Position numbers and translations under genes: made by a program
Notes under the pieces: model-generated
The model's database searches: none
Told to the model about the DNA's origin: nothing
What the model saw: only the letters and a program-made list of their open reading frames with translations
Shown here: piece by piece, positions 1-64,000 of the stretch
Layout: each line of letters starts with the position of its first letter
Numbering within the stretch: the first letter of the stretch is position 1
From: Arthrobacter subterraneus
GTDB taxonomy: Bacteria; Actinomycetota; Actinomycetes; Actinomycetales; Micrococcaceae
DNA length: 64,000 nucleotides
Assembly (NCBI RefSeq): GCF_900099735.1
Contig: NZ_FNDT01000005.1
Location: 62,001-126,000 of the forward strand
Reading direction: 5' to 3'

Positions 1-810
1 TGGGTAAGTGTTCCCACTGTCGCCTCAACAGACGCACCGACGTCGGCACTCGCCGTGATTTACACGGATGAGGGCGTGTTCGAAGAGTACCGGTTCTTTC
101 CGAAGAACCCCGATCTGGTCCTTGTAGACACCCAGCTGGTGGCAAACGCGCCGGCGTCATTCCTCGCCGCCGGTGTGGGTGATGCGCTGGCGACGTGGCT
201 CGAGGCCCGCGCCACGCGCCAGTCGAACGCCACCACCATGGCCGGCGGCATGGCCACCCTCACCGGCACCGCACTCGCGCAGCTATCCTGGGACGTCCTA
301 TGGGAAAACGCACTGCCCGCCATGGACGCTGTCCGGGACAACGTGGTGACTCCGGCCCTGGAAAAGGTCGTGGAAGCCAACACCCTGCTCTCCGGACTGG
401 GCTTCGAATCCGGTGGGCTCGCCGCTGCACACGCCATCCACAACGGCCTGACCGCCTCAGACCAGACGCACGGGCTGGCGCACGGGCAGAAGGTCAACAT
501 CGGTTCGCTGACGCAGCTGGTGCTAGAGGGCGCTCCCACCGCTGACATCACTGACTTTATCGAATTCACCACACGCGTCGGGCTGCCCACCACGCTCACC
601 GAGGTGGGGCTGACCCCAGACGACACCGACGACCTCCGCCGCATCGCCGAGGCCGCGACGGTGGGAGGCGAGACGATCCACAACATGCCGTTTGAGGTGT
701 CAGTCGGTGATCTGACAAGTGCGCTCGTATCCATCGAGCGCCTGTCCCGCCGAGTACGATCCAACGCAGGGCTGCCCGAACCGGAACTGTACCAACCCCG
801 GCACCACTAG
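1..810 (+). CDS. gldA: glycerol dehydrogenase, iron-containing ADH family (5' end outside window)
   Basis: NAD-dependent oxidation of glycerol to dihydroxyacetone is the family reaction. The frame is open from base 1, where the peptide VPTVASTDAPTSALAVIY matches the nucleotide-binding core of GldA, so the GTG at 55 is internal and the true start lies upstream. Visible landmarks are VGDALATWLEAR (metal-binding Asp), AAHAIHNG and THGLAHGQK (metal-binding His residues), in the usual order. About 269 C-terminal residues are present of a usual ~360. The next gene follows on the same strand after 34 bases and encodes an FAD oxidase, so a shared role in three-carbon alcohol or acid oxidation is plausible but inferred. 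Confidence 0.9.
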   Translation, partial: WVSVPTVASTDAPTSALAVIYTDEGVFEEYRFFPKNPDLVLVDTQLVANAPASFLAAGVGDALATWLEARATRQSNATTMAGGMATLTGTALAQLSWDVLWENALPAMDAVRDNVVTPALEKVVEANTLLSGLGFESGGLAAAHAIHNGLTASDQTHGLAHGQKVNIGSLTQLVLEGAPTADITDFIEFTTRVGLPTTLTEVGLTPDDTDDLRRIAEAATVGGETIHNMPFEVSVGDLTSALVSIERLSRRVRSNAGLPEPELYQPRHH

Positions 811-844
811 CGCCGTCGTCGTCCATTGACCAAGGGAGGTACCC

Positions 845-3652
845 ATGCTGACCGATTTCCGCGCCGCGGTCGCCGATCCGTCCCGGATCAGCGACCGGGC
901 TATCGACCGCCACGCCAAGGCGCACGACGCATCGCACTTCCTGCTGATTCCAGAGGCGGTGGCAACGCCGTCGGACGCCGCGGAGGTCGGTCAACTGCTC
1001 CGCGCCAGCGCCGCCGCGGGAATGCCGCTGACTCTGCGTTCCGGCGGAACGAGCCTCAGCGGACAAGCAGTAAGCGACGGACTGCTGGTTGATGTGCGGC
1101 GTAATTTTCGGAACATCGAAGTGCTCGACGACGGCGCACGGGTGCGCGTGCAGCCCGGCGTCACGGTGCGGATGCTCAACACCCGCCTACTGCGTTACGG
1201 ACGTAAATTCGGGCCGGACCCGGCAAGCGAATCCGCGTGCACCATCGGCGGCGTCATTGCCAACAATTCCTCCGGGATGCACTGCGGCATAGTGGACAAC
1301 GCCTACCGGACCCTGGAATCCCTGACGGTTGTCCTGAGCAGCGGGACCGTCATCAACACCGCGGCGCCGGATGCCGACAAACACCTTCACGCGGCGGAGC
1401 CCGACCTTCACGAAGGGCTTCGGCGGCTGGCCGCGCGCGTCCGGTCCGACGCCGTATCAGCCGCGACGGTGCGGCGGCAGTTCGCCATGAAGAACACCAT
1501 GGGCTACGGCCTGAACTCGCTTCTCGATTTCGAGCGTCCTGTGGATATCCTGGCGCATCTGATGGTCGGCAGTGAGGGAACGCTCGGTTTCGTGGCGGAT
1601 GCGGTGTTCCGCACCGTACCTATCAGGGCGCATACGGCGACGGCACTGCTGGTCTTCCCTGATCTGGCGACCGCCAATTCCGCGTTGCCGGCGCTCGTGG
1701 AATCAGGCGCGGCGACAGCGGAATTGATGGACGCGCTGTCCCTTCGGGTCGGCCAGTCAATTTTTGGCACTCCCCCGGCGGTACGCGGCCTGTCCGTCGA
1801 GGATCACGCGGCACTGCTCGTCGAATACTCGGCCGATTCTCCTGAACAGCTCAGCGATGCGGTTGCCGGGGGCGCGGATGGCCTGAAGCCCTTCGGACTG
1901 ACGATGCCGGCCAAGTTCAGCACCGACCCTGTTACACGGGCGGAACTGTGGCATCTGCGCAAGGGACTGTACGCGTCTGTCGCCGGTGCCCGTCCGCCGG
2001 GCACGACCGCACTGCTCGAGGACATAGTGGTTCCAGTGCCTTCCCTTGCCCGTACGTGCGGCAAGCTGTCCGAACTGTTCGACCGCTATGGGTACCGCAA
2101 CAGCGTGATTTTTGGGCACGCCAAGGACGGCAACATCCATTTCATGCTGACCGACGGGTTTGCATCCGCCACCGAACTGGACCGTTACCACGCCTTCACC
2201 GAGGACATGGTTGACCTGGTGCTGACCGAAGGCGGGTCCCTCAAGGCAGAACACGGCACGGGCCGCGTCATGGCCCCATACGTCCGTCGCCAGTACGGCG
2301 ACGCACTGTACGGGGTCATGCAGGAAATCAAGTCGCTGTTCGACCCTTCCGGAATGCTCAATCCCGGCGTCATCATCAATGATGATCCGCAGGCACATTT
2401 GCGCCATATCAAGACGGCGCCCGCCGTGGCCGAGGAGGTGGACCGCTGTGTCTCGTGCGGCTACTGCGAACCGGTGTGCCCCAGCAAGGACATCACCCTC
2501 ACGCCGCGGCAGCGCATCGTGACCCTGCGGGCCATCGAGCAGGCCCGCATCGATGGGGATACGGCGCTGGTGGCAGCGCTGGAGAAGGACTACGACTACG
2601 AGTCGGTCCAGACGTGCGCGGTCGACGGAATGTGCCAGACCGCATGCCCGGTGGACATCAATACGGGCACCCTGGTCAAACGGCTTCGCGGGGAGGGCGC
2701 CAATCAGGTAGCCGCAAAGATGTGGGAGACCGCGGCCGGGCACTGGGGACCGGCAAGCCGCGGTGCGGCGGCGGCGCTCACGGTGGCGGGCAGGATCCCG
2801 ACGCCAGTCATCCGTATTCCGAACGTGGCCGTCCGCGCTGTGCTTGGCACAGATAATGTGCCCCTCTACTCACCGGACCTGCCCATCGGTGGGCACTCCC
2901 GGCGTCGTCCGCGTCCGGAAACTGCGCCGGACGCGGTGTATTTCCCGGCGTGTGTGGGAACAATGTTCGGACCGGCTGAGCCCGGCGATGACGGCGTGCA
3001 GGCCAGCTTTGAACAGCTCTGCCGGTTTGCCGGGATCACTCTCCTGGTTCCGGCCGCCATCGACGGGTTGTGCTGTGGAACCCCGTGGTCGTCGAAGGGC
3101 ATGGTTTCCGGTGCCCGCGCCATGCGCCGGCACGTCCTTGAGGAACTGCGGGAAGCCACCAACGACGGCGAGCTGCCCGTGATCGTCGACGCCGCCTCCT
3201 GTACGGAGGGGCTTCTGGCCACGTTGGAGAATGAGACGACGGCAGGAGGGCACCCGGCCCTGCGGATCATCGACGCTGTGGAATTTACCGCCGATCGCAT
3301 CCTGCCGCTGCTCGGTCCCTACCGGAAGCTGGATTCGCTGGCGCTTCATCCGACGTGCTCATCTACACGTCTGGGTTTGAATGCACCCCTGCAGCAGGTG
3401 GCTTCCGCGGTGGCGGAAACGGTTCAGGTACCGGTGGCCTGGGGTTGCTGTGCCTTCGCCGGGGACCGCGGAATGCTCCACCCCGAGCTCACTGCCTCGG
3501 CGACAAGCGCACAGGCCGCAGAGATCCGCGCGTTTGGGGCAAGTGCACATGCCTCCTGCAACCGCACCTGCGAACTCGGGATGACGAGGGCTACCGAACG
3601 GAGCTACCACCACATCCTCGAGTTGCTGGCCGGGCAGGCGGGGAAGGGGTAG
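845..3652 (+). CDS. FAD-binding oxidase with C-terminal Fe-S/CCG domains (D-lactate dehydrogenase type)
   Basis: A 935-residue fusion that oxidises a 2-hydroxy acid, most likely D-lactate, and passes electrons to Fe-S clusters and the quinone pool. Residues ~40-270 form a PCMH-type FAD domain (RSGGTSLSGQ, ASESACTIGGVIANNSSG). Residues ~270-520 are the FAD-oxidase C-terminal domain, ending with FGHAKDGNIHF and EHGTGR. Two 4Fe-4S motifs follow: CVSCGYCEPVCP near 536 and CAVDGMCQTACP near 593. Cys-rich CCG segments (GLCCGTPWSSKG, HPTCSSTRLG, WGCCAFAGDRG) close the protein. The ATG at 845 has a strong ribosome site, AGGGAGGT. Glycolate oxidase is the main alternative; the single-chain GlcD+GlcF layout favours the Dld/Ykg type. 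Confidence 0.88.
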   Translation: MLTDFRAAVADPSRISDRAIDRHAKAHDASHFLLIPEAVATPSDAAEVGQLLRASAAAGMPLTLRSGGTSLSGQAVSDGLLVDVRRNFRNIEVLDDGARVRVQPGVTVRMLNTRLLRYGRKFGPDPASESACTIGGVIANNSSGMHCGIVDNAYRTLESLTVVLSSGTVINTAAPDADKHLHAAEPDLHEGLRRLAARVRSDAVSAATVRRQFAMKNTMGYGLNSLLDFERPVDILAHLMVGSEGTLGFVADAVFRTVPIRAHTATALLVFPDLATANSALPALVESGAATAELMDALSLRVGQSIFGTPPAVRGLSVEDHAALLVEYSADSPEQLSDAVAGGADGLKPFGLTMPAKFSTDPVTRAELWHLRKGLYASVAGARPPGTTALLEDIVVPVPSLARTCGKLSELFDRYGYRNSVIFGHAKDGNIHFMLTDGFASATELDRYHAFTEDMVDLVLTEGGSLKAEHGTGRVMAPYVRRQYGDALYGVMQEIKSLFDPSGMLNPGVIINDDPQAHLRHIKTAPAVAEEVDRCVSCGYCEPVCPSKDITLTPRQRIVTLRAIEQARIDGDTALVAALEKDYDYESVQTCAVDGMCQTACPVDINTGTLVKRLRGEGANQVAAKMWETAAGHWGPASRGAAAALTVAGRIPTPVIRIPNVAVRAVLGTDNVPLYSPDLPIGGHSRRRPRPETAPDAVYFPACVGTMFGPAEPGDDGVQASFEQLCRFAGITLLVPAAIDGLCCGTPWSSKGMVSGARAMRRHVLEELREATNDGELPVIVDAASCTEGLLATLENETTAGGHPALRIIDAVEFTADRILPLLGPYRKLDSLALHPTCSSTRLGLNAPLQQVASAVAETVQVPVAWGCCAFAGDRGMLHPELTASATSAQAAEIRAFGASAHASCNRTCELGMTRATERSYHHILELLAGQAGKG

Positions 3653-3736
3653 ACGGAGGGGCAGCCGGTGGGTTGCGTCACTTGCGCACCTCACCACCTG
3701 GCTGCCGCTGCCTGTGTGCAGGCATATTGGCGGCGG

Positions 3737-4627
3737 TTAGCTGCCGTCCGGCAACACGGCAGAGGTCGGGATCGGCGCTGGAGCAGGGTCCGAGCGCTCT
3801 GTCACGCCGTCCATAATGTTGAGCAGCGTCATGATCCCAATCACCAGCAAAGACAGTTTGATAACGGCACCTGCGACTCCTGGGCGCTTCCTTTCCCTTC
3901 GCTTCGGGCTACGGCCGGACCCCGCGGACCTCGTTTGCGCCGGCCCGCCCGCAACTCCTGCCCGAGCCCCGACACGGCGGCGCTGGAGCGTTCGCGAAAC
4001 CCCGCCGTCGGCTTCTTCGAGCTGACGGGTAGTCCATAGACCAGGACTCTGGTCACCGGCCAGTAGTTCCTCAAGGTGACGGGCAACAACGTCGATGGCA
4101 ACGACATCCAGCACAGTCGGCAGGGAACGCAGCGCGGGAATAAGGGTGTCCGCACCTTCGATGCGGACACCGCTGTTGGAGCGTCCCGCCAGATCCGGCT
4201 GGCCGACCAAGCAGATCCAGCCCGCAGTCAGATGCCGATGCTGCGGCTCAAGCAATGCGGACACCGCGCTTGCCTGGTCCAGCACCCAGTCGATCCCCGC
4301 CGCCCGGTACCCGTTCTGACACAGTTCACCTCCGCGCAGCTCGACGGTTCCAGTCCAGTTCTTCGTGTCCAGAACGACGACGCCGCCGGGGCCGACGAGC
4401 ACATGATCCAGGTTTGCTTTCGGGCGGCCGGGCCAGTGCACATCATGCAGGATCCGCCAGTGCTCCCCCTCGACTGCGGCGAGCCGTTCAGCGACGAGCC
4501 GCTCTCCCAATGCACCTGCCTCCCAGGCGTGCAACTGTTGCTCGGCGCGCGCCAGCTCCCGGCGTAGCTTCTCGACTCGTTCTTTGGCCATGCGCGCCTG
4601 ATCTGTGGCGCCGCCCCCTGCTGTCAT
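3737..4627 (-). CDS. NERD domain protein with C-terminal membrane anchor
   Basis: A 296-residue protein. Residues 8-40 are a charged coiled coil (ARMAKERVEKLRRELARAEQQL). Residues ~42-160 are a nuclease-related domain: GALGERLVAERLAA, then DHVLVGPGGVVVLDTKNWTG, the typical D..(E/D)xK core. A basic linker rich in R, G and S follows. One hydrophobic segment near residue 255 (AVIKLSLLVIGIMTLLNIM) would anchor it in the membrane. NERD proteins are predicted DNA-processing or stress-related nucleases; the exact role is unknown. It stands alone, convergent with the oxidase before it. Confidence 0.8.
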   Translation of the reverse strand: MTAGGGATDQARMAKERVEKLRRELARAEQQLHAWEAGALGERLVAERLAAVEGEHWRILHDVHWPGRPKANLDHVLVGPGGVVVLDTKNWTGTVELRGGELCQNGYRAAGIDWVLDQASAVSALLEPQHRHLTAGWICLVGQPDLAGRSNSGVRIEGADTLIPALRSLPTVLDVVAIDVVARHLEELLAGDQSPGLWTTRQLEEADGGVSRTLQRRRVGARAGVAGGPAQTRSAGSGRSPKRRERKRPGVAGAVIKLSLLVIGIMTLLNIMDGVTERSDPAPAPIPTSAVLPDGS

Positions 4628-4734
4628 AACTCCCCCAATTCAGTCCTCTCAGGCTAGGACCGAATTCCAAGGGTCTGACCAGCAAAAGCGCAGAACTTGA
4701 TCAATTCCAGGGGCGGGGAACCAGGCCCTCCTCT

Positions 4735-4792
4735 GAAACGGTGCAGGCACTGCTCTCATTGCATGCATTGCCTGCGATGCCTGCACCGTTTC
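4735..4792. terminator. stem-loop with 15-bp perfect arms downstream of the HAD gene
   Basis: Arms GAAACGGTGCAGGCA (4735-4749) and its exact complement (4778-4792) enclose a 28-base loop. The hairpin starts 8 bases after the stop of the minus-strand HAD gene. It has no clear T-run, so it may act as a processing or attenuating structure rather than a classical terminator. Confidence 0.5.
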
Positions 4793-4799
4793 GGAAGGA

Positions 4800-5474
4800 C
4801 TATGCCACCCGAATCGCCCCTGCGAGCTCGGAAAGGCTGCCGGCCTCGAGGTCGGGCGCGTCGAAGTACCCGGGATAGGCAGTACCGGTCCGGTTGATCC
4901 AGGCAGTCCGGAGTCCTGCCCGATGTGCGCCGTGGATATCCCACGGATGAACGGCAACCAGCAGCAGCTCCCGCGGCTCCTGGCCGAGCTCCGCGGCGGC
5001 ATAGTGGTACGCCTCGGCAGCCGGCTTCCACCTCGCCGCATCCGTGACGCTCAACAGCCTCGCGAAGCGCCCGCGGATGCCGGCGCGCTCAAAGAGCGCA
5101 TCGGCCACCGAAGTAGCACCGTTGCTCAAGGTGACCAGCTCCGCACGGTGAGACAGCGCCTCAATGCCGGGGACGACGTCGTCGTGCACTGACAGGGAGG
5201 TCAGCGCGCCCATGATGTTTCCTACCGCCGCACTGTGATCACCCGGGCCCAGCGTGTCAGCGCACAGTCGCTCGAGGCTGTCCCTGGCGATGTCGGCGAA
5301 CCCGGGATTGTCGTTGGTCGCAGTGAGGGCGAAACCGTCCCTCAGTATCCCGGCGAACCACACCCGGGCCGCGAGTGCAGGCAGCCCTTCTGCGTCGAAC
5401 GCTTCGGCAAGCGGGCTCATGTCGGACAGGGTTTCATTGACATCGAAAACGATTGTGCGGGGAGTTTCAGTCAT
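4800..5474 (-). CDS. haloacid dehalogenase type II (HAD superfamily)
   Basis: A 224-residue hydrolase that removes halide from 2-haloacids by family analogy. Motif I is TIVFDVNETLSD at residues 6-17, with the nucleophile Asp. The conserved Ser/Asn motif is VTLSNGATSVADALFERAG. The later core motif has SVTDAARWKPAAEAYHYAA with the catalytic Lys, then VAVHPWDIHGAHRAGLRTAWINR. The ATG at 5474 is preferred over one 15 codons upstream because family proteins begin just before motif I. The substrate could be another small haloacid or phosphate ester. Confidence 0.85.
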   Translation of the reverse strand: MTETPRTIVFDVNETLSDMSPLAEAFDAEGLPALAARVWFAGILRDGFALTATNDNPGFADIARDSLERLCADTLGPGDHSAAVGNIMGALTSLSVHDDVVPGIEALSHRAELVTLSNGATSVADALFERAGIRGRFARLLSVTDAARWKPAAEAYHYAAAELGQEPRELLLVAVHPWDIHGAHRAGLRTAWINRTGTAYPGYFDAPDLEAGSLSELAGAIRVA

Positions 5475-5573
5475 GGTGGCCACGTTCGCAGATTCGGGCG
5501 TCCGGCGATACCTCTGCAACGAACCCTCAACGGGATCTGCCCACCCGGCTCAACTGCTGGATGGGCAGGAACC

Positions 5574-5613
5574 GCGGGTGCCCACCGGGTACAACCACCC
5601 GGTGGGCACCCGC
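5574..5613 (-). terminator. terminator hairpin after the glycerophosphodiesterase gene
   Basis: A perfect 17-bp stem (GCGGGTGCCCACCGGGT, 5574-5590, against 5597-5613) with a six-base loop. It lies 21 bases past the stop codon at 5635 and before the HAD gene. No U-tract is evident. Confidence 0.6.
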
Positions 5614-5634
5614 AGCGAGCCTGTGCGGACGGAG

Positions 5635-6840
5635 CTAGTTCGCGAAGACGTCCTGCAGACGCGGGCCGATCCAGAGGGCAACCGAATCGCCGCCGTTGTT
5701 CAGGACTGAAGCCGTGCCGCCGTTGTAGTACGCGTCGGCGGAATTGGTCCCCGGTCCGGTGTACACGCGGAGCTCGGCGCCGGGAGCCAGCACGTAGCCC
5801 GCTCCGACGGTGAGGATGTTGTTCGCTGCGTCGCGGATGATTGCACCACTCACGTCAACGCTCGCCGCGGACGTGTTCCGCAGCAGGACATACTCGCCGT
5901 TTTCGGGCTGGACGTCGTCTCCGGGCACGTTGTTCGCAGCATCGGCGATCTCTACGCCGGCGCCCGGGAACACGGGCTGGCCGTCGAGGAAGCGCTGGTT
6001 CTGAATGGGGAAGTCTGTGGTCACCGCGTCGACGCCCAGATCCAGTGAGTACTGGACGGCTTCGGGCGAGTTGACGGTGTAGACGCCGAGCACCAGGCCC
6101 GCATCCTTGACGTCCGCGACGTTCTGGGGCGTCAGGGTCCGGTAGTTGGTGCCCACCGAGTCGGCGAAGGTTGCCCAGGATTCCACGACTTCGCGGGCGG
6201 GCACAACGCTGGTGAGCTGCTGCAGCTCGATTTCGGGTGCTATGGCCGCGAAACGGCGGTTCGAAGCCTCGTCAAATCCGATGACCTGGATCTTGTCCGC
6301 GGCAACCAGCTGGGCCCACCGGGGGTCATTGCGGAGTTCGTCAGCGACAACCTGCTCGATGCCCGGCGAGTTCACCGGTGCCTTGATCTCGATGTACACG
6401 CCGGTCTTCACCGTCGCAATCCGGGCGGCGTCGTCGAGGTGCGGGATGCGCTCGCCCTCGTACTGGGCGCTGAAGTAGGAGCCGGCGTCGAGCTGCTGCA
6501 GTTCGGCCCAGGTGAAGGAGGTGATGGGGTCGTTCTCGCGGCCCGGGAACACCTCTTCGACGTTGGTGGTGCGTGCGGGCGTGTTGTCGTGGAAGAGGAA
6601 CGGCACGCCGTCGGCGCTCAGCTGCACGTCGATCTCGAAGAAGTCCGCGCCGGATGCGCGTCCGTCCTTGAACGCCGCGACCGTGTTCTCGGGTGCGGTG
6701 CCGGCTGCGCCGCGGTGTCCGATGAGGATGGGCGCGTCCGTCTCGCTCTCCGGCGCGGCATGTGCGACGGCGGCCGGTGCGGTAGCGAGCATCAGGCCGG
6801 CGATGGCGGTGGAAATGGTCCTGGTCAGCCGTGTTGCCAT
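5635..6840 (-). CDS. exported glycerophosphodiester phosphodiesterase with lamin-tail domain
   Basis: A 401-residue secreted enzyme that cleaves glycerophosphodiesters to glycerol-3-phosphate and an alcohol. Residues 1-29 are a signal peptide (MATRLTRTISTAIAGLMLA ending AHA). The GDPD catalytic core follows: ILIGHRGAAGTAPENTVAAF, then FFEIDVQLSADG and FLFHDNT, giving the HR, E/D and HD residues. The C-terminal ~110 residues resemble a lamin-tail domain, probably for surface or substrate attachment. The ATG at 6840 has AAAGGGA upstream. Longer in-frame starts read through the nearby palindrome and are rejected. It likely scavenges phospholipid head groups. Confidence 0.88.
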   Translation of the reverse strand: MATRLTRTISTAIAGLMLATAPAAVAHAAPESETDAPILIGHRGAAGTAPENTVAAFKDGRASGADFFEIDVQLSADGVPFLFHDNTPARTTNVEEVFPGRENDPITSFTWAELQQLDAGSYFSAQYEGERIPHLDDAARIATVKTGVYIEIKAPVNSPGIEQVVADELRNDPRWAQLVAADKIQVIGFDEASNRRFAAIAPEIELQQLTSVVPAREVVESWATFADSVGTNYRTLTPQNVADVKDAGLVLGVYTVNSPEAVQYSLDLGVDAVTTDFPIQNQRFLDGQPVFPGAGVEIADAANNVPGDDVQPENGEYVLLRNTSAASVDVSGAIIRDAANNILTVGAGYVLAPGAELRVYTGPGTNSADAYYNGGTASVLNNGGDSVALWIGPRLQDVFAN

Positions 6841-6956
6841 AAGGTTCTGTCCCTTTCGGATGGAGTGTGGGTGATCCCCCATCCGATGCTTCACGCCGCC
6901 GGAGTCCGGGCGGTCAACGCGGAGTGAACGGCGGGTGAAAGCCGCCCCACACCCCG

Positions 6957-7020
6957 CGTTGAGTTGACAGGACACGCCGCTTTCCCCGCTCCATACGGGG
7001 CGCGTCCTGCCAACTCAACG
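6957..7020. repeat. palindromic repeat family A, copy 1
   Basis: Arms of 22 bp (6957-6978 and 6999-7020) differ at two positions and contain the family core GAGTTGrCAGGACACGCC. It begins 2 bases past the stop of the glutamine amidotransferase gene (minus strand). Related copies lie at 9469, 31944 and 48401. Confidence 0.85.
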
Positions 7021-7022
7021 GG

Positions 7023-7757
7023 TCAGGCGCGGGCGTACCGCCGCACAAAGCCGGCGAGGATGTGCGGCGGCCAGGTCACGGCCGAATCCCGTGCCCGCTC
7101 GATGACGCTCTCGGCCTGGTCCGGCGGGAAGTACCCGGCATGACGGTAGATGTGGATGCGCTGGATGAGCCCTTCGACGTCGAGCTCGGGATGGAACTGC
7201 GTAGCGTACAGATTCTGCTTCACCCTGAACATCTGCACCGGACACGAGGCTGACGACGCCAGCAGCACCGCGCCCGCCGGCAGCGTGGAGCACGCCTCCT
7301 TGTGGCCGACAAAGGCGTCGAAGCGCAGCGGGAGGCCTGCCAGCAGCGGGTCTGCCGCGCCGTCGTCGTTCACTGTGATTTCCACCGGTCCGATCGGCTC
7401 GGCAAAGGTCCGGTCGATCACCGCGCCCTGGTGCCGACCCAGCGTACCGACGCCGTAGCAGGCGCCCAGGAAGGGAAAGTCTGCGGCAACGACGCGGTCG
7501 AGCAGCTGACGGAGCTCGCGCTCGACGCGATGCTGCGTGGGTGACTTGGTGACTTCCGCATCCGACGAGTTGAACGGGCTCCCGCCGAGGAAGATCCCCG
7601 AGTAGTCCTCTAGCCGGAGCTGGGGCAGCGGTTCCTGCTCCACCCTGATGCGGTGAAGGTCCGACGGCGCCAGCCCGGTAAAGCGGAGGAAGCTGCGGTA
7701 TTCGCCCTCGGCCGCTGCGTCCTCGGCCCGGGTGCCCAACAGCAGGAACGGAAGCAT
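7023..7757 (-). CDS. class I glutamine amidotransferase
   Basis: A 244-residue stand-alone amidotransferase that releases ammonia from glutamine for an unknown acceptor. The nucleophile elbow is PFLGACYGVGTL near residue 99. The His/Glu pair is in QFHPELD near residue 188. The N-terminal region has GIFLGGSPFNSSD, typical of GMP-synthase-like glutaminase paralogs. It is monocistronic: palindrome A follows its stop and a divergent membrane-protein gene lies upstream. A link to gamma-glutamyl or purine metabolism cannot be decided from sequence. Confidence 0.85.
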   Translation of the reverse strand: MLPFLLLGTRAEDAAAEGEYRSFLRFTGLAPSDLHRIRVEQEPLPQLRLEDYSGIFLGGSPFNSSDAEVTKSPTQHRVERELRQLLDRVVAADFPFLGACYGVGTLGRHQGAVIDRTFAEPIGPVEITVNDDGAADPLLAGLPLRFDAFVGHKEACSTLPAGAVLLASSASCPVQMFRVKQNLYATQFHPELDVEGLIQRIHIYRHAGYFPPDQAESVIERARDSAVTWPPHILAGFVRRYARA

Positions 7758-7878
7758 TCATTGATCGTACTGCCGGCACCTATTTCCTCTGATCACTCGC
7801 ATATTGCTAAGCAGGCTGATAAACCTTTAAGGGAGCCGCAGTGAAACTGCGGCATCGTCAATGTCTAAGGAGAGCACC

Positions 7879-8418
7879 ATGTCAGGAAACTCGTTTGTAC
7901 GGTCCCTGCACGATCTCAGCGCAGCCGCGTGGTTCGGCGGATCCCTCATGGGCGCCGTCGGCCTGAACGGCGCGGCCGCCGAGGCCAAGGACCCCGCGGA
8001 GCGCACACGCCTGTCCACAGCTGGCTGGGCGCGCTGGACGCCGGTGCAGATTGCGGCGTTCGGTGCCCATGCAGTGGGCGGCATCGGCCTGATCGCCGCC
8101 AACAAGGGCCGCTTGGCCGGACAGCCGGGCGCCATGGCCAACACTGTGGTGAAGTCCGCTATCACCGTCGTCGGCATGGCAGCGTCCCTCTACTCCGGCA
8201 TTCTCGGCAAGAAGGTCGGCGAGCTGAGCCGGCACGGCGGGGAGGGCGCAACGGAGCCCAAGCCGGGCGCGCCGGAGGAACTCGCCAAGGCACAGCAGCA
8301 GCTGAAGATTCTTCAGTGGGCACTGCCCGCCCTCAGCGGAGCGGTCATTGTGCTCGGCGCCCAGCAGGGTGAGCAGCAGCGGCCAAAGAACGTACTCAGC
8401 GGCCTCTTCGACCGCTAG
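7879..8418 (+). CDS. conserved hypothetical membrane protein
   Basis: A 179-residue protein with no recognised family. Hydrophobic stretches lie near residues 14-35 (LSAAAWFGGSLMGAVGL), 58-76 (VQIAAFGAHAVGGIGLIAA), 95-115 (VVKSAITVVGMAASLYSGIL) and 150-168. A charged Gly/Pro/Glu loop separates the third and fourth. The ATG at 7879 has AAGGAG nine bases upstream; an earlier ATG at 7861 has no ribosome site. It looks like the small DUF-type membrane proteins common in actinobacteria. Confidence 0.7.
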   Translation: MSGNSFVRSLHDLSAAAWFGGSLMGAVGLNGAAAEAKDPAERTRLSTAGWARWTPVQIAAFGAHAVGGIGLIAANKGRLAGQPGAMANTVVKSAITVVGMAASLYSGILGKKVGELSRHGGEGATEPKPGAPEELAKAQQQLKILQWALPALSGAVIVLGAQQGEQQRPKNVLSGLFDR

Positions 8419-8421
8419 GAC

Positions 8422-8465
8422 CCGCAGCCCGGCCCGTCGTTTTCCCGAACGGCGGGCCTCTGCGG
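8422..8465 (+). terminator. terminator-like hairpin
   Basis: Nested arms CCGCAG/CTGCGG and GGCCCGTCGTT/AACGGCGGGCC (one mismatch) enclose a short loop. It starts four bases after the TAG of the preceding membrane-protein gene. Confidence 0.6.
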
Positions 8466-8495
8466 TTAAGCCCCTTTACAGAACACCAACCGATG

Positions 8496-8560
8496 GGAAC
8501 TTTCGGGCAGCTATGGCGGGTTCCGACGTCGTCAAGCCGCCATGGCTGCCCGAAAGTTCC
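8496..8560. repeat. long stem-loop with 24-bp arms
   Basis: Arms 8496-8519 and 8537-8560 pair with one mismatch (core AACTTTCGGGCAGC). The loop contains GACGTC. It sits between the terminator above and the SDR gene. The adjacent sequence has an imperfect direct repeat, CCGAACACCACGA then CCGGACACCACGA. Confidence 0.7.
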
Positions 8561-8609
8561 GAACACCACGATCAGTTCCGGACACCACGAGCCAACACAG
8601 GAGTAGATG

Positions 8610-9449
8610 ATGGGCCAGCCAGCGCAGCAGCAGGACGTACCCGGCGTTCAGTCGGAGATGGATCCCACACCCGATTGTGGGGAGAAGAGCTACCGCGGAA
8701 GCGGGAAACTGACCGGCAAGGCGGCGGTCATCACGGGCGGCGACAGCGGGATCGGCCGTGCCGTGGCGATCGCCTTTGCGCGCGAGGGCGCGGATGTCCT
8801 CATCTCCTACCTCAGCGAGGACAATGACGCCGAGGAAACCGCCCGCCACATCGAGGAAGCCGGCCGGCGGGCCGTCACCGTGCGCGGCGACCTGTCGGAC
8901 TCGCAGCATTGCCGGGACATCATCGAGCTGGCAGTGCAGGAGTTCGGCAAGGTGGACGTCCTTGTAAGCAACGCCGCCTACCAGATGAGCCACGATTCCC
9001 TCGATGAGATCAGCGAAGAAGAGTGGGAGTACACGTTCAAGGTGAACGTGTCGGCGATGTTCCACCTGGTCAAGGCCGCACTGCCGCACATGGCTCCGGG
9101 CTCCTCCATCATCGGCAGCTCATCGGTGAACTCGGACATGCCGAGCCCCGCCCTGGCGCCCTATGCTGCGACCAAGGCTGCCATCGCCAACTTCTCGGCC
9201 AGCCTCGCGCAGATGCTCGGAGAGAAGGGAATCCGCGTCAACAGCGTTGCACCCGGGCCGATCTGGACGCCGTTGATTCCCGCCACCATGCCGCCGGAGA
9301 AGGTGGAACAGTTCGGCGACGACACTCCCCTGGGCCGCGCCGGCCAGCCCGCGGAACTCGCCCCCGCCTACGTGCTGCTGGCGTCCGACGACGGCAGCTA
9401 CATGTCCGGAGCGCGCATCGCCGTGACCGGCGGCCGGCCAATCCTCTGA
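8610..9449 (+). CDS. SDR family oxidoreductase
   Basis: A 279-residue NAD(P)-dependent short-chain dehydrogenase of the longer YghA/YdaD-like subgroup, with an N-terminal tail before the Rossmann fold. The cofactor motif is ITGGDSGIGRAVAIAFA; VSNAAYQMS is the NNAG-like motif. The catalytic Ser is in IIGSSSVNSD, and the Tyr/Lys pair in YAATKAAI. The ATG at 8610 lies six bases after GGAG; the ATG at 8607 is also possible. General stress or sugar/aldehyde reduction is a family-level guess. Confidence 0.88.
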   Translation: MGQPAQQQDVPGVQSEMDPTPDCGEKSYRGSGKLTGKAAVITGGDSGIGRAVAIAFAREGADVLISYLSEDNDAEETARHIEEAGRRAVTVRGDLSDSQHCRDIIELAVQEFGKVDVLVSNAAYQMSHDSLDEISEEEWEYTFKVNVSAMFHLVKAALPHMAPGSSIIGSSSVNSDMPSPALAPYAATKAAIANFSASLAQMLGEKGIRVNSVAPGPIWTPLIPATMPPEKVEQFGDDTPLGRAGQPAELAPAYVLLASDDGSYMSGARIAVTGGRPIL

Positions 9450-9468
9450 CCCCGGCACCGCGAATCCC

Positions 9469-9528
9469 TTGAGTCGGCAGGACACGCCGCTAATTCCCGC
9501 GGATAAGGGGAGTGTCCTGCCAATTCAA
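9469..9528. repeat. palindromic repeat family A, copy 2
   Basis: Arms TTGAGTCGGCAGGACACGCC (9469-9488) and 9509-9528 are complementary with three mismatches. It lies 19 bases after the SDR stop and just before the radical SAM gene. The loop starts GCTAAT, as in copy 3. Confidence 0.8.
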
Positions 9529-9547
9529 CGCGAGGGAGCATAAACGC

Positions 9548-10612
9548 ATGGACTTCAACCGGCTGCTGCAGATCCGGCGCATCTATGCCCAGCCCGCAGC
9601 GCTGGAGCTGCCGCGGGGCAAGGAAATCGTGGAGCGGTGGCCGGAGGCCGAGGTTGTTCCGGTAGACAACCACTGGAACATCCCGGAAGTCCACGGTGAT
9701 GAGACCAATGTGCCCCGCTGGTCACGGATCAAGACCGAGGCTCTGGTGCTCGGGGTCAAGAAGGCTCTGACGGTCAAGCCGAACGGGCGGTCCGCCGATT
9801 TCATAGCGCCCTCCACCGCCAACGGCTGTGCGATGGCGTGCGCCTACTGTTATGTTCCGCGCCATAAGGGGTACAGCAATCCGGTGACGGTCTTCGCGAA
9901 CATCGACCAGATCGCCGCCGCACTCGACAGGCACGCCACCCGCCAGGGCATGAAACTGGAACCGAACCAGTGTGACCCGGAGCTGTGGGTCTACGACATC
10001 GGCGAAAACAGTGACTGCTCCGTGGACGCCCTCATCAGCGACAACGTCGAAGACCTGGTCACGCTGTTTCGCGACCTTCCGACGGCCAAGCTGTCCTTCG
10101 CCACCAAATATGTGAACCCGGAGATGCTGAGCTGGGACCACGGCGGCCACACCCGGATCCGGTTTTCCCTCATGCCCGCGGACCTCGCGAAATCCATCGA
10201 CATTCGCACGTCGCCCGTGGCGGAGCGCATGGCGGCAATCAACGACTTCGTCGACGCCGGCTACGAAGTGCATGTGAACTTCTCCCCCGTAATAGTCACG
10301 GAGACCTGGCTCAACGATTGGGAGGAGCTCCTCCGCCAACTCGATGCCGCACTGAGCCCTGCCGCCAAGGCGCAGCTCGCCGCTGAAGTCATCTTCCTGA
10401 CCCACAACGAGCGGCTTCACGAGGTCAATCTTGGCTGGCATCCACAAGCGGAGAAAGCGTTGTGGCGGCCGGAACTGCAGGAGTCCAAGGTCTCCTCAAA
10501 CGGCTTCACCAACGTCCGGTACCGTTCAGGTGCCAAGGCGCGCTATGTCCGGGAACTGACAGCACTCATCGAACGGATCACACCGTATATCCGGATCCGC
10601 TATGCGTTCTGA
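9548..10612 (+). CDS. spore photoproduct lyase family radical SAM protein
   Basis: A 354-residue protein of the SplB family, whose founding members use S-adenosylmethionine and a 4Fe-4S cluster to reverse spore photoproduct. The cluster motif is CAMACAYCYVPRHKGY near residue 93, spaced CxxxCxxC. Further family sequence is YDIGENSDCSVDALISDN and SFATKYVNPEML. The ATG at 9548 has GAGGGAG upstream; an earlier frame start lies inside the palindrome. Non-sporulating actinobacteria carry such homologs, so repair of spore DNA is unlikely to be its job; another DNA or radical reaction is possible. Confidence 0.85.
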   Translation: MDFNRLLQIRRIYAQPAALELPRGKEIVERWPEAEVVPVDNHWNIPEVHGDETNVPRWSRIKTEALVLGVKKALTVKPNGRSADFIAPSTANGCAMACAYCYVPRHKGYSNPVTVFANIDQIAAALDRHATRQGMKLEPNQCDPELWVYDIGENSDCSVDALISDNVEDLVTLFRDLPTAKLSFATKYVNPEMLSWDHGGHTRIRFSLMPADLAKSIDIRTSPVAERMAAINDFVDAGYEVHVNFSPVIVTETWLNDWEELLRQLDAALSPAAKAQLAAEVIFLTHNERLHEVNLGWHPQAEKALWRPELQESKVSSNGFTNVRYRSGAKARYVRELTALIERITPYIRIRYAF

Positions 10613-10711
10613 ACGGGCGGCGTCTGGTCCGAGCAGGGCGCCCGTGGAAAGTCAGACAGCGAGCGCGAGGTGAGGCGCGGTACGTGAGCCGTGAGAAACG
10701 GCGTCAGAACC

Positions 10712-10839
10712 GGTGAGCGTGTCAGGGCCGGTGAGCATCTCAGGGCCGGTGAGCATCTCAGGGCCGGTGAGCATCTCAGGACCAGTGAGCACGTCAGGGC
10801 CCGTGAGCATAGCCAGCGCCCGTGAGCATAGCCAGCGCC
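10712..10839. repeat. tandem repeat of 18/19-bp units overlapping the kinase 3' end
   Basis: Five 18-bp units of the type GGTGAGCATCTCAGGGCC run from 10712 to 10801. Two 19-bp variants, CGTGAGCATAGCCAGCGCC, run from 10802 to 10839. The stop codon of the minus-strand kinase gene (10794-10796) lies in the fifth unit, so the last residues of the kinase are repeat-encoded. Confidence 0.9.
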
Positions 10840-11618
10840 TCGGCCGGTGTGGGGCGCAACGCCGGGTCCATGGAGGTCATGGCGCGGATGAGGCGCTGCC
10901 AGAACACCGGGACAGTGTCAGGAATGACCGGGTTGCGTAGCGTCCGGGCAACCAGCGACTCGATCGCCGGGAGGCAGAACGCCCGGTCACCGGTGAGGCA
11001 TTCGAGCAGTACCAGTCCGAGGGAGTACATGTCACTCGCTGTGCCGACGCCTGAACCGCGCGCCTGCTCGGGGCTCATGTAGAGCACAGTGCCGCTGGAG
11101 GATGCGTCGTCGTCGGAATTCACGCCGCGGGCAGCAGTCCCGAAGTCAACCAGCTTGGGCTGGGGCGCCGGTGATCCTCCCGCGGTAAGCGGGATCATGA
11201 TGTTCGACGGCTTGATGTCCCGGTGCACGATGCCCTCGGCAGCCAGGGACTGCAGCGCCCGGAGAAGCCCGTAGGCCCAGGCGGTCACATCGACGTTATG
11301 CGGGGTTGAACTCCGCAGCAGGTCGCGCAGGTTCACTCCCGGAACCAGTTCCTGCACAAGGTAGGCGCCGGCTGTCTGTCCGCTGTCACCAGCGACACCG
11401 GAATCCAGGACGCGCGCTACATACGGAGAATCGACCTGCGCCTGCAGCCGCGCTTCATCAGTGAAGGAATGGCCGGCGGAGCGCGCCACCTTGACCGCCA
11501 CTGTCGTGTAGGTCTCACGGTCGGTGGCAGCCCACAGGACTCCGGCCGCACCGGAGCCGATGGCCCGCTGAAGCTCCCAGCGTCCCGCCAGCGTCGAGGA
11601 GGTGGGACCGCCGCTCAC
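10794..11618 (-). CDS. serine/threonine protein kinase
   Basis: A 274-residue cytoplasmic Hanks-type kinase with almost no extra domain. The Gly-loop is IGSGAAGVLWAAT and the catalytic Lys is in VAVKVA. The catalytic loop is VHRDIKPSNI, the metal motif LVDFGTAA and the APE-equivalent YMSPEQARG. No transmembrane or PASTA segment is visible. The start is taken as GTG at 11618, whose GTGA overlaps the stop of the upstream HTH gene; an ATG 30 bases earlier is possible. Its C-terminal ALAMLTGAGYAHGP comes from the tandem array. It is probably translationally coupled to its small partner. Confidence 0.85.
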   Translation of the reverse strand: MSGGPTSSTLAGRWELQRAIGSGAAGVLWAATDRETYTTVAVKVARSAGHSFTDEARLQAQVDSPYVARVLDSGVAGDSGQTAGAYLVQELVPGVNLRDLLRSSTPHNVDVTAWAYGLLRALQSLAAEGIVHRDIKPSNIMIPLTAGGSPAPQPKLVDFGTAARGVNSDDDASSSGTVLYMSPEQARGSGVGTASDMYSLGLVLLECLTGDRAFCLPAIESLVARTLRNPVIPDTVPVFWQRLIRAMTSMDPALRPTPAEALAMLTGAGYAHGP

Positions 11619-11962
11619 TGATGGCTGCGATCGGACCGGGCGGCCCACAGCATGGTGGCGACGTCCGCCCGGGCGAGCCCTGCGGATTCAGCAATTTCCT
11701 CGAGCGGGCAGCCGTTCGAAGCGGCCTGCTCAATGGCTTCCGTGAGAGCACTCTGCGCGCGGTCCAACTCCCATTCAAGCGACTCCACTGCTCCGGCAGC
11801 TGCGATGATCCGCTCTGTATGCGGCACGCCGTCGTGCATTGCATCGCCCAGGCCTTCTGGCAGCCACAGGCCGTCAAGAGAAGAGGCGTCAAGACAAGAG
11901 CCGTCGTGCGTCGCAGGAACCGGTGTCAGTGCGCCGCGCGATGTATGAGCGACTGTGGACAT
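11615..11962 (-). CDS. small helix-turn-helix protein, kinase partner
   Basis: A 115-residue protein. Residues ~70-108 (LTEAIEQAASNGCPLEEIAESAGLA, in two helices) look like a homeodomain-like HTH, so DNA binding is likely. The N-terminal half is acidic and without recognisable motif. The ATG at 11962 has GGAG six bases upstream. It is the first gene of a two-gene operon with the kinase, overlapping it by four bases, and is divergent from a MarR gene. Being a kinase substrate or co-regulator is inference from position. Confidence 0.65.
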   Translation of the reverse strand: MSTVAHTSRGALTPVPATHDGSCLDASSLDGLWLPEGLGDAMHDGVPHTERIIAAAGAVESLEWELDRAQSALTEAIEQAASNGCPLEEIAESAGLARADVATMLWAARSDRSHQ

Positions 11963-11993
11963 CAACTGCTCCGTTCGGTAGGTAGAATAGTAT

Positions 11994-12008
11994 CTAGTTC
12001 AGCTAGTT
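11994..12008. promoter_or_regulatory. candidate operator between kinase operon and MarR gene
   Basis: The sequence CTAGTTCAGCTAGTT contains CTAG-N5-CTAG and a direct repeat of CTAGTT at nine-base spacing. It sits in an unusually AT-rich divergent intergenic stretch. MarR proteins often bind TAGTTA-type inverted repeats in their own promoters, so autoregulation is plausible. Nothing proves it. Confidence 0.4.
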
Positions 12009-12157
12009 ATATACGACCTTAGCTTGAGGTGTCCACGATGAAAAACCGAAAAAATGAAGGCCTTCTTGAGATATCCTGAAAATAACGACCGTTCTTTAGG
12101 TTTCCTCGGTGTCCTAGCAAGTAGCGGAACTATAAAATGGTCGATATGGAAACTGCG

Positions 12158-12655
12158 ATGAGCACCGAGGGCGCAGGGTACTGGTACGCCGACCAGGAGA
12201 ACCCCGGCGGCGTTGACGTCCTTAACGCCCTGCGCGTCTACCGTGCGGCCGAGGCTGAGATGCGCCGGCGCATTCGGGAGTCCATGAATATGAACGAGAC
12301 CGACCTGATGGCGATCCGGTATGCGATGCGGGCCCACAAAGCCGGGCACTGCATCAGTCCCAAGGATCTTTCGCGGATGCTGAACATCTCCACCGCGTCA
12401 ACAACCGGACTGATTGACCGACTCGTGGCCAGCGGGCACCTCATTCGCCGGCCGCATCCGACGGACAGGCGATCGGTGGAGATTGTGCCGACCGGCAGCG
12501 CGGACATCGAAGTGCGGGAAACCCTGGGGGAAATGCACCAACGGATGATGGAGGTCGCGGAATCCCTCAGCCCGGAAGAGGCGCTGCACGTGACGCGCTT
12601 TCTCCAACGCATGACATCGGCAATCGAAAAACAGGACACCCATCACCACGCCTGA
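12158..12655 (+). CDS. MarR family transcriptional regulator
   Basis: A ~165-residue winged-helix repressor. The DNA-binding region is ISPKDLSRMLNISTASTTGLIDRL followed by the wing LIRRPHPTDRRSVEIVPT, with the conserved DRR. A TATAAA lies at 12131-12136, immediately before an ATG at 12137, so transcription likely begins beyond that codon. The ATG at 12158 with GGAAA upstream is preferred, although 12137 stays open in frame. The ligand is unknown. Its divergent neighbours are the HTH-kinase pair. Confidence 0.85.
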   Translation: MSTEGAGYWYADQENPGGVDVLNALRVYRAAEAEMRRRIRESMNMNETDLMAIRYAMRAHKAGHCISPKDLSRMLNISTASTTGLIDRLVASGHLIRRPHPTDRRSVEIVPTGSADIEVRETLGEMHQRMMEVAESLSPEEALHVTRFLQRMTSAIEKQDTHHHA

Positions 12656-12688
12656 GGGCCGGGCCCGGGAACCCTTCCTTCGCAGGCG

Positions 12689-12856
12689 ATGGAAGACGAG
12701 CAGTCATCGGATGGTTCGGACGCGGTCCTGAGGGAAGAGCTGATCGCTCACATCCGGGACCTTGGCGGGTTCCCCAAAGCGGCGGACCGGCGGCCCGAAC
12801 TGCGGATGGTTCAGGCGGAAGATGAGCTCGCGGGACAGGACCTCACGGCGGGCTGA
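12689..12856 (+). CDS. possible small acidic protein (55 residues)
   Basis: A short frame starting MEDEQSSDGSDAVLREEL and ending AGQDLTAG. It is strongly acidic, with third codon positions rich in G or C, as in neighbouring genes. Its ribosome site is weak (AGG two bases from the ATG). Its stop lies two bases from the stop of the convergent gene. The family is not recognised; it may be a real small protein or chance. Confidence 0.4.
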   Translation: MEDEQSSDGSDAVLREELIAHIRDLGGFPKAADRRPELRMVQAEDELAGQDLTAG

Positions 12857-12857
12857 C

Positions 12858-13139
12858 TCAACCCGCGAGCAGGCCTTCGCACCGTTCGGTAGCAGAATGC
12901 GTGGTGCGCGCCTCGAATAGCCGTGCATCGAGTTCCTCAAGGTCGCGGACCGCCGCAGAGATGAGACGCTGCGCGTGATCGGGATCACGCGACACCTCGC
13001 ACGCCTGCTGTACATCCAGGAGGGTGCGCGCAAGCTGGACCCTCACCCGCTCCAGGTCGCGGACCCGGCGGGCTGATTCTCGCAGCTCTTCAGCGATGCC
13101 CGTCTGACTCTCGCAGTGGGCTGACGGCCGGGAACTCAT
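12858..13139 (-). CDS. small coiled-coil hypothetical protein
   Basis: A 93-residue helical protein beginning MSSRPSAHCESQ. Heptad-like runs (IAEELRESARRVRDLERVRV, RLISAAVRDLEELDARLFEA) suggest a coiled coil. The middle CEVSRDPDHAQ is a possible turn. The ATG at 13139 is chosen because the earlier part of the frame has no protein-like composition. No family was recognised. Confidence 0.5.
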   Translation of the reverse strand: MSSRPSAHCESQTGIAEELRESARRVRDLERVRVQLARTLLDVQQACEVSRDPDHAQRLISAAVRDLEELDARLFEARTTHSATERCEGLLAG

Positions 13140-13228
13140 TGACGACTGAAGCACACCAAAATCATAAGCAGGCTGTGTATCTTCCTGCAAACCGACACTC
13201 CGGGGATACGGCTTGTTAGGGTTCGACC

Positions 13229-14575
13229 ATGGAACCCACGCGGCCATCCCGGCATATCGCCTCAAACCTGACTCCGGGCGTCATCCGGGATTACGTCCGG
13301 ACGCAGCTCTGGCCCGTACCCCTTGCGGCCGTGATCGCCTCCGTGGCGCTGGCCCAGTGTGTCACCTGGCTGGACCACCTGCTCGACGACGACATGCCGC
13401 CGGCGCTTTCCGCCCTGCTGTTCGGCGGAGGCGCGCCCGCTGCCCGCTCACTCATGGAAGCGATCGCCGCCTCCACGATTACGGTCACCTCACTGACTTT
13501 CTCCCTCACTGTGGTCACCCTGCAGCTGGCGAGCAGCCAGTACTCCCCCAGGCTCCTGCGGACGTTCACCAGCGACCGGTTTGTCCACAACACCCTCGCG
13601 CTCTTCCTGTCGACCTTCGCCTTTGCGCTCACCGTCCTGCGGACCATCAGGGACGAGGACGGGCCCTCAACAGGCTTTGTCCCGGAAATCGCCGTCACAC
13701 TCTCGTTCCTGCTTGCACTGGCAACGGTGGTGGGCCTGGTGCTGTTCCTCGGCCATCTCTCCCGCCAGCTCCGGGTGGAACGGATGCTGGTCGAGGTACG
13801 GAACGACTTCATGACGATGGTGGGCGGCGCCGGTTCCGAGTCCGAACCCCTTCACCATGTCCCCGAAGCCCCGCCGGGTGCAGTCGAACTTCGGGCAACG
13901 ACATCGGGTTTCCTGGTGCAGGCCAACGAGCCGGCGCTGCTGAAGGCTGCTGAGCAGTTCAACGTCACCATCGCCCTGGATCGCCCGCCCGGGGATTTCC
14001 TCGTTGAAGGAACTCCCTTCGCACACGCCTGGCAACTCGGCGGCGACTCACCGGACGGGTGGAGCTCTGAGCAAACCGATGGACTACAGCAGGCGGTTGG
14101 CGATGCCCTGACCATGGGATTCGAGCGAAACTCGGTCCAGGACATCGGATTCCCCCTGCAACAGATCCTCGACGTTGCGGTACGGGCGATCTCCCCGAGC
14201 GTCAATGATCCGACCACCTGCGTGCACGCACTGGGCCACCTTTCAACGGGCCTGTCCGCGCTTGCCCGTGAGGGTCAGGGCCACCGGGTAATGACCGACG
14301 GTCAGGGGCGTGCCAGGGTTTTCCTTGCCCGGCGCACGTTCGCCACACTGTTGGACCTGGTGGTTTCGCAGATCTGCACCTACGGGATGGATGATCCGCG
14401 TGTGGCCCGCCGCCTGGTGGAGCTGTTGTCGGAGGTCGAGCACAATGATCCGGCCCACCGGCAGGCTGAACAGATCCGCAGACAGCGGCACCGGGTCTCC
14501 CGTGCCATCGCGGGAAGCCAGCTCGACCCCGTCGACCGGCAGGACCTCCTCGCGGAATGCGCCGCCAAACCCTGA
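13229..14575 (+). CDS. DUF2254 family membrane protein
   Basis: A 448-residue protein with four N-terminal membrane helices, near residues 28-45, 80-105, 118-140 and 160-180. The segment ASTITVTSLTFSLTVVTLQL is characteristic of DUF2254. The C-terminal half is soluble and contains DIGFPLQQILDVAVRAISPS and NDPTTCVHALGHL, also family hallmarks. The function of the family is unknown; a channel or sensor role has been suggested only by its shape. It faces a convergent DUF3817 gene. Confidence 0.88.
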   Translation: MEPTRPSRHIASNLTPGVIRDYVRTQLWPVPLAAVIASVALAQCVTWLDHLLDDDMPPALSALLFGGGAPAARSLMEAIAASTITVTSLTFSLTVVTLQLASSQYSPRLLRTFTSDRFVHNTLALFLSTFAFALTVLRTIRDEDGPSTGFVPEIAVTLSFLLALATVVGLVLFLGHLSRQLRVERMLVEVRNDFMTMVGGAGSESEPLHHVPEAPPGAVELRATTSGFLVQANEPALLKAAEQFNVTIALDRPPGDFLVEGTPFAHAWQLGGDSPDGWSSEQTDGLQQAVGDALTMGFERNSVQDIGFPLQQILDVAVRAISPSVNDPTTCVHALGHLSTGLSALAREGQGHRVMTDGQGRARVFLARRTFATLLDLVVSQICTYGMDDPRVARRLVELLSEVEHNDPAHRQAEQIRRQRHRVSRAIAGSQLDPVDRQDLLAECAAKP

Positions 14576-14586
14576 CGGACGGTGGT

Positions 14587-14662
14587 GTCAGCCCACCGAA
14601 AAGCCCCTTCGGGACAGGCGGCGGCGTCAGCCCACCGCTCCGGGAAGAGCGTCAGCCCACCG
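14587..14662. repeat. three copies of GTCAGCCCACCG
   Basis: Exact 12-mers at 14587-14598, 14626-14637 and 14651-14662 separate two convergent genes. The third copy contains the TGA stop of the minus-strand DUF3817 gene. Spacing is irregular (27 and 13 bases between copies). Confidence 0.8.
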
Positions 14663-15110
14663 GAACGGGTGGCCCGGCGATCAGGAGCGCCGCAAAGACA
14701 ACGCTCACGCCGATGATCGCCACCAGGACCGCCGGGAGCGGGTTGCGCAGCACCCAGGCCTGCACGTTCTCCACTGCACCGGCTGGGTGCTCTTTTCCGG
14801 ACGCAAGCCGCCAACCGCCGTCGAGCTTTCCACGGCGCTCAAGCTGCCAGTCGAAAAGGACCGTCGCGAAGGGAACCACACCGGCGAGCAGCCCTAGGGC
14901 ACCGGTGCCGGCGCTCCACCGCTGGTTCACCCAGACAAAAGAGGTGCTGACGAGGTATGCGAGGAACACAAAGCCGTGCAGCGCACCGCCGACGGAGACC
15001 AGCGCATCGGTGGTCCCGGCAACGTACTTCAGGTACATGCCCGCAAGGAGCAGCGCCCACGTGACAGCCTCCGCGACGGCGACGCTGCGGAAGAGGGTAC
15101 GAGGGGTCAT
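14652..15110 (-). CDS. DUF3817 family membrane protein
   Basis: A 152-residue integral membrane protein. Residues 1-90 match DUF3817: FRSVAVAEAVTWALLLAGMY, VSVGGALHGFVFLAYLV, and a third helix ALGLLAGVVPFATVLFDW. A further hydrophobic helix lies near the C-terminus (AVLVAIIGVSVVFAALLIAG). The ATG at 15110 follows AGGAGACC. The family's function is unknown. Its last residues and stop lie in the GTCAGCCCACCG repeat. Confidence 0.82.
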   Translation of the reverse strand: MTPRTLFRSVAVAEAVTWALLLAGMYLKYVAGTTDALVSVGGALHGFVFLAYLVSTSFVWVNQRWSAGTGALGLLAGVVPFATVLFDWQLERRGKLDGGWRLASGKEHPAGAVENVQAWVLRNPLPAVLVAIIGVSVVFAALLIAGPPVPVG

Positions 15111-15247
15111 GGAGGTCTCCTGGTCAGGTGCGGGCGGTCCCTTAAATCTAGCGCAGCACCCGGCCGCCGACCCATTCCGGACGGACTCCCCGAGAACGGG
15201 AAAGCGTAGAATTGAGGCATCAGCCGGTGTATCGAGATTGGCCTCTG

Positions 15248-15697
15248 ATGAACACTTCTGCCGCCGGGAACCGTGGGCTCTGGGAAGGGTCGGTCGGGCG
15301 TGTACCGATGCTTGCCGCAGCTTCTTCCGCTGCCACAACACTCCTGTTCATACCGATCCTGCTGCGCGGCCCGTCCACTACTGAGGCGCTGCCGGCATTC
15401 TGGCTGGTGGCGTTTGTCGCGGCCGCTCCCCTCACCGCCTATCTGCTCAACCGCCGCCTGCACGCTGACCTTGGCGTTGTGGAATCGTTGCTGGTCGGGT
15501 TGCCGCAACTGCCCGTGATCGTCCTGCTCTCGGTGGCGGGAGTGTGGCTCGATGTACAGCGGGGGTTCCTGCTGGCGGGCTCCGGCGAGGAGGCCATGTC
15601 CTACGGGATCGGGATCAGCGTCTCCGCCGTTGCCGGCGCGGTTCTCCTGGTCCTCGTCGCGGTTGCCGCCCGGCTGGGCGGGATTCGCCGAAACTAG
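15248..15697 (+). CDS. hypothetical four-helix membrane protein
   Basis: A 149-residue protein with hydrophobic segments near residues 21-38, 48-64, 80-100 and 120-142 (SYGIGISVSAVAGAVLLVLV). No domain was recognised. The ATG at 15248 (MNTSAAGN) is preferred to an upstream TTG because the segment before it looks non-coding. Its TAG stop is shared with the opposite-strand stop of the next gene through the palindrome CTAG. Confidence 0.6.
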   Translation: MNTSAAGNRGLWEGSVGRVPMLAAASSAATTLLFIPILLRGPSTTEALPAFWLVAFVAAAPLTAYLLNRRLHADLGVVESLLVGLPQLPVIVLLSVAGVWLDVQRGFLLAGSGEEAMSYGIGISVSAVAGAVLLVLVAVAARLGGIRRN

Positions 15698-16221
15698 TCC
15701 TGCACATCCCAGTACACGGCACCGCCGCAGACCCGTGCCCCGGCAGACGGCTCGTGCGGCGTCAGTCGGCCGTCCGGCATGAGATGCTGCACTTCGAACC
15801 CGTGCAGCATCATTAGGACATCCGCCACAATGCGCCGGTGGCAGCGCCACCAGACGCTCTCGCTGCACATGATTGCCGTGGTCCGCTCCTCGGCCGTTCC
15901 CCGCAGCAGCCTGAGCGCCGCAGTGAACTCCCCGGTCCTGGTGTAGGCGGCGTAGGCACGGAACTGCGCAACCCGCCACCACTGGTCCGTTTCCGGCTCA
16001 CCGGCAGTACGACGACGGCGGCCGCCCAGGTCCTCCAGCCACACATAGTCGATCCCCTCGGACGGCAGCCACTGCTCGAGCGCTTCCTTCCGCGTGTCGT
16101 CATTGCGGCGGCTCCCCGGAAAGCGGCGCACATCCGCGAGCACCTCCACGCCGGCGCCGCGCAGCAGCGCGCTGAACTGCTCCCGGTCCGCTGTCCCATG
16201 CCCCACAGTGAGTAGTCGCAT
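15694..16221 (-). CDS. DUF488 family protein
   Basis: A 175-residue protein with family signature MRLLTVGHGTADREQFSALL at the start, LADVRRFPGSRRN next, and later TAIMCSESVWWRCHRRIVAD, in which the Cys and CHR are conserved. A basic loop GGRRRR lies between. DUF488 is found widely and may act on nucleic acids or small molecules, without proven reaction. The ATG at 16221 lacks a strong ribosome site. Confidence 0.85.
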   Translation of the reverse strand: MRLLTVGHGTADREQFSALLRGAGVEVLADVRRFPGSRRNDDTRKEALEQWLPSEGIDYVWLEDLGGRRRRTAGEPETDQWWRVAQFRAYAAYTRTGEFTAALRLLRGTAEERTTAIMCSESVWWRCHRRIVADVLMMLHGFEVQHLMPDGRLTPHEPSAGARVCGGAVYWDVQD

Positions 16222-16259
16222 GGAGCCAGTCTGTCAGGAGCGCGTGAGAGCATAAATTC

Positions 16260-19200
16260 ATGCCCGAATCCGCGTATCCCATGATCGATGTCGCCGACAT
16301 CATCCGCATGGTGGGCGGCGCCGCGTTCCAGCGCGGTCAGGGCTATGCCAAGGACTCCCTGGTGCAGGGGCTCACCTTTGAACCGGACTCAACAACGGTG
16401 CACGCCCGGGTGATGGGCACCTCGCCGTCGCCGTACCGCACCCAGCTGTATCTGGCGCGCAAGGGTGACGGCCGGTACCACCTCCGGGACAGTGTGTGCT
16501 CCTGTCCGGTGGGGCTGGACTGCAAGCATGTTGCCGCCGTCGCGCTCCGGTCCAACATGGAGAACCTGCGCTCCAACGCGGAGCTGACGGCACCGGCGTC
16601 GCCCTCCCGCCCTGCGGGGTGGCAGGAGTCCCTCTCCGGGCTGCTCTCAACCCACCAGCACGACGACGGCGCGCTGGCCGCCGTCCGGACCACTCCCCTG
16701 GGCCTGCAGTTCGAACTCCGGCCCACCACCGTGTCCCGGTGGGAGAAGGGGCGCGCCTACCGCCGCTATAAGCTCGGCGTGCGCCCGGTGATCCGGAACG
16801 CCAAGGGCAACTGGGTCAAGAACAACCTGGCGTGGGGCAACATCAGCTACCAGACGTACGGGCTGAAGCTGGACCCGGATCAGCACCGCTGGTTCGCCCA
16901 GTTCCCGGCGCTGCACCGCGGGACCGGCGTCACCTACTTCGGCAATAACGATTCCTGGCTGCACCTGGATGATTTCAGCAATCCCCTGCTTTGGCAGTTG
17001 CTGCAGGAGGCGCAGCGGCTCGGGATCGCCTTCGTCGGGTCGAAGAAGAGCGTGACCGTGCAGTTGGCGTCCCAGGCCGTGCTGCTGCTCGATGCCACCA
17101 CCACCGACGGCGCCATCCAGCTCTGCCCGGCCATCAACATCGACGGGGAGAACCACCCGCCGCAGACGGCGCACGTGATCGCCAACCACGGCGTGTACAC
17201 CGTGTCGGAGGACGGCGTCATCACCCTGGCCCCCACCACCCGGAAACTCACCGACCACAACCGCGAGCTCCTGGAGCGCACCCGGCCGGTCCGCATTCCG
17301 GAGGCAGAGAAACAGGAGTTCCTGGCCGGCTTCTATCCGCGGCTCATCCAGTCCATCGACGTGGTCAGCAGCGACGGCTCCGTTGCCTTCCCGGAAATCA
17401 TCCCTCCCGTCCTGGTGCTCACCGCCACCTTCAGCGATGACCAACTGGATCTCTCCTGGGACTGGGCCTACCGGGCCGGGGACACCGAGACCCGCAAACC
17501 GCTTAAGAACGACGACGACGACGGCTACCGGAACGCTGCAGCCGAAAGCGCCGCCCTCCAGTCGGTCCGCGAAGCGCTCGGCGGGCGCATGGTCAAGGAC
17601 CGCACGTTCACCGGCATGGACATGGTGGACTTCACGGAAACCGTCCTTCCCCGGGTGGAGCGCCTCGACGCGGTCCGGGTGGACATCATCGGGAGCAAGC
17701 CCACGTTCGAGGAACTCACCGAGACGCCGCAGCTCCTCATCACCACGGTGGACACCGAAGACCGCGACTGGTTCGACCTCGGCGTGCTCGTCACGGTGCA
17801 GGGCCGGAAAATCCCGTTCGACCACATCTTCACTGCCCTGGCCAAGGGTTCCAACCGGATCAAGCTGGTGGACAACAGCTACCTGTCCCTGAACCAGCCC
17901 ATCTTCGATCAGCTCCGTGAACTCATCGATGAGGCCCGGATGCTGAGCGAGTGGGAGACCGGCCTGCGGATCAGCCGCTACCAGGCGGGGCTGTGGGCCG
18001 AGTTCGAGGACCTGGCGGAGGAAACGGAGCAGGCGCAGTCCTGGCGTGCAGCGGTGAATGGGCTGCTGGAACTGACCGAGGTGGAGCAGACCCCCCTGCC
18101 GGACGGGCTGCAGGCCACGCTCCGTCCGTACCAGGTGGACGGTTTCAACTGGCTCGCGTTCCTCTGGAACCACGGCCTCGGCGGTGTCCTCGCCGATGAC
18201 ATGGGGCTCGGCAAGACCCTCCAGACGCTGGCGCTGCTGACCCACGCGAAGGGCAGCGGCGAGCAGCGGCCGTTCCTCGTCGTCGCGCCTACCTCAGTAG
18301 TGCCCAACTGGATCGCGGAGGCGCAGCGCTTCGCTCCGGGGCTGGCAGTCCGCGGTATCGCGGACACCCAGGCCAAAAGCGGCACACCGGTGGCGGAGCA
18401 GGTGGAAGGCGCCGACGTCGTCATCACCTCCTATGCCCTCTTCCGGCTGGACCATGACGCCTACAAGTCGCTCGAGTGGGCGGGGCTCATCCTGGATGAG
18501 GCGCAGTTCGTGAAGAACCATGCGGCAAAGGTGCATCGGTGCGCCAAGGAGCTGGACGCGCCGTTCAAGCTCGCCATCACCGGTACTCCCATGGAGAACA
18601 ACCTGATGGAGCTGTGGGCGATGTTCAACATCGCCGCTCCGGGGCTTTTCCCGTCGTCGCGCGCGTTCACCGAGGAGTACCGCACTCCGATCGAGAAGCA
18701 GGGAAACACAGAGCGGTTGCAGCGGCTGCGTCGGCGGATCCGCCCGCTGATGATGCGGCGCACCAAGGAGGCGGTCGCGTCGGACCTGCCGCCGAAGCAG
18801 GAGCAGGTTCTGGCCGTGGAGCTGCACCCGCGCCACCGGAAGATCTACCAGACGCATCTGCAGCGGGAGCGGCAGAAGCTGCTGGGCCTGATTGATGACC
18901 TCGACCGGAACCGGATGATCGTGTTCCGTTCGCTCACGCTGCTGCGGATGCTCAGCCTCGACGTGTCGCTGGTGGAGCCCGAGTATGAGGGGGTGCCGTC
19001 GGCGAAGCTGGATGTCCTGTTCGAGCAGCTGGAGGACGTCCTCGCTGAGGGGCACCGCGCCCTGGTGTTCAGCCAGTTCACGTCCTACCTCAAGCTCGCC
19101 GCCGCGCGCCTTGAGGCCCAGGGGGTCGAGTTTGCCTACCTCGACGGCTCGACACGCAAACGCGCCGAGGTCATTGACTCGTTCAAGAACGGCAGCGCGC

Positions 19201-19505
19201 CGGTGTTCCTGATCAGCCTGAAGGCCGGCGGTTTCGGGCTGAATCTCACCGAGGCCGACTACTGCTTCCTGCTGGACCCGTGGTGGAACCCCGCCACGGA
19301 GTCGCAGGCGGTGGACCGGACACACCGCATCGGACAGACCAAGAACGTCATGGTCTACCGGATGGTCTCCACGGACACCATCGAGGAGAAGGTGATGAAG
19401 CTGAAGGAGCAGAAGGCCCGGCTGTTCAGCTCGGTTATGGATGACGACGCCGTCTTCAGCTCAGCCCTGACGGCGGACGACATCCGGGAACTGCTCGCCG
19501 GATAG
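16260..19505 (+). CDS. SWIM zinc-finger SNF2-family helicase
   Basis: A 1081-residue ATP-dependent DNA translocase. The SWIM finger is at residues ~78-95 (VCSCPVGLDCKHVAAVAL, CxCx6CxH). A long middle region of unknown fold follows. The SNF2 ATPase starts near 620: LADDMGLGKTLQTLALL (Walker A), then DEAQFVKN (Walker B) and ITGTPMENNLMELW (motif III). The helicase C domain has LKAGGFGLNLTEADYCFLLD and DRTHRIGQTKNV. It probably remodels DNA-bound proteins or assists repair. The ATG at 16260 has only a weak ribosome site; its neighbours are unrelated genes. Confidence 0.92.
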   Translation: MPESAYPMIDVADIIRMVGGAAFQRGQGYAKDSLVQGLTFEPDSTTVHARVMGTSPSPYRTQLYLARKGDGRYHLRDSVCSCPVGLDCKHVAAVALRSNMENLRSNAELTAPASPSRPAGWQESLSGLLSTHQHDDGALAAVRTTPLGLQFELRPTTVSRWEKGRAYRRYKLGVRPVIRNAKGNWVKNNLAWGNISYQTYGLKLDPDQHRWFAQFPALHRGTGVTYFGNNDSWLHLDDFSNPLLWQLLQEAQRLGIAFVGSKKSVTVQLASQAVLLLDATTTDGAIQLCPAINIDGENHPPQTAHVIANHGVYTVSEDGVITLAPTTRKLTDHNRELLERTRPVRIPEAEKQEFLAGFYPRLIQSIDVVSSDGSVAFPEIIPPVLVLTATFSDDQLDLSWDWAYRAGDTETRKPLKNDDDDGYRNAAAESAALQSVREALGGRMVKDRTFTGMDMVDFTETVLPRVERLDAVRVDIIGSKPTFEELTETPQLLITTVDTEDRDWFDLGVLVTVQGRKIPFDHIFTALAKGSNRIKLVDNSYLSLNQPIFDQLRELIDEARMLSEWETGLRISRYQAGLWAEFEDLAEETEQAQSWRAAVNGLLELTEVEQTPLPDGLQATLRPYQVDGFNWLAFLWNHGLGGVLADDMGLGKTLQTLALLTHAKGSGEQRPFLVVAPTSVVPNWIAEAQRFAPGLAVRGIADTQAKSGTPVAEQVEGADVVITSYALFRLDHDAYKSLEWAGLILDEAQFVKNHAAKVHRCAKELDAPFKLAITGTPMENNLMELWAMFNIAAPGLFPSSRAFTEEYRTPIEKQGNTERLQRLRRRIRPLMMRRTKEAVASDLPPKQEQVLAVELHPRHRKIYQTHLQRERQKLLGLIDDLDRNRMIVFRSLTLLRMLSLDVSLVEPEYEGVPSAKLDVLFEQLEDVLAEGHRALVFSQFTSYLKLAAARLEAQGVEFAYLDGSTRKRAEVIDSFKNGSAPVFLISLKAGGFGLNLTEADYCFLLDPWWNPATESQAVDRTHRIGQTKNVMVYRMVSTDTIEEKVMKLKEQKARLFSSVMDDDAVFSSALTADDIRELLAG

Positions 19506-19508
19506 CCG

Positions 19509-19523
19509 CCCGCCGCGGGCGGG
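19509..19523. terminator. GC-rich hairpin between convergent genes
   Basis: CCCGCC-GCG-GGCGGG forms a six-bp stem four bases beyond the helicase stop, and just before the stop of the convergent nitroreductase. It may end transcription in both directions. Confidence 0.35.
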
Positions 19524-19535
19524 GTGAGGTTCGGC

Positions 19536-20126
19536 TCAGACGGTGCGGACGACGTCGTCATAGGCGAATTTGGGCTTGGCTTCGCCCCAGGCTTCCTCTC
19601 CCGGCCGGCCGATGTTGACCACAAGGAAGCTCTTCTGGTCCCCGGCGGGGAAGAAGGCGGCGTCGATGGCGTTGAAATCCGCGCCGGTCATGGGACCTGC
19701 CGCAAAGCCGAGGGAACGCACCGCGAGGATGAAGTAGCCGGCCTGCAGGTGCGCGTTGTTGTTGGCGGTCGCTGCGGCCAGCTCAGGATCGGCGTCGTAC
19801 ATCGCCTTGGGCGCGTTGTAGCCGGGAAGGAAGCTGTCCCACCGCTCGGCCCAGTGTGTGTCATAGCTGAGAATGGCAACCAGCGGAGCGGCCGCGGTCT
19901 TGGCCTTGTTGCCTGCCATGAGTGCGTCGACGAGGTCGGCCCGGGCTGCTTCCGAGCGCACGTAAGTGACGCGGAGCGGCTGCGAGTTGAACGCCGTGGG
20001 GCCGAACTTGGCCAGCTCGTAGATGGTCTGGGCCTGCTGCTCCGTCACCTCACCGGTGAAGGAATTGGCGGTGCGTGCCTTGGGCGTCGACGGCGGCTGA
20101 ATCGATGACTGCTTCTTCGTGGGCAA
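19536..20126 (-). CDS. nitroreductase family protein (malonic semialdehyde reductase-like)
   Basis: A 196-residue flavin reductase. GPTAFNSQPLRVTYVRS carries the phosphate-binding Ser/Asn motif, and ILAVRSLGFAAGPMTGADF the second FMN contact; this layout resembles RutE/HadB, which reduces malonic semialdehyde to 3-hydroxypropionate. The start is uncertain: TTG at 20126 keeps the frame, but the nearest AGAGG lies about 16 bases upstream. No pyrimidine-degradation neighbours are present, so the substrate is open. Confidence 0.82.
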   Translation of the reverse strand: MPTKKQSSIQPPSTPKARTANSFTGEVTEQQAQTIYELAKFGPTAFNSQPLRVTYVRSEAARADLVDALMAGNKAKTAAAPLVAILSYDTHWAERWDSFLPGYNAPKAMYDADPELAAATANNNAHLQAGYFILAVRSLGFAAGPMTGADFNAIDAAFFPAGDQKSFLVVNIGRPGEEAWGEAKPKFAYDDVVRTV

Positions 20127-20260
20127 TGGTCACTTGGCTTACCTCTCGCTCAGCCTCCACGAATCATGGCGGCTCCTGTGCTTCCGTAAGGTTGCAACCT
20201 GAACTATCCGGGTGGTGTTCCCCGTGGCGCGGTGATGCTGGTCACGGTTGTGGCGGAGAC

Positions 20261-21283
20261 CTAAGGGGTGGGCTCAGCCGGATGCTTTTTTGGCCGGTAC
20301 CCTGCAATGGCGGCGCGGACGTCACCCTCCTCATGTGCACCCTTGTCCTTGCCGAACGGCAACGCCTTGAGCACCGGATGCAGGATGGCCATGACAAGGA
20401 GCCCCCAGCCGAGCCCGAGCACGGCCGAGCACAGCGTGTTCACGAGCCAGGCAAGGAGACCTCCAACTACCGGGATCCCCACGAACGGCGCCTCGAGGGC
20501 GTGGACCAGGTCATACGGCAGGTGCCAGCCGAGGTCGTATGCCCCCTGCAGCATGATGTGACCGCCGACCCAGAGCATGGCAATGGTACCGATCAGGGTG
20601 ATGGCCGCGAGCACGGCCGGCATGCCTTTGACGAGCAGCTCGCCGAAGCGTTTGGAACCGGCGGAGTCCTTGGTGGTGAGATGCAGACCGATGTCATCCA
20701 TCTTCACGATCAGGGCGACGGCCCCGTACACGAGCACCGTGATAGCCAGCGCCACCACCACCAGGATGATCGCGCGGGACCAGATGGATTCAGCGGCAAC
20801 CTCGTTCATGGAGATGACCATGATCTCGCAGGACAGGATGAAGTCGGTGGTGATGGCGCCCTTGATGACCTTCGCTTCCGCTTCCGGCCCGCGTTCCACC
20901 GCCGGAGCTTTCTCATCCTTATGGTCGCCGCGCAGCTTGTGCCACACCTTCTCGGCGCCTTCAAAGCAGAGATAGGTACCGCCCAACATCAGGATGAACG
21001 GAATCAGCCAGGGAACAAAGGCGCTGATGAGCAGCAGCGCCGGCAGGATGATCAGCAGCTTGTTCCGGAGCGAGCCCCAGAAAATGCGCTTGATCATGGG
21101 AAGCTCACGGGACGGGTCCGACCCTGACACGTACTGCGGGGTGACTGCGGCGTCGTCGATCACTACGCCGGCAGCCTTGGCTCCCGCTTTGGCGGCGCCG
21201 GCAGCGACGTCATCCACGGAAGCGGCCGCGATGCGGGCCAGCGCTGCGACGTCGTCCAGCAGAGCGACGAGACCGCCGCTCAC
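20261..21283 (-). CDS. DUF808 family membrane protein (YedI-like)
   Basis: A 340-residue integral membrane protein. The N-terminus MSGGLVALLDDVAALARIAA is the family signature, followed by AGVVIDDAAVTPQYV. Hydrophobic segments lie near residues 75-110, 165-195, 230-260 and 275-320. The GTG at 21283 is chosen because it gives the family start exactly; its ribosome site is poor. Function is unknown; transport is assumed from topology. Confidence 0.87.
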   Translation of the reverse strand: MSGGLVALLDDVAALARIAAASVDDVAAGAAKAGAKAAGVVIDDAAVTPQYVSGSDPSRELPMIKRIFWGSLRNKLLIILPALLLISAFVPWLIPFILMLGGTYLCFEGAEKVWHKLRGDHKDEKAPAVERGPEAEAKVIKGAITTDFILSCEIMVISMNEVAAESIWSRAIILVVVALAITVLVYGAVALIVKMDDIGLHLTTKDSAGSKRFGELLVKGMPAVLAAITLIGTIAMLWVGGHIMLQGAYDLGWHLPYDLVHALEAPFVGIPVVGGLLAWLVNTLCSAVLGLGWGLLVMAILHPVLKALPFGKDKGAHEEGDVRAAIAGYRPKKHPAEPTP

Positions 21284-21530
21284 AGGTCAGCCCCGCGCTG
21301 CTTGAGGGTGGAGGGCTGCGCGTGGAAGCGTCGGTCTGGGCGCGTGATTGGCATGTTCGAATTATATGGCGTTGGACTGACCGCCGTCAGGGGAGCTGCG
21401 CGGCTTAGAGTCTGAGGATCCCCGTGTAAGCCCCGGGTCACTATTATGCGTGGGAACAAAGACGTGCGATTCTGTGTTGCACCCTTGCTCTAGTAATAAC
21501 CGCTCACGGTCAGGAAGAAGTACACCTAAA

Positions 21531-21833
21531 TTGGCAACCGATTACGACGAAGTCCGTTCCGACGTCAAGGAATCCCAGGACCGATCCCTCGAGGCACTGC
21601 AAGCCGCCAACGCCCCCGATGCGCGCAGCGTCGTAACCGAGCTGGACGAAGCCGATGTGCTTGACGAAGGACTCACGCCCGGAGGGGAAATAGTCTCTGA
21701 AGAGTTGATCGTCCAGGTCGTTCCGCAGGGCGCCGATGAGTTCACCTGCTATTCCTGTTTCCTGGTGCGCCACCGGTCCCAGAAGGCGCGGGAAAGCAAC
21801 GGGCATGCCTACTGCGTCGAGTGTGAGGGCTAG
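21531..21833 (+). CDS. DUF4193 family protein
   Basis: A 100-residue conserved actinobacterial protein. It begins at TTG 21531 as MATDYDEVRSDVKE, the usual family start, with GGAAGAAG upstream; longer starts would add an unrelated segment. The C-terminus has two CxxC-type pairs, CYSC and CVEC, spaced about 22 residues apart, a likely zinc knuckle. The middle is acidic (VVTELDEADVLDEG). DUF4193 has no proven role. It is nearly universal in actinobacteria and supports the taxonomic call. Confidence 0.9.
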   Translation: MATDYDEVRSDVKESQDRSLEALQAANAPDARSVVTELDEADVLDEGLTPGGEIVSEELIVQVVPQGADEFTCYSCFLVRHRSQKARESNGHAYCVECEG

Positions 21834-21970
21834 CCCGCCAACTACCTGAGGTTGTGGGACGGCCGCCTGATCGCGTCGCGGCGAGGGCGGGCCAGCGCCT
21901 TGTTTGAATAGACGTAAAGGAAACATCAAGAACCGGGATCACTCACCAGGACCGGGCGTACGTTGAGCTC

Positions 21971-23923
21971 GTGAGTGCAACACTCGATCATCTCGTTCAT
22001 TCCCGCCGTGCCCGTAGGCTGGGGCACTGGTTGCTGGATGACGAGAACCAGCGCAAGCGCAAGCGCCCTGTCAAGCCCGGTAGGAGATCCGCCGTTAGGC
22101 CCTGGTGGAAGGTAATGTGCCTGACCGGTGTCGATTACTTCTCGACGCTCGGCTACCAACCGGCCATCGCGGCCGCCGCTGCGGGCGCACTTGCTCCCAT
22201 AGCCACCCTGATCCTCGTTGCCGTTACCCTGTTCGGAGCGCTCCCGATCTACAGGCGGGTAGCCCGGGAAAGTCCGCACGGCGAAGGTTCCATCGCGATG
22301 CTCGAGCGGCTCCTGCCGAAATGGAAGGGCAAAATCTTCGTCCTCGTCCTACTGGGCTTCGCTGCGACCAGCTTCACCATCACCATGACACTCTCCGCCG
22401 CGGACGCCAGCGCCCACCTCATCGAAAACCCCTTCGCACCGTCATGACTGGAAGACCAGGAAATCATCGTCACCCTGGTCTTCCTGCTGCTTCTGGCCAC
22501 CGTCTTCTTCAGGGGATTCCGGGAAGCCATCGGCATCGCTGTCGTGCTCGTCGCCGTTTTCCTCGCCCTGAACCTCGTTGTTGTCGCGGTGTCCGCTGCG
22601 GAAGTCTTCGCCGATCCCGAACCAATTACCGACTGGTGGACTGTGCTGACAACCCAACACAGCAACCCGATTGCGATGTTCGGCGTGGCCCTGCTGGTCT
22701 TTCCCCGACTCGCCCTCGGCCTCTCGGGATTTGAGACCGGCGTCGTTGTCATGCCCCAGATCGAGGGAGCACCCGGGGACACACCGCAGCGGCCGGAGGG
22801 ACGGATAATCGGGGCGCGGAAGTTGCTGACCTCAGCCGCTGTGATCATGAGCGGCTTCCTGATCTCATCCAGCTTGGTGACGACGCTGTTGATTCCCGCA
22901 GCCGAATTCGAGGAGGGTGGCGAAGCCAACGGGCGCGCGCTGGCCTATCTGGCCCACAAATATCTCGGAGAGGGTTTCGGCACGCTCTACGATGTCAGCA
23001 CCATCGGCATCCTCTGGTTCGCGGGCGCCTCCGCCATGACCGGACTGCTCAACCTCGTACCCCGGTACCTGCCCCGCTACGGGATGGCACCCACCTGGAC
23101 GCGAGCCGTTCGACCCATGGTGATTGTGTTCACTATCGTTGCCACTGTCGTGACCATAGTGTTCAAGGCCGACGTCACCGCCCAGGGCGGCGCCTACGCG
23201 ACCGGCGTGCTGGTCCTGATCACATCGGCAGCGGTAGCCGTCACACTGTCGGCGCGCCGCTGCGGTCAGCACACCGCCGCGCTCGGATTCGGCGTCATTT
23301 CGTTGATTCTGATCTGGACTGCCCTCGCCAACGTTTGGGACCGGCCCGACGGCGTCGGCATCGCCGCCCTCTTCATCGTCGGCATCATCCTCGTGTCCGT
23401 CATATCGAGGGTGCGGCGCGCATTCGAACTGCGCGCGACCTCCATTACACTCGATGACGAAGCACTGGGTTTCGTCGCGGCACAGGACGCCGGAGAGGTC
23501 CTGCTCATCGCACACGACCCCGAGCGGCTCAGCGCTTCGGCATACCGCCGGAAGCTCGAGCACGCCTGCACCGTCAGCCACCTTAGCCCAGCAGACAACC
23601 CGCTGTTCATCGAGGTGACCGTTGATGACTCATCGGATTTCGAAACACATTTGCTCGTTCGTGGAGTCACCCGCCACGGCTTCCGGATCCTCGAAGTTCA
23701 CAGCTCCAACGTGCCCAACACCATCGCCGCAGTAATGCTCCACATCCGGGACATCACCGGACTCATGCCACACGTCTACTTCCGCTGGACCGAGGGCGAC
23801 CCACTGGCGAATCTCTTCAAATTCCTCATCACCGGAGAAGGCGAAATCGCACCGGTGACCCGGGAAGTCCTCCGCGAAGCCGAACCGGACGTCACCCGAC
23901 GGCCCTGGGTCCACGTCGGCTGA
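21971..23923 (+). pseudogene. APC-superfamily amino acid permease interrupted by in-frame TGA
   Basis: One reading frame of 651 codons from GTG 21971 encodes a 12-helix permease ([58 protein letters not shown]) with a C-terminal soluble domain ending [17 protein letters not shown] single TGA at 22445-22447 splits it after [10 protein letters not shown], between helices; the frame continues [20 protein letters not shown] without any shift. A TGG to TGA change is the simplest cause. Either the gene is dead, or translation relies on read-through. All else looks intact, so the lesion is recent or a sequencing error. Confidence 0.85.
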
Positions 23924-24103
23924 CCGAAGACCGCCCAACCGGGCACTGGCCAACCCCAAAGGTCCGGCTATGAAGGATTCTTGCCGGGGCGTTTTCGACT
24001 GCGGGATAGCGCCAGCGCGCTTCCTCGCCGAGGTTACGGGGCCCAGTTCCTTGGACGCCATCCATTGGGAGGGCAGGCCGCACGGAAACCAGTCGAGGCA
24101 TAC

Positions 24104-25549
24104 CTACCCGGCAGCCGCCGCCGCACCGAGCCGGAACATCCGCGAGCACACCGCCTGGGCGAAGACTTCGTCATGCGTGGCCATCATGAGGATTCCGCCG
24201 TCGCGGATGTGCCGCCGAAGAAGCCCGGACAAGACCTCACGCCCGCGCAGGTCCAGGCCCACCGTCGGCTCATCGAGCACCCACAGGCGGGGCCCGGTAG
24301 CCATCAGTGACGCCAGTGCAACGAGCCGCCGGTCGCGGAAACTCAGGTCGTGCGGGTGATGGTGAACCGCATCCGCAAGCCCGACGGCGGCCAACGCCTG
24401 CAGCGCGCACCGCTCAGCCTCCTTCCGGGAACGGCCAGCAGCCCTCGGGCCGTAGGCAACCTCGCGCAGCACGGTGTGCTCGAATAGCTGCTGGTCGGTG
24501 TCCTGAAACAGATGACCGACCGTGGAGGCAAGCGATCCCACGGGCCGCCCCCGAAGGTCCTCACCGTACAACTGGACCCTTCCCGCTTCCGGCCGGAGCA
24601 GTCCGTTCAGATGCTGCAGCAGGGTCGACTTCCCCGACCCGTTGGGCCCGAGCACCGCGACCGCCTCACCGCTGGAAACAGCAAGGTCCGCCACGGACAG
24701 GACCGGTTCCGCGCCGTACCCGAAGCTGAGGTCGCGGATCCGGATGGCCGGTATCCGGTCCTCGCCAACAGCGTGCGCCAACGGAGCGGAGTTTGCAGCC
24801 ACCCCTTCAACACCGACCCCATACCTGCCCAGGTCATCGCTGCCAGGGACGTCCTGATCAACAGGAACCATCGAACCGCCGGAGAGCACCAGCACCCGGG
24901 TCGCCGGACCTGCGTCACGGGGAAGCATCGGCTCGAACAGCAGAATGGCGGTTCCGCTCTCCCCCAGCGCAGCCAGCAGCGACTCGAGATCGCGTCGCCC
25001 AGCGACATCGAGACCCTTGAACGGCTCATCGAGCACCAGCACCGCAGGATTACCGACGACGGCGGCCGCGATAGCGACACGCTGCAGCTCACCCCCGGAT
25101 ATCCGCCGCGGATCCCGCTCCAGCAGGTCGGTCAGCCCAAGCCGCGCGGCAGCCAGGTCAACGAGCACATGCATCCGCTCGGCGGGAACACCGCGATTCG
25201 CCAGCCCGAACGCAATTTCCTCGGCCACGCTCGCGCAGACCATCGACAGGTGCGCATGCGCCCGCTGCCCGACGTACCCGACATGCTGCGCCCACGCCGC
25301 AGGATCAATCCGCGGATCCGAACCGGAGCCGGCGAAGACAAGCTGCTCCCCCGCAACCGACAGTGTGCCGACGAACCGGTGGCCCTGACCGGCGTCGAGC
25401 TGTCCCGCCAGCACGCGCGCCAGGGTGCTCTTCCCGGAGCCGGAGGCTCCGACCACCAGTGCGCGCTCCCCCGCGCCCAGGCTGAAAGCGATGTCAGCCA
25501 ACACAGCGCCGTCGTCGTAGGCGAAGCTCTCCAGCTCAAGGGAAATCAC
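24104..25549 (-). CDS. energy-coupling factor transporter ATPase, two fused ABC domains
   Basis: A 481-residue protein that powers the EcfT/S module. Domain 1 (residues ~1-220): GASGSGKSTLARVLAG, ISGGELQRVAIAAA, LVLDEPFKGLD. Domain 2 (~265-481): GPNGSGKSTLLQHLNG and LWVLDEPTVGLD, but its signature is LSFRDRRLVALASL rather than LSGGQ, so the two sites are asymmetric. The GTG at 25549 overlaps the stop of EcfT (GTGA), indicating coupled translation. It is last in the operon after EcfS and EcfT. Confidence 0.9.
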   Translation of the reverse strand: MISLELESFAYDDGAVLADIAFSLGAGERALVVGASGSGKSTLARVLAGQLDAGQGHRFVGTLSVAGEQLVFAGSGSDPRIDPAAWAQHVGYVGQRAHAHLSMVCASVAEEIAFGLANRGVPAERMHVLVDLAAARLGLTDLLERDPRRISGGELQRVAIAAAVVGNPAVLVLDEPFKGLDVAGRRDLESLLAALGESGTAILLFEPMLPRDAGPATRVLVLSGGSMVPVDQDVPGSDDLGRYGVGVEGVAANSAPLAHAVGEDRIPAIRIRDLSFGYGAEPVLSVADLAVSSGEAVAVLGPNGSGKSTLLQHLNGLLRPEAGRVQLYGEDLRGRPVGSLASTVGHLFQDTDQQLFEHTVLREVAYGPRAAGRSRKEAERCALQALAAVGLADAVHHHPHDLSFRDRRLVALASLMATGPRLWVLDEPTVGLDLRGREVLSGLLRRHIRDGGILMMATHDEVFAQAVCSRMFRLGAAAAAG

Positions 25550-26301
25550 GTGTGCCTCCCGACATACCACCAGGAGGTGAAAACGACGACGACGGCAAGC
25601 AGCCCCCAGCGGACGGCCCGCTGGGCTGCGGTGTCGGTGTCGGCGCGGTAGCTGGTGCGCGGGCCGGTTCCGGCGAAGCCTCGCGCGTCGAGGGTGCGGG
25701 AGCGGTCCGCCGCGTCGGTGAGGAGACCGGCGATGAGCGGACGGCCCACCATGACCAGCGCCCGGAGCTTCGAGAGTGGGCTGCGGGTCACCACCAGGCC
25801 GCGCGCCTGCTGCGCCCTGGTGATCTGCGCGGCCCGGTCCGCCACGAGCGGCGCAAGCCCCAGTGCCGATCCGAGCACATACACGAGCTTGCGGTTCCAG
25901 CCGCGGTGGGTCAGGGTCTCGAGTAGTTCGGAGACCTCCAGAGACAACGCGGCCGTGAGAAGGAGGCCGGTGAAGGCAGCAACGCGGGTGCCCATCTCCA
26001 GCGCAAAGAGCAGCCCCTCCGCGGTGACGGCGGCCGGGCCGAGATCAAGCAGGACCCTCTCCCCTTCCGGGTAAAACAGCCCGTGAAGGAGGAGGAGAAA
26101 CATCAGCATCGGCCCCGCCAGCACACCGAAGGCGACGGCGATGTGCACGGCCCGCCCGGACGTTGCCGCGGCGGGAAGAACCAGCAGCAGGAGAACGGCG
26201 AGAGAAAAGCGCCAGTCGTCGACCACCAGCACCAGCACCACCAGCAGTCCTGCGATGGTCAGCTCGGTGAGCGGGTTGAGGATCCGGCGGCGGAACCGCA
26301 C
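25546..26301 (-). CDS. energy-coupling factor transporter transmembrane protein EcfT
   Basis: A 251-residue CbiQ/EcfT-family protein. Five or so membrane helices precede two coupling helices. The family marker motifs are seen in AQQARGLVV (A-R-G) and DARGFAGTGPRTSY (A-R-G-F). The GTG at 26301 starts four bases after the stop of the S component. With its ATPase it drives import of the substrate bound by EcfS. Confidence 0.88.
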   Translation of the reverse strand: MRFRRRILNPLTELTIAGLLVVLVLVVDDWRFSLAVLLLLVLPAAATSGRAVHIAVAFGVLAGPMLMFLLLLHGLFYPEGERVLLDLGPAAVTAEGLLFALEMGTRVAAFTGLLLTAALSLEVSELLETLTHRGWNRKLVYVLGSALGLAPLVADRAAQITRAQQARGLVVTRSPLSKLRALVMVGRPLIAGLLTDAADRSRTLDARGFAGTGPRTSYRADTDTAAQRAVRWGLLAVVVVFTSWWYVGRHT

Positions 26302-26304
26302 CGG

Positions 26305-27147
26305 TTACTTCCTTTCGGCGGCGCTCTCGTCCCGGCTGCCCGAGTCACCGGATGACGCACCCAACAGCACCCGGTGCCGCCGGACAAACGTGAATGCGTT
26401 CCGGGTGCGGCGCGGCAGTGCGTACACGATCAGCGCCACCACGGTGAAGATGATCAGCTTGTCGATGGTGTCTGACGTCAGCCCCTGCTTGGTCGCAGCG
26501 ACCAGCAGCGTATCCCCCATGGCGCGGAACGCGGCGACAATGGCGTTGGTACCCATGGTTCCGGCGGCGCCGAACATGAAGGCAGCCACCGGAGCGGCCA
26601 GCAAACCGCCGACGACGCCGGTCAGCAGCCCCGCGACCGGCACCAGGTAGAGGCGGCGGAACATGCCCCAGCGTGCTGCCAGGCCCGCAAGCAGCCCAAT
26701 CACGGCCGAACCAGCCGCGAACGGCAGGGCGAACGGGTTGAACAGACCCCAGATCGCGTTGCTGAGCACCCCGGTCGCGGCGCCGGCGGCGGGGCCGGCG
26801 AGGACACCGATCAGCACGGTGCCGAGAGCATCAAGGTAGATCGGCAACCCGAGCGTGCCGGCAAGCTGCCCGAAGGAGATGTTGAGCGCGATGCCCACCG
26901 GCATCAGCACCACGGCCTGGGTGTTCAACCCGGGCAGGATACCCGCCACCAGCAACGCGCCTCCCCCCAGGAAGCCCAGGAGGGTGGTGAGCCCGGCAGG
27001 TGTGCCCGCCCCACCGGCGATTTCGGCGGGCTGGACGAGAACCAGGTACAGGTAGGTGGCGGCGATGACCACGGCGCCCGCAATCAGAAGAATCCGGCGC
27101 GTCGATGGCGCAGCGGTCCCGGAGGGCAGCGTCAGGGAGGAGTTCAT
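26305..27147 (-). CDS. energy-coupling factor transporter S component
   Basis: A 280-residue membrane protein binding the substrate of the ECF importer. Six to eight hydrophobic segments are visible, including LTTLLGFLGGGALLVAGI, LPIYLDALGTVLIGVLAG, and NAIWGLFNPFALPFAAGSA. The ATG at 27147 has AAGGAT six bases upstream. A nucleoside hydrolase gene lies upstream in the same direction, so a nucleoside, base or ribose-containing vitamin is the likely substrate; that is inference. Confidence 0.82.
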   Translation of the reverse strand: MNSSLTLPSGTAAPSTRRILLIAGAVVIAATYLYLVLVQPAEIAGGAGTPAGLTTLLGFLGGGALLVAGILPGLNTQAVVLMPVGIALNISFGQLAGTLGLPIYLDALGTVLIGVLAGPAAGAATGVLSNAIWGLFNPFALPFAAGSAVIGLLAGLAARWGMFRRLYLVPVAGLLTGVVGGLLAAPVAAFMFGAAGTMGTNAIVAAFRAMGDTLLVAATKQGLTSDTIDKLIIFTVVALIVYALPRRTRNAFTFVRRHRVLLGASSGDSGSRDESAAERK

Positions 27148-27209
27148 GGCGATCCTTACGCAGGGAAAGCATTGACGTGGGAAGCGCACCTCATGTCACC
27201 TCGGCGCAG

Positions 27210-27228
27210 GCCGGCGGAGTCCGCCGGC
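27210..27228 (-). promoter_or_regulatory. short hairpin between nucleoside hydrolase and EcfS
   Basis: GCCGGCGG (27210-27217) and CCGCCGGC (27221-27228) form an eight-bp stem with a three-base loop, in the 101-base gap of an apparent operon. It may attenuate or end part of the upstream transcript. No U-tract follows and no riboswitch was recognised. Confidence 0.35.
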
Positions 27229-27248
27229 AGCTCACCATTCTACCGGGA

Positions 27249-28289
27249 TCAAGCGGGAGATGCGCTCCACGCCAGGGACGCGATGCGGGAAATCATCAGG
27301 TCGAAGACCTCCTCGGGGTGATTTCCAGTGACCACGCGTGCGTTCGGCGGGAGCTTGCGGAAGCCGGCAAAGTCGCCCACTGTCTGGGCAAAGGTCAGCG
27401 CTGACTCGGTTTCGACATCGACGTGCGCCTCCCGTGCGGTGTAACGCGCTTCCCCGGTAGCAACCATGGCCGCAAAAAGGTCGTGAAGGTGCGCAATGTA
27501 GCCCTGGTTGTAGAGCCGGTGAAACTCCATATAAAAGCGGAGCGCGTCAGACAGGAAAGCAATGACCGGGTTGGGCGAGGCACTGCGCAGCCCGTCGGCG
27601 TCGTCGGTGGAAAGCAGTTCCGGCACCTGTCCTGCCGCGACGGACAGCCGCTCAAAATGTTCCGGGCGGCACTCGATGCGTTCGGTTGTTTCAAGGGCGC
27701 AGATGATCGGCAGCCTGTCGACGGGCACGCCTTCGTACGCTGCGTAGACCTCGCGGGCGGCGTGCGGGTCCACATGCGTGTTCCACTCCGCCACCGGTGT
27801 GGTATTTCCCTGGTAATTGAACGAGCCGCCCATGATCACCAGCCCTTTGAGCAGGCGCGGCAGGTCCGGTTCCTGACGGATGGCGAGCGCAAGGTTGGTG
27901 AGCGGACCGGTGACGAGTCCGGTGAGTTCGCCGGGGTTGGCCCTCGCCGCCTCCACCCAGAGATCGACCCCCGAGCGGGTTGATACCTGCTGCCGGGCCG
28001 GCGGAAGCACCGCGTACCCAAGTCCCTGGTCGCCGTGGGTTTCCTCGGTGGTGACCAGCGGAATCTCCAGTGGTGTTTCCCGTCCGGTGGCCACCTCAAC
28101 CCCAGTTACCCCAGCGAGTTCGAGCACAGCGAGCGTGTTTGCGGCGACCTGCTGCGCTGACACGTTGCCGGCTGTGCAGGTGATTCCCTCGATGTGCACA
28201 TCCGGTACACCCAGCAGGTAGAGGAGGGCGACGGCGTCGTCGATTCCGGTGTCAACGTCGAGGAGGAGCCGGGTGGGTCGGGCAGTCAT
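27249..28289 (-). CDS. nucleoside hydrolase
   Basis: A 346-residue enzyme hydrolysing the N-glycosidic bond of (ribo)nucleosides to base and ribose. The calcium-binding N-terminal motif is LLLDVDTGIDDAVALLYLLG. ITCTAGNVS and VTGPLTNLALAI are further family segments. GGSFNYQGNTTPVAEWNTHVDP carries the substrate-site Asn/Glu/Asn, with the active-site Asp in DPHAA. The ATG at 28289 is chosen because homologs begin a few residues before LLLDVDTG. It leads the ECF operon. Confidence 0.9.
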   Translation of the reverse strand: MTARPTRLLLDVDTGIDDAVALLYLLGVPDVHIEGITCTAGNVSAQQVAANTLAVLELAGVTGVEVATGRETPLEIPLVTTEETHGDQGLGYAVLPPARQQVSTRSGVDLWVEAARANPGELTGLVTGPLTNLALAIRQEPDLPRLLKGLVIMGGSFNYQGNTTPVAEWNTHVDPHAAREVYAAYEGVPVDRLPIICALETTERIECRPEHFERLSVAAGQVPELLSTDDADGLRSASPNPVIAFLSDALRFYMEFHRLYNQGYIAHLHDLFAAMVATGEARYTAREAHVDVETESALTFAQTVGDFAGFRKLPPNARVVTGNHPEEVFDLMISRIASLAWSASPA

Positions 28290-28487
28290 GCGTTTACCGT
28301 AGCAATGCGACGGGCCTTCAACGCCACCGTCAAGGCTTAAAGCATGGTGCCGGCAGCCGCACGAATGGGGGATGCGTGCGGGTGCCGGCACTTACGCACC
28401 GGTTGGGGGGCAACCGGCGCATAACAACTGTACAGATAACTTAGGCCTGTGGGAAGCCCAGAAGTTCGGCGGACGCCTCCGTACACA

Positions 28488-28730
28488 TCAGGCCGGAATA
28501 CGCCGTCTCGGCGCCCGATGGTCGCTCTGCTCCCGATGGGAGTGGTCCTTGCGGGTATGGTCCACGACCGGACCGGTTCCGGCGATCTCCCGAATGGCGT
28601 CGATACCCTCCACCGCGGATTGCTTGGTGGGGAAATAGGCCGAAACCGCAATGAGGGTTCCGTCATCGGCCATCAGTTTGAGCCGATAGCCGTGATCATG
28701 GGCGTCCACCAACTTGAAATATCCAGACAC
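28488..28730 (-). CDS. DUF1508/YegP-like small protein
   Basis: An 80-residue protein. The start GTG at 28730 gives MSGYFKLVDAHDHGYRLKLM, then FPTKQSAVEGIDAIREIAG, matching the repeat unit of YegP-type proteins. The basic C-terminus (HTRKDHSHREQSDHRAPRRR) is an extra tail. The ribosome site AAGGAGG, seven bases from the start, is among the strongest in the window, so high expression is likely. Function of the family is unknown. Confidence 0.82.
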   Translation of the reverse strand: MSGYFKLVDAHDHGYRLKLMADDGTLIAVSAYFPTKQSAVEGIDAIREIAGTGPVVDHTRKDHSHREQSDHRAPRRRIPA

Positions 28731-28793
28731 GCTCTTACCTCCTTGTAAGTACGCCTCGACTTACCCATGGTAGTAAGCGCGCTTGCTGTATGG

Positions 28794-29087
28794 TTAGTCC
28801 TCGCTGGTCACAATTCGGCGTCGAGCACTCAAAAGTTCAAGTTCCGGTCTACCGGCAACGAGCCGCTCCACAGCATCGAGAACCTCCACCACATGCCTGC
28901 GGTCCCCCGCCACCAGCCCCACACCGACGGTCGCGCGGCGATGCAGCTCCTGTGAATCGACCTCGGCAACGGACACGTCGAAGCGGCGCCGCACTTCGGC
29001 AACCAGCGGCCGGACCAGCGACCGCTTACCCTTCAGCGAGTGCACGTCTCCCAGCAGAAGGTCGAATTCAACAAAGCCCACCCACAC
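28794..29087 (-). CDS. DUF503 family protein
   Basis: A 97-residue protein from GTG 29087: MWVGFVEFDLLLGDVHSLKG, then KRSLVRPLVAEVRRRF and VAEVDSQELHRRATVGVGLVA, all typical of DUF503. The fold is a small alpha/beta domain, found elsewhere next to rbfA, with unproven function. It lies six bases downstream of the SDR gene on the same strand. Confidence 0.87.
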   Translation of the reverse strand: MWVGFVEFDLLLGDVHSLKGKRSLVRPLVAEVRRRFDVSVAEVDSQELHRRATVGVGLVAGDRRHVVEVLDAVERLVAGRPELELLSARRRIVTSED

Positions 29088-29093
29088 AGCCGC

Positions 29094-29852
29094 TCACCGC
29101 CCACGCGCTGCAAGAGTGGCAACCAACGACGACGGCGCATTCCTCGCGATGAAAGCCAGCACCCTGTAGCGCCGACTGGGAATGGAAATGGCCTTTCCGG
29201 CGGAGAGGTCCTTCAGCGCCGCGCGGACTACGTCCTCTGTATGGAGCCACATCCATCTGGGCACCGACGCCTTATCCATGCCCATGCGCTGATGGAATTC
29301 GGTGTGGACAAGGCCGGGGCAGAGCGCCATCACCGTGACCCCGCGTTTACGGTACGTGAAGTTGGCCCACCGGCTGAAGTTGATCATCGCCGCCTTCAGC
29401 GCGCTATAGCTGCCGCGCGGGGTGAAACCGGCGACACTGGCTACATTCACTATCCGGCCGGCTCCCCGCGCCAGCATCCCCTGCAGGGCAGCGTGACTGA
29501 ACGCCAGGGGCACGGTGAGGTGGATTGCCGCATGCTTCAGTTCATCTTCCAGAGAGTTTTCCTCGAAGGAGTGGGGCAGTCCGTACCCCGCGTTGTTGAC
29601 CAGGGTGGACACCGGATCCGAATCATCACGGAGGCGGGCGAGAACGCGGCGGATGCCGTCGTCGTCGTGCAGGTCCGCAGCCAGCACCTCGACTGAGACG
29701 CCGAAACGGGAGCGGAGTGCAGCGGCTTTTTCCTCGAGCCGCTCCGCATTCCTGGCCACCAGCACCAGTGCGCTTCCCTGCGCTGCGAGCTGCTTGGCGA
29801 ACTCCGCTCCCAGCCCTGCAGTGGCGCCCGTGATTAGTGCTGTATCGGCCAT
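29094..29852 (-). CDS. SDR family NAD(P)-dependent oxidoreductase
   Basis: A 252-residue dehydrogenase. The cofactor motif is ALITGATAGLGAEFAKQLA; NNAGYG, the catalytic Ser in IVNVASVAGF and YSALKAAMINFSR (Tyr/Lys) complete the fold. The start ATG at 29852 has AAGGGA seven bases upstream. The C-terminus (AISIPSRRYRVLAFIARNAP) is typical of the DltE-like subgroup. The substrate is unknown. Confidence 0.88.
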   Translation of the reverse strand: MADTALITGATAGLGAEFAKQLAAQGSALVLVARNAERLEEKAAALRSRFGVSVEVLAADLHDDDGIRRVLARLRDDSDPVSTLVNNAGYGLPHSFEENSLEDELKHAAIHLTVPLAFSHAALQGMLARGAGRIVNVASVAGFTPRGSYSALKAAMINFSRWANFTYRKRGVTVMALCPGLVHTEFHQRMGMDKASVPRWMWLHTEDVVRAALKDLSAGKAISIPSRRYRVLAFIARNAPSSLVATLAARGR

Positions 29853-30002
29853 TGTTTTCCCTTATCAGGCGTGTATTCCAGCAGTAAACTGTAAGTGCTG
29901 GTTGAACGCGTTTTGCGTTCCTCCAACGGCGGTGCCGGCGGTGCGCCTCTCCTGACGCCTCGCGGCACAGCGAAGAGTCATATTCACACACTAGGAGGGG
30001 AG

Positions 30003-30461
30003 ATGACTACCGCATCACACCACGCGCATGATTTCCATGTGACGCGCGACCACGTTCGCAGCGCATCGATGGGGATGGGAGTAGTTTTCCTGCTGGTGGG
30101 GGTTCTCGGGCTCATTCCGGGCATCACCACCCAATACGATTCCATGGCGTTCGCCTCCGGATCCGAGGCAATGCTCCTGGGCGCTTTCCAGGTGTCCGTC
30201 CTGCTCAGCCTGGTGTATCTCGCCATGGCGGCTGCCGGCATCTGGATGAGCCGTGGAGTCAACCAGGCGCGCAATTTCCTGATTGGAAGCGGCGTGGTCC
30301 TGCTGGTCATGTGGCTCTACGGACTGATCGTTGGCGATTCCGCTGCCAACATCCTGTCCACGAACGCATCCACCAACTGGCTGAACCTGATCCTCGGCGT
30401 CGTTGCCGGCGGGCTCGGAATCGCGTACATGGTACGGCACCGGGGAGGCCGCGCGCTATAG
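30003..30461 (+). CDS. DUF4383 family membrane protein
   Basis: A 152-residue protein with four helices. The signature SMGMGVVFLLVGVLGLIPGI lies in the first, and FQVSVLLSLVYLAMAAAGIW in the third, with NWLNLILGVVAGGLGIAYM at the end. The ATG at 30003 follows GGAGGGGAG, a strong ribosome site. Function is unknown. A good terminator follows, so it is monocistronic. Confidence 0.87.
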   Translation: MTTASHHAHDFHVTRDHVRSASMGMGVVFLLVGVLGLIPGITTQYDSMAFASGSEAMLLGAFQVSVLLSLVYLAMAAAGIWMSRGVNQARNFLIGSGVVLLVMWLYGLIVGDSAANILSTNASTNWLNLILGVVAGGLGIAYMVRHRGGRAL

Positions 30462-30485
30462 CTACGGCAACTGAACTCCCCGCGA

Positions 30486-30524
30486 AACACGCCCCACGAT
30501 GAAGCCCCGTGGGGCGTGTTTTTG
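30486..30524 (+). terminator. rho-independent terminator
   Basis: A 13-bp perfect stem (AACACGCCCCACG, 30486-30498, and its complement 30508-30520) is followed by TTTG. It lies 24 bases after the DUF4383 stop. Confidence 0.85.
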
Positions 30525-30673
30525 TACGAATGGAATGTTAATCAAATCGGTATACTGATTCGCTTTCCCGACCTAGACTGGCGGCGGGGCCCACCGCTGC
30601 CGAACGGGGTAGGCCGGGCCTTGCGGAACGGACGTTCGATGACGAACGCCCGCCAAAACTCGGAAGGATCACC

Positions 30674-31891
30674 ATGTCAGGAAACAAGGCTGTGGCCTAC
30701 AAGGGCCCCGGCAAGGTCGAGATCATCGATACCGATTACCCCACGTTCGAACTCAAGGACGGCCCCGGCGTCAATCCCGCCAACGTCGGCAGAAAGGTGA
30801 ACCACGGCGTCATTCTGAAGACCGTCGCAACCAACATCTGCGGCTCCGACCAGCACATGGTCCGAGGACGCACCACCGCCCCGGCGGACTTGGTACTCGG
30901 CCACGAAATCACCGGCGAAGTGGTCGAGGTGGGCAGCGATGTCGAGTTCATCAAGAAGGGCGACATCTGTTCGGTTCCGTTCAACATCTCCTGCGGCCGG
31001 TGCCGCAACTGCAAGGAGCGCAAGACGGGCATCTGCCTCAACGTCAATCCCGACCGGCCGGGCAGCGCCTACGGCTATGTGGACATGGGCGGCTGGGTGG
31101 GAGGCCAGGCGGAGTACGTCCTCGTGCCGTACGCAGACTGGAACCTGCTGAAGTTCCCGGACCGGGACCAGGCACTGGAGAAGATTCTTGACCTGACCAT
31201 GCTGTCCGATATTTTCCCCACGGGTTATCACGGCGCGTACACGGCAGGGGTCACCACCGGGTCCACGGTGTATATCGCGGGCGCCGGTCCCGTCGGACTT
31301 GCGGCTGCGCTCTCCGCGCAACTGCTGGGTGCCGCCGTCGTCATTGTGGCTGACCTCAATGAGGAGCGCCTGGCACAGGCACGCAGCTTCGGCTGCGAAA
31401 CGGTGGACGTCTCCAAGGGTGACCCCAAGGACCAGATCGAACAGCTTCTCGGAGTGCCGGAAGTGGACTGCGGTGTTGACGCCGTTGGCTTCGAGGCGCG
31501 CGGTCACGGCAAGGACGCCTCCCACGAGGCGCCCGCAACGGTCCTGAACTCGCTGATGTCGATCACCGCCGCCGGCGGAGCACTCGGCATTCCGGGCCTT
31601 TACGTCACGGGTGACCCGGGCGGCATCGACGAGGCTGCGAAGGTCGGCTCGCTGTCGCTGTCCCTCGGAACCGGCTGGGCGAAGTCGCTATCCTTCACCA
31701 CCGGCCAGTGCCCGGTCATGAAGTACAACCGTGGCCTCATGATGGCGATCCTGCATGACAAGGCGCACATCGCCAAGGCCGTCAACGCGAAGCCGATTCC
31801 GCTGGATGAGGCTCCGCAGGGCTACGAGGAGTTCGACAAGGGTGCGGCCACCAAGTATGTGCTGAACCCGAATGGGTACATCGCTGCCTGA
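30674..31891 (+). CDS. fdhA: formaldehyde dehydrogenase, glutathione-independent
   Basis: A 405-residue zinc- and NAD-dependent enzyme that oxidises formaldehyde to formate without a thiol cofactor. The catalytic zinc region is ATNICGSDQHMVRGR (Cys) with LGHEITGEVVE (His/Glu). The structural zinc Cys residues lie in SCGRCRNCKERKTGIC. The NAD site is VYIAGAGPVGLAAALSAQLL. The GVDAVGFEARGHG segment is specific to the Pseudomonas-putida-like FdhA group. The ATG at 30674 follows GGAAGGAT. It probably detoxifies formaldehyde from methylated compounds. Confidence 0.92.
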   Translation: MSGNKAVAYKGPGKVEIIDTDYPTFELKDGPGVNPANVGRKVNHGVILKTVATNICGSDQHMVRGRTTAPADLVLGHEITGEVVEVGSDVEFIKKGDICSVPFNISCGRCRNCKERKTGICLNVNPDRPGSAYGYVDMGGWVGGQAEYVLVPYADWNLLKFPDRDQALEKILDLTMLSDIFPTGYHGAYTAGVTTGSTVYIAGAGPVGLAAALSAQLLGAAVVIVADLNEERLAQARSFGCETVDVSKGDPKDQIEQLLGVPEVDCGVDAVGFEARGHGKDASHEAPATVLNSLMSITAAGGALGIPGLYVTGDPGGIDEAAKVGSLSLSLGTGWAKSLSFTTGQCPVMKYNRGLMMAILHDKAHIAKAVNAKPIPLDEAPQGYEEFDKGAATKYVLNPNGYIAA

Positions 31892-31896
31892 CGCCC

Positions 31897-31947
31897 AACC
31901 CTCTCTCGTTGAGAACCCTCTCTCGTTGAGAACCCTCTCTCGTTGAG
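31897..31947. repeat. three 17-bp tandem repeats after fdhA
   Basis: AACCCTCTCTCGTTGAG is repeated exactly at 31897-31913, 31914-31930 and 31931-31947. The last unit overlaps the left edge of palindrome A, copy 3. Confidence 0.92.
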
Positions 31948-31993
31948 TTGGCAGGACACGCCGCTAATGCACGGGGCGTGTCCTGCCAACTCA
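31944..31993. repeat. palindromic repeat family A, copy 3 (perfect)
   Basis: Perfect 19-bp arms (TGAGTTGGCAGGACACGCC and complement, 31944-31962 and 31975-31993) with a 12-base loop GCTAATGCACGG. It lies between two convergent genes, fdhA and the thioesterase. Confidence 0.92.
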
Positions 31994-32026
31994 CGGGAAG
32001 AGACTCGCTCACGGGAAGAGACTCGG
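31991..32026. repeat. tandem duplication of 18 bp at the thioesterase 3' end
   Basis: TCACGGGAAGAGACTCGC (31991-32008) is repeated with one change at 32009-32026. The second copy holds the thioesterase stop codon (32009-32011). Confidence 0.88.
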
Positions 32027-32476
32027 CCCGATGTAGGGAGCCACCTGCCGCTTCTGCTCAGGAGTGATACGCAGCAGGGATCCCGACCCACCTTCGACGA
32101 AGGCCAGGGTGGTCTGCGCCTTCACGCACAGCCGGTCGGTGTGCGGATCATGGATGCGATACGCGATATCCAGGCTCGCCGCTCCCAGATTGGCAATCCA
32201 CACCCGGATTTTCAGCGGCAGGTTCCGGTAATCAAGGGTCGCCGTATATTTGATGCGATGCTCCACCACCAGTGCCTGCACGCCCGCCGCCACCGATGAG
32301 AACAGCGGAACCGGCGGATCCTGACCCAGCGCGGCCGTCCCTCCCGGCGGGCCGAAGGCGTGGATGCGGGCCTCCTCGAGCAGCCGCACCACCTGCACGT
32401 TGTTAATGTGCCCATAGGCGTCCATATCTCCCCATCTCATGGGGATTTCACAGGTGATGATCTGGTGCGCGTCCAT
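32009..32476 (-). CDS. acyl-CoA thioesterase, hotdog fold (4HBT)
   Basis: A 155-residue protein. The catalytic Asp lies in MRWGDMDAYGHINNVQVVRL near residue 17, the signature of the 4-hydroxybenzoyl-CoA thioesterase family. The long hotdog helix is VVRLLEEARIHAFG. The later strand TLAFVEGG fits too. It hydrolyses an acyl-CoA of unknown chain. The last residues GPSLFP and the stop lie in a short duplicated segment shared with the following repeats. Confidence 0.85.
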   Translation of the reverse strand: MDAHQIITCEIPMRWGDMDAYGHINNVQVVRLLEEARIHAFGPPGGTAALGQDPPVPLFSSVAAGVQALVVEHRIKYTATLDYRNLPLKIRVWIANLGAASLDIAYRIHDPHTDRLCVKAQTTLAFVEGGSGSLLRITPEQKRQVAPYIGPSLFP

Positions 32477-33457
<981 letters not shown>

Positions 33458-33470
33458 GGCCAGCTCCGCG

Positions 33471-33505
33471 AAGAGCCCCGCAACCTTCTTGGTTGCGGGG
33501 CTCTT
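33471..33505 (+). terminator. rho-independent terminator of the Rpf-like gene
   Basis: A perfect 15-bp stem, AAGAGCCCCGCAACC (33471-33485) and its complement (33491-33505), with loop TTCTT. It lies 13 bases after the TAA stop and ends in T residues. Confidence 0.88.
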
Positions 33506-33569
33506 TCGTATCTGCGGCTTTGTTGGAGGGCGTCCGGGAGTAACCTGGTCCGCGGTGAGCCGGCACGCC

Positions 33570-33650
33570 GGGGAGCAACCCGGACAGGATCGCGAGCAAC
33601 CCGGTTCGGGGTGAGGGAAAAGTTGCTCACGCGTGTCCGGGTTGCTCCCC
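33570..33650. repeat. long stem-loop upstream of the Tex 3' end
   Basis: Perfect 17-bp arms GGGGAGCAACCCGGACA (33570-33586) and 33634-33650. The inner sequence repeats the core GAGCAACCCGG at 33594 and carries GTTGCTCACGCG, giving nested imperfect pairing. It lies 15 bases downstream of the minus-strand tex stop. Confidence 0.8.
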
Positions 33651-33665
33651 GAGTGCACCGGTCGG

Positions 33666-36098
33666 CTACTCCCGAGGCGCCAGCCCTGCAGCCCGCAGTG
33701 CCTCGGCCATCGCGCTGTTGGCCGGTGCCGGCTTACCTGCGGGCTTCGACCTGCCTCCCGATGTGGCGCCGGTTCCCGGTTTTGCCCCGGCCCCCGGTTT
33801 CTGAGCGCCGCCCGGTTTTGCCCCGCCGCCCTGCTTCTGAGCGATCTGGCCTCCTCCGGAAGAACGACGGCGGTCCTCGCCGGCCCCGCCCTGGCTACCG
33901 CCCGCGGGCTTGCCGGCAGACCGAATCACACGGCCGGCGTCGTCCTTCAACCGCAGGGTGAGGGAGATGCGCTTGCGGTCCGGGTCGGCTTCAAGCACCT
34001 TGACCTTGACCACCTGGCCGGATTTCACGATCTCGTGGGGGTCGCTGACAAACCGGTCGGCCATCGCCGAGACGTGGACCAGCCCGTCCTGGTGTACGCC
34101 GACGTCCACAAAGGCACCGAAGGCCGCAACGTTCGTGACCACGCCGTCGATGATCATTCCGGGCCGCAGGTCGGAGATTTTCTCGACGTCAGCAAACGAC
34201 GCCGTCACAAACGCCGGACGCGGATCCCGCCCCGGCTTCTCAAGCTCGGCAAGGATGTCCTGCAGCGTGGGCAGCCCGACAGTGTCATCCACGTACTCGG
34301 CAAGATTCAGCGACCGGAGCGAGCCGCCGGCATCGTTCACCATCCGCCGTGCCACCGGGTAGGCCTCGGGGTGCACGCTGGAGGCGTCCAAAGGCTCCGG
34401 GCCACCAGGGATCCTGAGGAACCCCGCGCACTGCTCGAACGCCTTTGCGCCGAGCCTCGGAACCTTCAGGAGGTCCTTCCGGCGGGCGAAGGGTCCGTTG
34501 GCATCGCGGTGGGCGACGATGTTCTCGCTCAGCAGCGCGCCCACCCCCGCCACCCGGGTCAGGAGCGACGGGGAGGCAGTATTCACATCCACGCCGACCG
34601 CGTTCACGCAGTCCTCGATCACGGCGTCGAGGGAGCGTTCCAGCTTCGCCGGGCTCACATCGTGCTGGTACTGGCCCACGCCGATGGACTTCGGATCGAT
34701 TTTCACCAGCTCGGCGAGCGGGTCCTGCAGCCGCCGGGCGATGGACACCGCACCGCGCAGGGACACATCAAGCTCCGGCAGTTCCGCGGATGCCAGCGCT
34801 GAGGCCGAGTACACAGATGCCCCGGCCTCGGACACCACGAGCTTATGCATGGTGCGCCCGGACATCAGCGAGATCAGCTCCGTGGCCAGCTTGTCCGTCT
34901 CCCGCGAGGCGGTGCCGTTGCCGATCGCGATAAGTTCGACGTCGTGGTTGTCCACCATCCGGGAGAGTGCCGCGAGCGCCTCGTCCCACTTCCTGGCCGG
35001 TGCGTGCGGGTAGATGGTTGCTGTTTCGAGGACCTTGCCGGTTCCGTCCACCACGGCCACCTTGACGCCGGTACGCAATCCCGGGTCCAGCCCGATCGTG
35101 GTCCTGCTCCCGGCGGGCGCGGCGAGCAGCACGTCTCGCAGGTTGGCGGCGAAGATGCGCACGGCTTCGGTTTCGGCCTCCTGGAAGAGGCGGACACGGA
35201 GATCGATCGAGAGCTTCGCAAGAAGGCGGCGCCATGCCTGCTGGGCGGTGGCCAGGAGCCAGGCGTCGCCCGGGCGACCATGGTCGGCCACGCCGAGGAA
35301 TGCGGCCACGGAGTTCTCGAAACGCCGCCGGGCGCGCAGGGCAGCCTCGGCATCGGCGGGGTCGGCCTCAGCAAGCGTCAGCTGCAGCACGCCTTCCTTC
35401 TCGCCGCGCAACAGTGCCAGCACCCGGTGTGACGGCATACCGGACGGTGACTGCACAAAGTCGAAGTAGTCGGCGAACTTCTGGCCCTCGGCTTCCTTGC
35501 CCGACACCACCTGCGAGCGCAGCTTCCCCTGCTTCCACAGGCGTTCACGCAGGTCGGCGAGCAGGTCAGCGTCCTGGCCGGCCCTTTCCACCAGCAGTGC
35601 GCGGGCTCCTGCCAGCGCGTCATCCGCTGTGGGAACGGCGTCGTTCAGGTAACGGGCTGCCTCGACGGTGGGATCGAGGGACGGATCGGCGAGGAGCGCC
35701 TCCGCGAGCGGTTCAAGCCCGGCCTCGCGGGCAGCCTGCGCCTTGGTGCGCCGCTTCGTCTTGAAGGGGAGGTAGATGTCCTCGAGCCGTGCCTTGGTGG
35801 TGGCGCCGACGACGGCGGCACGCAGCTCATCGGTCAGCTTGCCCTGCGCTTCGATCGCCTCGAGGACGGCCTCACGCCGCTCCTCCAGCTCGCGCAGGTA
35901 CCGGAGCCGCTCCTCCAGCTCGCGCAGCTGGGCGTCGTCGAGGGTGCCGGTGACTTCCTTGCGGTAGCGGGCAATGAAGGGGACCGTGGATCCGCCGTCG
36001 AGCAGTTCCACGGCGGCCTTGATCTGCCACTGCCGGACGCCGAGCTCCTCGGCGAGTTGCTCGAAGATGTTGGGCGGGGTGGTACCGGGTGCGTTCAC
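33666..36098 (-). CDS. tex: Tex family RNA-binding protein with S1 domain
   Basis: An 810-residue cytoplasmic protein acting in transcription or RNA surveillance. Domains in order: Tex N-terminal helical region (1-190), YqgF-like RNase H fold (TTIGLDPGLRTGVKVAVVDG, near 330), helix-hairpin-helix (VAGVGALLSENIVAHRDANG, near 520), and S1 (LRPGMIIDGVVTNVAAFGAF, near 660). A Gly/Lys/Pro/Gln-rich low-complexity tail of ~75 residues (repeats of GAKPG type) is unusual and probably disordered. GTG 36098 is the start. It stands alone. Confidence 0.93.
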   Translation of the reverse strand: MNAPGTTPPNIFEQLAEELGVRQWQIKAAVELLDGGSTVPFIARYRKEVTGTLDDAQLRELEERLRYLRELEERREAVLEAIEAQGKLTDELRAAVVGATTKARLEDIYLPFKTKRRTKAQAAREAGLEPLAEALLADPSLDPTVEAARYLNDAVPTADDALAGARALLVERAGQDADLLADLRERLWKQGKLRSQVVSGKEAEGQKFADYFDFVQSPSGMPSHRVLALLRGEKEGVLQLTLAEADPADAEAALRARRRFENSVAAFLGVADHGRPGDAWLLATAQQAWRRLLAKLSIDLRVRLFQEAETEAVRIFAANLRDVLLAAPAGSRTTIGLDPGLRTGVKVAVVDGTGKVLETATIYPHAPARKWDEALAALSRMVDNHDVELIAIGNGTASRETDKLATELISLMSGRTMHKLVVSEAGASVYSASALASAELPELDVSLRGAVSIARRLQDPLAELVKIDPKSIGVGQYQHDVSPAKLERSLDAVIEDCVNAVGVDVNTASPSLLTRVAGVGALLSENIVAHRDANGPFARRKDLLKVPRLGAKAFEQCAGFLRIPGGPEPLDASSVHPEAYPVARRMVNDAGGSLRSLNLAEYVDDTVGLPTLQDILAELEKPGRDPRPAFVTASFADVEKISDLRPGMIIDGVVTNVAAFGAFVDVGVHQDGLVHVSAMADRFVSDPHEIVKSGQVVKVKVLEADPDRKRISLTLRLKDDAGRVIRSAGKPAGGSQGGAGEDRRRSSGGGQIAQKQGGGAKPGGAQKPGAGAKPGTGATSGGRSKPAGKPAPANSAMAEALRAAGLAPRE

Positions 36099-36144
36099 GC
36101 CTGTTATTGTGGCACTGACAGGCGCGGGGCTCTAAACCAGGCTT

Positions 36145-36825
36145 CTAGGCGCAGCCGTCGCGGGTCAGTTCGACCACCAGCGGGTGGGTTCCCGTGAATT
36201 CCTGCCCTCCGGTGGAGTAGACGACGGTGACGCCCTGCGCAGTACCGGCGTCGGCGCCCTCGGCGATGGAGACTGCCACTACCAGGTTGACATACTCGTG
36301 GGTGCTCACGGCGTATCCGTCGGCCGGGACGGGCTCCACCGGGCCTGCCGGTTCCGCCGCCGCTGGAGCGGTTATGGAGGCGGCTGCCGGCGCAGGCTCC
36401 GCGCCGTGCGTCCCGTGACCACCGTCGTCGCCATCTTCGGCGCCTTCGTCTCCTTCGCCGTGAGCCTTGTGGTGGCCCTCGCGGTTCGCCGGGGAAACCT
36501 CGGCGCTCACCAGGGTGAGTCCGTCGGGATCCTTCAGGGTGACGTCGTCGAGCGTGAAGGTTTCCAGCGCCTCGTTGTGGACCAGGACGGTGAACTCCTG
36601 GAAGCCGATGCCGGGCTGGGTGGAGCAGAGGGTGGCGCCGTTCTCGGCGAGATTCAGCGGATCATCGCCGACATCAGCGGTAGCGGGCTGCTGCACCGCG
36701 CTCGCGTTTTCCGGCATCCGGGGAGAATTCACGTCCAGCGGGTTGGCCTCGACGGCCATGCATCCGCTCGCGAGGAGTGCCGTGAGCACGGCTCCGCCCA
36801 TCAGTGCTGCCGATCGAACCGCCAT
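36145..36825 (-). CDS. putative lipoprotein
   Basis: A 226-residue exported protein. The lipobox LLASGC (Cys near residue 22) follows a typical signal helix, so it is likely lipid-anchored on the outer face. An acidic His/Gly-rich insert (GHHKAHGEGDEGAEDGDDGG), perhaps a metal-binding loop, splits the mature part. The ATG at 36825 has GGATGGTGGAG upstream. No family was recognised. A degraded gene lies directly upstream. Confidence 0.72.
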   Translation of the reverse strand: MAVRSAALMGGAVLTALLASGCMAVEANPLDVNSPRMPENASAVQQPATADVGDDPLNLAENGATLCSTQPGIGFQEFTVLVHNEALETFTLDDVTLKDPDGLTLVSAEVSPANREGHHKAHGEGDEGAEDGDDGGHGTHGAEPAPAAASITAPAAAEPAGPVEPVPADGYAVSTHEYVNLVVAVSIAEGADAGTAQGVTVVYSTGGQEFTGTHPLVVELTRDGCA

Positions 36826-36886
36826 GCTCCACCATCCTCGTTGTCTGCCGTACCCTGTGTTCGCCGCCACAGAGCCGGCGGATGGG

Positions 36887-37470
36887 TCACTCGTACAGGA
36901 TGTACTCCGGCTGCGGAACCAGGGCGAGGACCTCGGGCGGCGTCATCAGCGGGCCAGGCACCGCGTCCTCCTCGAAGAACAGCTTGAAGCCGGCGTGGAC
37001 CGTGGACGGCAGGTCCTTCATCAGCAGGGCGTAGGTTTCGATCTTCATATGGGGCGCACCGATGCCGTCAACGCTCCGGATCACCTCCACACCCTCATAC
37101 TCCCGAATCGCCGCCACATTGGAGACGACGCCGGGAGCCACCTGATGGAAGATCAGCGGCTTTTGGGGAAGATTCTTCCTGTTGACGAGATCATCGAGGT
37201 ACGCCGCGATCTCATTGATTTCCTCTCCGGTGATGTGCCCGCAGGCGCGGCCCGGAAGCTGCTCGCCGGTGACGTCGTCGGACGTGCGTGTGCGGTATGC
37301 CCCGTCATCACGCGGAGCTGCTGCACGACGACGGCGATCAGCTCCAGCACAGGCATCACCGTCCTGCCGCCCGCCAGCTCCGCCCCGCGGAGTAGGTGTG
37401 TCCGCTGAATCCGACGAGCCGGTACTCGTGCTCCGTGCAGACGGCGCGAGGCAGAAACCGCAGGAGGCAG
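36887..37470 (-). pseudogene. remnant of a secreted hypothetical protein gene, in three frames
   Basis: Reading the minus strand, protein-like segments continue across three frames: EHEYRLVGFSGHTYSAG, then ELAGGRTVMPVLELIAVVVQ, then AYRTRTSDDV and EEINEIAAYLDDLVNRKNLP through PLIFHQV, SVDGIGAPHMK, HAGFKLFFEED and the end PQPEYILYE. These resemble a conserved actinobacterial exported protein. The centre appears shortened and the N-terminus is missing. The longest single-frame part with a start codon (GTG 37141) is an 84-residue fragment. It is best called a decayed gene. Confidence 0.6.
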
Positions 37471-37532
37471 CGGAGGAGGCCGGCAGCCTGCTTCGTATTG
37501 TGTTCGGTTATCCGCTCCCCTAAGAATGAACT

Positions 37533-38669
37533 ATGACAGTGCTGATGAGGTCCCTTGAAACCGCTGTACCGACTACCGTCATGGTCCAGTCGGAGGTGCG
37601 GGACGTCTTCGCCGCCCAGCCCGGGCTCAGCCGGCTGGGAAAGCGGCTGGTGACGGCGGCGTTCGATTCCTCCGGCATTGACACCCGCTATACCGCTGTG
37701 GACGAGATGACCCTCGAACGGCACAGCGAGGAACCGGTGTTCTTTGATTCAGCCACCATGGCCATCCTCAGCCCCGGGACCAAGGTCCGCAACGAGGTGT
37801 ACGCCGAGGCCGGCACCAGGCTGTTCGTCGAGGCTGCACGGAAGGCGCTCGATGCGGCAGAGGGGGTCGAGGCCGCCGACATCACGCACGTGGTCACAGT
37901 GTCCTGCACCGGTTTCTTCAACCCCGGGCCGGACTACAAGATTGTCCGGGCACTGGGCCTGGACCCCTCAGTTCAGCGGTACCACCTCGGATTCATGGGC
38001 TGCTACGCCGCGTTCCCTGCCCTGCGTGCGGCAAAATCGTTTTGCGAGGCGGATTCCAGGGCGGTAGTCCTCGTGGTCAGCGCAGAACTGTGTTCGCTCC
38101 ATGTGCGTACCTCGAACAACCCGGACACCATTGTGGGGACGTCACTCTTCGCCGACGGCGCCGCGGCGGCCGTAATCAGCGCCCGCAGCGACCTCCCGCA
38201 GCCGTCCGCACCGGTTCTCAGCCTCGATTTCTTCGAGACCACGCTGACCCCGGTCGGCGAGGAGTCCATGGCCTGGAACATCGGCGACGAGGGGTTCGAG
38301 ATGGTCCTCGGAACCTACGTCCCGCATATCATCGACGAGCACATCGTCGGGGCACTTGCGCCCCTGCTGGAACGGGATGAGTCCCTGATCGGACTCGAGC
38401 ACCGGGACATTGAGCACTGGGCCATCCACCCGGGCGGCCGCAGCATCCTCGACAAGGTGCAGGCCAAGCTCAAGCTCAGCGACAGCCAGCTAGTCCCTGC
38501 CCGGGAGACCCTGCGGAACTATGGGAACATGAGCAGCGCGACGGTGATGTTTGTCCTCAAGCACATCCTCGACCAGCCGGCGGGTGAGGCCGATGAACGC
38601 ATCTGTTCCATGGCGTTCGGTCCCGGGCTGACGGTGGAGACTGCCCTCCTCACCAAGACCTCGGCCTGA
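37533..38669 (+). CDS. type III polyketide synthase
   Basis: A 378-residue chalcone-synthase-like enzyme that condenses malonyl-CoA on an acyl-CoA starter. The Cys nucleophile lies in LGFMGCYAAFPALRAAKSF near residue 153, the catalytic His in EHWAIHPGGRSILDK, and the Asn in RNYGNMSSATVMF. The layout matches bacterial alkylresorcinol or alkylpyrone synthases. It opens an operon with a methyltransferase and a flavin monooxygenase, as in srsABC. The starter is probably a fatty acyl-CoA (inference). The ATG at 37533 has a weak ribosome site. Confidence 0.9.
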   Translation: MTVLMRSLETAVPTTVMVQSEVRDVFAAQPGLSRLGKRLVTAAFDSSGIDTRYTAVDEMTLERHSEEPVFFDSATMAILSPGTKVRNEVYAEAGTRLFVEAARKALDAAEGVEAADITHVVTVSCTGFFNPGPDYKIVRALGLDPSVQRYHLGFMGCYAAFPALRAAKSFCEADSRAVVLVVSAELCSLHVRTSNNPDTIVGTSLFADGAAAAVISARSDLPQPSAPVLSLDFFETTLTPVGEESMAWNIGDEGFEMVLGTYVPHIIDEHIVGALAPLLERDESLIGLEHRDIEHWAIHPGGRSILDKVQAKLKLSDSQLVPARETLRNYGNMSSATVMFVLKHILDQPAGEADERICSMAFGPGLTVETALLTKTSA

Positions 38670-39356
38670 ATGGCTTTCCTCACCCACCGGGACCTCACCG
38701 CCGTCGAGGAGATGGACAAACCCGGTTGCAATCCCGCCATGCTGGAGCGCACCTACGCCCAGTTCGGGCTGGTCAACCGGACTGTGGCAGGTTGGCACCA
38801 CACCTGGGCACGGCACGTCCGGCCGGTGCTGCGGACCTCGGGCACCAACACCCTCCTCGACATCGGCTCCGGCGGCGGCGACGTACCCCGGGCGTTCGCC
38901 CGCTGGGCGGCCCGCGACGGCTTCCGGCTGGACATCACCGCAATTGACCCGGATGAACGCGCCCACGCATACGCAAACAGCCAGCCGACGACGCCGGGAG
39001 TCACCTTCCGGCGCGCCTTCAGTTCCGAGCTGGTCGCCGAGGGCGCGCGGTTCGACGTCGTCACCTCCAACCACGTGCTGCATCACCTCTCTCCCGGCGA
39101 ACTGCGCGGACTACTGGCCGACTCCGAACAGCTGGGGACCCGGTTGGCGCTGCACAGCGACATCGTGCGGACCCGGGTGGGGTTCGCACTGTTCGGTGTG
39201 GCGACGCTGCCGCTGCGCGGGTCCTACATCCGCCGGGACGGGCTGACCTCGATCCGCCGAAGCTACCTCGCGGAGGAGCTGCGCGCCGCGGTGCCCCCCG
39301 CCTGGCGTGTCGAGCGGCAGTTCCCGTTCCGCAACCTGCTGGTGCACCGTGCCTGA
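38670..39356 (+). CDS. class I SAM-dependent methyltransferase
   Basis: A 228-residue enzyme whose ATG follows the synthase stop directly (TGAATG). The SAM site is NTLLDIGSGGGDVPRAFARW, with the acidic end of strand 2 in ITAIDPDERAHAYA and motif IV in DVVTSNHVLHHLS. It probably methylates the polyketide product or an intermediate, on carbon or oxygen. Its 3' end overlaps the next gene by eight bases. Confidence 0.86.
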   Translation: MAFLTHRDLTAVEEMDKPGCNPAMLERTYAQFGLVNRTVAGWHHTWARHVRPVLRTSGTNTLLDIGSGGGDVPRAFARWAARDGFRLDITAIDPDERAHAYANSQPTTPGVTFRRAFSSELVAEGARFDVVTSNHVLHHLSPGELRGLLADSEQLGTRLALHSDIVRTRVGFALFGVATLPLRGSYIRRDGLTSIRRSYLAEELRAAVPPAWRVERQFPFRNLLVHRA

Positions 39357-40470
39357 GGTTCTCATTGTCGGCGGCGGCCCGGTAGGGCTGTTCACGGCGA
39401 TCCTCCTGGCGCAGGCCGGGGTGGACGTGGAGGTCTTGGAGCGCCGCACCGAGCGGAGCCCGCACTCCCGCGCCATCGGGATTCACCCGCCGGCACTGGC
39501 GGCGCTGGAACAGGCCGGGGTCGTTGACCAGCTGCTCCTGGCGGGTGTGAAGATTCCGGGCGGGGTTGCGCGCAGCCTCGGGCGGACGGTCGCGGAGCTG
39601 TCCTTCGAGCGTCTCCCAGGCCGGCACCGCTACGTGCTCGCGACCCCCCAGGAGCAGACCGAGCGCATCCTGTCCGAGCGCCTTGCAGCGCTTTCCCCCG
39701 CAGCGCTCCGCCGCGGGGAGACGGTCACGGCGGTGCACGATCTCGGGAACGAGGTGCTGACCGTCACGGGCAGCGGCGCGCACCGGTCCGCGCTGCTGAT
39801 CGGTGCCGACGGCGCCCGGAGCACTGTGCGGGATGCTGCCGGCATCCGTGCCGTAGTGCACCCCTATCCCGACGCCTACGTCATGGGCGACTTCCCCGAC
39901 ACCACCACGGACGGAAGCACCGCCGCGCTCTACCTGGAGCCCGACGGGATTGTGGAGTCCTTTCCGTTGCCCGGCTCGATTCGGCGCTGGGTGGTCCGGA
40001 TGCCGTCGCTGGTTCCGGACCCCACCGCCGGGACAGTCGCAGGCCTGGTCACCGAACGCACCGGAGTGTCCGTCGACACTCTGCACAATACGATGCTCAG
40101 TTCCTTTGCGGTACGGCGGCGGATCGCGGACCGGTTTGTGCAGGGGCGCATCGTGCTGGTCGGCGACGCCGCACACGAGGTGTCACCCATCGGTGGCCAG
40201 GGGATGAACCTGGGGTGGCTTGATGCCGCCCGGCTGGTCCCGCTGGTGGTCGCTTCACTGGCGGGCACCGACGTCGGGCTTGGGCTTCGCCGCTTCAACG
40301 AGGAGCGGCGGCGGGCTGCCCTGGCGGCAGCCCGCCAGGCTCACATCAACATGATCCTCGGGCGCCCCTTGCCGGGCCCGGTTCTTGCTGCGCGGAACCG
40401 TCTGATGGGCGGGATGGCCGGGGTGCCGAAGGTGCACGACGCCGTCGCGCGCACCTTCACCATGCACTGA
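39349..40470 (+). CDS. FAD-dependent monooxygenase
   Basis: A 373-residue PHBH-fold flavin hydroxylase. The FAD site is VLIVGGGPVGLFTAILLAQA at the N-terminus; IGADGARSTVRDAAG is the DG motif, and VLVGDAAHEVSPIGGQGMNL the GD motif. GTG 39349 is preferred since the Rossmann fold starts seven residues later, giving an eight-base overlap with the methyltransferase. The third gene of the polyketide operon, it likely hydroxylates the aromatic product, for example toward a quinone. Confidence 0.88.
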   Translation: MPEVLIVGGGPVGLFTAILLAQAGVDVEVLERRTERSPHSRAIGIHPPALAALEQAGVVDQLLLAGVKIPGGVARSLGRTVAELSFERLPGRHRYVLATPQEQTERILSERLAALSPAALRRGETVTAVHDLGNEVLTVTGSGAHRSALLIGADGARSTVRDAAGIRAVVHPYPDAYVMGDFPDTTTDGSTAALYLEPDGIVESFPLPGSIRRWVVRMPSLVPDPTAGTVAGLVTERTGVSVDTLHNTMLSSFAVRRRIADRFVQGRIVLVGDAAHEVSPIGGQGMNLGWLDAARLVPLVVASLAGTDVGLGLRRFNEERRRAALAAARQAHINMILGRPLPGPVLAARNRLMGGMAGVPKVHDAVARTFTMH

Positions 40471-40508
40471 CCGGTGCACTGTGCTGTGCCGTGAATTGTG
40501 CCAGCCCT

Positions 40509-40575
40509 CCCAGTGAGTCGCCGTTTCCAGTGGGGATACGCTGCTCCCTCCCACTGAGACATCGCTTTCAGCGGG
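40509..40575. repeat. palindromic repeat family B, first pair
   Basis: Two 26-bp units (40509-40534, 40550-40575), each starting CCCA and ending GGG with inner TGA/CA half-symmetry, separated by 15 bases. The same pair layout recurs at 41321 beyond the next gene. Confidence 0.7.
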
Positions 40576-40689
40576 TGAGCGCAGGCCGGCTGGGCCGTAT
40601 ATGTCGCCGCGTTTCATTCCTCTGGAAGACAGCCGACCACAGGTGCCACACTGAACGTCCACCCATATCCCTGTCTGAAAGGGAGCCCC

Positions 40690-41280
40690 TTGGCCTCCGC
40701 GAGCAGCACCGTGACCACCCTGGAACCGCCCGTCCTGCAGGAATGGATAAGCGAACACGAGGACCTCGTCATTATCGACGTCCGGTCCGCCGCCGAATAT
40801 GAGAACCTGCACATCCGCGGCTCCTACAACGTGCCGCTGCCGCTCCTGGCGCAGCACGCAGCCCAGGTGAAGAACCGGCTGGGCGGGCGCGTGGTGCTGG
40901 TATGCCAGTCGGGAGTGCGCGCCGAGCAGGCCCGTCAGCGTCTGGCGTCAACCGGCGTTGATTCAGCGTTTGTCCTCACCGGCGGCGTTCCCGCCTTCGC
41001 ACAGGCCGGCGGAGAGGTTACTGAGGGGGCGCAGCGCTGGGCCCTGGAGCGCCAGGTCCGGATGGTTGCCGGGTCGCTGGTCCTCACCGGGCTCCTTGCC
41101 GGCAGATTCATCTCTCCGAAGCTGCAGCTGATCGCCGGAGGCATCGGCGCCGGCCTGACCTTCTCGGCTGCCACCAATACCTGCGCCATGGGCACGGTGC
41201 TGTCAAAGATGCCGTGGAACCGTTCAGCGACGGAGCCCACGCTGGAATCGGCGATCAGCCAGCTCCCGTCCCTTAACTAG
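40690..41280 (+). CDS. rhodanese-like protein with C-terminal DUF2892 membrane region
   Basis: A 196-residue protein. The rhodanese domain (~13-105) has VIIDVRSAAEYENLHIRGSY and the active-site Cys in LVCQSGVRAEQARQRL. The C-terminal half (MVAGSLVLTGLLAGRF, LQLIAGGIGAGLTFSAA) is two helices as in YgaP, giving a membrane-anchored sulfurtransferase. TTG 40690 follows GGGAG by five bases, so it is a good start. A pair of 26-bp repeats lies on either side of the gene. Confidence 0.87.
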   Translation: MASASSTVTTLEPPVLQEWISEHEDLVIIDVRSAAEYENLHIRGSYNVPLPLLAQHAAQVKNRLGGRVVLVCQSGVRAEQARQRLASTGVDSAFVLTGGVPAFAQAGGEVTEGAQRWALERQVRMVAGSLVLTGLLAGRFISPKLQLIAGGIGAGLTFSAATNTCAMGTVLSKMPWNRSATEPTLESAISQLPSLN

Positions 41281-41320
41281 CCACGAACCTTGTGCCACGC
41301 GTGGCGAGTGCGTGCTCCGT

Positions 41321-41386
41321 CCCATTGAACAGCGGGATTCAACGGGAATGTCCACACTTTCCCAGCGAAACCCGCGATTCAGTGGG
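41321..41386. repeat. palindromic repeat family B, second pair
   Basis: Units at 41321-41346 and 41361-41386, separated by 14 bases. Each is 26 bp with CCCA at the left and GGG at the right, and shares GATTCA near the right end. They lie between the rhodanese stop and the convergent FMN reductase stop. Confidence 0.7.
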
Positions 41387-41412
41387 CAGGTTCGACGGCG
41401 CGACGCGAAGAA

Positions 41413-42039
41413 CTAGCGGCCCTGCACCTGGGCCAGGAGCTCCTCGAACGGCAGGGATGCTTCCGGACGCTGCCGGCGCCGCACCGCCGCGGTGCCTTCG
41501 ACCATCCCGGCGAGTTCGCCGGCGGCGCGCGTGACGCGCTGCTCCAGCGCGTCGGCCCCCCTCGATCCGGTTCCCCAGTCCTCGGGGCCGGCGTAGACGG
41601 CGGTGGAGACAACCCGGGCGCGGAGGTAGATGAAGAGCGGACGCATGGCGTGCTCGAGCATGAGGGAGTGCCGCACGCTGCCGCCGGTCGCCGCAATGAG
41701 CACCGGCATTGACTCCAGGGCAGTGTTGTCGAGGACGTCGAAGAAGGACTTCAGCAGGCCGCTGTAGGAGCCCGAGAAAACAGGGCTCACCACAATGAGG
41801 GCGTCCGCCTCCGCCACGGACTTCAAAGCATCGGCGAGCGCGGGCGGAGCGAAGCCCGTCACCAGGTTGTTCGCGATGTCGACCGCGAGTTCGCGCAGCA
41901 CGATGGTGGTGACGTCGGTGTGAACGTCGGCGCGTTCGAGCTCCCGGCGGGTCGCCTCCCCGAGCTGGTCCGCGAGCATCCGGCTCGACGACGGCGTTCC
42001 CATTCCGCCTGACACCACTACTACCCGGCGCGTTTCCAT
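41413..42039 (-). CDS. NADPH-dependent FMN reductase (CE1759-like)
   Basis: A 208-residue flavodoxin-fold reductase. The FMN phosphate loop is VVVSGGMGTPSSSRMLADQL. A second ring-binding segment is VVSPVFSGSYSGLLKSFFDVL. LIAATGGSVRHSLMLEHAMR fits the corynebacterial CE1759 subgroup, often next to a luciferase-like enzyme, which is absent here. The ATG at 42039 follows GGAGG. It likely supplies reduced FMN to a monooxygenase. Confidence 0.86.
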   Translation of the reverse strand: METRRVVVVSGGMGTPSSSRMLADQLGEATRRELERADVHTDVTTIVLRELAVDIANNLVTGFAPPALADALKSVAEADALIVVSPVFSGSYSGLLKSFFDVLDNTALESMPVLIAATGGSVRHSLMLEHAMRPLFIYLRARVVSTAVYAGPEDWGTGSRGADALEQRVTRAAGELAGMVEGTAAVRRRQRPEASLPFEELLAQVQGR

Positions 42040-42113
42040 TGCCCGTCCTCCAGTTCGCTGCTATTCATGCGTTTGCATCTAGTTGAACGGGCTACGGACG
42101 GGAAACATTCCCG

Positions 42114-42317
42114 TTACTGCCTCTCGAGCGCGCTTTCCTTGTGGGCGGCCTGCTTGCCCGACTTCTCGCTTTCCACGATGTAGTAGGGCTCATCCTTCGA
42201 TGCGTTGAACTTCTGCCCCTCGAAGCTGAACTCCTTTTCCTTCTTTTCCATGACCGTGCCGTGGGTCTCGCCCTGCGACGTGTTCCAGCTGACTTTGGTT
42301 CCCTTGCTGTATGCCAT
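42114..42317 (-). CDS. DUF2945 (HVA1 Tudor-like) small protein
   Basis: A 67-residue protein: MAYSKGTKVSWNTSQGETHG at the start, then VMEKKEKEFSFEG and a C-terminal EPYYIVESEKSGKQAAHKES with the Lys typical of this family. The fold is Tudor-like, the function unknown. It precedes the FMN reductase on the opposite side of a 74-base gap. It is probably separately transcribed. Confidence 0.82.
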   Translation of the reverse strand: MAYSKGTKVSWNTSQGETHGTVMEKKEKEFSFEGQKFNASKDEPYYIVESEKSGKQAAHKESALERQ

Positions 42318-42552
42318 TGCCCCAGCGTTTCACCCCGCTGCAGCGGGCGCCACCCGATCAGCCGGCAGGTATCCACGCGCGCATGCCGCCCGCACTATGC
42401 CAGCGCGATCGTCGACCAGGCAGCGTGACGGTGAGGACACCGCCGTCGCGCACTGCACCGTTGAGGTGCTGCAGGCCGACCCGGGTCTGGTCCTCGCGGG
42501 TTGCTGGACGCTATTCCGCCATCCTGCGCCCTGCCCATTTGTTCCACCCGAG

Positions 42553-43560
42553 TTAAGCGAGCGCCTCGACAATCTTCGCGGCCGGCTCCGGCCGTGCCGA
42601 CGCGAAGCCGGTACCCGCCCAGAGGTGTGCCACATCGGCGTTTCCCTGGGCCACCGCCGCCTTCCGCAGCGGTGCCGTCGCATAGTGCAGGTGCGGGTAG
42701 CCGGCAGGCGCGTCGGAATGCTCAAGGATGAAACGGTTGGTGAGCCCGCGTGCGTACCGCCCTGTGTACGCCCGGGTGAGCGAGGTTCCGGCAAACTGTC
42801 CCCCGGCGAGCACGGCCCGGTGCAGCGGATTGGTACCCGCCTCATCGGCGAGGAGGAGGGCTGTGCCCACCTGGACGGCGTCGGCTCCGGCGCCGCGCAA
42901 ACGTACGACGTCGCTTGGTCCGGACACTCCCCCGCCCGCCGCCAGCGGCACCGCCGTCACCGACCGCACGGCGGCCAGGGTGTCTTCCAGCCGGTCATCG
43001 GTCGGAACGGACCGCTGGTCGAGGGTTCCGCGGTGCCCGCCCGCGCCGGGCCCCTGAACCGCGAGCGCCCGGGCACCGGCGGCAACAGCGAACTCCGCCT
43101 CAGCAGAAGTGGTCACGGTGACGATCGGCAGAATCCCGGCGTCGGCCATCCGCTTGAGGACCTGGCTGTCCGGGCAGCCGAACGTGAAGGAGACGGCCGC
43201 GGGCCTCGCGTCGAGGACCAGCGAAAGCTTGGCGTCCCAGCCGTCGTCGTCGTACCGGGGTTGTCCGACCTCCACCCCGAGGGCTTCCGTTTCCGGGCGC
43301 AGCGAGGCAACGTACGCGTCCAGCAGCGCGGGATCCGGCTGGAACGCGTCGGGCACAAACAGGTTCACGCCGATGGGCCCGCCGGTGAGCGCACTCACGG
43401 CCGACAGTTGCGCTGCCAGATCCTCCGGCGTCCGGTACCCGGCGGCAAGGAATCCCAGGCCGCCGGCGTTGGTCACGGCCGCGGCGAGCTCCGGCGTGGA
43501 GGGACCGCCCGCCATGGGAGCTCCGATGATCGGCCGGTCGAGGTCCCGAAAATCAAACAT
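42553..43560 (-). CDS. nitronate monooxygenase family protein
   Basis: A 335-residue FMN-dependent TIM-barrel enzyme. Near the start, RPIIGAPMAGGPSTPELAAA is the family opening. The phosphate-binding part includes ALAVQGPGAGGHRGTLDQR, with the catalytic His, and VPLAAGGGVSGPSDVVRL; DAVQVGTALLLADEAGTNPL follows. The ATG at 43560 has GGGAG upstream. It is 13 bases beyond the ThDP enzyme stop in the same direction. The true substrate may be propionate-3-nitronate or unknown. Confidence 0.87.
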   Translation of the reverse strand: MFDFRDLDRPIIGAPMAGGPSTPELAAAVTNAGGLGFLAAGYRTPEDLAAQLSAVSALTGGPIGVNLFVPDAFQPDPALLDAYVASLRPETEALGVEVGQPRYDDDGWDAKLSLVLDARPAAVSFTFGCPDSQVLKRMADAGILPIVTVTTSAEAEFAVAAGARALAVQGPGAGGHRGTLDQRSVPTDDRLEDTLAAVRSVTAVPLAAGGGVSGPSDVVRLRGAGADAVQVGTALLLADEAGTNPLHRAVLAGGQFAGTSLTRAYTGRYARGLTNRFILEHSDAPAGYPHLHYATAPLRKAAVAQGNADVAHLWAGTGFASARPEPAAKIVEALA

Positions 43561-43573
43561 GCTCCCAACCTAC

Positions 43574-45256
43574 CTACAGGTGCGTCGGAGCGAAGAGCCT
43601 CAGCAGCGTTTCAACAACGACGACGTTGGGGCCTTCCGCGGCGAAGCCCGCCTCCAGCGCCTGGCGCACATTCTCCGGCGCCACGCGGACCGCGGGAACG
43701 CCGAAGGACTCCGCCAGCTTCACGAAGTCCGGTCGCGTGAGCTCGGTTGCGGTGGCCTTCCCGAACGCGCCCTCCATGTATTCGCGGAGGATGCCGTAAC
43801 CGCCGTCGTCGACAATCAGCCAGGTCACCGGGAGATCATGCTGGCGTGCGGTGGCCAGCTCGGCGATCGAGTACATCGCGGAACCGTCCCCGGACACCGC
43901 GAGCACCCGTGCCGGGAGTCCCTTTGAGGCAAGGCCCACCGACCCGCCGATTGCGCTCGGGAAGCCGAAACCCAGCCCGCCGGCGCCCTGCGCGGAATGG
44001 AATTCGCCGTCCCGGGAATCCCAGCAGCTCCACGCCCAGTAGGCGGCGATGGTCATGTCCCAGAAAGTCTGCATGTCATCCGGGACGGCGGCGCGGATAT
44101 CCGCCATGAACGTCCGTTCCTTGCCCAGATTCTGCGCCTCGAGGCGCGCCTGCACTTTGACGAGGGTCTCGGCCACGAGCCGGCGCGGATCAAAGTCGCC
44201 GGTGCGGCGGTCGACGGGTTCGAGGGCTTCGTCCAGGGCCGCGAGGGCCTGGCCGGCGTCGGCCCGGATACCGAGCGCGGGCCGGTTGGACTCAAGGACC
44301 CGCGGTTCGGCGTCGATCTGGATGATCCGGCCGCGCGGCTCAAGGGTGAAGTAGTTGGATGTCACCTCGCCGAGGGAGGAGCCGATGACCAGCAGCACGT
44401 CCGCGTCCTCGAGGACCTCGGTGACGTAGCGGTCCTCCACCCAGGACTGCAGCGAGAGCTCATGGTTCCACGGAAACGCACCATTGCCGCCGGGTGAGCA
44501 GACCACAGGCGCGTCGAGCTTTTCCGCCAGCGAGAGCAGTTCCTTCTCGGCCCTGCCGCGACGGGTTCCGCCGCCCGCCACGATCGCGGGGCGTTTCGCT
44601 TCCGACAGCCATTTGACCGCCTCACGGACCAGCTCCACACGCGGCGGATTGTCGAACGGTTCCGCGAGCGCATCCTCCACCCTGGGAACGACGACGGCGT
44701 CGAGGAGCACATTCTGCGGAACCTCCACCCACACCGGACCCTGGGGTGAGGAGACCGCTTCGGCCCACGCGTCCTGGATGGCCGACGGGATGCCGGAGGC
44801 GTGCTGGATCAGCCGCTGGCTCTTGGTGACGTTGGCGGCGGAGGCCTTCTGGTCGTCAAGCTGGTGCAGCATGCCCTTGCGCCGGGCGCCGAGGCCCTCG
44901 AGCGGAATCTGGCTGGCGATGACCACCATCGGCACCCCGGTGGCGTAGGCCTCCTGAAGCCCGGCCAGCGAGGTGAGCGCGCCCGGCCCGGTCGAGAGGA
45001 AAAGGACACCCACTTCACCCGTCGCCCGGGAGAACCCGTCGGCGGCGAATGCGGAGTTGTTCTCCACCCGGGAGGACACAAACTGGAGGTCGGAACGGGA
45101 CAGCGCGTCGAAGAGGCCGAGCGCGTGCTGACCGGGGATGCCGAACACGGTGGTGGCACCGAGCGCGCTCAGCGTCTCGACCACCAGGTCACCGCCGTTG
45201 CGCGAACCCGTGACCGGCTGTGGGGGAACGGTGGCGTCACTCTCAACGGACTGCAT
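43574..45256 (-). CDS. thiamine diphosphate-dependent enzyme (acetolactate-synthase-like)
   Basis: A 560-residue three-domain protein. The PYR domain has the catalytic Glu in FVSSRVENNSAFAADGFSRA; the middle domain follows (KRPAIVAGGGTRRGR); the PP domain binds ThDP with AVSGDGSAMYSIAELATA, ending in the usual DDGGYG. It shares one base with the agmatinase gene upstream (TGATG), so translation is coupled. It is not a clear acetolactate synthase: context points to agmatine or guanidino-compound metabolism. The substrate is unknown. Confidence 0.85.
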   Translation of the reverse strand: MQSVESDATVPPQPVTGSRNGGDLVVETLSALGATTVFGIPGQHALGLFDALSRSDLQFVSSRVENNSAFAADGFSRATGEVGVLFLSTGPGALTSLAGLQEAYATGVPMVVIASQIPLEGLGARRKGMLHQLDDQKASAANVTKSQRLIQHASGIPSAIQDAWAEAVSSPQGPVWVEVPQNVLLDAVVVPRVEDALAEPFDNPPRVELVREAVKWLSEAKRPAIVAGGGTRRGRAEKELLSLAEKLDAPVVCSPGGNGAFPWNHELSLQSWVEDRYVTEVLEDADVLLVIGSSLGEVTSNYFTLEPRGRIIQIDAEPRVLESNRPALGIRADAGQALAALDEALEPVDRRTGDFDPRRLVAETLVKVQARLEAQNLGKERTFMADIRAAVPDDMQTFWDMTIAAYWAWSCWDSRDGEFHSAQGAGGLGFGFPSAIGGSVGLASKGLPARVLAVSGDGSAMYSIAELATARQHDLPVTWLIVDDGGYGILREYMEGAFGKATATELTRPDFVKLAESFGVPAVRVAPENVRQALEAGFAAEGPNVVVVETLLRLFAPTHL

Positions 45257-46239
45257 CAGGCGTCCTTCCTCGTGGAAATTTCATCGGCCATCAGACTCAC
45301 CAGATCGTAGGCGACGTGCGACGCCGCCACACCGGTGATCTCCGCGTGATCGTAGGCGGGGGCCACTTCGACCACGTCGGCACCCACCAGGTTCATCCCG
45401 CGCAGGCCGCGCAGGATCTCGAGGAGCTCCCGGCTGGTGATCCCGCCGGCTTCAGGGGTGCCGGTGCCCGGGGCGTGGGCCGGGTCGAGGACGTCGATGT
45501 CGATCGAGACGTAGAGCGGCCGGGTGCCGATCCGGTCGCGAAGCCTGGCAACAGTCTCGTCGACGCCCTGGCGGAAGACGTCCGAGGACGTGACAATCCC
45601 GAAGCCGAACCGCCGGTCGTCCTCCAGGTCCTTCACCCCGTACAGCGGTCCGCGGGTACCGACGTGCGAGATCGCTTCGGTGTCGAGGATCCCCTCCTCC
45701 ACAGCGCGACGGAAGGGTGTGCCGTGTGTGTACTCGGCACCGAAGTAGGTGTCCCAGGTATCCAGGTGGGCATCGAAGTGCAGCAGCGCAACCGGTTCTC
45801 CGGCGCGCTCCGAGGCAGCGCGCAGCAGCGGCAGCGCAATTGTGTGGTCACCACCGAGTGTGACCAGGCGGGCGCCGTCGTGCGTGAGATCCAACGCGTT
45901 CTGCTGGATGGTTTCAATGGCCTCGTTGATGTTGAAGGGGTTGACCGCCATGTCACCGGCGTCGGCAACCTGCACGCGCTCGAAGGGCGAACAATCCATG
46001 GCCGGGTTGTAGGGCCGCAGCAGCCGGGACGCCTCTCGGACGTGATTGGCACCGAACCGCGCCCCCGGCCGGTAGGACACCCCCGAGTCAAAGGGAACAC
46101 CGACGACGGCGATATCCGCCTTCGTCACCTGGTCCATCCTTGGGAGCCGGGCAAAGGTGGCCGCTCCGGCATAGCGCGGAATGCGGGCCGAATCGATCGG
46201 GCCGAGATGACCGCCTGCCGTAATGCGCAGCTCTTCCAC
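45256..46239 (-). CDS. agmatinase / guanidino acid hydrolase family
   Basis: A 327-residue manganese-dependent ureohydrolase splitting a guanidino group to urea. Metal-binding segments are [28 protein letters not shown] and [18 protein letters not shown], all with the needed Asp and His residues. [20 protein letters not shown] is the family start. The GTG at 46239 has AAGGAG upstream. The enzyme could act on agmatine or guanidinobutyrate, which sequence cannot separate. It heads the operon with the ThDP enzyme and nitronate monooxygenase. Confidence 0.9.
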
Positions 46240-46277
46240 TGGACTCCTTCGCTTTCCCCGTGCGGGCGCACGCGAGT

Positions 46278-46290
46278 TGCCTAATAGGCA
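46278..46290. promoter_or_regulatory. 13-bp palindrome, candidate operator
   Basis: TGCCTAATAGGCA is a perfect palindrome about a central A, 39 bases upstream of the agmatinase start. It lies in a 251-base divergent intergenic region shared with the sugar permease genes. An operator for either operon is plausible; the cognate regulator is not identified. Confidence 0.45.
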
Positions 46291-46490
46291 TCAACTGTTT
46301 AGCGAAAGGCTAATTTGTGGCAAGCGTCTCAGTCAAGCGGCCTTGGGAGGGATGCCGCTCAGGCTACCGCGACTGCCTTCCCGGCGTATAGCCCATCGCT
46401 TCTCAAATTGGAAGATTTCCGCCCGAAACAAAGCAGGCTGATGGCTTACTCTTGTCAGAAGCAACCCTGCCGACAGCAAGGAGGTGCAGC

Positions 46491-47447
46491 ATGGCCACAG
46501 TGATCGACTCCCAGCAGAAGACTCGATTACGGCGTCCCCGCTGGATCAAGGAGCCCTTCAACCGCGAAGCAAGGGCAGGGTACCTGTTCATCCTTCCCTG
46601 GGTGATCGGATTCCTCGTCTTCACGCTGGGCGCCATGGTGTACAGCCTGGTCATCTCTTTCACCAACTATGATCTCTCCACCGACACGGCCACCCCCGTG
46701 GGCTTCAGCAACTACGAACTGCTGTTCAAGGATCCGAAGGTCATGACGTCGCTCGGTAACACGCTGTACTATGCCGTGCTCTCCGTGCCGCTCGAGATCT
46801 GCTTCGCCCTGCTGCTCGCGTACCTGCTGCACCGCATTCCGGACCGCGGCGCAGGGATCTTCCGGATCATCTACTACCTGCCGAAGATGACGCCGTCGGT
46901 GGCCGCGGCGTCGATCTTCCTGCTGCTGCTCAACGGCAATTCGGGAGCGATCAACGGATTTCTCGGGCTGTTCGGTATCGACGGGCCGCAATGGCTGATC
47001 GACCCCGACTGGATGAAGCCGTCCATCATCATCATCGGCCTCTGGAGCGTCAGCGGAACAATGCTGATCCTTCTCGCGGCCCTCAAGAACGTGCCCAAGG
47101 ACCTGTACGAGGCCGCCGCTATCGACGGTGCCGGCTCACTCCGGCAATTCTTCTCCGTCACCCTGCCGATGATTTCCAACGCGCTGTTCTTCTGCACCAT
47201 CGTCCTGACCATTGCGGCTCTCCAGGTCTTCGACCAGGCGTTCCTGCTGTTCTACCGCGACACTGCCAGCGGCTCTCCCGATGCCGCCCTCTTTGTCGGC
47301 GTGTACCTGTTCCAGCAAGCCTTCCAGCAGTTCAACATGGGCTTCGCCGCCGCGATCGCGTGGTTGCTGTTCGTCATCATCCTCCTGATCACGATCTTCC
47401 AGGTCCGCTTCGGGAACAAGTTCGTCTACTACGAGGGAGGCCGGTAG
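46491..47447 (+). CDS. ABC transporter permease (MalF type), sugar import
   Basis: A 318-residue membrane protein with six helices. The cytoplasmic EAA loop is LYEAAAIDGAGSLRQFFSVT near residue 205, contacting an unlinked ATPase. It starts at ATG 46491 with AAGGAGGT, a strong ribosome site; the earlier frame part is not coding. The companion permease gene begins two bases after its stop. By family it imports a mono- or oligosaccharide. Confidence 0.92.
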   Translation: MATVIDSQQKTRLRRPRWIKEPFNREARAGYLFILPWVIGFLVFTLGAMVYSLVISFTNYDLSTDTATPVGFSNYELLFKDPKVMTSLGNTLYYAVLSVPLEICFALLLAYLLHRIPDRGAGIFRIIYYLPKMTPSVAAASIFLLLLNGNSGAINGFLGLFGIDGPQWLIDPDWMKPSIIIIGLWSVSGTMLILLAALKNVPKDLYEAAAIDGAGSLRQFFSVTLPMISNALFFCTIVLTIAALQVFDQAFLLFYRDTASGSPDAALFVGVYLFQQAFQQFNMGFAAAIAWLLFVIILLITIFQVRFGNKFVYYEGGR

Positions 47448-47449
47448 CC

Positions 47450-48391
47450 ATGGCGTCAGTCGTGAACTCGCAGCCGCAGGCAGTTGTCGAGTCGGATCCG
47501 CGGGACAGGTCCGCTGCCGCCCCCAGCCAGGCCTTCCCCTGGTACAAGCCCCGCAGCATCGGGGGCAGGATCGTGCTCTGGACGCTGCTGCTCGGCTTCT
47601 CCGCCCTCTTCATGTACCCGTTTGTCTGGCTCCTGGCCGCGACCTTCAAGCCGCGCCAGGACGTGTTCGACAACAGGCTCATCCCGGAGACCTGGGTCTT
47701 CACCAACTACGTCGAGGTGTGGGAGCAGCTGCCGCTCCTGGCCTGGATCTCCAACAGCCTGATCATCGCGCTGCTCGCCGCCGGCCTGGTCACGTTCTCC
47801 AGCTCGCTGGTGGCCTTCGGGTTCGCCTACTTCCGCTTCCCGTTCCGGAACCTGCTGTTCGGCCTGGTCCTGGGAACCATGATGCTGCCCGGCGCGGTGA
47901 CCATGATTCCGGTCTATCTGATCTGGAAGGAACTCGGCTTCCTCGGCACCACCGTCCCGCTGTGGGGCGCCAATCTTTTCGGGTCCGCCTTCTACATTTT
48001 CCTGCAGCGCCAGTTCTTCCTCGGCCTGCCGCGGGACATCTTCGAGGCGGCCCGGATCGACGGGTGCAGTTACTTCGGGCTGTTCCGGCGGATAGCCATG
48101 CCGTTGTCCATCCCGTCCTTCATCATCGTGTTCATCTTCGAGTTCCAGGCGAGCTGGAACAATCTGCAGGCGCCGCTGATCTACCTGAATTTCGGCAGCC
48201 CCGACCAGTACACGGTGCCCCTGGGCATCTCCTACGCGATGACGCTCTTCAGCCCCACCTCGGGAGGGCAGGCGGACTATCAGTACGTCATGACTGCGGC
48301 CCTGCTGGTGACGCTGCCCATGCTGGTGCTCTTCGCGTTCGGTCAGCGCTACTTCATCGAGGGCCTGGCCGGTCAGGGCCGGAAGGGCTGA
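47450..48391 (+). CDS. ABC transporter permease (MalG type), sugar import
   Basis: A 313-residue partner permease. The EAA loop is IFEAARIDGCSYFGLFRRIA. Six helices are visible after a ~45-residue cytoplasmic N-terminus. The ATG at 47450 is correct; a longer frame starting near 46991 is a shadow of the previous gene. A GGGAGG sequence from the end of the first permease gene serves as ribosome site. No ATPase gene is nearby; a shared MsmK/MalK type is likely. Confidence 0.92.
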   Translation: MASVVNSQPQAVVESDPRDRSAAAPSQAFPWYKPRSIGGRIVLWTLLLGFSALFMYPFVWLLAATFKPRQDVFDNRLIPETWVFTNYVEVWEQLPLLAWISNSLIIALLAAGLVTFSSSLVAFGFAYFRFPFRNLLFGLVLGTMMLPGAVTMIPVYLIWKELGFLGTTVPLWGANLFGSAFYIFLQRQFFLGLPRDIFEAARIDGCSYFGLFRRIAMPLSIPSFIIVFIFEFQASWNNLQAPLIYLNFGSPDQYTVPLGISYAMTLFSPTSGGQADYQYVMTAALLVTLPMLVLFAFGQRYFIEGLAGQGRKG

Positions 48392-48400
48392 CCCCACCGG

Positions 48401-48464
48401 CGTCGAGTTGGCAGGACACACCCCTTCTGGAGGCTGGTAAACGGCGTGTCCTGCCAACTCGACG
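48401..48464. repeat. palindromic repeat family A, copy 4
   Basis: Arms of 22 bp (48401-48422 and 48443-48464) with one mismatch, core GAGTTGGCAGGACAC. It lies ten bases after the permease stop and 24 bases before the convergent binding-protein stop. Confidence 0.88.
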
Positions 48465-48487
48465 GGAGCATAGAACGACGGCGGCGC

Positions 48488-49870
48488 CTACTGAGCGCCC
48501 GCGGTCGCCTGCTCGTACACCAGCATTGCTGCGGCCTGCGCGTCACCGAGTGCTTCCTCGATGGTCTTGTCACCCGACATCGCCGGAGCCATCGCATTCT
48601 GCAGCTCGGTCTGGATCTCCAGCCCGGCCGGTGAGGAGCCGAGGGGAACACCGTTCTCGAGCGCCTGGTAGTAGGTGTCGATCAGCTGGTCGAAGCCCTC
48701 GTTGCCGGTGGGCTGCAGGTATTCTTCCTTGATCATCTGGTCCGCGGTCTGCGATCCGGTGAAGATGCCGGTGAAGATGCCGCCTTCTTCCAGGCCGGAC
48801 ACGCGTGCCTCAGCCGCTGCCATCCAGGCTTCGTCCGAGGTGTTGGTGATGGCCCACTTACAGGCGGCCGCCTTGTTCTTGGCGCCCGTTGGGATCACGT
48901 AGGACTGTCCGCCGGCAACCGCGATGGCGTCGCCGGCCTGGTTCCGCAGCGGAACACCGGAAATCTCAAGCTGGTCAGCGAAGTCCGAGAGGACATTCGG
49001 GTACCACTGGGCGTACAGACCCGCGCCGACCTGGTCAGCGACGAACTGGTTGTTCTCGCCGAAGAAGTCCCAGGTCTGGCCGAAGCTGTAGGCGGTCTCA
49101 TAGCCGCCCTGCGCGTCGTAGATGTCCTTGAGCCAGGTCAGCGCTTCGATGTTGGCGGGATCATCAAGGGTCGGCTTGCCGGTCTCGTCCATGATTTTTC
49201 CCCCGAAGGCGGCAAACCAGACCGGGGCCTGGGACGGCATCTGCGGGTCGAATCCCAGGCGCGTGGGGGTATCGCCGTCTGACTCGTACATCTTCTCGGC
49301 GGCAGCGAGAACGGCCTCGGGGTTGGACGTGTCCAGGTCCTCGGCGGTGACGCCGGCTTCCTCCATCACGCGGGTATTGGTGATGATGGACCACGGCTGC
49401 CAGAACTGCGGGATGCCGTACACCTTGTCGTTGTAGGTGACGTCCTGGAGCACCGCCGGGTAGTAGTGCTCCTCGGCGTTGACGTCGTGGGTGGTGAAGC
49501 AGTCATCAACGGGCTCGATCAGGCCCTTCGCCGCATAGGTCGCCACATACTGGCGGTCCATGACCACGAGGTCCGGAAGGGTTCCGCTGGCGGCCTGCGC
49601 GGCGAACCGCTGGGGATCGAAATTGCTCTCATTGATCTCGACTGTGACGCCATCCTCTTCGAGGGCGGCAGTGGCAAGGTCCGCCCGGGATGTTGCCACC
49701 TCGTCACCGAGGGTAAAGCCTCCGGTGGTGAGGGTCCCTGAGAGTTCCGCTCCGTAGTCCACCGCCTCGGCCGTATCGGCGGCGCCCCCGCCTCCTCCGC
49801 CACAGGCGGTGGCGGTGAGTGCGATGGCCGTAGCCGCCGCAAACCCTGCAGCTGTCCGAGAAGTCTTCAT
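48488..49870 (-). CDS. ABC transporter substrate-binding lipoprotein, sugar
   Basis: A 460-residue periplasmic-type solute-binding lipoprotein. The lipobox is LTATAC near residue 23, followed by a Gly-rich stretch. The mature protein has the family-1 SBP pattern: VVMDRQYVATYAAKGLIEPV, YGIPQFWQPWSII and a long C-lobe. The ATG at 49870 follows GGAGCA. It is convergent with the permease pair, so the importer is transcribed from both ends of the locus, which is unusual. Confidence 0.88.
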   Translation of the reverse strand: MKTSRTAAGFAAATAIALTATACGGGGGGAADTAEAVDYGAELSGTLTTGGFTLGDEVATSRADLATAALEEDGVTVEINESNFDPQRFAAQAASGTLPDLVVMDRQYVATYAAKGLIEPVDDCFTTHDVNAEEHYYPAVLQDVTYNDKVYGIPQFWQPWSIITNTRVMEEAGVTAEDLDTSNPEAVLAAAEKMYESDGDTPTRLGFDPQMPSQAPVWFAAFGGKIMDETGKPTLDDPANIEALTWLKDIYDAQGGYETAYSFGQTWDFFGENNQFVADQVGAGLYAQWYPNVLSDFADQLEISGVPLRNQAGDAIAVAGGQSYVIPTGAKNKAAACKWAITNTSDEAWMAAAEARVSGLEEGGIFTGIFTGSQTADQMIKEEYLQPTGNEGFDQLIDTYYQALENGVPLGSSPAGLEIQTELQNAMAPAMSGDKTIEEALGDAQAAAMLVYEQATAGAQ

Positions 49871-50088
49871 TGCTCCAGTCCCTTTCCAAGCTAGCGCGCC
49901 GGCTCCGGCGCGGGCGGATCGTCGAGGCACCGAGGCATTCAACCGGCACCTGCAAACTGGCCTTGTTGGCGGCCACAACAGCTGCCGGTCGGTCCAGACC
50001 GGCATTGTTCGATCAGTATTCCATAAGCCCGCTTGGCATCCCGGTAATAATTGGACACCGCTCTGCCACGCCGGATGCTTCGCCGGCG

Positions 50089-50667
50089 TTAGCCGCGTGA
50101 AGCCGCCGGAACCAGGGTCCAGAGAACCACCGCTTCCGCATCCGAGGGGTTGAGCCAGGTGTGCGGTTCCCTGCCGGGAAAGGTGATGGTATCGCCGGCT
50201 TCCAGCTGGTAGCGGTCGTTGGAAAAGATCAGCTCGAACCTGCCGGCGATGATGTGCAGGGTCTCCACTTCGCAGTCCACCGAATACAGGTCCGATTCAC
50301 CCTTGCCATAGGGCTCAATGACGGCACGGATCATCTGCAGACGACGTTCGGAGCGGGCTGTCAGCAGACGCTCGTTGATGCCTTCCCCGCCGAGGCTGAT
50401 CCTCGGCGCTTCGTCCAACCGGGTCAGGTGCGTTTCGGGGACGATGAACAGGTCCCCGATCGAGATCGACAGAACCTGGCAGAGCGTGACGAGGGAAGCG
50501 ACCGACGGCGATGTCAGGTCCCTTTCCACGCGGCTGAGGAAGCCCTTCGTCAGGCCGGTGGAGTCGGCCACCTGCTCGATGGTCATGCGCTGCGCCTGCC
50601 GCGCAGAACGGATCCGGGACCCGATCGCCACCGGTGCATTACTGGGTTCTACTGGCAGAGCCTTCAT
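50089..50667 (-). CDS. XRE family regulator with cupin domain
   Basis: A 192-residue regulator. The HTH (~16-72) is IGSRIRSARQAQRMTIEQVA followed by STGLTKGFLSRVERDLTSPS. The cupin (~115-190) has CEVETLHIIAGRFELIF and AGDTITFPGREPHTWLNPS. Such proteins sense small ligands such as sugars or polyamines. The ATG at 50667 has GGAAGGAAA upstream; earlier in-frame starts would place coding sequence across the terminator hairpin. It lies upstream of the sugar-binding gene on the same strand and may control it, or the agmatinase operon. Confidence 0.85.
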   Translation of the reverse strand: MKALPVEPSNAPVAIGSRIRSARQAQRMTIEQVADSTGLTKGFLSRVERDLTSPSVASLVTLCQVLSISIGDLFIVPETHLTRLDEAPRISLGGEGINERLLTARSERRLQMIRAVIEPYGKGESDLYSVDCEVETLHIIAGRFELIFSNDRYQLEAGDTITFPGREPHTWLNPSDAEAVVLWTLVPAASRG

Positions 50668-50741
50668 GGTTTCCTTCCGCGGCGGCTGATTCCCGAGCAT
50701 ACCGAAGCTGTCCGCACAGTCGTCGCCGGTGTCAACCGCCA

Positions 50742-50809
50742 CAAAAACGTCCCGCAGGTGCAGGGCCGCCGGTTCGAAGCGGCAGTCCTGCACCTGCGGG
50801 ACGTTTTTG
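50742..50809 (-). terminator. large perfect terminator hairpin
   Basis: Arms of 23 bp (50742-50764 and 50787-50809) contain AAAACGTCCCGCAGGTGC and pair without mismatch; the loop has an inner GCCGC/GCGGC stem. It starts 4 bases past the stop of the AI-2E gene and ends with a T-run in that direction. Confidence 0.85.
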
Positions 50810-50812
50810 GGC

Positions 50813-51976
50813 TTATGGGTCGCCCACGTTGCTGTCCGCCGCGTCCGCGTCCACGGCATCCGCGTCCGGCCCGTCCGAGCCCGGTTCCCGTGCGTCCAGG
50901 CCCGGGTTGTCCTCACCCGTCCACACCTTGATCGCTGCCCAGGCCACGGCGGCTACCGGAACGGAAAGAATCGCCCCGATGATCCCCGCCAGGATGGTGC
51001 CGGCGGTCAGCGCCAGCAGAATCACCAGGGGATGGATGCTCAGGGAGCGGCCCATGACCACCGGCTGCAGGAAATTCCCCTCCAGCTGGTTGACCACCAC
51101 GACGGCGAGAATCACCATCAGCGCCACGAAAGGCCCGTTGGCCACCAGGGCAACCAGCGCGGCGAGCGCTCCGGCAACAGTGGCACCCACCAACGGCACG
51201 AAGGCGCCGACGAAGACGATCACGGCAAGGGGCAGCGCCAGCGGCACACCGAGGATAAACAGGGCAAGGCCGATGAAGACCGAATCGACCAGGGCGATGA
51301 TCGCCGTCCCGCGGACATACCCGCCAAGCACCTCAAGGCTTCGGAATCCCACCAGACGGGCCTTGCGGAGCCTCTCCCCCTTGAAGCCGCGCAGCATGAA
51401 CGCCCAGATCCTGTCGCCGTCCTTCAGGAAGAAGAAGAGGATGACCGCCATCAGCAGTACACCCGTGATGAAGGTGCCGGCGGCGGTGAGGCCGGAGAGC
51501 GCCGTCGATCCCGCGGTCGCGCTCGTCGCGAAGTCAACCAGCGCCTGACGCGCCTCCTGGATCTGGGCGTCGTCCACCGGCAGCGGACCGGTGCGGATGA
51601 ATTCGTAGACCTGGTCGAACCCCTCATTCGCGCGGGACACCAGTTCATCGAACTGGCCGCGCACCGCGAACACTATGCCGGTCACAACACCGCCCAGCAC
51701 ACCGAGCAGCAGGAGGAAGGCAAACGCCGTGGCGAGTGCACCCGGCCAGCCCTTGCGCCGCAGCATGTTGACGAGCGGGCTGATGGCAGCGGCCAGGATA
51801 AGCGCCAGGAGCAGCGGGATGACCAGCAGGCGCACCTGGATCAGCGCGTACACCGACACCACCAGCGCCGCGATGAGCAGCAGCAGCTGCGCGCTGCGGA
51901 TGCTCGCGCGGCCCAGGCCGTCTTTCCACGGGCTCGATCGGTATTGTGCTGCACTGGTGTCGTCTCGGTACTCCAC
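50813..51976 (-). CDS. AI-2E family transporter (DUF20 permease)
   Basis: A 387-residue membrane protein with about eight helices. The family stretch PLVGATVAGALAALVALVAN and the MVILAVVVVNQLEGNFLQPV loop are the best landmarks. The C-terminal 40 residues are acidic and low in complexity (DGPDADAVDADAADS). GTG 51976 is the start. Some family members export a signalling or lipid compound, many act as sodium/proton antiporters; the substrate here is unknown. Confidence 0.85.
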   Translation of the reverse strand: MEYRDDTSAAQYRSSPWKDGLGRASIRSAQLLLLIAALVVSVYALIQVRLLVIPLLLALILAAAISPLVNMLRRKGWPGALATAFAFLLLLGVLGGVVTGIVFAVRGQFDELVSRANEGFDQVYEFIRTGPLPVDDAQIQEARQALVDFATSATAGSTALSGLTAAGTFITGVLLMAVILFFFLKDGDRIWAFMLRGFKGERLRKARLVGFRSLEVLGGYVRGTAIIALVDSVFIGLALFILGVPLALPLAVIVFVGAFVPLVGATVAGALAALVALVANGPFVALMVILAVVVVNQLEGNFLQPVVMGRSLSIHPLVILLALTAGTILAGIIGAILSVPVAAVAWAAIKVWTGEDNPGLDAREPGSDGPDADAVDADAADSNVGDP

Positions 51977-52049
51977 GGGCGCTTCTTTCTTGCTGGGAGA
52001 GGAGCCTGCCGGGCGCAGGCGCGTTCGCTACTACCCTACGTGCCGGTCT

Positions 52050-52376
52050 TTAGAGGGGCAGGAACAGCACTGTGTAGATTCCCAGCGCGCCCATGGCGGC
52101 CACCGCCAGCGAGGTGCACACCACCGCGACGACGTCGGCGTCCACCTGTCCCCGCGACACCCCGGCGACGCTCCGCGCATACCGTCGGCGCTGGCTTCCA
52201 TAGATCCCCATTGCTGCGGCCAGCGCTGACGCCACCAGCGCGACGGCAAACCACCCGTGGTCCGGCACCCACCGCAGGAACAACAGGCTCGAGCCGACCA
52301 GCGCTGTCAGGGTCCTGCCCCAGGCCAGGGACGTCCGCTCCGGCTGTAATCCCGGGTCCCGGTCCAGCACGGTCAA
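52050..52376 (-). CDS. DUF202 family membrane protein
   Basis: A 108-residue protein with three helices. LQPERTSLAWGRTLTALVG is the DUF202 signature, with conserved Glu, Arg, Trp and Arg. TTG 52376 or GTG 52370 can be the start; TTG lies one base after the stop of the next-upstream gene, suggesting coupling. Function is unknown. Confidence 0.8.
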   Translation of the reverse strand: MTVLDRDPGLQPERTSLAWGRTLTALVGSSLLFLRWVPDHGWFAVALVASALAAAMGIYGSQRRRYARSVAGVSRGQVDADVVAVVCTSLAVAAMGALGIYTVLFLPL

Positions 52377-52377
52377 T

Positions 52378-52779
52378 TCAGGTGCCCCTCACCAGCACAA
52401 AAACGACGACGACGGCGGCAACCGCCGACCCGCCCAACGCCAGCAGCGGCGCCAGGAACGGCAGCGGCAGGGGGGTTCCGTGGCGCATGGCGCGCTCCAC
52501 GTTGATCCACCGGAAACAGGCCACCGAGGAGATGACCATGGCGAGCAGGAGCAACAGTACCGCGAGGGTGGTGCGCAGCTCGGGAACGAAGATGTCGGTA
52601 GTGAAGGCCTCCACGGCGATCCCGCCGGCCATCAGTGCAAGCGAGGTGCGGATCCAGGCGAGGAACGTGCGCTCGTTGGCGAGGGTGAATCTCGCGTCGG
52701 GTTCGGTTCCCCCGCGCAGGACGCGCCGCGCGAGGCCGCTCCGGCCGCCGCCGTCGTCATCATTCCGTGTGGTATCCAC
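52378..52779 (-). CDS. DUF202/YidH family membrane protein
   Basis: A 133-residue protein. FTLANERTFLAWIRTSLALM is the YidH signature, followed by three helices. It forms a two-gene unit with the other DUF202 gene. The N-terminal 20 residues are a charged, Gly/Asp/Arg-rich tail. Function is unknown. Confidence 0.85.
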   Translation of the reverse strand: MDTTRNDDDGGGRSGLARRVLRGGTEPDARFTLANERTFLAWIRTSLALMAGGIAVEAFTTDIFVPELRTTLAVLLLLLAMVISSVACFRWINVERAMRHGTPLPLPFLAPLLALGGSAVAAVVVVFVLVRGT

Positions 52780-53004
52780 CGCTTCATCCTAGCCAGAGGG
52801 CGGTCGGGCATCGGGAACGGGTAGCATGAGTGTTTGCGAAGGGGAGTAGTTCCGGAGTGTGTGCTCCGCGGCCTGTCGACATACTGGCACTCAGTGATGA
52901 TGCCCGGCAGTCCACCGCGTCAGCGGCGAACGAGACCTTCGGCCATAAGTTAGTTGATGGCCGGAGCCCCAAGAGCCCTGGCCGTGGAATATCAGGAGCC
53001 GGCT

Positions 53005-54099
53005 TTGACCCCCCAGGGAACGCGAACACCCGCCGATATCAAGCGTTGGCGCCAGTATCTGGCGGACGAGCGTGCGGAAGCCGCAACCTACCGCTACCTC
53101 GCGCGGAAGCGCGGCGGCGAGGAGCGGGACATTCTTCTGGCGCTCGCCCAGGCGGAAGGCCGGCACGAACAGCACTGGCGCGCCCTGTTGGGGGACGACG
53201 TCGGCAAGCCCCTTCGCCCGTCGCTGCGGAACCGGGCGCTTGGCTTCCTTGCCCGGCGGTTCGGCTCGGTCTTTGTGCTCGCGCTGGCGCAGCGGGCGGA
53301 GGGCCGCTCCCCCTATGCTGCGGATCCGTCGGCCACCAACGCCATGGCAGCCGACGAGCAGATCCATGAAGAGGTTGTGCGCGGCCTCGCAACGCGCGGG
53401 CGCAACCGGCTCTCCGGCAATTTCCGGGCTGCGGTGTTCGGTGCGAACGACGGCCTGGTGAGTAATCTCGCCCTGGTCATGGGGATCGGCGCCACAGGGG
53501 TTTCCAGCGCCTTCGTGCTGTTCAGCGGCATTGCCGGGCTGCTCGCAGGGGCACTGTCGATGGGAGCCGGTGAGTACGTGTCGGTGCGCTCCCAGCGGGA
53601 GCTGCTGACGGCGTCGCGCCCCACACAGGTCACTCTGACCGCCGCCAAGGAGCTCGATATCAACGCCAATGAACTGGTGCTGGTCTACCGTGCCCGCGGG
53701 ATGTCCCCGGAGGCGGCCGAGCACCGCGCGGCAGAACGTATGGGGAGGTTCAGCTGCGACTGCGATCCGAGCCTGTCCCTGCAGCCGGAACGCACGGAAC
53801 CCCGGGATGAGCATGAGAGCGTCGGCAGTGCCATCGGCGCCGCGGCGTCCAGCTTCTGCTTCTTTGCCTCGGGGGCCATCATCGCCGTCCTTCCCTACAT
53901 CTTCGGGCTTTCGGGCATCTCGGCGATCGTAACTGCCTGCGTGCTGGTGGGGCTGGCGCTGCTGGGGACGGGGGCCATCGTCGGCCTGCTGTCCGGTGCC
54001 TCGCCGCTGAAGCGGGCGCTGCGGCAACTCGCGATCGGGCTTGGAGCCGCCGGCGCAACCTACCTCCTGGGGCTCGCGTTCGGAGTCTCGCTGGGCTGA
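53005..54099 (+). CDS. ferritin-like plus VIT1/CCC1 membrane protein (MbfA-type)
   Basis: A 364-residue protein. The N-terminal ferritin-like domain (~1-100) has ADERAEAATYRYLARKRGG and AQAEGRHEQHWRALLG, with the E..ExxH iron ligands. The C-terminal VIT domain has AAVFGANDGLVSNLALVMG and MGAGEYVSVRSQRELL. The family exports or stores iron or manganese. TTG 53005 has AGGAG six bases upstream and is preferred to ATG 52957, which has none. Divergent from the DUF202 genes. Confidence 0.87.
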   Translation: MTPQGTRTPADIKRWRQYLADERAEAATYRYLARKRGGEERDILLALAQAEGRHEQHWRALLGDDVGKPLRPSLRNRALGFLARRFGSVFVLALAQRAEGRSPYAADPSATNAMAADEQIHEEVVRGLATRGRNRLSGNFRAAVFGANDGLVSNLALVMGIGATGVSSAFVLFSGIAGLLAGALSMGAGEYVSVRSQRELLTASRPTQVTLTAAKELDINANELVLVYRARGMSPEAAEHRAAERMGRFSCDCDPSLSLQPERTEPRDEHESVGSAIGAAASSFCFFASGAIIAVLPYIFGLSGISAIVTACVLVGLALLGTGAIVGLLSGASPLKRALRQLAIGLGAAGATYLLGLAFGVSLG

Positions 54100-54258
54100 A
54101 CTGCTGGGCCGTAGATAACGGTTCGCTCACGTGACCGTTTCGTGCTGTCAGTAATGCAGACCAGGCGGTAGCGTCCAATGCGGGGGATGCGGCACTGCAG
54201 GGTTCTTGCGAGGCGATTCTCCGCCAGATTCGATCCGCTTCCTCACGAAAGTACGCCC

Positions 54259-54990
54259 TTGTCCAAGCTGCCCTCCATTATCACCCTCGCCACGATTGCC
54301 GCCCTCCTCGCGGGCTGTTCCAACGCTGCCAGCGAGCCGTCCGCCGAGTCCGCCTCGCCGTCTGCTGCGGAGTCGGAGTCAGCTACACCGTCTGCTGAGC
54401 CGACCGCCGAAGCGACTGCCGAGGAAACCAGTCCGGCTGAACCCGAGGAGTCTGCTGAACCGTCGGCCGAGCCGAGCCCCGAACCGGCGTCGGAACCTGC
54501 CGCGGAGGCTCCTGCTGAGCCGGCACCGACTCTCGAACCGCTGCCGGCGGGCCCGAATGACCCGTTCGTGCCACCGCCGCATGGTGAGCCGAACCCGCTC
54601 GCACCGGTCACGCCCGGCATCCCGGGAGTTCCGCACTCCAGCCGGGAATACTTTGACTGGGTGAAGGTCACCCCGGTGCAGGGCGACGTTGAGACTGCTC
54701 CAACGGCAACCATTCGGCAGGGCGAGACGCTGGCCGTCATGGGGGACGGGTATGCGCCGGGTCAGAGTGTTTACGTGATGCTCGGCTGGCCCTACACCGA
54801 CTACAACTACATCGAGGAGCCGGCCACCGCGGTCGCCGACCAGAACGGCTACTTCATCTACCCGATCGTCATCGGGACCAACGTGCCGCCTCGCGACTAC
54901 GTCGTGATGACAAAGCCCCGGGGTGCTGACGGGCGCTTCGATGAGAGCCAGAAACGCTACCACAACCTCATCATCACGGCCGCAGAGTAA
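54259..54990 (+). CDS. putative lipoprotein with acidic Ser/Glu/Pro repeats
   Basis: A 243-residue exported protein. The signal helix LPSIITLATIAALLAGC carries a lipobox, and the Cys is near residue 17. A 75-residue low-complexity tract of PSAE and AEPAE type follows. The C-terminal ~120 residues include ETLAVMGDGYAPGQSVYVML, an IPT/Ig-like feature, and GYFIYPIVIG. TTG 54259 is the chosen start for the lipobox spacing, though GTG/ATG starts exist upstream. The function is unknown. Confidence 0.72.
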   Translation: MSKLPSIITLATIAALLAGCSNAASEPSAESASPSAAESESATPSAEPTAEATAEETSPAEPEESAEPSAEPSPEPASEPAAEAPAEPAPTLEPLPAGPNDPFVPPPHGEPNPLAPVTPGIPGVPHSSREYFDWVKVTPVQGDVETAPTATIRQGETLAVMGDGYAPGQSVYVMLGWPYTDYNYIEEPATAVADQNGYFIYPIVIGTNVPPRDYVVMTKPRGADGRFDESQKRYHNLIITAAE

Positions 54991-55046
54991 GGTCTTCGAT
55001 TCGGCGCTTCGCCAGGCTGGCAGAATAAGAACTCTTTGGGGGACCC

Positions 55047-55199
55047 ATGATGCTCGAACCTTCACCCGTCCTGCTGTTGATCTACGTCGTCATCCCGGCA
55101 CTGCTCAGTGCACTGGTGCTCTACGCCGTCGTTCGCTTCGGAGTGAAGCACGGCATGCGCGCCTACTACTCCGAAGTGGGACGCAAACCCGGCGACTGA
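55047..55199 (+). CDS. 50-residue single-pass membrane protein
   Basis: A short frame from ATG 55047, starting MMLEPSPVLLLIYVVIPALL and ending EVGRKPGD. One hydrophobic helix (~8-28) is followed by a basic cytoplasmic-type tail (VRFGVKHGMRAYYSE). GGGGGA lies four bases before the ATG. Its length and pattern resemble small conserved membrane proteins, but no family is named. It sits 57 bases after the lipoprotein gene. Confidence 0.65.
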   Translation: MMLEPSPVLLLIYVVIPALLSALVLYAVVRFGVKHGMRAYYSEVGRKPGD

Positions 55200-55265
55200 A
55201 GAGCTATCCGGGGCGGCTCGCGACCGGCCGGCGGCGCGCCGTTGAAACAATGCCCGCGCCGCGCC

Positions 55266-56573
55266 TCAACCCGTGAAGGCGCTGCTCCGTGCTGTGCCGT
55301 CATACCCGCCGGCAGGGGCATTCATCCCGAACAGGAAGCCCAGCGTTGGTGCAACATCGATGGTCCTCGCCTGCTCGGACGAGACAACCCCGGCCCGTAC
55401 GCGCGGGCTGCCACCGCTGATGAAGAACGGAATGGGTTCCGTCGCGGGATGCCCGTGGTTGCCGGGAATCGGGTTGGACACCACATACGGATCGGAGAAG
55501 CGCCAACCCGCCCGACAGGTGGCGATCAGGTCGCCCGCTTCCGGTCCGAGGCGGAGGCTCGACGGGTCGGCTACTGCCAGCACCCCGGGATGCGCGGCGA
55601 CCAGGCTGGACACCTCTGCCAGTCCTGAATCCCTGCTTGCTGCAGGCCCGGTCCAGTAGAGCAGGTCCGCTCCCCCATTCTGGGCGATGACTACCTGCGA
55701 GCGCAGGTCCTCGCGCTCCCTGAGGATCAGGTCCACCGAGATGACGTTGGTGGGGATAGACCAGTCCATCGAATGGTCCGCCAGCACCAGCAGCACGCTG
55801 GTGTCCCATTTCCCGGTGGCGGTGAGGTGGTCGATGAAGCGGCCGACCTGGCGGTCCGTCGACGCGAGCGCCGCCGTGCGCGCCGCCTGCAGCGTGGTTC
55901 CGCTCAGGTCGCTGTGTCCCATGCGGTCAACATCGCCCAGATTCGTAAAGACAAGGTCCGGGTCAGCCGCGTCCACCATGGCGATGATGGCATCCATGGT
56001 GGCAGCGTCCGGTGCATGCCCGCTCACAGGGACGATCGGCGCCGGTTCCCACCGGTACGTCGCCCGTTCCCCGAAAATCCCATACAGGTACTCCTTGCTG
56101 AGCACCGTTCCGGTGGTCCGGCCGGCCTGGTTGAGCCGTTCGATGATGGTTGGGAACCGGAGGTCCGTCGGGCGGTCCAGGTCGCGCTGTACTCCCTCGG
56201 CCCTGTCATAGATCTTGTTGGCGGGCACGCCGGTGCGGTCGGGACGCGCGCCGGTCATCATCATCACGTGGTTCGGGATGGTCTCCATGACGGGCAGCGA
56301 GCGGGCCGCCGGATAGGTGGTGCCGGACCCGCGGAGCGCCGCAAGCCTCGGAGTGAGGGCGGGCGTTATCTCGTCGGGACGGCAACCATCGACGACCAGT
56401 ACGTACGCCCGGACGCGCTCCTGCGGGCCTTTCGGCTTCGCCCACGCGGCACCCGGCGCACCCGAAAGAATGACGGCGGCGCCTCCCATAGCGCCCCAGC
56501 GGAGGATCTGCCGCCGCGTGGCTTCCTGGTTCACGGACAGCGGTCCGTTCACCGATGATGAGGTGTTGTTCAT
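55266..56573 (-). CDS. Tat-exported alkaline phosphatase superfamily protein (nucleotide pyrophosphatase type)
   Basis: A 435-residue exported phosphodiesterase. The signal begins TRRQILRWGAMGGAAVILSG. The active site has VVDGCRPDEITPALTPRLAA, with Asp metal ligands and a Thr near TYPAARSLPVMETIPNHVMM as nucleophile. Later LADHSMDWSIP and NHGHPATEP supply the remaining Asp/His ligands. The ATG at 56573 overlaps the upstream phoD-type gene stop by four bases (ATGA), so the pair is cotranslated. It likely cleaves nucleotides or phosphodiesters outside the cell. Confidence 0.86.
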   Translation of the reverse strand: MNNTSSSVNGPLSVNQEATRRQILRWGAMGGAAVILSGAPGAAWAKPKGPQERVRAYVLVVDGCRPDEITPALTPRLAALRGSGTTYPAARSLPVMETIPNHVMMMTGARPDRTGVPANKIYDRAEGVQRDLDRPTDLRFPTIIERLNQAGRTTGTVLSKEYLYGIFGERATYRWEPAPIVPVSGHAPDAATMDAIIAMVDAADPDLVFTNLGDVDRMGHSDLSGTTLQAARTAALASTDRQVGRFIDHLTATGKWDTSVLLVLADHSMDWSIPTNVISVDLILREREDLRSQVVIAQNGGADLLYWTGPAASRDSGLAEVSSLVAAHPGVLAVADPSSLRLGPEAGDLIATCRAGWRFSDPYVVSNPIPGNHGHPATEPIPFFISGGSPRVRAGVVSSEQARTIDVAPTLGFLFGMNAPAGGYDGTARSSAFTG

Positions 56574-58216
56574 GCCTGTCCTCCTGCCGGGGTTACCTTC
56601 TGGGTGCCCGCTGCTACCTGCCATGACTGGCTGCGCGCAACAGTGGAGCGTGGATCCGTCCGTTCGGTGAGGACGTACCAGTCCATCCGGAGCCCGGCCG
56701 GGGTCACATTGAGCACTGAATAGCCGTGAGAGTCGAAGTCGAGGTATTTAACCTGCGGGTTGTTGGCCTTGAATGCTGATTCGACCGACAGGGAGGCCGT
56801 CCGTGGCGGCACCCGCAGGATGTCGTCCAGGTTGTCGCTGGTGACGGAAGTACAGACCAGTTCCACTCCGACTGAGTTGCCGTTGACCGGGTACGTTGCA
56901 GGATCTGCGGGCAGGTCGCAAGCCCAACCGGAGTGGATGTCGCCGGTAAGGAAAACGGTGTCGCTGATGGCCCGGTCCCGGAGGTGCCGCAGCACCCGGG
57001 ACTGGTCTGCGGCGTAACCGTCCCACTGGTCCACGTTGTAGGGGACACCATCAATGGTTGTGGTGCCCAGGAGCTGCTGCATCGCACCCAGTTCGGCCGT
57101 GCTGAGTGTGGAGGGGAATCGGATGGGGGTGATCATGACTGGGTTGCCGACCAGCTTCCACTGGGCGTCCTGCGACGACAAACCGTTCAGGAGCCAGTCC
57201 ATCTGCGCCTCGCCGGTGATGCTGCGCGCCGGATCATCGACAGCCGGATCGGTCGGCCCAGAGGCCTGCTCGTCCCGGTAGGTCCGCAGATCCAGCATGG
57301 AGAGACTGGCCAGCGAGCCGAAGGTGAGGCGGCGGTAAAGCTGCCCGCCGGCGTCGTACCTCACCGGCATCCACTCCGCATACGCTTGCTGCGCTGCTGC
57401 CCGGCGTGCCTGCCACGCGCCTTCCGTCCCTTCGGTATGGTTTTCCGCGCCGCCGGACCAGGCGTCGTTGGCGGACTCGTGGTCATCCCACGTGACAACA
57501 AACGGCGCTACTGCGTGGAGCGCCTGAAGATCGGCGTCCTGCTTGTACTGCGCGTGGCGGCGGCGGTAGTGCTCAAGGACCGTCATCTCGATGGCCGGAT
57601 CGTGTGGACGGACGACGACGTCACGGGCCTGATATTCACCCGGCGCGTACTCGTAGAGGTAGTCGCCCAGATGGAGGACGAGGTCCAGGTCCGGGTGTGC
57701 GGCAAGGTGCCGATAGGAGGAGAACCAGCCCGCCTGCAGGTTGGCGCAGGACACCACTCCGATGCGCAGACCGTCGACCGGCGCACCGCTGGCAGGGGCC
57801 GTACGTGTCCGACCCACCGGTGATACCACTTTTCCCATCCTGAATCGGTACCAGTAGGTCGTTGCAGGCTCCAGGCCGGTGGCGTCGACCTTGACCGTGT
57901 GGTCGCGCCAGGGACCGGTGGCGGTGCTGCCGCGCGAAACGATGCGGCGGAACTCCGGAGAATTCGACACCTCCCAGGTGACCGTGACCTCCGGACCTGC
58001 GCCGGAACCCGGCAGCGATTCGTTGCTCGGGGTCACCCGGGTCCACAGGAGAACGCCGCCGGGCAGCGGGTCACCCGAAGCTACACCGTGGCGGAAGGGG
58101 CCGGCCGTTACCGGGGCGGACAGTGCGGAAGGGGCGCCGACGGAAGCGGTGGCCGCTCCCACAACTGCAACGGTGCCGGCAGCACGCAGGACATCACGAC
58201 GGGTGAAAGGGGACAT
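56570..58216 (-). CDS. phoD: alkaline phosphatase D
   Basis: A 548-residue Tat-exported, calcium/iron-dependent phosphatase. The signal FTRRDVLRAAGTVAVVGAAT is followed by the N-terminal PhoD domain (RHGVASGDPLPGGVLLWTRV). The catalytic domain has SCANLQAGWFSSYRHLA, HLGDYLYEY, VVTWDDHESANDAW and VFLTGDIHSGWACDL, which supply the metal ligands. It releases phosphate from organic esters. A possible Pho box and leaderless promoter lie just upstream. It is first in an operon with the other phosphatase. Confidence 0.93.
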   Translation of the reverse strand: MSPFTRRDVLRAAGTVAVVGAATASVGAPSALSAPVTAGPFRHGVASGDPLPGGVLLWTRVTPSNESLPGSGAGPEVTVTWEVSNSPEFRRIVSRGSTATGPWRDHTVKVDATGLEPATTYWYRFRMGKVVSPVGRTRTAPASGAPVDGLRIGVVSCANLQAGWFSSYRHLAAHPDLDLVLHLGDYLYEYAPGEYQARDVVVRPHDPAIEMTVLEHYRRRHAQYKQDADLQALHAVAPFVVTWDDHESANDAWSGGAENHTEGTEGAWQARRAAAQQAYAEWMPVRYDAGGQLYRRLTFGSLASLSMLDLRTYRDEQASGPTDPAVDDPARSITGEAQMDWLLNGLSSQDAQWKLVGNPVMITPIRFPSTLSTAELGAMQQLLGTTTIDGVPYNVDQWDGYAADQSRVLRHLRDRAISDTVFLTGDIHSGWACDLPADPATYPVNGNSVGVELVCTSVTSDNLDDILRVPPRTASLSVESAFKANNPQVKYLDFDSHGYSVLNVTPAGLRMDWYVLTERTDPRSTVARSQSWQVAAGTQKVTPAGGQA

Positions 58217-58224
58217 GTCTCAAT

Positions 58225-58257
58225 TAGATAACGGAAAAGCTACCGGGCAGTAACCGA
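58225..58257 (-). promoter_or_regulatory. candidate Pho box with leaderless promoter
   Basis: Three 11-bp direct repeats (read on the minus strand: TCGGTTACTGC, CCGGTAGCTTT, TCCGTTATCTA) lie 9 to 41 bases before the phoD ATG. The sequence TCTAAT occupies positions -12 to -7 from that ATG, and no ribosome site is visible. This fits PhoP-dependent transcription of a leaderless mRNA. The match is by eye. Confidence 0.45.
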
Positions 58258-58329
58258 AAAGCGATGTGCGACGGATCGTTTCCATAAAATTCATCCGCCG
58301 TTCAGGCTGCAGCCCACGGGACCGGCTTC

Positions 58330-59196
58330 CTAGTGCCTCTCTACCCCGAGCACGACGCCGGCCGCATCGGTCGCACGGTCCGGAACCGTGGTCGGGGACT
58401 CCAGATGCACCGCTCCGGAGGGCAGGATCCCGGCACCCCCGAAGCGTTCCATCACCCGCCACTGCGCGGTCACGTCTTCCCCTGCATGGTTCGGTGGAAG
58501 GCGGTCCCAGAAGTCGAACCCGCCGCACTCCACCAGAGCCGCCCGGTTGAACAGGACGCACCCTCCCACCCAGGCCACCTTGTACAGCCGCCAGTCCCCG
58601 GGCGCGAGGTCCAGTTCCGCCGCGGTGTGCGTCAGGTTGGCGGCGTTATGCAGCGGCCACCTCTCGAAGGACGGGCGGTCGGGGCGCACCTGCTCGGGAT
58701 GCACTCCGTGTTCCCAGAACTCAAGGCTGTGGCGTTCATGCTCACGACGGTCGTCAAGGTAGGACAGTCCCTGCACCGCCGCACCCACAAGACCGCATCC
58801 CGCGTCCCTCAGCGCTGCATGCATACGCGCAATCATCCCCGGCTCGAGCCAGACGTCGTTGTCCAGGAACAGCACTTCGGGTGCGCTTGACCGTTCCAGC
58901 AGGAATTGCCGCTGCTGCGCCACTCCCCGCCGAGGCAGGTTGCGCTCCAGAGTGACGGCGCGTCCCTGCACACGGAGAACGCGGATCATCGCCGCCACCG
59001 CCGGCTCGTCCCACACCGGTTCAGCGTCACTCTGGTCGCTCAGGATCACCGCGAAGTCCGGACCATCCTGGGCAGCGAGCCCGGAGAGAGTGACCGCCAG
59101 CTCGGCTGCACGGTTATACGAGGGAACGAGCACCTCCAGCGACGGCTCCCCAGCGGGAGCATTCCGCCCCCACTCCCCTGACCACCGGCGGCTCAT
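58330..59196 (-). CDS. glycosyltransferase family 2
   Basis: A 288-residue GT-A fold enzyme. SLEVLVPSYNRAAELAVTLS binds the nucleotide-sugar, and EVLFLDNDVWLEPG contains the DxD-type metal site. VAWVGGCVLFNRAALVECGG and the final NHAGEDVTAQWRV (ED acid) fit. The ATG at 59196 overlaps the heptose gene stop by four bases (ATGA). Position suggests it adds a sugar derived from the heptose nucleotide to a wall glycan; the acceptor is unknown. Confidence 0.88.
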   Translation of the reverse strand: MSRRWSGEWGRNAPAGEPSLEVLVPSYNRAAELAVTLSGLAAQDGPDFAVILSDQSDAEPVWDEPAVAAMIRVLRVQGRAVTLERNLPRRGVAQQRQFLLERSSAPEVLFLDNDVWLEPGMIARMHAALRDAGCGLVGAAVQGLSYLDDRREHERHSLEFWEHGVHPEQVRPDRPSFERWPLHNAANLTHTAAELDLAPGDWRLYKVAWVGGCVLFNRAALVECGGFDFWDRLPPNHAGEDVTAQWRVMERFGGAGILPSGAVHLESPTTVPDRATDAAGVVLGVERH

Positions 59197-60695
59197 GGCG
59201 CCGAGGTGGGGGTAGCCGGAGCGGTCCGGATCTTCTCGACCACAGCCGTCGTCGACCGCTCCGGAACATAATCGAGGATCCGCACCACCCCGCCGCACCG
59301 CTCCACCACCGGTGCCTCCTCCAGCATCTGCGACGAATAGTCCCCGCCCTTCGCATAGACGTCCGGCCGCAGCGCCTCGATCAGCGGCACGGGAGTGTCA
59401 GTGTCGAACGCGGTCACATAATCCACACAGCTGAGAGCAGCAATGACGCCGGCGCGGTCGGCCAGCGTGTTGATGGGCCGGTCCGGCCCCTTCAGGCGCC
59501 GTACGGAATCATCACCGTTCAACGCCACGACGAGCACGTCACCCAGTTGCTTTGCCTGGGTCAGATAGCGGGTGTGGCCGCGATGCAGCACATCAAAGCA
59601 GCCATTCGTCAGCACGATTCCGCGGCCCTGCTCCCGTTCAGCAGCGACACGCGCCAGCAGCTCATCGAGCGGGAGGACTGCGGAGGAAAGTCCCCCGAGA
59701 TACTGGACCAGATCGCTCGTGGAACACACCGAGGTCCCGGGCCTGCCGACCACCACGTCAGCCGCGGCCTGCGCCAGATCCAGCGCCGCCGTCATCGGCA
59801 TGCCCGCCGCCCGCGCCGCCGTCAGGCAGGCCACAAAGGTATCCCCCGCACCCGATGCCTGCTTCTCCGACGCCGGCCGCGCCCACGTCCGGTGCGCCTG
59901 CCCCTCCGGTGCCAGCAGCACGGTGCCGTCCCGGTCCAGGGTCACGACGACGGCGCCCGCCTGCGTCGCCGCGAAAAGCTCCTCCCGCCGCTCCGTCACC
60001 AGCGCGGCACGGTCGTCCGCCGCTGCCGTCGGGAGACTGACGCCGAGGAGCCGTGCAGCCTCCTGGGCGTTCGGCGTGACAATGGCCGGCGCCAGCTCAG
60101 ACCAGGGACAGGGATCGTGCGCATCGACAACCGTCAACGCGCCGCCGGAGTGCTCCCGCACAGCCTCCCGCACGGCCGGCCCCAGGGCACCGGAACCGTA
60201 ATCGCAGACGACGACGGCGGCGCTGCCGGACAGCGCGGCAGGAACCGCTGCTGCCATGGCGGCGACCGCCCCCGCCGGCGGCTCGCCGTCCTGGTCATCC
60301 AGGCGCAGCATCACCTGGTCCCCGCCGATGATCCGGTTCTTGGTGGTCGTCCGGACCTCCGCTGCAGTGACGAGCCCGGAAGTGTCCACCCCGGCGTCGT
60401 CGAGCAGTATGCGAAGCCGGGCACCGGCGTCGTCGGTTCCGATCAGGCCCACAAGCCGCACCCGCGCGCCGAGGGCAGCAAGGTTCATGGCGGTGTTCGC
60501 CGCGCCGCCCGGCGCATACTCGCGGCGCTTCAGATCCACCACTGGCGCGGGAGCCTCACGGCAGAACCGTTCAATGCTGCCGCTCCACCAGCCGTCCAGC
60601 ATCACGTCGCCCACGACGGTGACCACGGGCGCCACTCGGGCGAGCTCGGCCGGCACCCATTCCGTGAGGCCGCGGGCTTCAGACAATGCCGTCAT
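59193..60695 (-). CDS. hldE: bifunctional heptose-7-phosphate kinase / heptose-1-phosphate nucleotidyltransferase
   Basis: A 500-residue two-domain enzyme. The N-terminal PfkB kinase has TVVGDVMLDGWWSGS and the EKQASGAGDTFVACLTAA active site. The C-terminal domain (~365-500) has GIVLTNGCFDVLHRGHTRYL, with the HxGH motif, and MLEEAPVVERCGGVV. Together they make the ADP- or GDP-activated D-glycero-manno-heptose used in surface glycans. The ATG at 60695 overlapped the original end of the upstream gene. Owing to one extra base there, the frame is now continuous with the aldehyde dehydrogenase. Confidence 0.88.
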   Translation of the reverse strand: MTALSEARGLTEWVPAELARVAPVVTVVGDVMLDGWWSGSIERFCREAPAPVVDLKRREYAPGGAANTAMNLAALGARVRLVGLIGTDDAGARLRILLDDAGVDTSGLVTAAEVRTTTKNRIIGGDQVMLRLDDQDGEPPAGAVAAMAAAVPAALSGSAAVVVCDYGSGALGPAVREAVREHSGGALTVVDAHDPCPWSELAPAIVTPNAQEAARLLGVSLPTAAADDRAALVTERREELFAATQAGAVVVTLDRDGTVLLAPEGQAHRTWARPASEKQASGAGDTFVACLTAARAAGMPMTAALDLAQAAADVVVGRPGTSVCSTSDLVQYLGGLSSAVLPLDELLARVAAEREQGRGIVLTNGCFDVLHRGHTRYLTQAKQLGDVLVVALNGDDSVRRLKGPDRPINTLADRAGVIAALSCVDYVTAFDTDTPVPLIEALRPDVYAKGGDYSSQMLEEAPVVERCGGVVRILDYVPERSTTAVVEKIRTAPATPTSAP

Positions 60696-62111
60696 GGCCG
60701 TCCCCCCTTTCCTGGCGCCTCGATGTGCACCACCTTGACGGTGCAGAACTCGTCCAGCAGTTCCGGCCCGTACCCGAAGCCGTCCCCGGCTTTCCCTCCG
60801 CGGCTGGGCCGAACCCCCCGGAGCGCCGCCGAAGACGGCGTTGACCTTCACCGTGCCCACCTTCAACGCCGCGACAGCCTTCTGCGCATTGCCGATGGAG
60901 CCGGTCAGGATATTCGCCGCGAGCCCGTACCTGCCGGAAGCAGCCAGTTCCAGTCCCTCGTCGAAGCTGCCGACACGTTGAACCGGTGCCACCGGACCGA
61001 AGGACTCCTGGCTCATGATGTCCATCTGGTCCGAGCAGTTCAGCAGGACGGTGGCGGGGTAGTGCGCGCCGGGTCCATCCGGGATGGCGCCACCCTCCAC
61101 TGCCTCGGCTCCCCTGTTGAGCGCGTCCCGGACCTGGCCGTGCACAGTCTCACGCAACCGCCGGTCGACGAGCGGGGCAAAAATTCCCGACTCGTTGCGC
61201 TTCCGTGCCTCGCCGGCCAGCGCTCTGCAGAAGTCATCAGCGATGGCCTCGTGAACGTAAATGCGCTCGACGGCCGTGCAGATCTGGCCGCTGTTACTGA
61301 ACGCACCGATGGCAGCCTGCTCCGCTGCCCAGACAGGATCGACGTCGGAGTCCACGAGCAGCGGATCGTTCCCGCCGTTCTCCCGGATCACGTGCGCCCC
61401 GGTCAGCACGGCGGCACGGGCTATGCGGGCACCGGCAGCACTCGACCCGACGTGCGCAAAGACGTCGACCGCGCCCTCCGTCAGAAGCATCCCTCCGACA
61501 TCGGCGCCTCCCGTGAGTGTGGTCAGAACACCCGCAGGGAAACAGGGCGACAGAATATCGCCGAGCAGCCTGCCAAGGTGCGGGCAACGTTCACTGGGTT
61601 TATGGATAACCGTGTTGCCGGTGACCAGGGCGGCACCGAGCAGCCCGGAGGCAACCGCAACCGGATCGTTCCAGGGGGTGAGCAGCACGGCCACGCCGCG
61701 GGGCTCCGACAGCGTGTAGTCGGAGGCAAGGACGGAGCCCCGGAGGCTGTGGCCGCGGTGGAGTGGGCCTACTTCCGCGTACTGCTCAAGGGTTGCCGCT
61801 CCGGTTTCGATGCCAGCCAGGGCCTCCTCCCGCGGCCGCCCGGTTTCCCTGCTGTTCAGCTCCGCAAGGTGGTCCGCATCTGCCCGGAGTGCTCCGGCAG
61901 CCGCTTTGACCATCTGCGCACGTTCGGCCGGCGCCAGTGCCGCCCACTCGGGCTGCACTGACTGCGCCAGCCGGACAGCAAGGGCGACCTGCTCCCGTCC
62001 GGCGCGCTCCACCGTTCCCACCTCGCTCCCGTCACGGGGATCCACGATGGTGATGGACGATCCTTGTTCAGCAGCACTTCCGCGGGTCATTGTCTCGGGC
62101 TCGCTCGTCAT
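60692..62111 (-). pseudogene. aldehyde dehydrogenase family gene with 3' frameshift
   Basis: A ~470-residue enzyme oxidising an aldehyde with NAD(P). The catalytic Glu is in HVIRENGGNDPLLVDSDV, and the Cys in AFSNSGQICTAVERIYVHE. The frame changes near 60800, after VNAVFGGAPGGSAQP. The expected C-terminus (GFGYGPELLDEF, CTVKVVHIEAP) is found one base out of frame and ends at TGA 60692-60694. One extra base is the simplest explanation. Most catalytic sequence is intact, so a fused product might still be active. ATG 62111 has AAGGAG upstream. Confidence 0.75.
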
Positions 62112-62232
62112 TGCGCTCCTTGTCTGGCAGCGATTGCTTCGTGCCAGAGGAGTACCCACGGGGCGCCGATTTACACACCGATCCAGGGTGAATTACGTCT
62201 GGGGAGCCGGTTCCGGCCGAGGGCTCTTATTG

Positions 62233-63273
62233 TTAGCCGACGCCCTGGTCAGACGCATCGGCAAGGGCAGTACCGAACCGGTCGAGCGCCTGCTCTCCCA
62301 CGATGTCTCCGGGCAGCAAGGGAACCTGCAGCAGCGGGATACCGGGCAGGGACTGGCGCAGGGTCGTCAGGTGGGCATCCTCAAGTGCGCGCCGGTCCGC
62401 CAGGAGGCGTCCGGCGTCGGAGGGTGACCGTTTGTTGACCACCAGTGCTCCCACCTGGACTCCTGCACCGGCCAATTGCCGGTGCAATTCCACGGTCTCA
62501 AGCACCGGCAGCCTTTCGGCGGCGAGGACGATGACGAAGGCGCAGCTCTGCTCGTCGACGAGGACCGTGCGCAGCGATTCAAACCGCTCACGCCGGCGCA
62601 GGAGAATCCGGCGAATCTGCGCATCGCGCTCCTCCGCCGGTTCGGGTAATCGCTGGGTGCCCACGACGGCCTCTGCGGCATCTCGGTCCTCCAGCCCACG
62701 CAAAGCGGCCCCAAACCGCTCGGACCGGCCGCGACGCCGCAGCAACCCCTCAGTCCAGGCAGACATGATTTCGGGCAGCGCCATCAGGCGTGCGGTATGT
62801 CCCGACGGTGCGGTGTCAAAGACCACGAGGTCATACTCACGCAGTCCAAGATCCACCAGCTCTGCGATGCGCTCCAGAACGGCTGACTCATGCGCTCCCG
62901 GGGAGTCCCGGGCGAGCTGCATGTGCTTGTCGACCTCGCCGGCGAGGTGCTCGGGCATGAGCCTGCGGATGGTGCCCCCCACTGCTGCGAGATGCGCCTC
63001 AGTAGTGGCTACCGGGTCCACTTCAATCCCGTCGAGGGCCCCGGGTTCACCCGAACCACTGCGGAGCCCCCGCGCGAGCGGAGTGATCCTGTCCCCCACC
63101 GTGCGTTCCCACAGGTGCCCGAGATTGTGAGCCGGGTCCGTGGAGACAACGAGCACCCGCCGCCCCGCGCGGGCCTGCGCGAGCGCGGTGGCGGAGGCAA
63201 CCGCTGTCTTGCCCACGCCGCCCTTCCCGCCCACAAAGACCACCCGCCGGGCCCCGGCCAGCTCTAGCAGCAC
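62233..63273 (-). CDS. ArsA-type P-loop ATPase
   Basis: A 346-residue ATPase of the ArsA/Get3 class. The deviant Walker A is [19 protein letters not shown], switch I is [14 protein letters not shown] and switch [22 protein letters not shown]. The lack of the ArsA metal-binding Cys cluster and the single ATPase unit suggest it is not an arsenite pump. The GTG at 63273 lies inside the end of the cory-CC-star gene, overlapping ten bases. The client is unknown; membrane insertion or CstA maturation are possible. Confidence 0.85.
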
Positions 63274-63548
63274 GAGATGTGGTCAAGTGGAGAACGGTCC
63301 ATACCCATCCGGCGGTGCCAGTCGTGAAACCTGTCGTACACCACCGGCAGCAACTCCACCGTGTAATAGCTTGCGGGGTTCGGCACGCCCAGCGCCTCCG
63401 AGAGGACCAGCATCATGAAAAGATCCTCCTCATCCCGCTGCGCGCGGGCGAACGTCCGCCGGTAGGGCGCCACATAGAACTCGTGCAGCCCCGCACCTAC
63501 CTGCTCCCGTACGGCATGCAGGCGGTGCAGGAGCGTGCTCGTGGACAC
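63264..63548 (-). CDS. cory-CC-star protein
   Basis: A 94-residue protein ending SPLDHISCC, the double Cys at the very C-terminus that names this family, always next to an ArsA-type ATPase gene. [20 protein letters not shown] and [19 protein letters not shown] are core sequence. GTG 63548 begins two bases after the CstA stop. The role is not known; the terminal CC may bind a metal or serve as a recognition tag. Confidence 0.82.
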
Positions 63549-63550
63549 CT

Positions 63551-64000
63551 TTAGGAGCGCGTCCGGGCGCCGGCTCGATCGCGCTCGTCATCCTCGAGCT
63601 CCGGTGGGTTCTTCTTGGCCTGCGACATGGCGATTGCCGATTCGAAGATGACCCACACGGCAGCAACAAGGATGATCACGTCAAGCCCAAGCAGCAGCCA
63701 GTTCCCGGCAGCGTAGAACTGTCCCATCTGAACAATGAGCGCGTAGACAGACATCACCAGCAGGAACAGGAGCGGCACCAGCACGGGGGTCACCGGACGA
63801 CCCTTACGCAGCAGGATCACGGCGATCATCGATAGCGTCAGCCCTGCAAGCAGCTGGTTGGTAGTACCGAAGAGCGGCCAGATCAGCATGCCGCCCGCAC
63901 CGTCCGCGCCGGCTCCGAACGTCAGGCCCATAGCGATGGCCAACACAATCAGCGTTGCTACGAGTTTGTTGAGGTTGACACCGATGATGCTCGCGGCTTC
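63551..64000 (-). CDS. cstA: carbon starvation protein A, C-terminal part (5' end outside window)
   Basis: The frame runs open to the window end, so the start is missing. The visible C-terminal 149 residues show GMLIWPLFGTTNQLLAGLTL, a family hallmark, then membrane helices ending MSQAKKNPPELEDDERDRAG. CstA takes up peptides or pyruvate during starvation. Usually a small YbdD-type gene follows it; here the cory-CC-star gene does. Confidence 0.87.
   Translation of the reverse strand, partial: EAASIIGVNLNKLVATLIVLAIAMGLTFGAGADGAGGMLIWPLFGTTNQLLAGLTLSMIAVILLRKGRPVTPVLVPLLFLLVMSVYALIVQMGQFYAAGNWLLLGLDVIILVAAVWVIFESAIAMSQAKKNPPELEDDERDRAGARTRS

Follow-up and report, generated by a model that had tools for sequence, protein, structure and literature searches.

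The main finding of this analysis is that a small protein ending in Cys-Cys, cory-CC-star (hereafter CC-star), and a single-domain ATPase of the ArsA/Get3 type are encoded by a gene pair that is linked to a short subfamily of the carbon-starvation transporter CstA, in one operon in many genomes and, it seems, in trans in others; the linkage of the three genes is not due to chance. The operon that we started from lies at the edge of the window, by which we mean the whole 64,000-nucleotide stretch of Arthrobacter subterraneus DNA that was analysed (contig NZ_FNDT01000005.1, positions 62,001 to 126,000), and its three genes are on the minus strand: the 3' end of cstA (63551..64000, 149 of 567 aa; PF02554), the CC-star gene (63264..63548, 94 aa, GTG start; NF041419) and the ATPase gene (62233..63273, 346 aa, GTG start; TIGR00345). 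The full cstA reaches beyond the window (7552-9255 of the contig locus L004), and its product has two PF02554 matches, of 376.7 bits at positions 1-352 and of 73.7 bits at 405-560. The tight packing that an earlier note had read from the sequence is real: 2 bases separate cstA, which ends at 63551, from the CC-star start at 63548, and the CC-star and ATPase genes overlap by 10 bases (63264..63273, minus strand), so that the codons for Cys-Cys-stop double as the ATPase start. The 3' end of the CC-star gene reads SCC-TAG, and the protein ends in ...SPLDHISCC.

The surroundings of the operon were compared across 84 loci, over at most ~6 kb on each side and, for the window operon, to the ends of the contig locus. 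A thioredoxin-reductase-like gene (L004 9300-10238, minus strand) precedes the window cstA on the same strand, at a distance of 44 bases. Since it is nearly absent from the other loci, where the one further match (E 2e-17) is an annotated AhpF of a Pseudochrobactrum plasmid, we rejected it as a component. Among 46 cstA-bearing loci, the largest recurrent neighbour clusters besides arsA and cstA comprise 11, 7 and 6 loci, and by their coordinates all three run antisense to the operon. By eye, the ORFs around the window operon include no ArsR-like product and no ars gene lies beside it, nor do the product names of three annotated plasmid loci include an ars gene. The window also contains, at 59193-62159 (minus strand), a 988-aa ORF of two parts, one resembling aldehyde dehydrogenases and the other sugar kinases/nucleotidyltransferases; by eye the junction between them seems out of frame, possibly because of a frameshift or a sequencing error.

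The association of the three genes extends far beyond the window. CC-star was found in 5 of 37 relatives of A. subterraneus (two of these among 23 genomes of its own genus, centre excluded), in 28 of 396 Actinomycetota genomes and in 7 of 398 Pseudomonadota genomes, the last two samples each counting their centre, which is a CC-star genome by choice. An ArsA-type ATPase gene adjoins the CC-star gene in 27 of the 28 and in all seven of these genomes, respectively. CstA is present in 27 of the 28 CC-positive Actinomycetota genomes versus 107 of all 396 (Fisher p 7e-16, kinship ignored), and in 7 of 7 CC-positive Pseudomonadota genomes versus 189 of all 398 (p 0.005, kinship ignored); when both sample centres are left out, the values become 2e-15 and 0.01, kinship again being ignored. 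One genome, G276, has a weak CC-star match (E 1.3e-4) with neither CstA in the genome nor ArsA nearby; we regard it as a stray match, yet it was kept in the counts of 28. The earlier note had held that its idea would fall if the CC-star and ATPase genes were found mostly without cstA, and this is not what the survey returned: cstA lies beside the CC-star gene, with at most one small gene in between, in 26 of 27 Actinomycetota and 6 of 7 Pseudomonadota genomes, and in one genome (G144) the CC-star gene is at a contig end and CstA on a different contig. Six plasmid records match as well, and the three that were read (from Pseudochrobactrum, Paracoccus and Cytobacillus) bear the trio, which thus crosses phyla. 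The converse fails, however: some CstA is present in 80 of the 368 Actinomycetota genomes without CC-star, and many short CstA of Pseudomonadota occur in genomes without a CC-star match.

When named genomes were scanned with a profile built from close CC-star proteins, at least 591 stretches were returned, at least 582 of them were confirmed, and the best 80 of these were analysed. Within these best 80, the ATPase gene adjoins the CC-star gene in 80/80 and a start codon lies within the Cys-Cys-stop codons in 70. In this same set of 80, cstA is visible beside the CC-star gene in 43 and not seen there in 37, one of the loci (L134) having 4 bases of upstream sequence, which makes cstA adjacency unreadable there. 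To judge from their titles, the 37 unlinked loci come mostly from gammaproteobacterial assemblies, many of them metagenomic. A PF02554 search of the genomes behind these 37 loci found CstA in 34, of the short type by score in 33; one genome (G455) has the long type only, and three (G436, G437 and G448, of unstated completeness) have no PF02554 match. The pair and short CstA therefore go together without adjacency, and the pair apparently acts for CstA in trans. Taken with the universal adjacency of ATPase and CC-star genes in the best 80 loci and the presence of CstA in CC-star genomes, the survey bears out the functional linkage that had been supposed from the window. A common neighbour that might act as an alternative partner of the unlinked pairs was sought in four of the 37 loci and rejected, since the upstream genes differ, being (named by eye) a Na+ symporter-RatA-RnfH series twice, a TonB receptor and an MFS protein. 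In the two loci with that series (L103 and L135) the symporter is of the NSS type by eye, and in another (L085) the unlinked pair precedes BamE-, Fur-, RecN-, GrpE- and DnaK-like genes, also by eye.

The CC protein of the window belongs to a family that is already curated at NCBI (NF041419, CC_star_Cory; 137 bits versus a cut-off of 80). Its Cys-Cys end is conserved, being found in all of the best 80 of at least 582 named loci and in 7 of 7 Pseudomonadota genomes found via the family model; as one of two retrieval patterns required the first terminal Cys, the constancy in the 80 loci is partly built in. That the two cysteines are kept merely through the overlap with the ATPase start was rejected, as the 10 of 80 loci without such a start still end in Cys-Cys, and in six of those ten the ATPase frame is closed in between. 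An AlphaFold2 model (pLDDT 79.4, pTM 0.38) is helical with a CC-bearing tail of low confidence, and a fold search with this model gave no match (best E 3.6). There is no membrane-like segment (19-residue hydropathy above 1.6 in 0 of 74 sequences) and no match to PF04328, the YbdD/DUF466 family, in a Pfam search. Homology to YbdD was also rejected by profile-profile alignment, which covers just the two terminal cysteines (hhalign probability 1.4%).

The ATPase, in turn, belongs to the same P-loop ATPase superfamily as Get3/TRC40 and mycobacterial BagA and BagB, from which it departs in several respects. Get3 has a CxxC zinc motif; ArsD, which has vicinal cysteines, works with the arsenite-pump ATPase ArsA. 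The window ATPase matches TIGR00345 (GET3_arsA_TRC40) with 187.8 bits versus a cut-off of 135 and PF02374 (ArsA_ATPase) with 175.5 bits over one domain, and the solved structures related to it include Get3. It lacks the duplication of the arsenite pump, as had been noticed from its sequence, scoring 118 bits against TIGR04291 (arsen_driv_ArsA; cut-off 650), and it also falls far below the cut-offs for mycobacterial BagA (56 versus 400 bits) and BagB (49 versus 521 bits). In an alignment of 81 ATPases, the P-loop GGKGGVGKT and the switch motif DPAHNLG are near-invariant, and there is no conserved Cys column (the best are occupied in 17/81 and 12/81 sequences), so the Cys ligands of ArsA for As(III) are absent from this set. 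The single Cys of the window ATPase is not conserved among the 81 sequences, which means that it has no CxxC zinc site of the Get3 kind. The activation of CstA that the earlier note had imagined as metal-dependent is weakened by this lack of conserved cysteines.

The same note had called the system undescribed, and in this it was mistaken. CstA-CstX-ArsA operons were described in silico by Castillo & Saier (2010, PMC2963123), who reported operon association in 26 cases and matching trees, single-domain ArsA homologues of ~330 aa without the ArsA Cys ligands, a CstX of ~90 aa and, in a few organisms, CstX and ArsA each in pairs; Pseudomonas stutzeri A1501 and Brevibacterium linens are among the members of their ArsA cluster 18. 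The window operon has the same layout of cstA, a ~90-aa gene and a single-domain arsA, with no arsR seen by eye, and the trio is present in named loci of Stutzerimonas stutzeri. Judged by species (P. stutzeri), size and operon rather than by CstX sequences, CC-star is very probably CstX. One difference is that CstX is termed a single-TMS protein in PMC2963123, which the hydropathy of CC-star does not support. The portions of that paper considered here are silent on the Cys-Cys end, on DUF466, on unlinked pairs and on the CCG protein described below. It is also the sole match for CstA with CstX among open-licence papers, where neither an experimental paper on the trio nor any match for cory-CC-star was found. 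What the present analysis adds is the unlinked CC-star-ATPase pairs, the CCG family, a predicted CP-Sec form of YbdD and an ATPase without conserved cysteines.

A close known parallel is the CstA-YbdD system of E. coli, which likewise combines CstA with a small protein ending in paired thiols (DUF466, PF04328; KCU-star, NF033934). YbdD has about 58-66 aa, shows no detectable homology to CC-star and goes with a long CstA clade. The genome of A. subterraneus itself encodes another CstA, of the long kind (765 aa), and after it a YbdD of 58 aa (PF04328) whose end is likewise Cys-Cys. It is thus apt to say, as had been proposed from the window, that CC-star takes the place of YbdD, as its counterpart for the short CstA subfamily. 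The same arrangement, with long CstA beside YbdD and short CstA beside the CC-star-ATPase pair, is found in G207; YbdD occurs in 2 of 32 CC-positive genomes, both times beside long CstA, and in the two genomes that have both systems no CC-star-ATPase pair lies beside YbdD. In a quick tree of 87 CstA rows, in which some rows are one gene from two loci and long branches leave the deep joins unsure, the YbdD-linked rows group in a clade of their own (SH-aLRT 100), and a second clade, of 64 rows (SH-aLRT 95), unites those that are CC-linked, CC-unlinked or from CCG-protein genomes. Fourteen of 25 unlinked CstA sequences were placed in the tree, as a single clade beside the linked ones. Outside the 64-row clade are L068, from G071 of the doubled branch treated below, and, as sister, L227, a second CstA of G362 without a partner. 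Two CstA sequences from records titled Mycobacterium sp. PO1 (L078) and Acidobacteria ATN4 (L131) fall among Micrococcaceae and next to Ornithinimicrobium, and may be mislabelled, misbinned or recently transferred. Cys299 and His306 (CGAxSGFH) are present in 156 of 156 CstA rows of every partner class, repeats of one gene included. Cys299 is equally constant in the 38 rows without a linked partner, meaning none in the stretch examined. No CstA structure was found by sequence search. CstA models as an APC/LeuT-type secondary transporter: a model of the L074 orthologue (pLDDT 77.5, pTM 0.79) gave Foldseek matches to AdiC and ApcT with E about 1e-4.

The YbdD side of the parallel led to a prediction of its own. 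Among 32 distinct YbdD genes, repeats of one gene dropped, 16 end in CC, 4 in CPC and 12 in CP-UGA-stop. All 12 of the last kind (L186, L189, L191-L194, L196, L197, L200 and L203-L205) come from one Actinomycetota family (f31), with a second stop codon directly after the UGA; by comparison, UGA is the stop codon of 11 CC-ending YbdD genes, and in none of these is it directly followed by another stop. In all 12 f31 genes the UGA precedes a hairpin whose loop reads GGUC (GGGC in one), and RNAalifold finds 10 pairs in it, 3 of them with changes on both sides. Single-sequence folds of eight of these stretches gave z-scores of -0.2 to -4.4; for L196 the best single fold differs from the shared hairpin, and the L197 stretch began one codon late. 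Nine of the 12 genomes have SelB above its cut-off; the remaining three are 79-82% complete. All five CC-positive f31 genomes that were tried have it too, as does G045; G000, G060, G075 and G314 do not. The CP-UGA ends with their second stops, the hairpin and SelB together lead us to predict that f31 YbdD ends in Cys-Pro-Sec with a SECIS-like hairpin. A terminal Cys-Sec has been reported for the DUF466 protein of Campylobacterales and taken by the authors as a sign of redox activity (PMC4607533), and DUF466 of this type is tabulated as KCU-star (PMC13188914, PMC9312934); the CP-Sec form was not found in the sections of these three papers considered here. The four YbdD sequences tried match NF033934, all below its cut-off.

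A further small protein, of ~135 aa, which we call the CCG protein, lies between cstA and the CC-star gene in 15 of 19 actinobacterial loci (L014-L024, L027-L029 and L032, within L014-L032) and beside cstA in five others (L213-L217). It has a constant DPRN motif and a CCG motif in which the first Cys and the Gly are constant and the second Cys is present in at least 90% of 19 sequences; L029, in which the CCG region seems damaged, was excluded from this alignment (A3). In five Actinomycetota genomes (G219, G272, G344, G422 and G294), the CCG protein gene directly follows a cstA of the same clade and the genome has no CC-star match. Cytobacillus has a shorter relative without the CCG motif between cstA and the CC-star gene. 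The CCG protein was not found in the best 80 of at least 582 named loci. No Pfam, NCBIfam or PDB family accounts for the CCG protein beyond weak thioredoxin-like matches, and the possibility that it is ArsD was rejected, because Pfam, NCBIfam and PDB sequences returned no ArsD and just weak Thioredoxin_3 and ArsE-like matches (E 0.1-0.2). A doubled branch (G071, G074, G215 and G249; L228-L231) departs from the usual layout in another way, its one CstA being accompanied by a pair of CC-like genes. In G074, G215 and G249 these are followed by two complete ATPase genes; in G071 the contig ends inside the first ATPase gene and a second contig has a CC-like gene and two ATPase pieces. The CC-like proteins of this branch do not end in Cys-Cys, so the dithiol is not needed everywhere.

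How might the three proteins work together? We tentatively favour a model in which an ATP-cycled loader of a dithiol adaptor makes CstA competent for transport. The operon would thus encode an APC-fold carbon-starvation transporter of the short type together with its own soluble licensing pair. CC-star would be a helical adaptor with a flexible tail bearing the Cys-Cys dithiol; it would dock on a dimer of the ArsA/Get3-type ATPase, whose ATP cycle would hand the tail to CstA or take it off. CC-star would then replace YbdD for short CstA and serve it as YbdD serves the E. coli transporter, in that without an adaptor there would be no transport; YbdD is required for pyruvate uptake by E. coli CstA (PMC5847655). 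Transport would probably be proton-driven, in short CstA as in E. coli CstA, and ATP would be spent on loading or resetting the adaptor rather than on pumping. What the sequences show is linkage of the genes, joint occurrence in trans, a conserved Cys-Cys, the resemblance to YbdD and an ATPase lacking a conserved Cys; contact between the proteins, dimerisation, the loading step, the coupling of short CstA to protons and the dithiol chemistry are inferred. In favour of this licensing model is the adjacency of CC-star and ATPase genes (80/80 in the best 80 of at least 582 named loci and 7/7 Pseudomonadota genomes), also where cstA is elsewhere, and the doubling of both CC-like and ATPase genes beside one CstA fits a pairing of adaptor and ATPase. 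The split of CstA into two clades by partner, the division of labour in A. subterraneus and G207 and the paired thiols at the ends of both CC-star and YbdD also speak for it. Against it are G455, with long CstA only, the three genomes without a CstA match, the many other short CstA without a CC-star match and the lack of detectable homology between CC-star and YbdD. Its main weakness is the loss of the tail cysteines in the doubled branch, together with the five Actinomycetota genomes in which a close CstA has a CCG protein and no CC-star.

Part of the same evidence can be read in other ways. Castillo & Saier proposed that CstA, like ArsB with ArsA, draws its energy directly from the ATPase, the CC protein serving as coupling subunit, and the 26 cases of operon association with matching trees (PMC2963123) and the tight ATPase-CC-CstA linkage would suit such an arrangement. 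However, transport by E. coli CstA is powered by the proton gradient (PMC7730263), which is why we regard ATP as an unlikely energy source for transport. The APC/LeuT-fold model of CstA, its close relatives in genomes without a CC-star match and an ATPase that, like the single-domain homologues in PMC2963123, lacks the ArsA Cys ligands point the same way, and we consider direct energising unlikely. A redox switch has more in its favour, if still doubtful in our view: the Cys-Cys or Cys-Sec tail could gate uptake by closing, reversibly, a (seleno)disulfide either within itself or to CstA, which the CCG protein would reduce, with the ATPase releasing the tail. Such a switch is consistent with the terminal Sec of Campylobacterales DUF466 (PMC4607533), the predicted CP-Sec of 12 Actinomycetota YbdD, the thioredoxin-like CCG protein beside cstA and the universal Cys299 of CstA. 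Yet Cys299 is as constant where no partner is linked (38/38) and may therefore serve the substrate or the proton; proteins of the doubled branch have lost the CC tail, and other loci do not share the thioredoxin-reductase-like gene next to the window cstA.

The membership of the ATPase in the Get3/TRC40-type family, and Get3 itself among its solved relatives, raise the prospect that it shields CstA or the tail of the CC protein and inserts it into the membrane. Such targeting appears quite improbable, given that the CC protein has no membrane-like segment (0/74), that CstA is polytopic, a kind of membrane protein that normally uses SRP-Sec, and that the window ATPase has one non-conserved Cys and no zinc site of the CxxC type. 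It seems very improbable that CC-star carries a thiol-bound cargo, delivering a soft metal or metalloid to CstA or collecting one from it, much as the vicinal cysteines of ArsD act with ArsA. The paired cysteines of CC-star, YbdD and the CCG protein and the ArsA kinship of the ATPase would agree with such delivery, but conserved cysteines are missing from the ATPase, searches of Pfam, NCBIfam and PDB sequences gave no ArsD match for the CCG family, and no ars gene was seen at the window operon (by eye) or in the three plasmid loci (by product names).

Returning to the licensing model, CstA transporters appear to belong to a wider pattern in which they travel with a paired-cysteine partner. A more speculative extension, to which we would give a rather low probability, is that CstA transporters in general are gated by a (seleno)dithiol partner and that YbdD, CC-star and the CCG protein, which have no detectable relationship, were recruited for one job. 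Their CC, CPC, C-Sec or CP-Sec ends would engage CstA, perhaps at Cys299-His306, via thiol exchange or a shared soft metal, and a dedicated ArsA/Get3-type ATPase would load and reset CC-star in cis or in trans. The paired-Cys theme, with Sec at the equivalent place in some partners, turns the dependence of E. coli CstA on YbdD into a testable question about the terminal dithiol. For a group of single-domain bacterial ArsA/Get3-type ATPases it suggests which function to search for, and it points to a fourth component, the CCG protein, for which there is as yet no family model.
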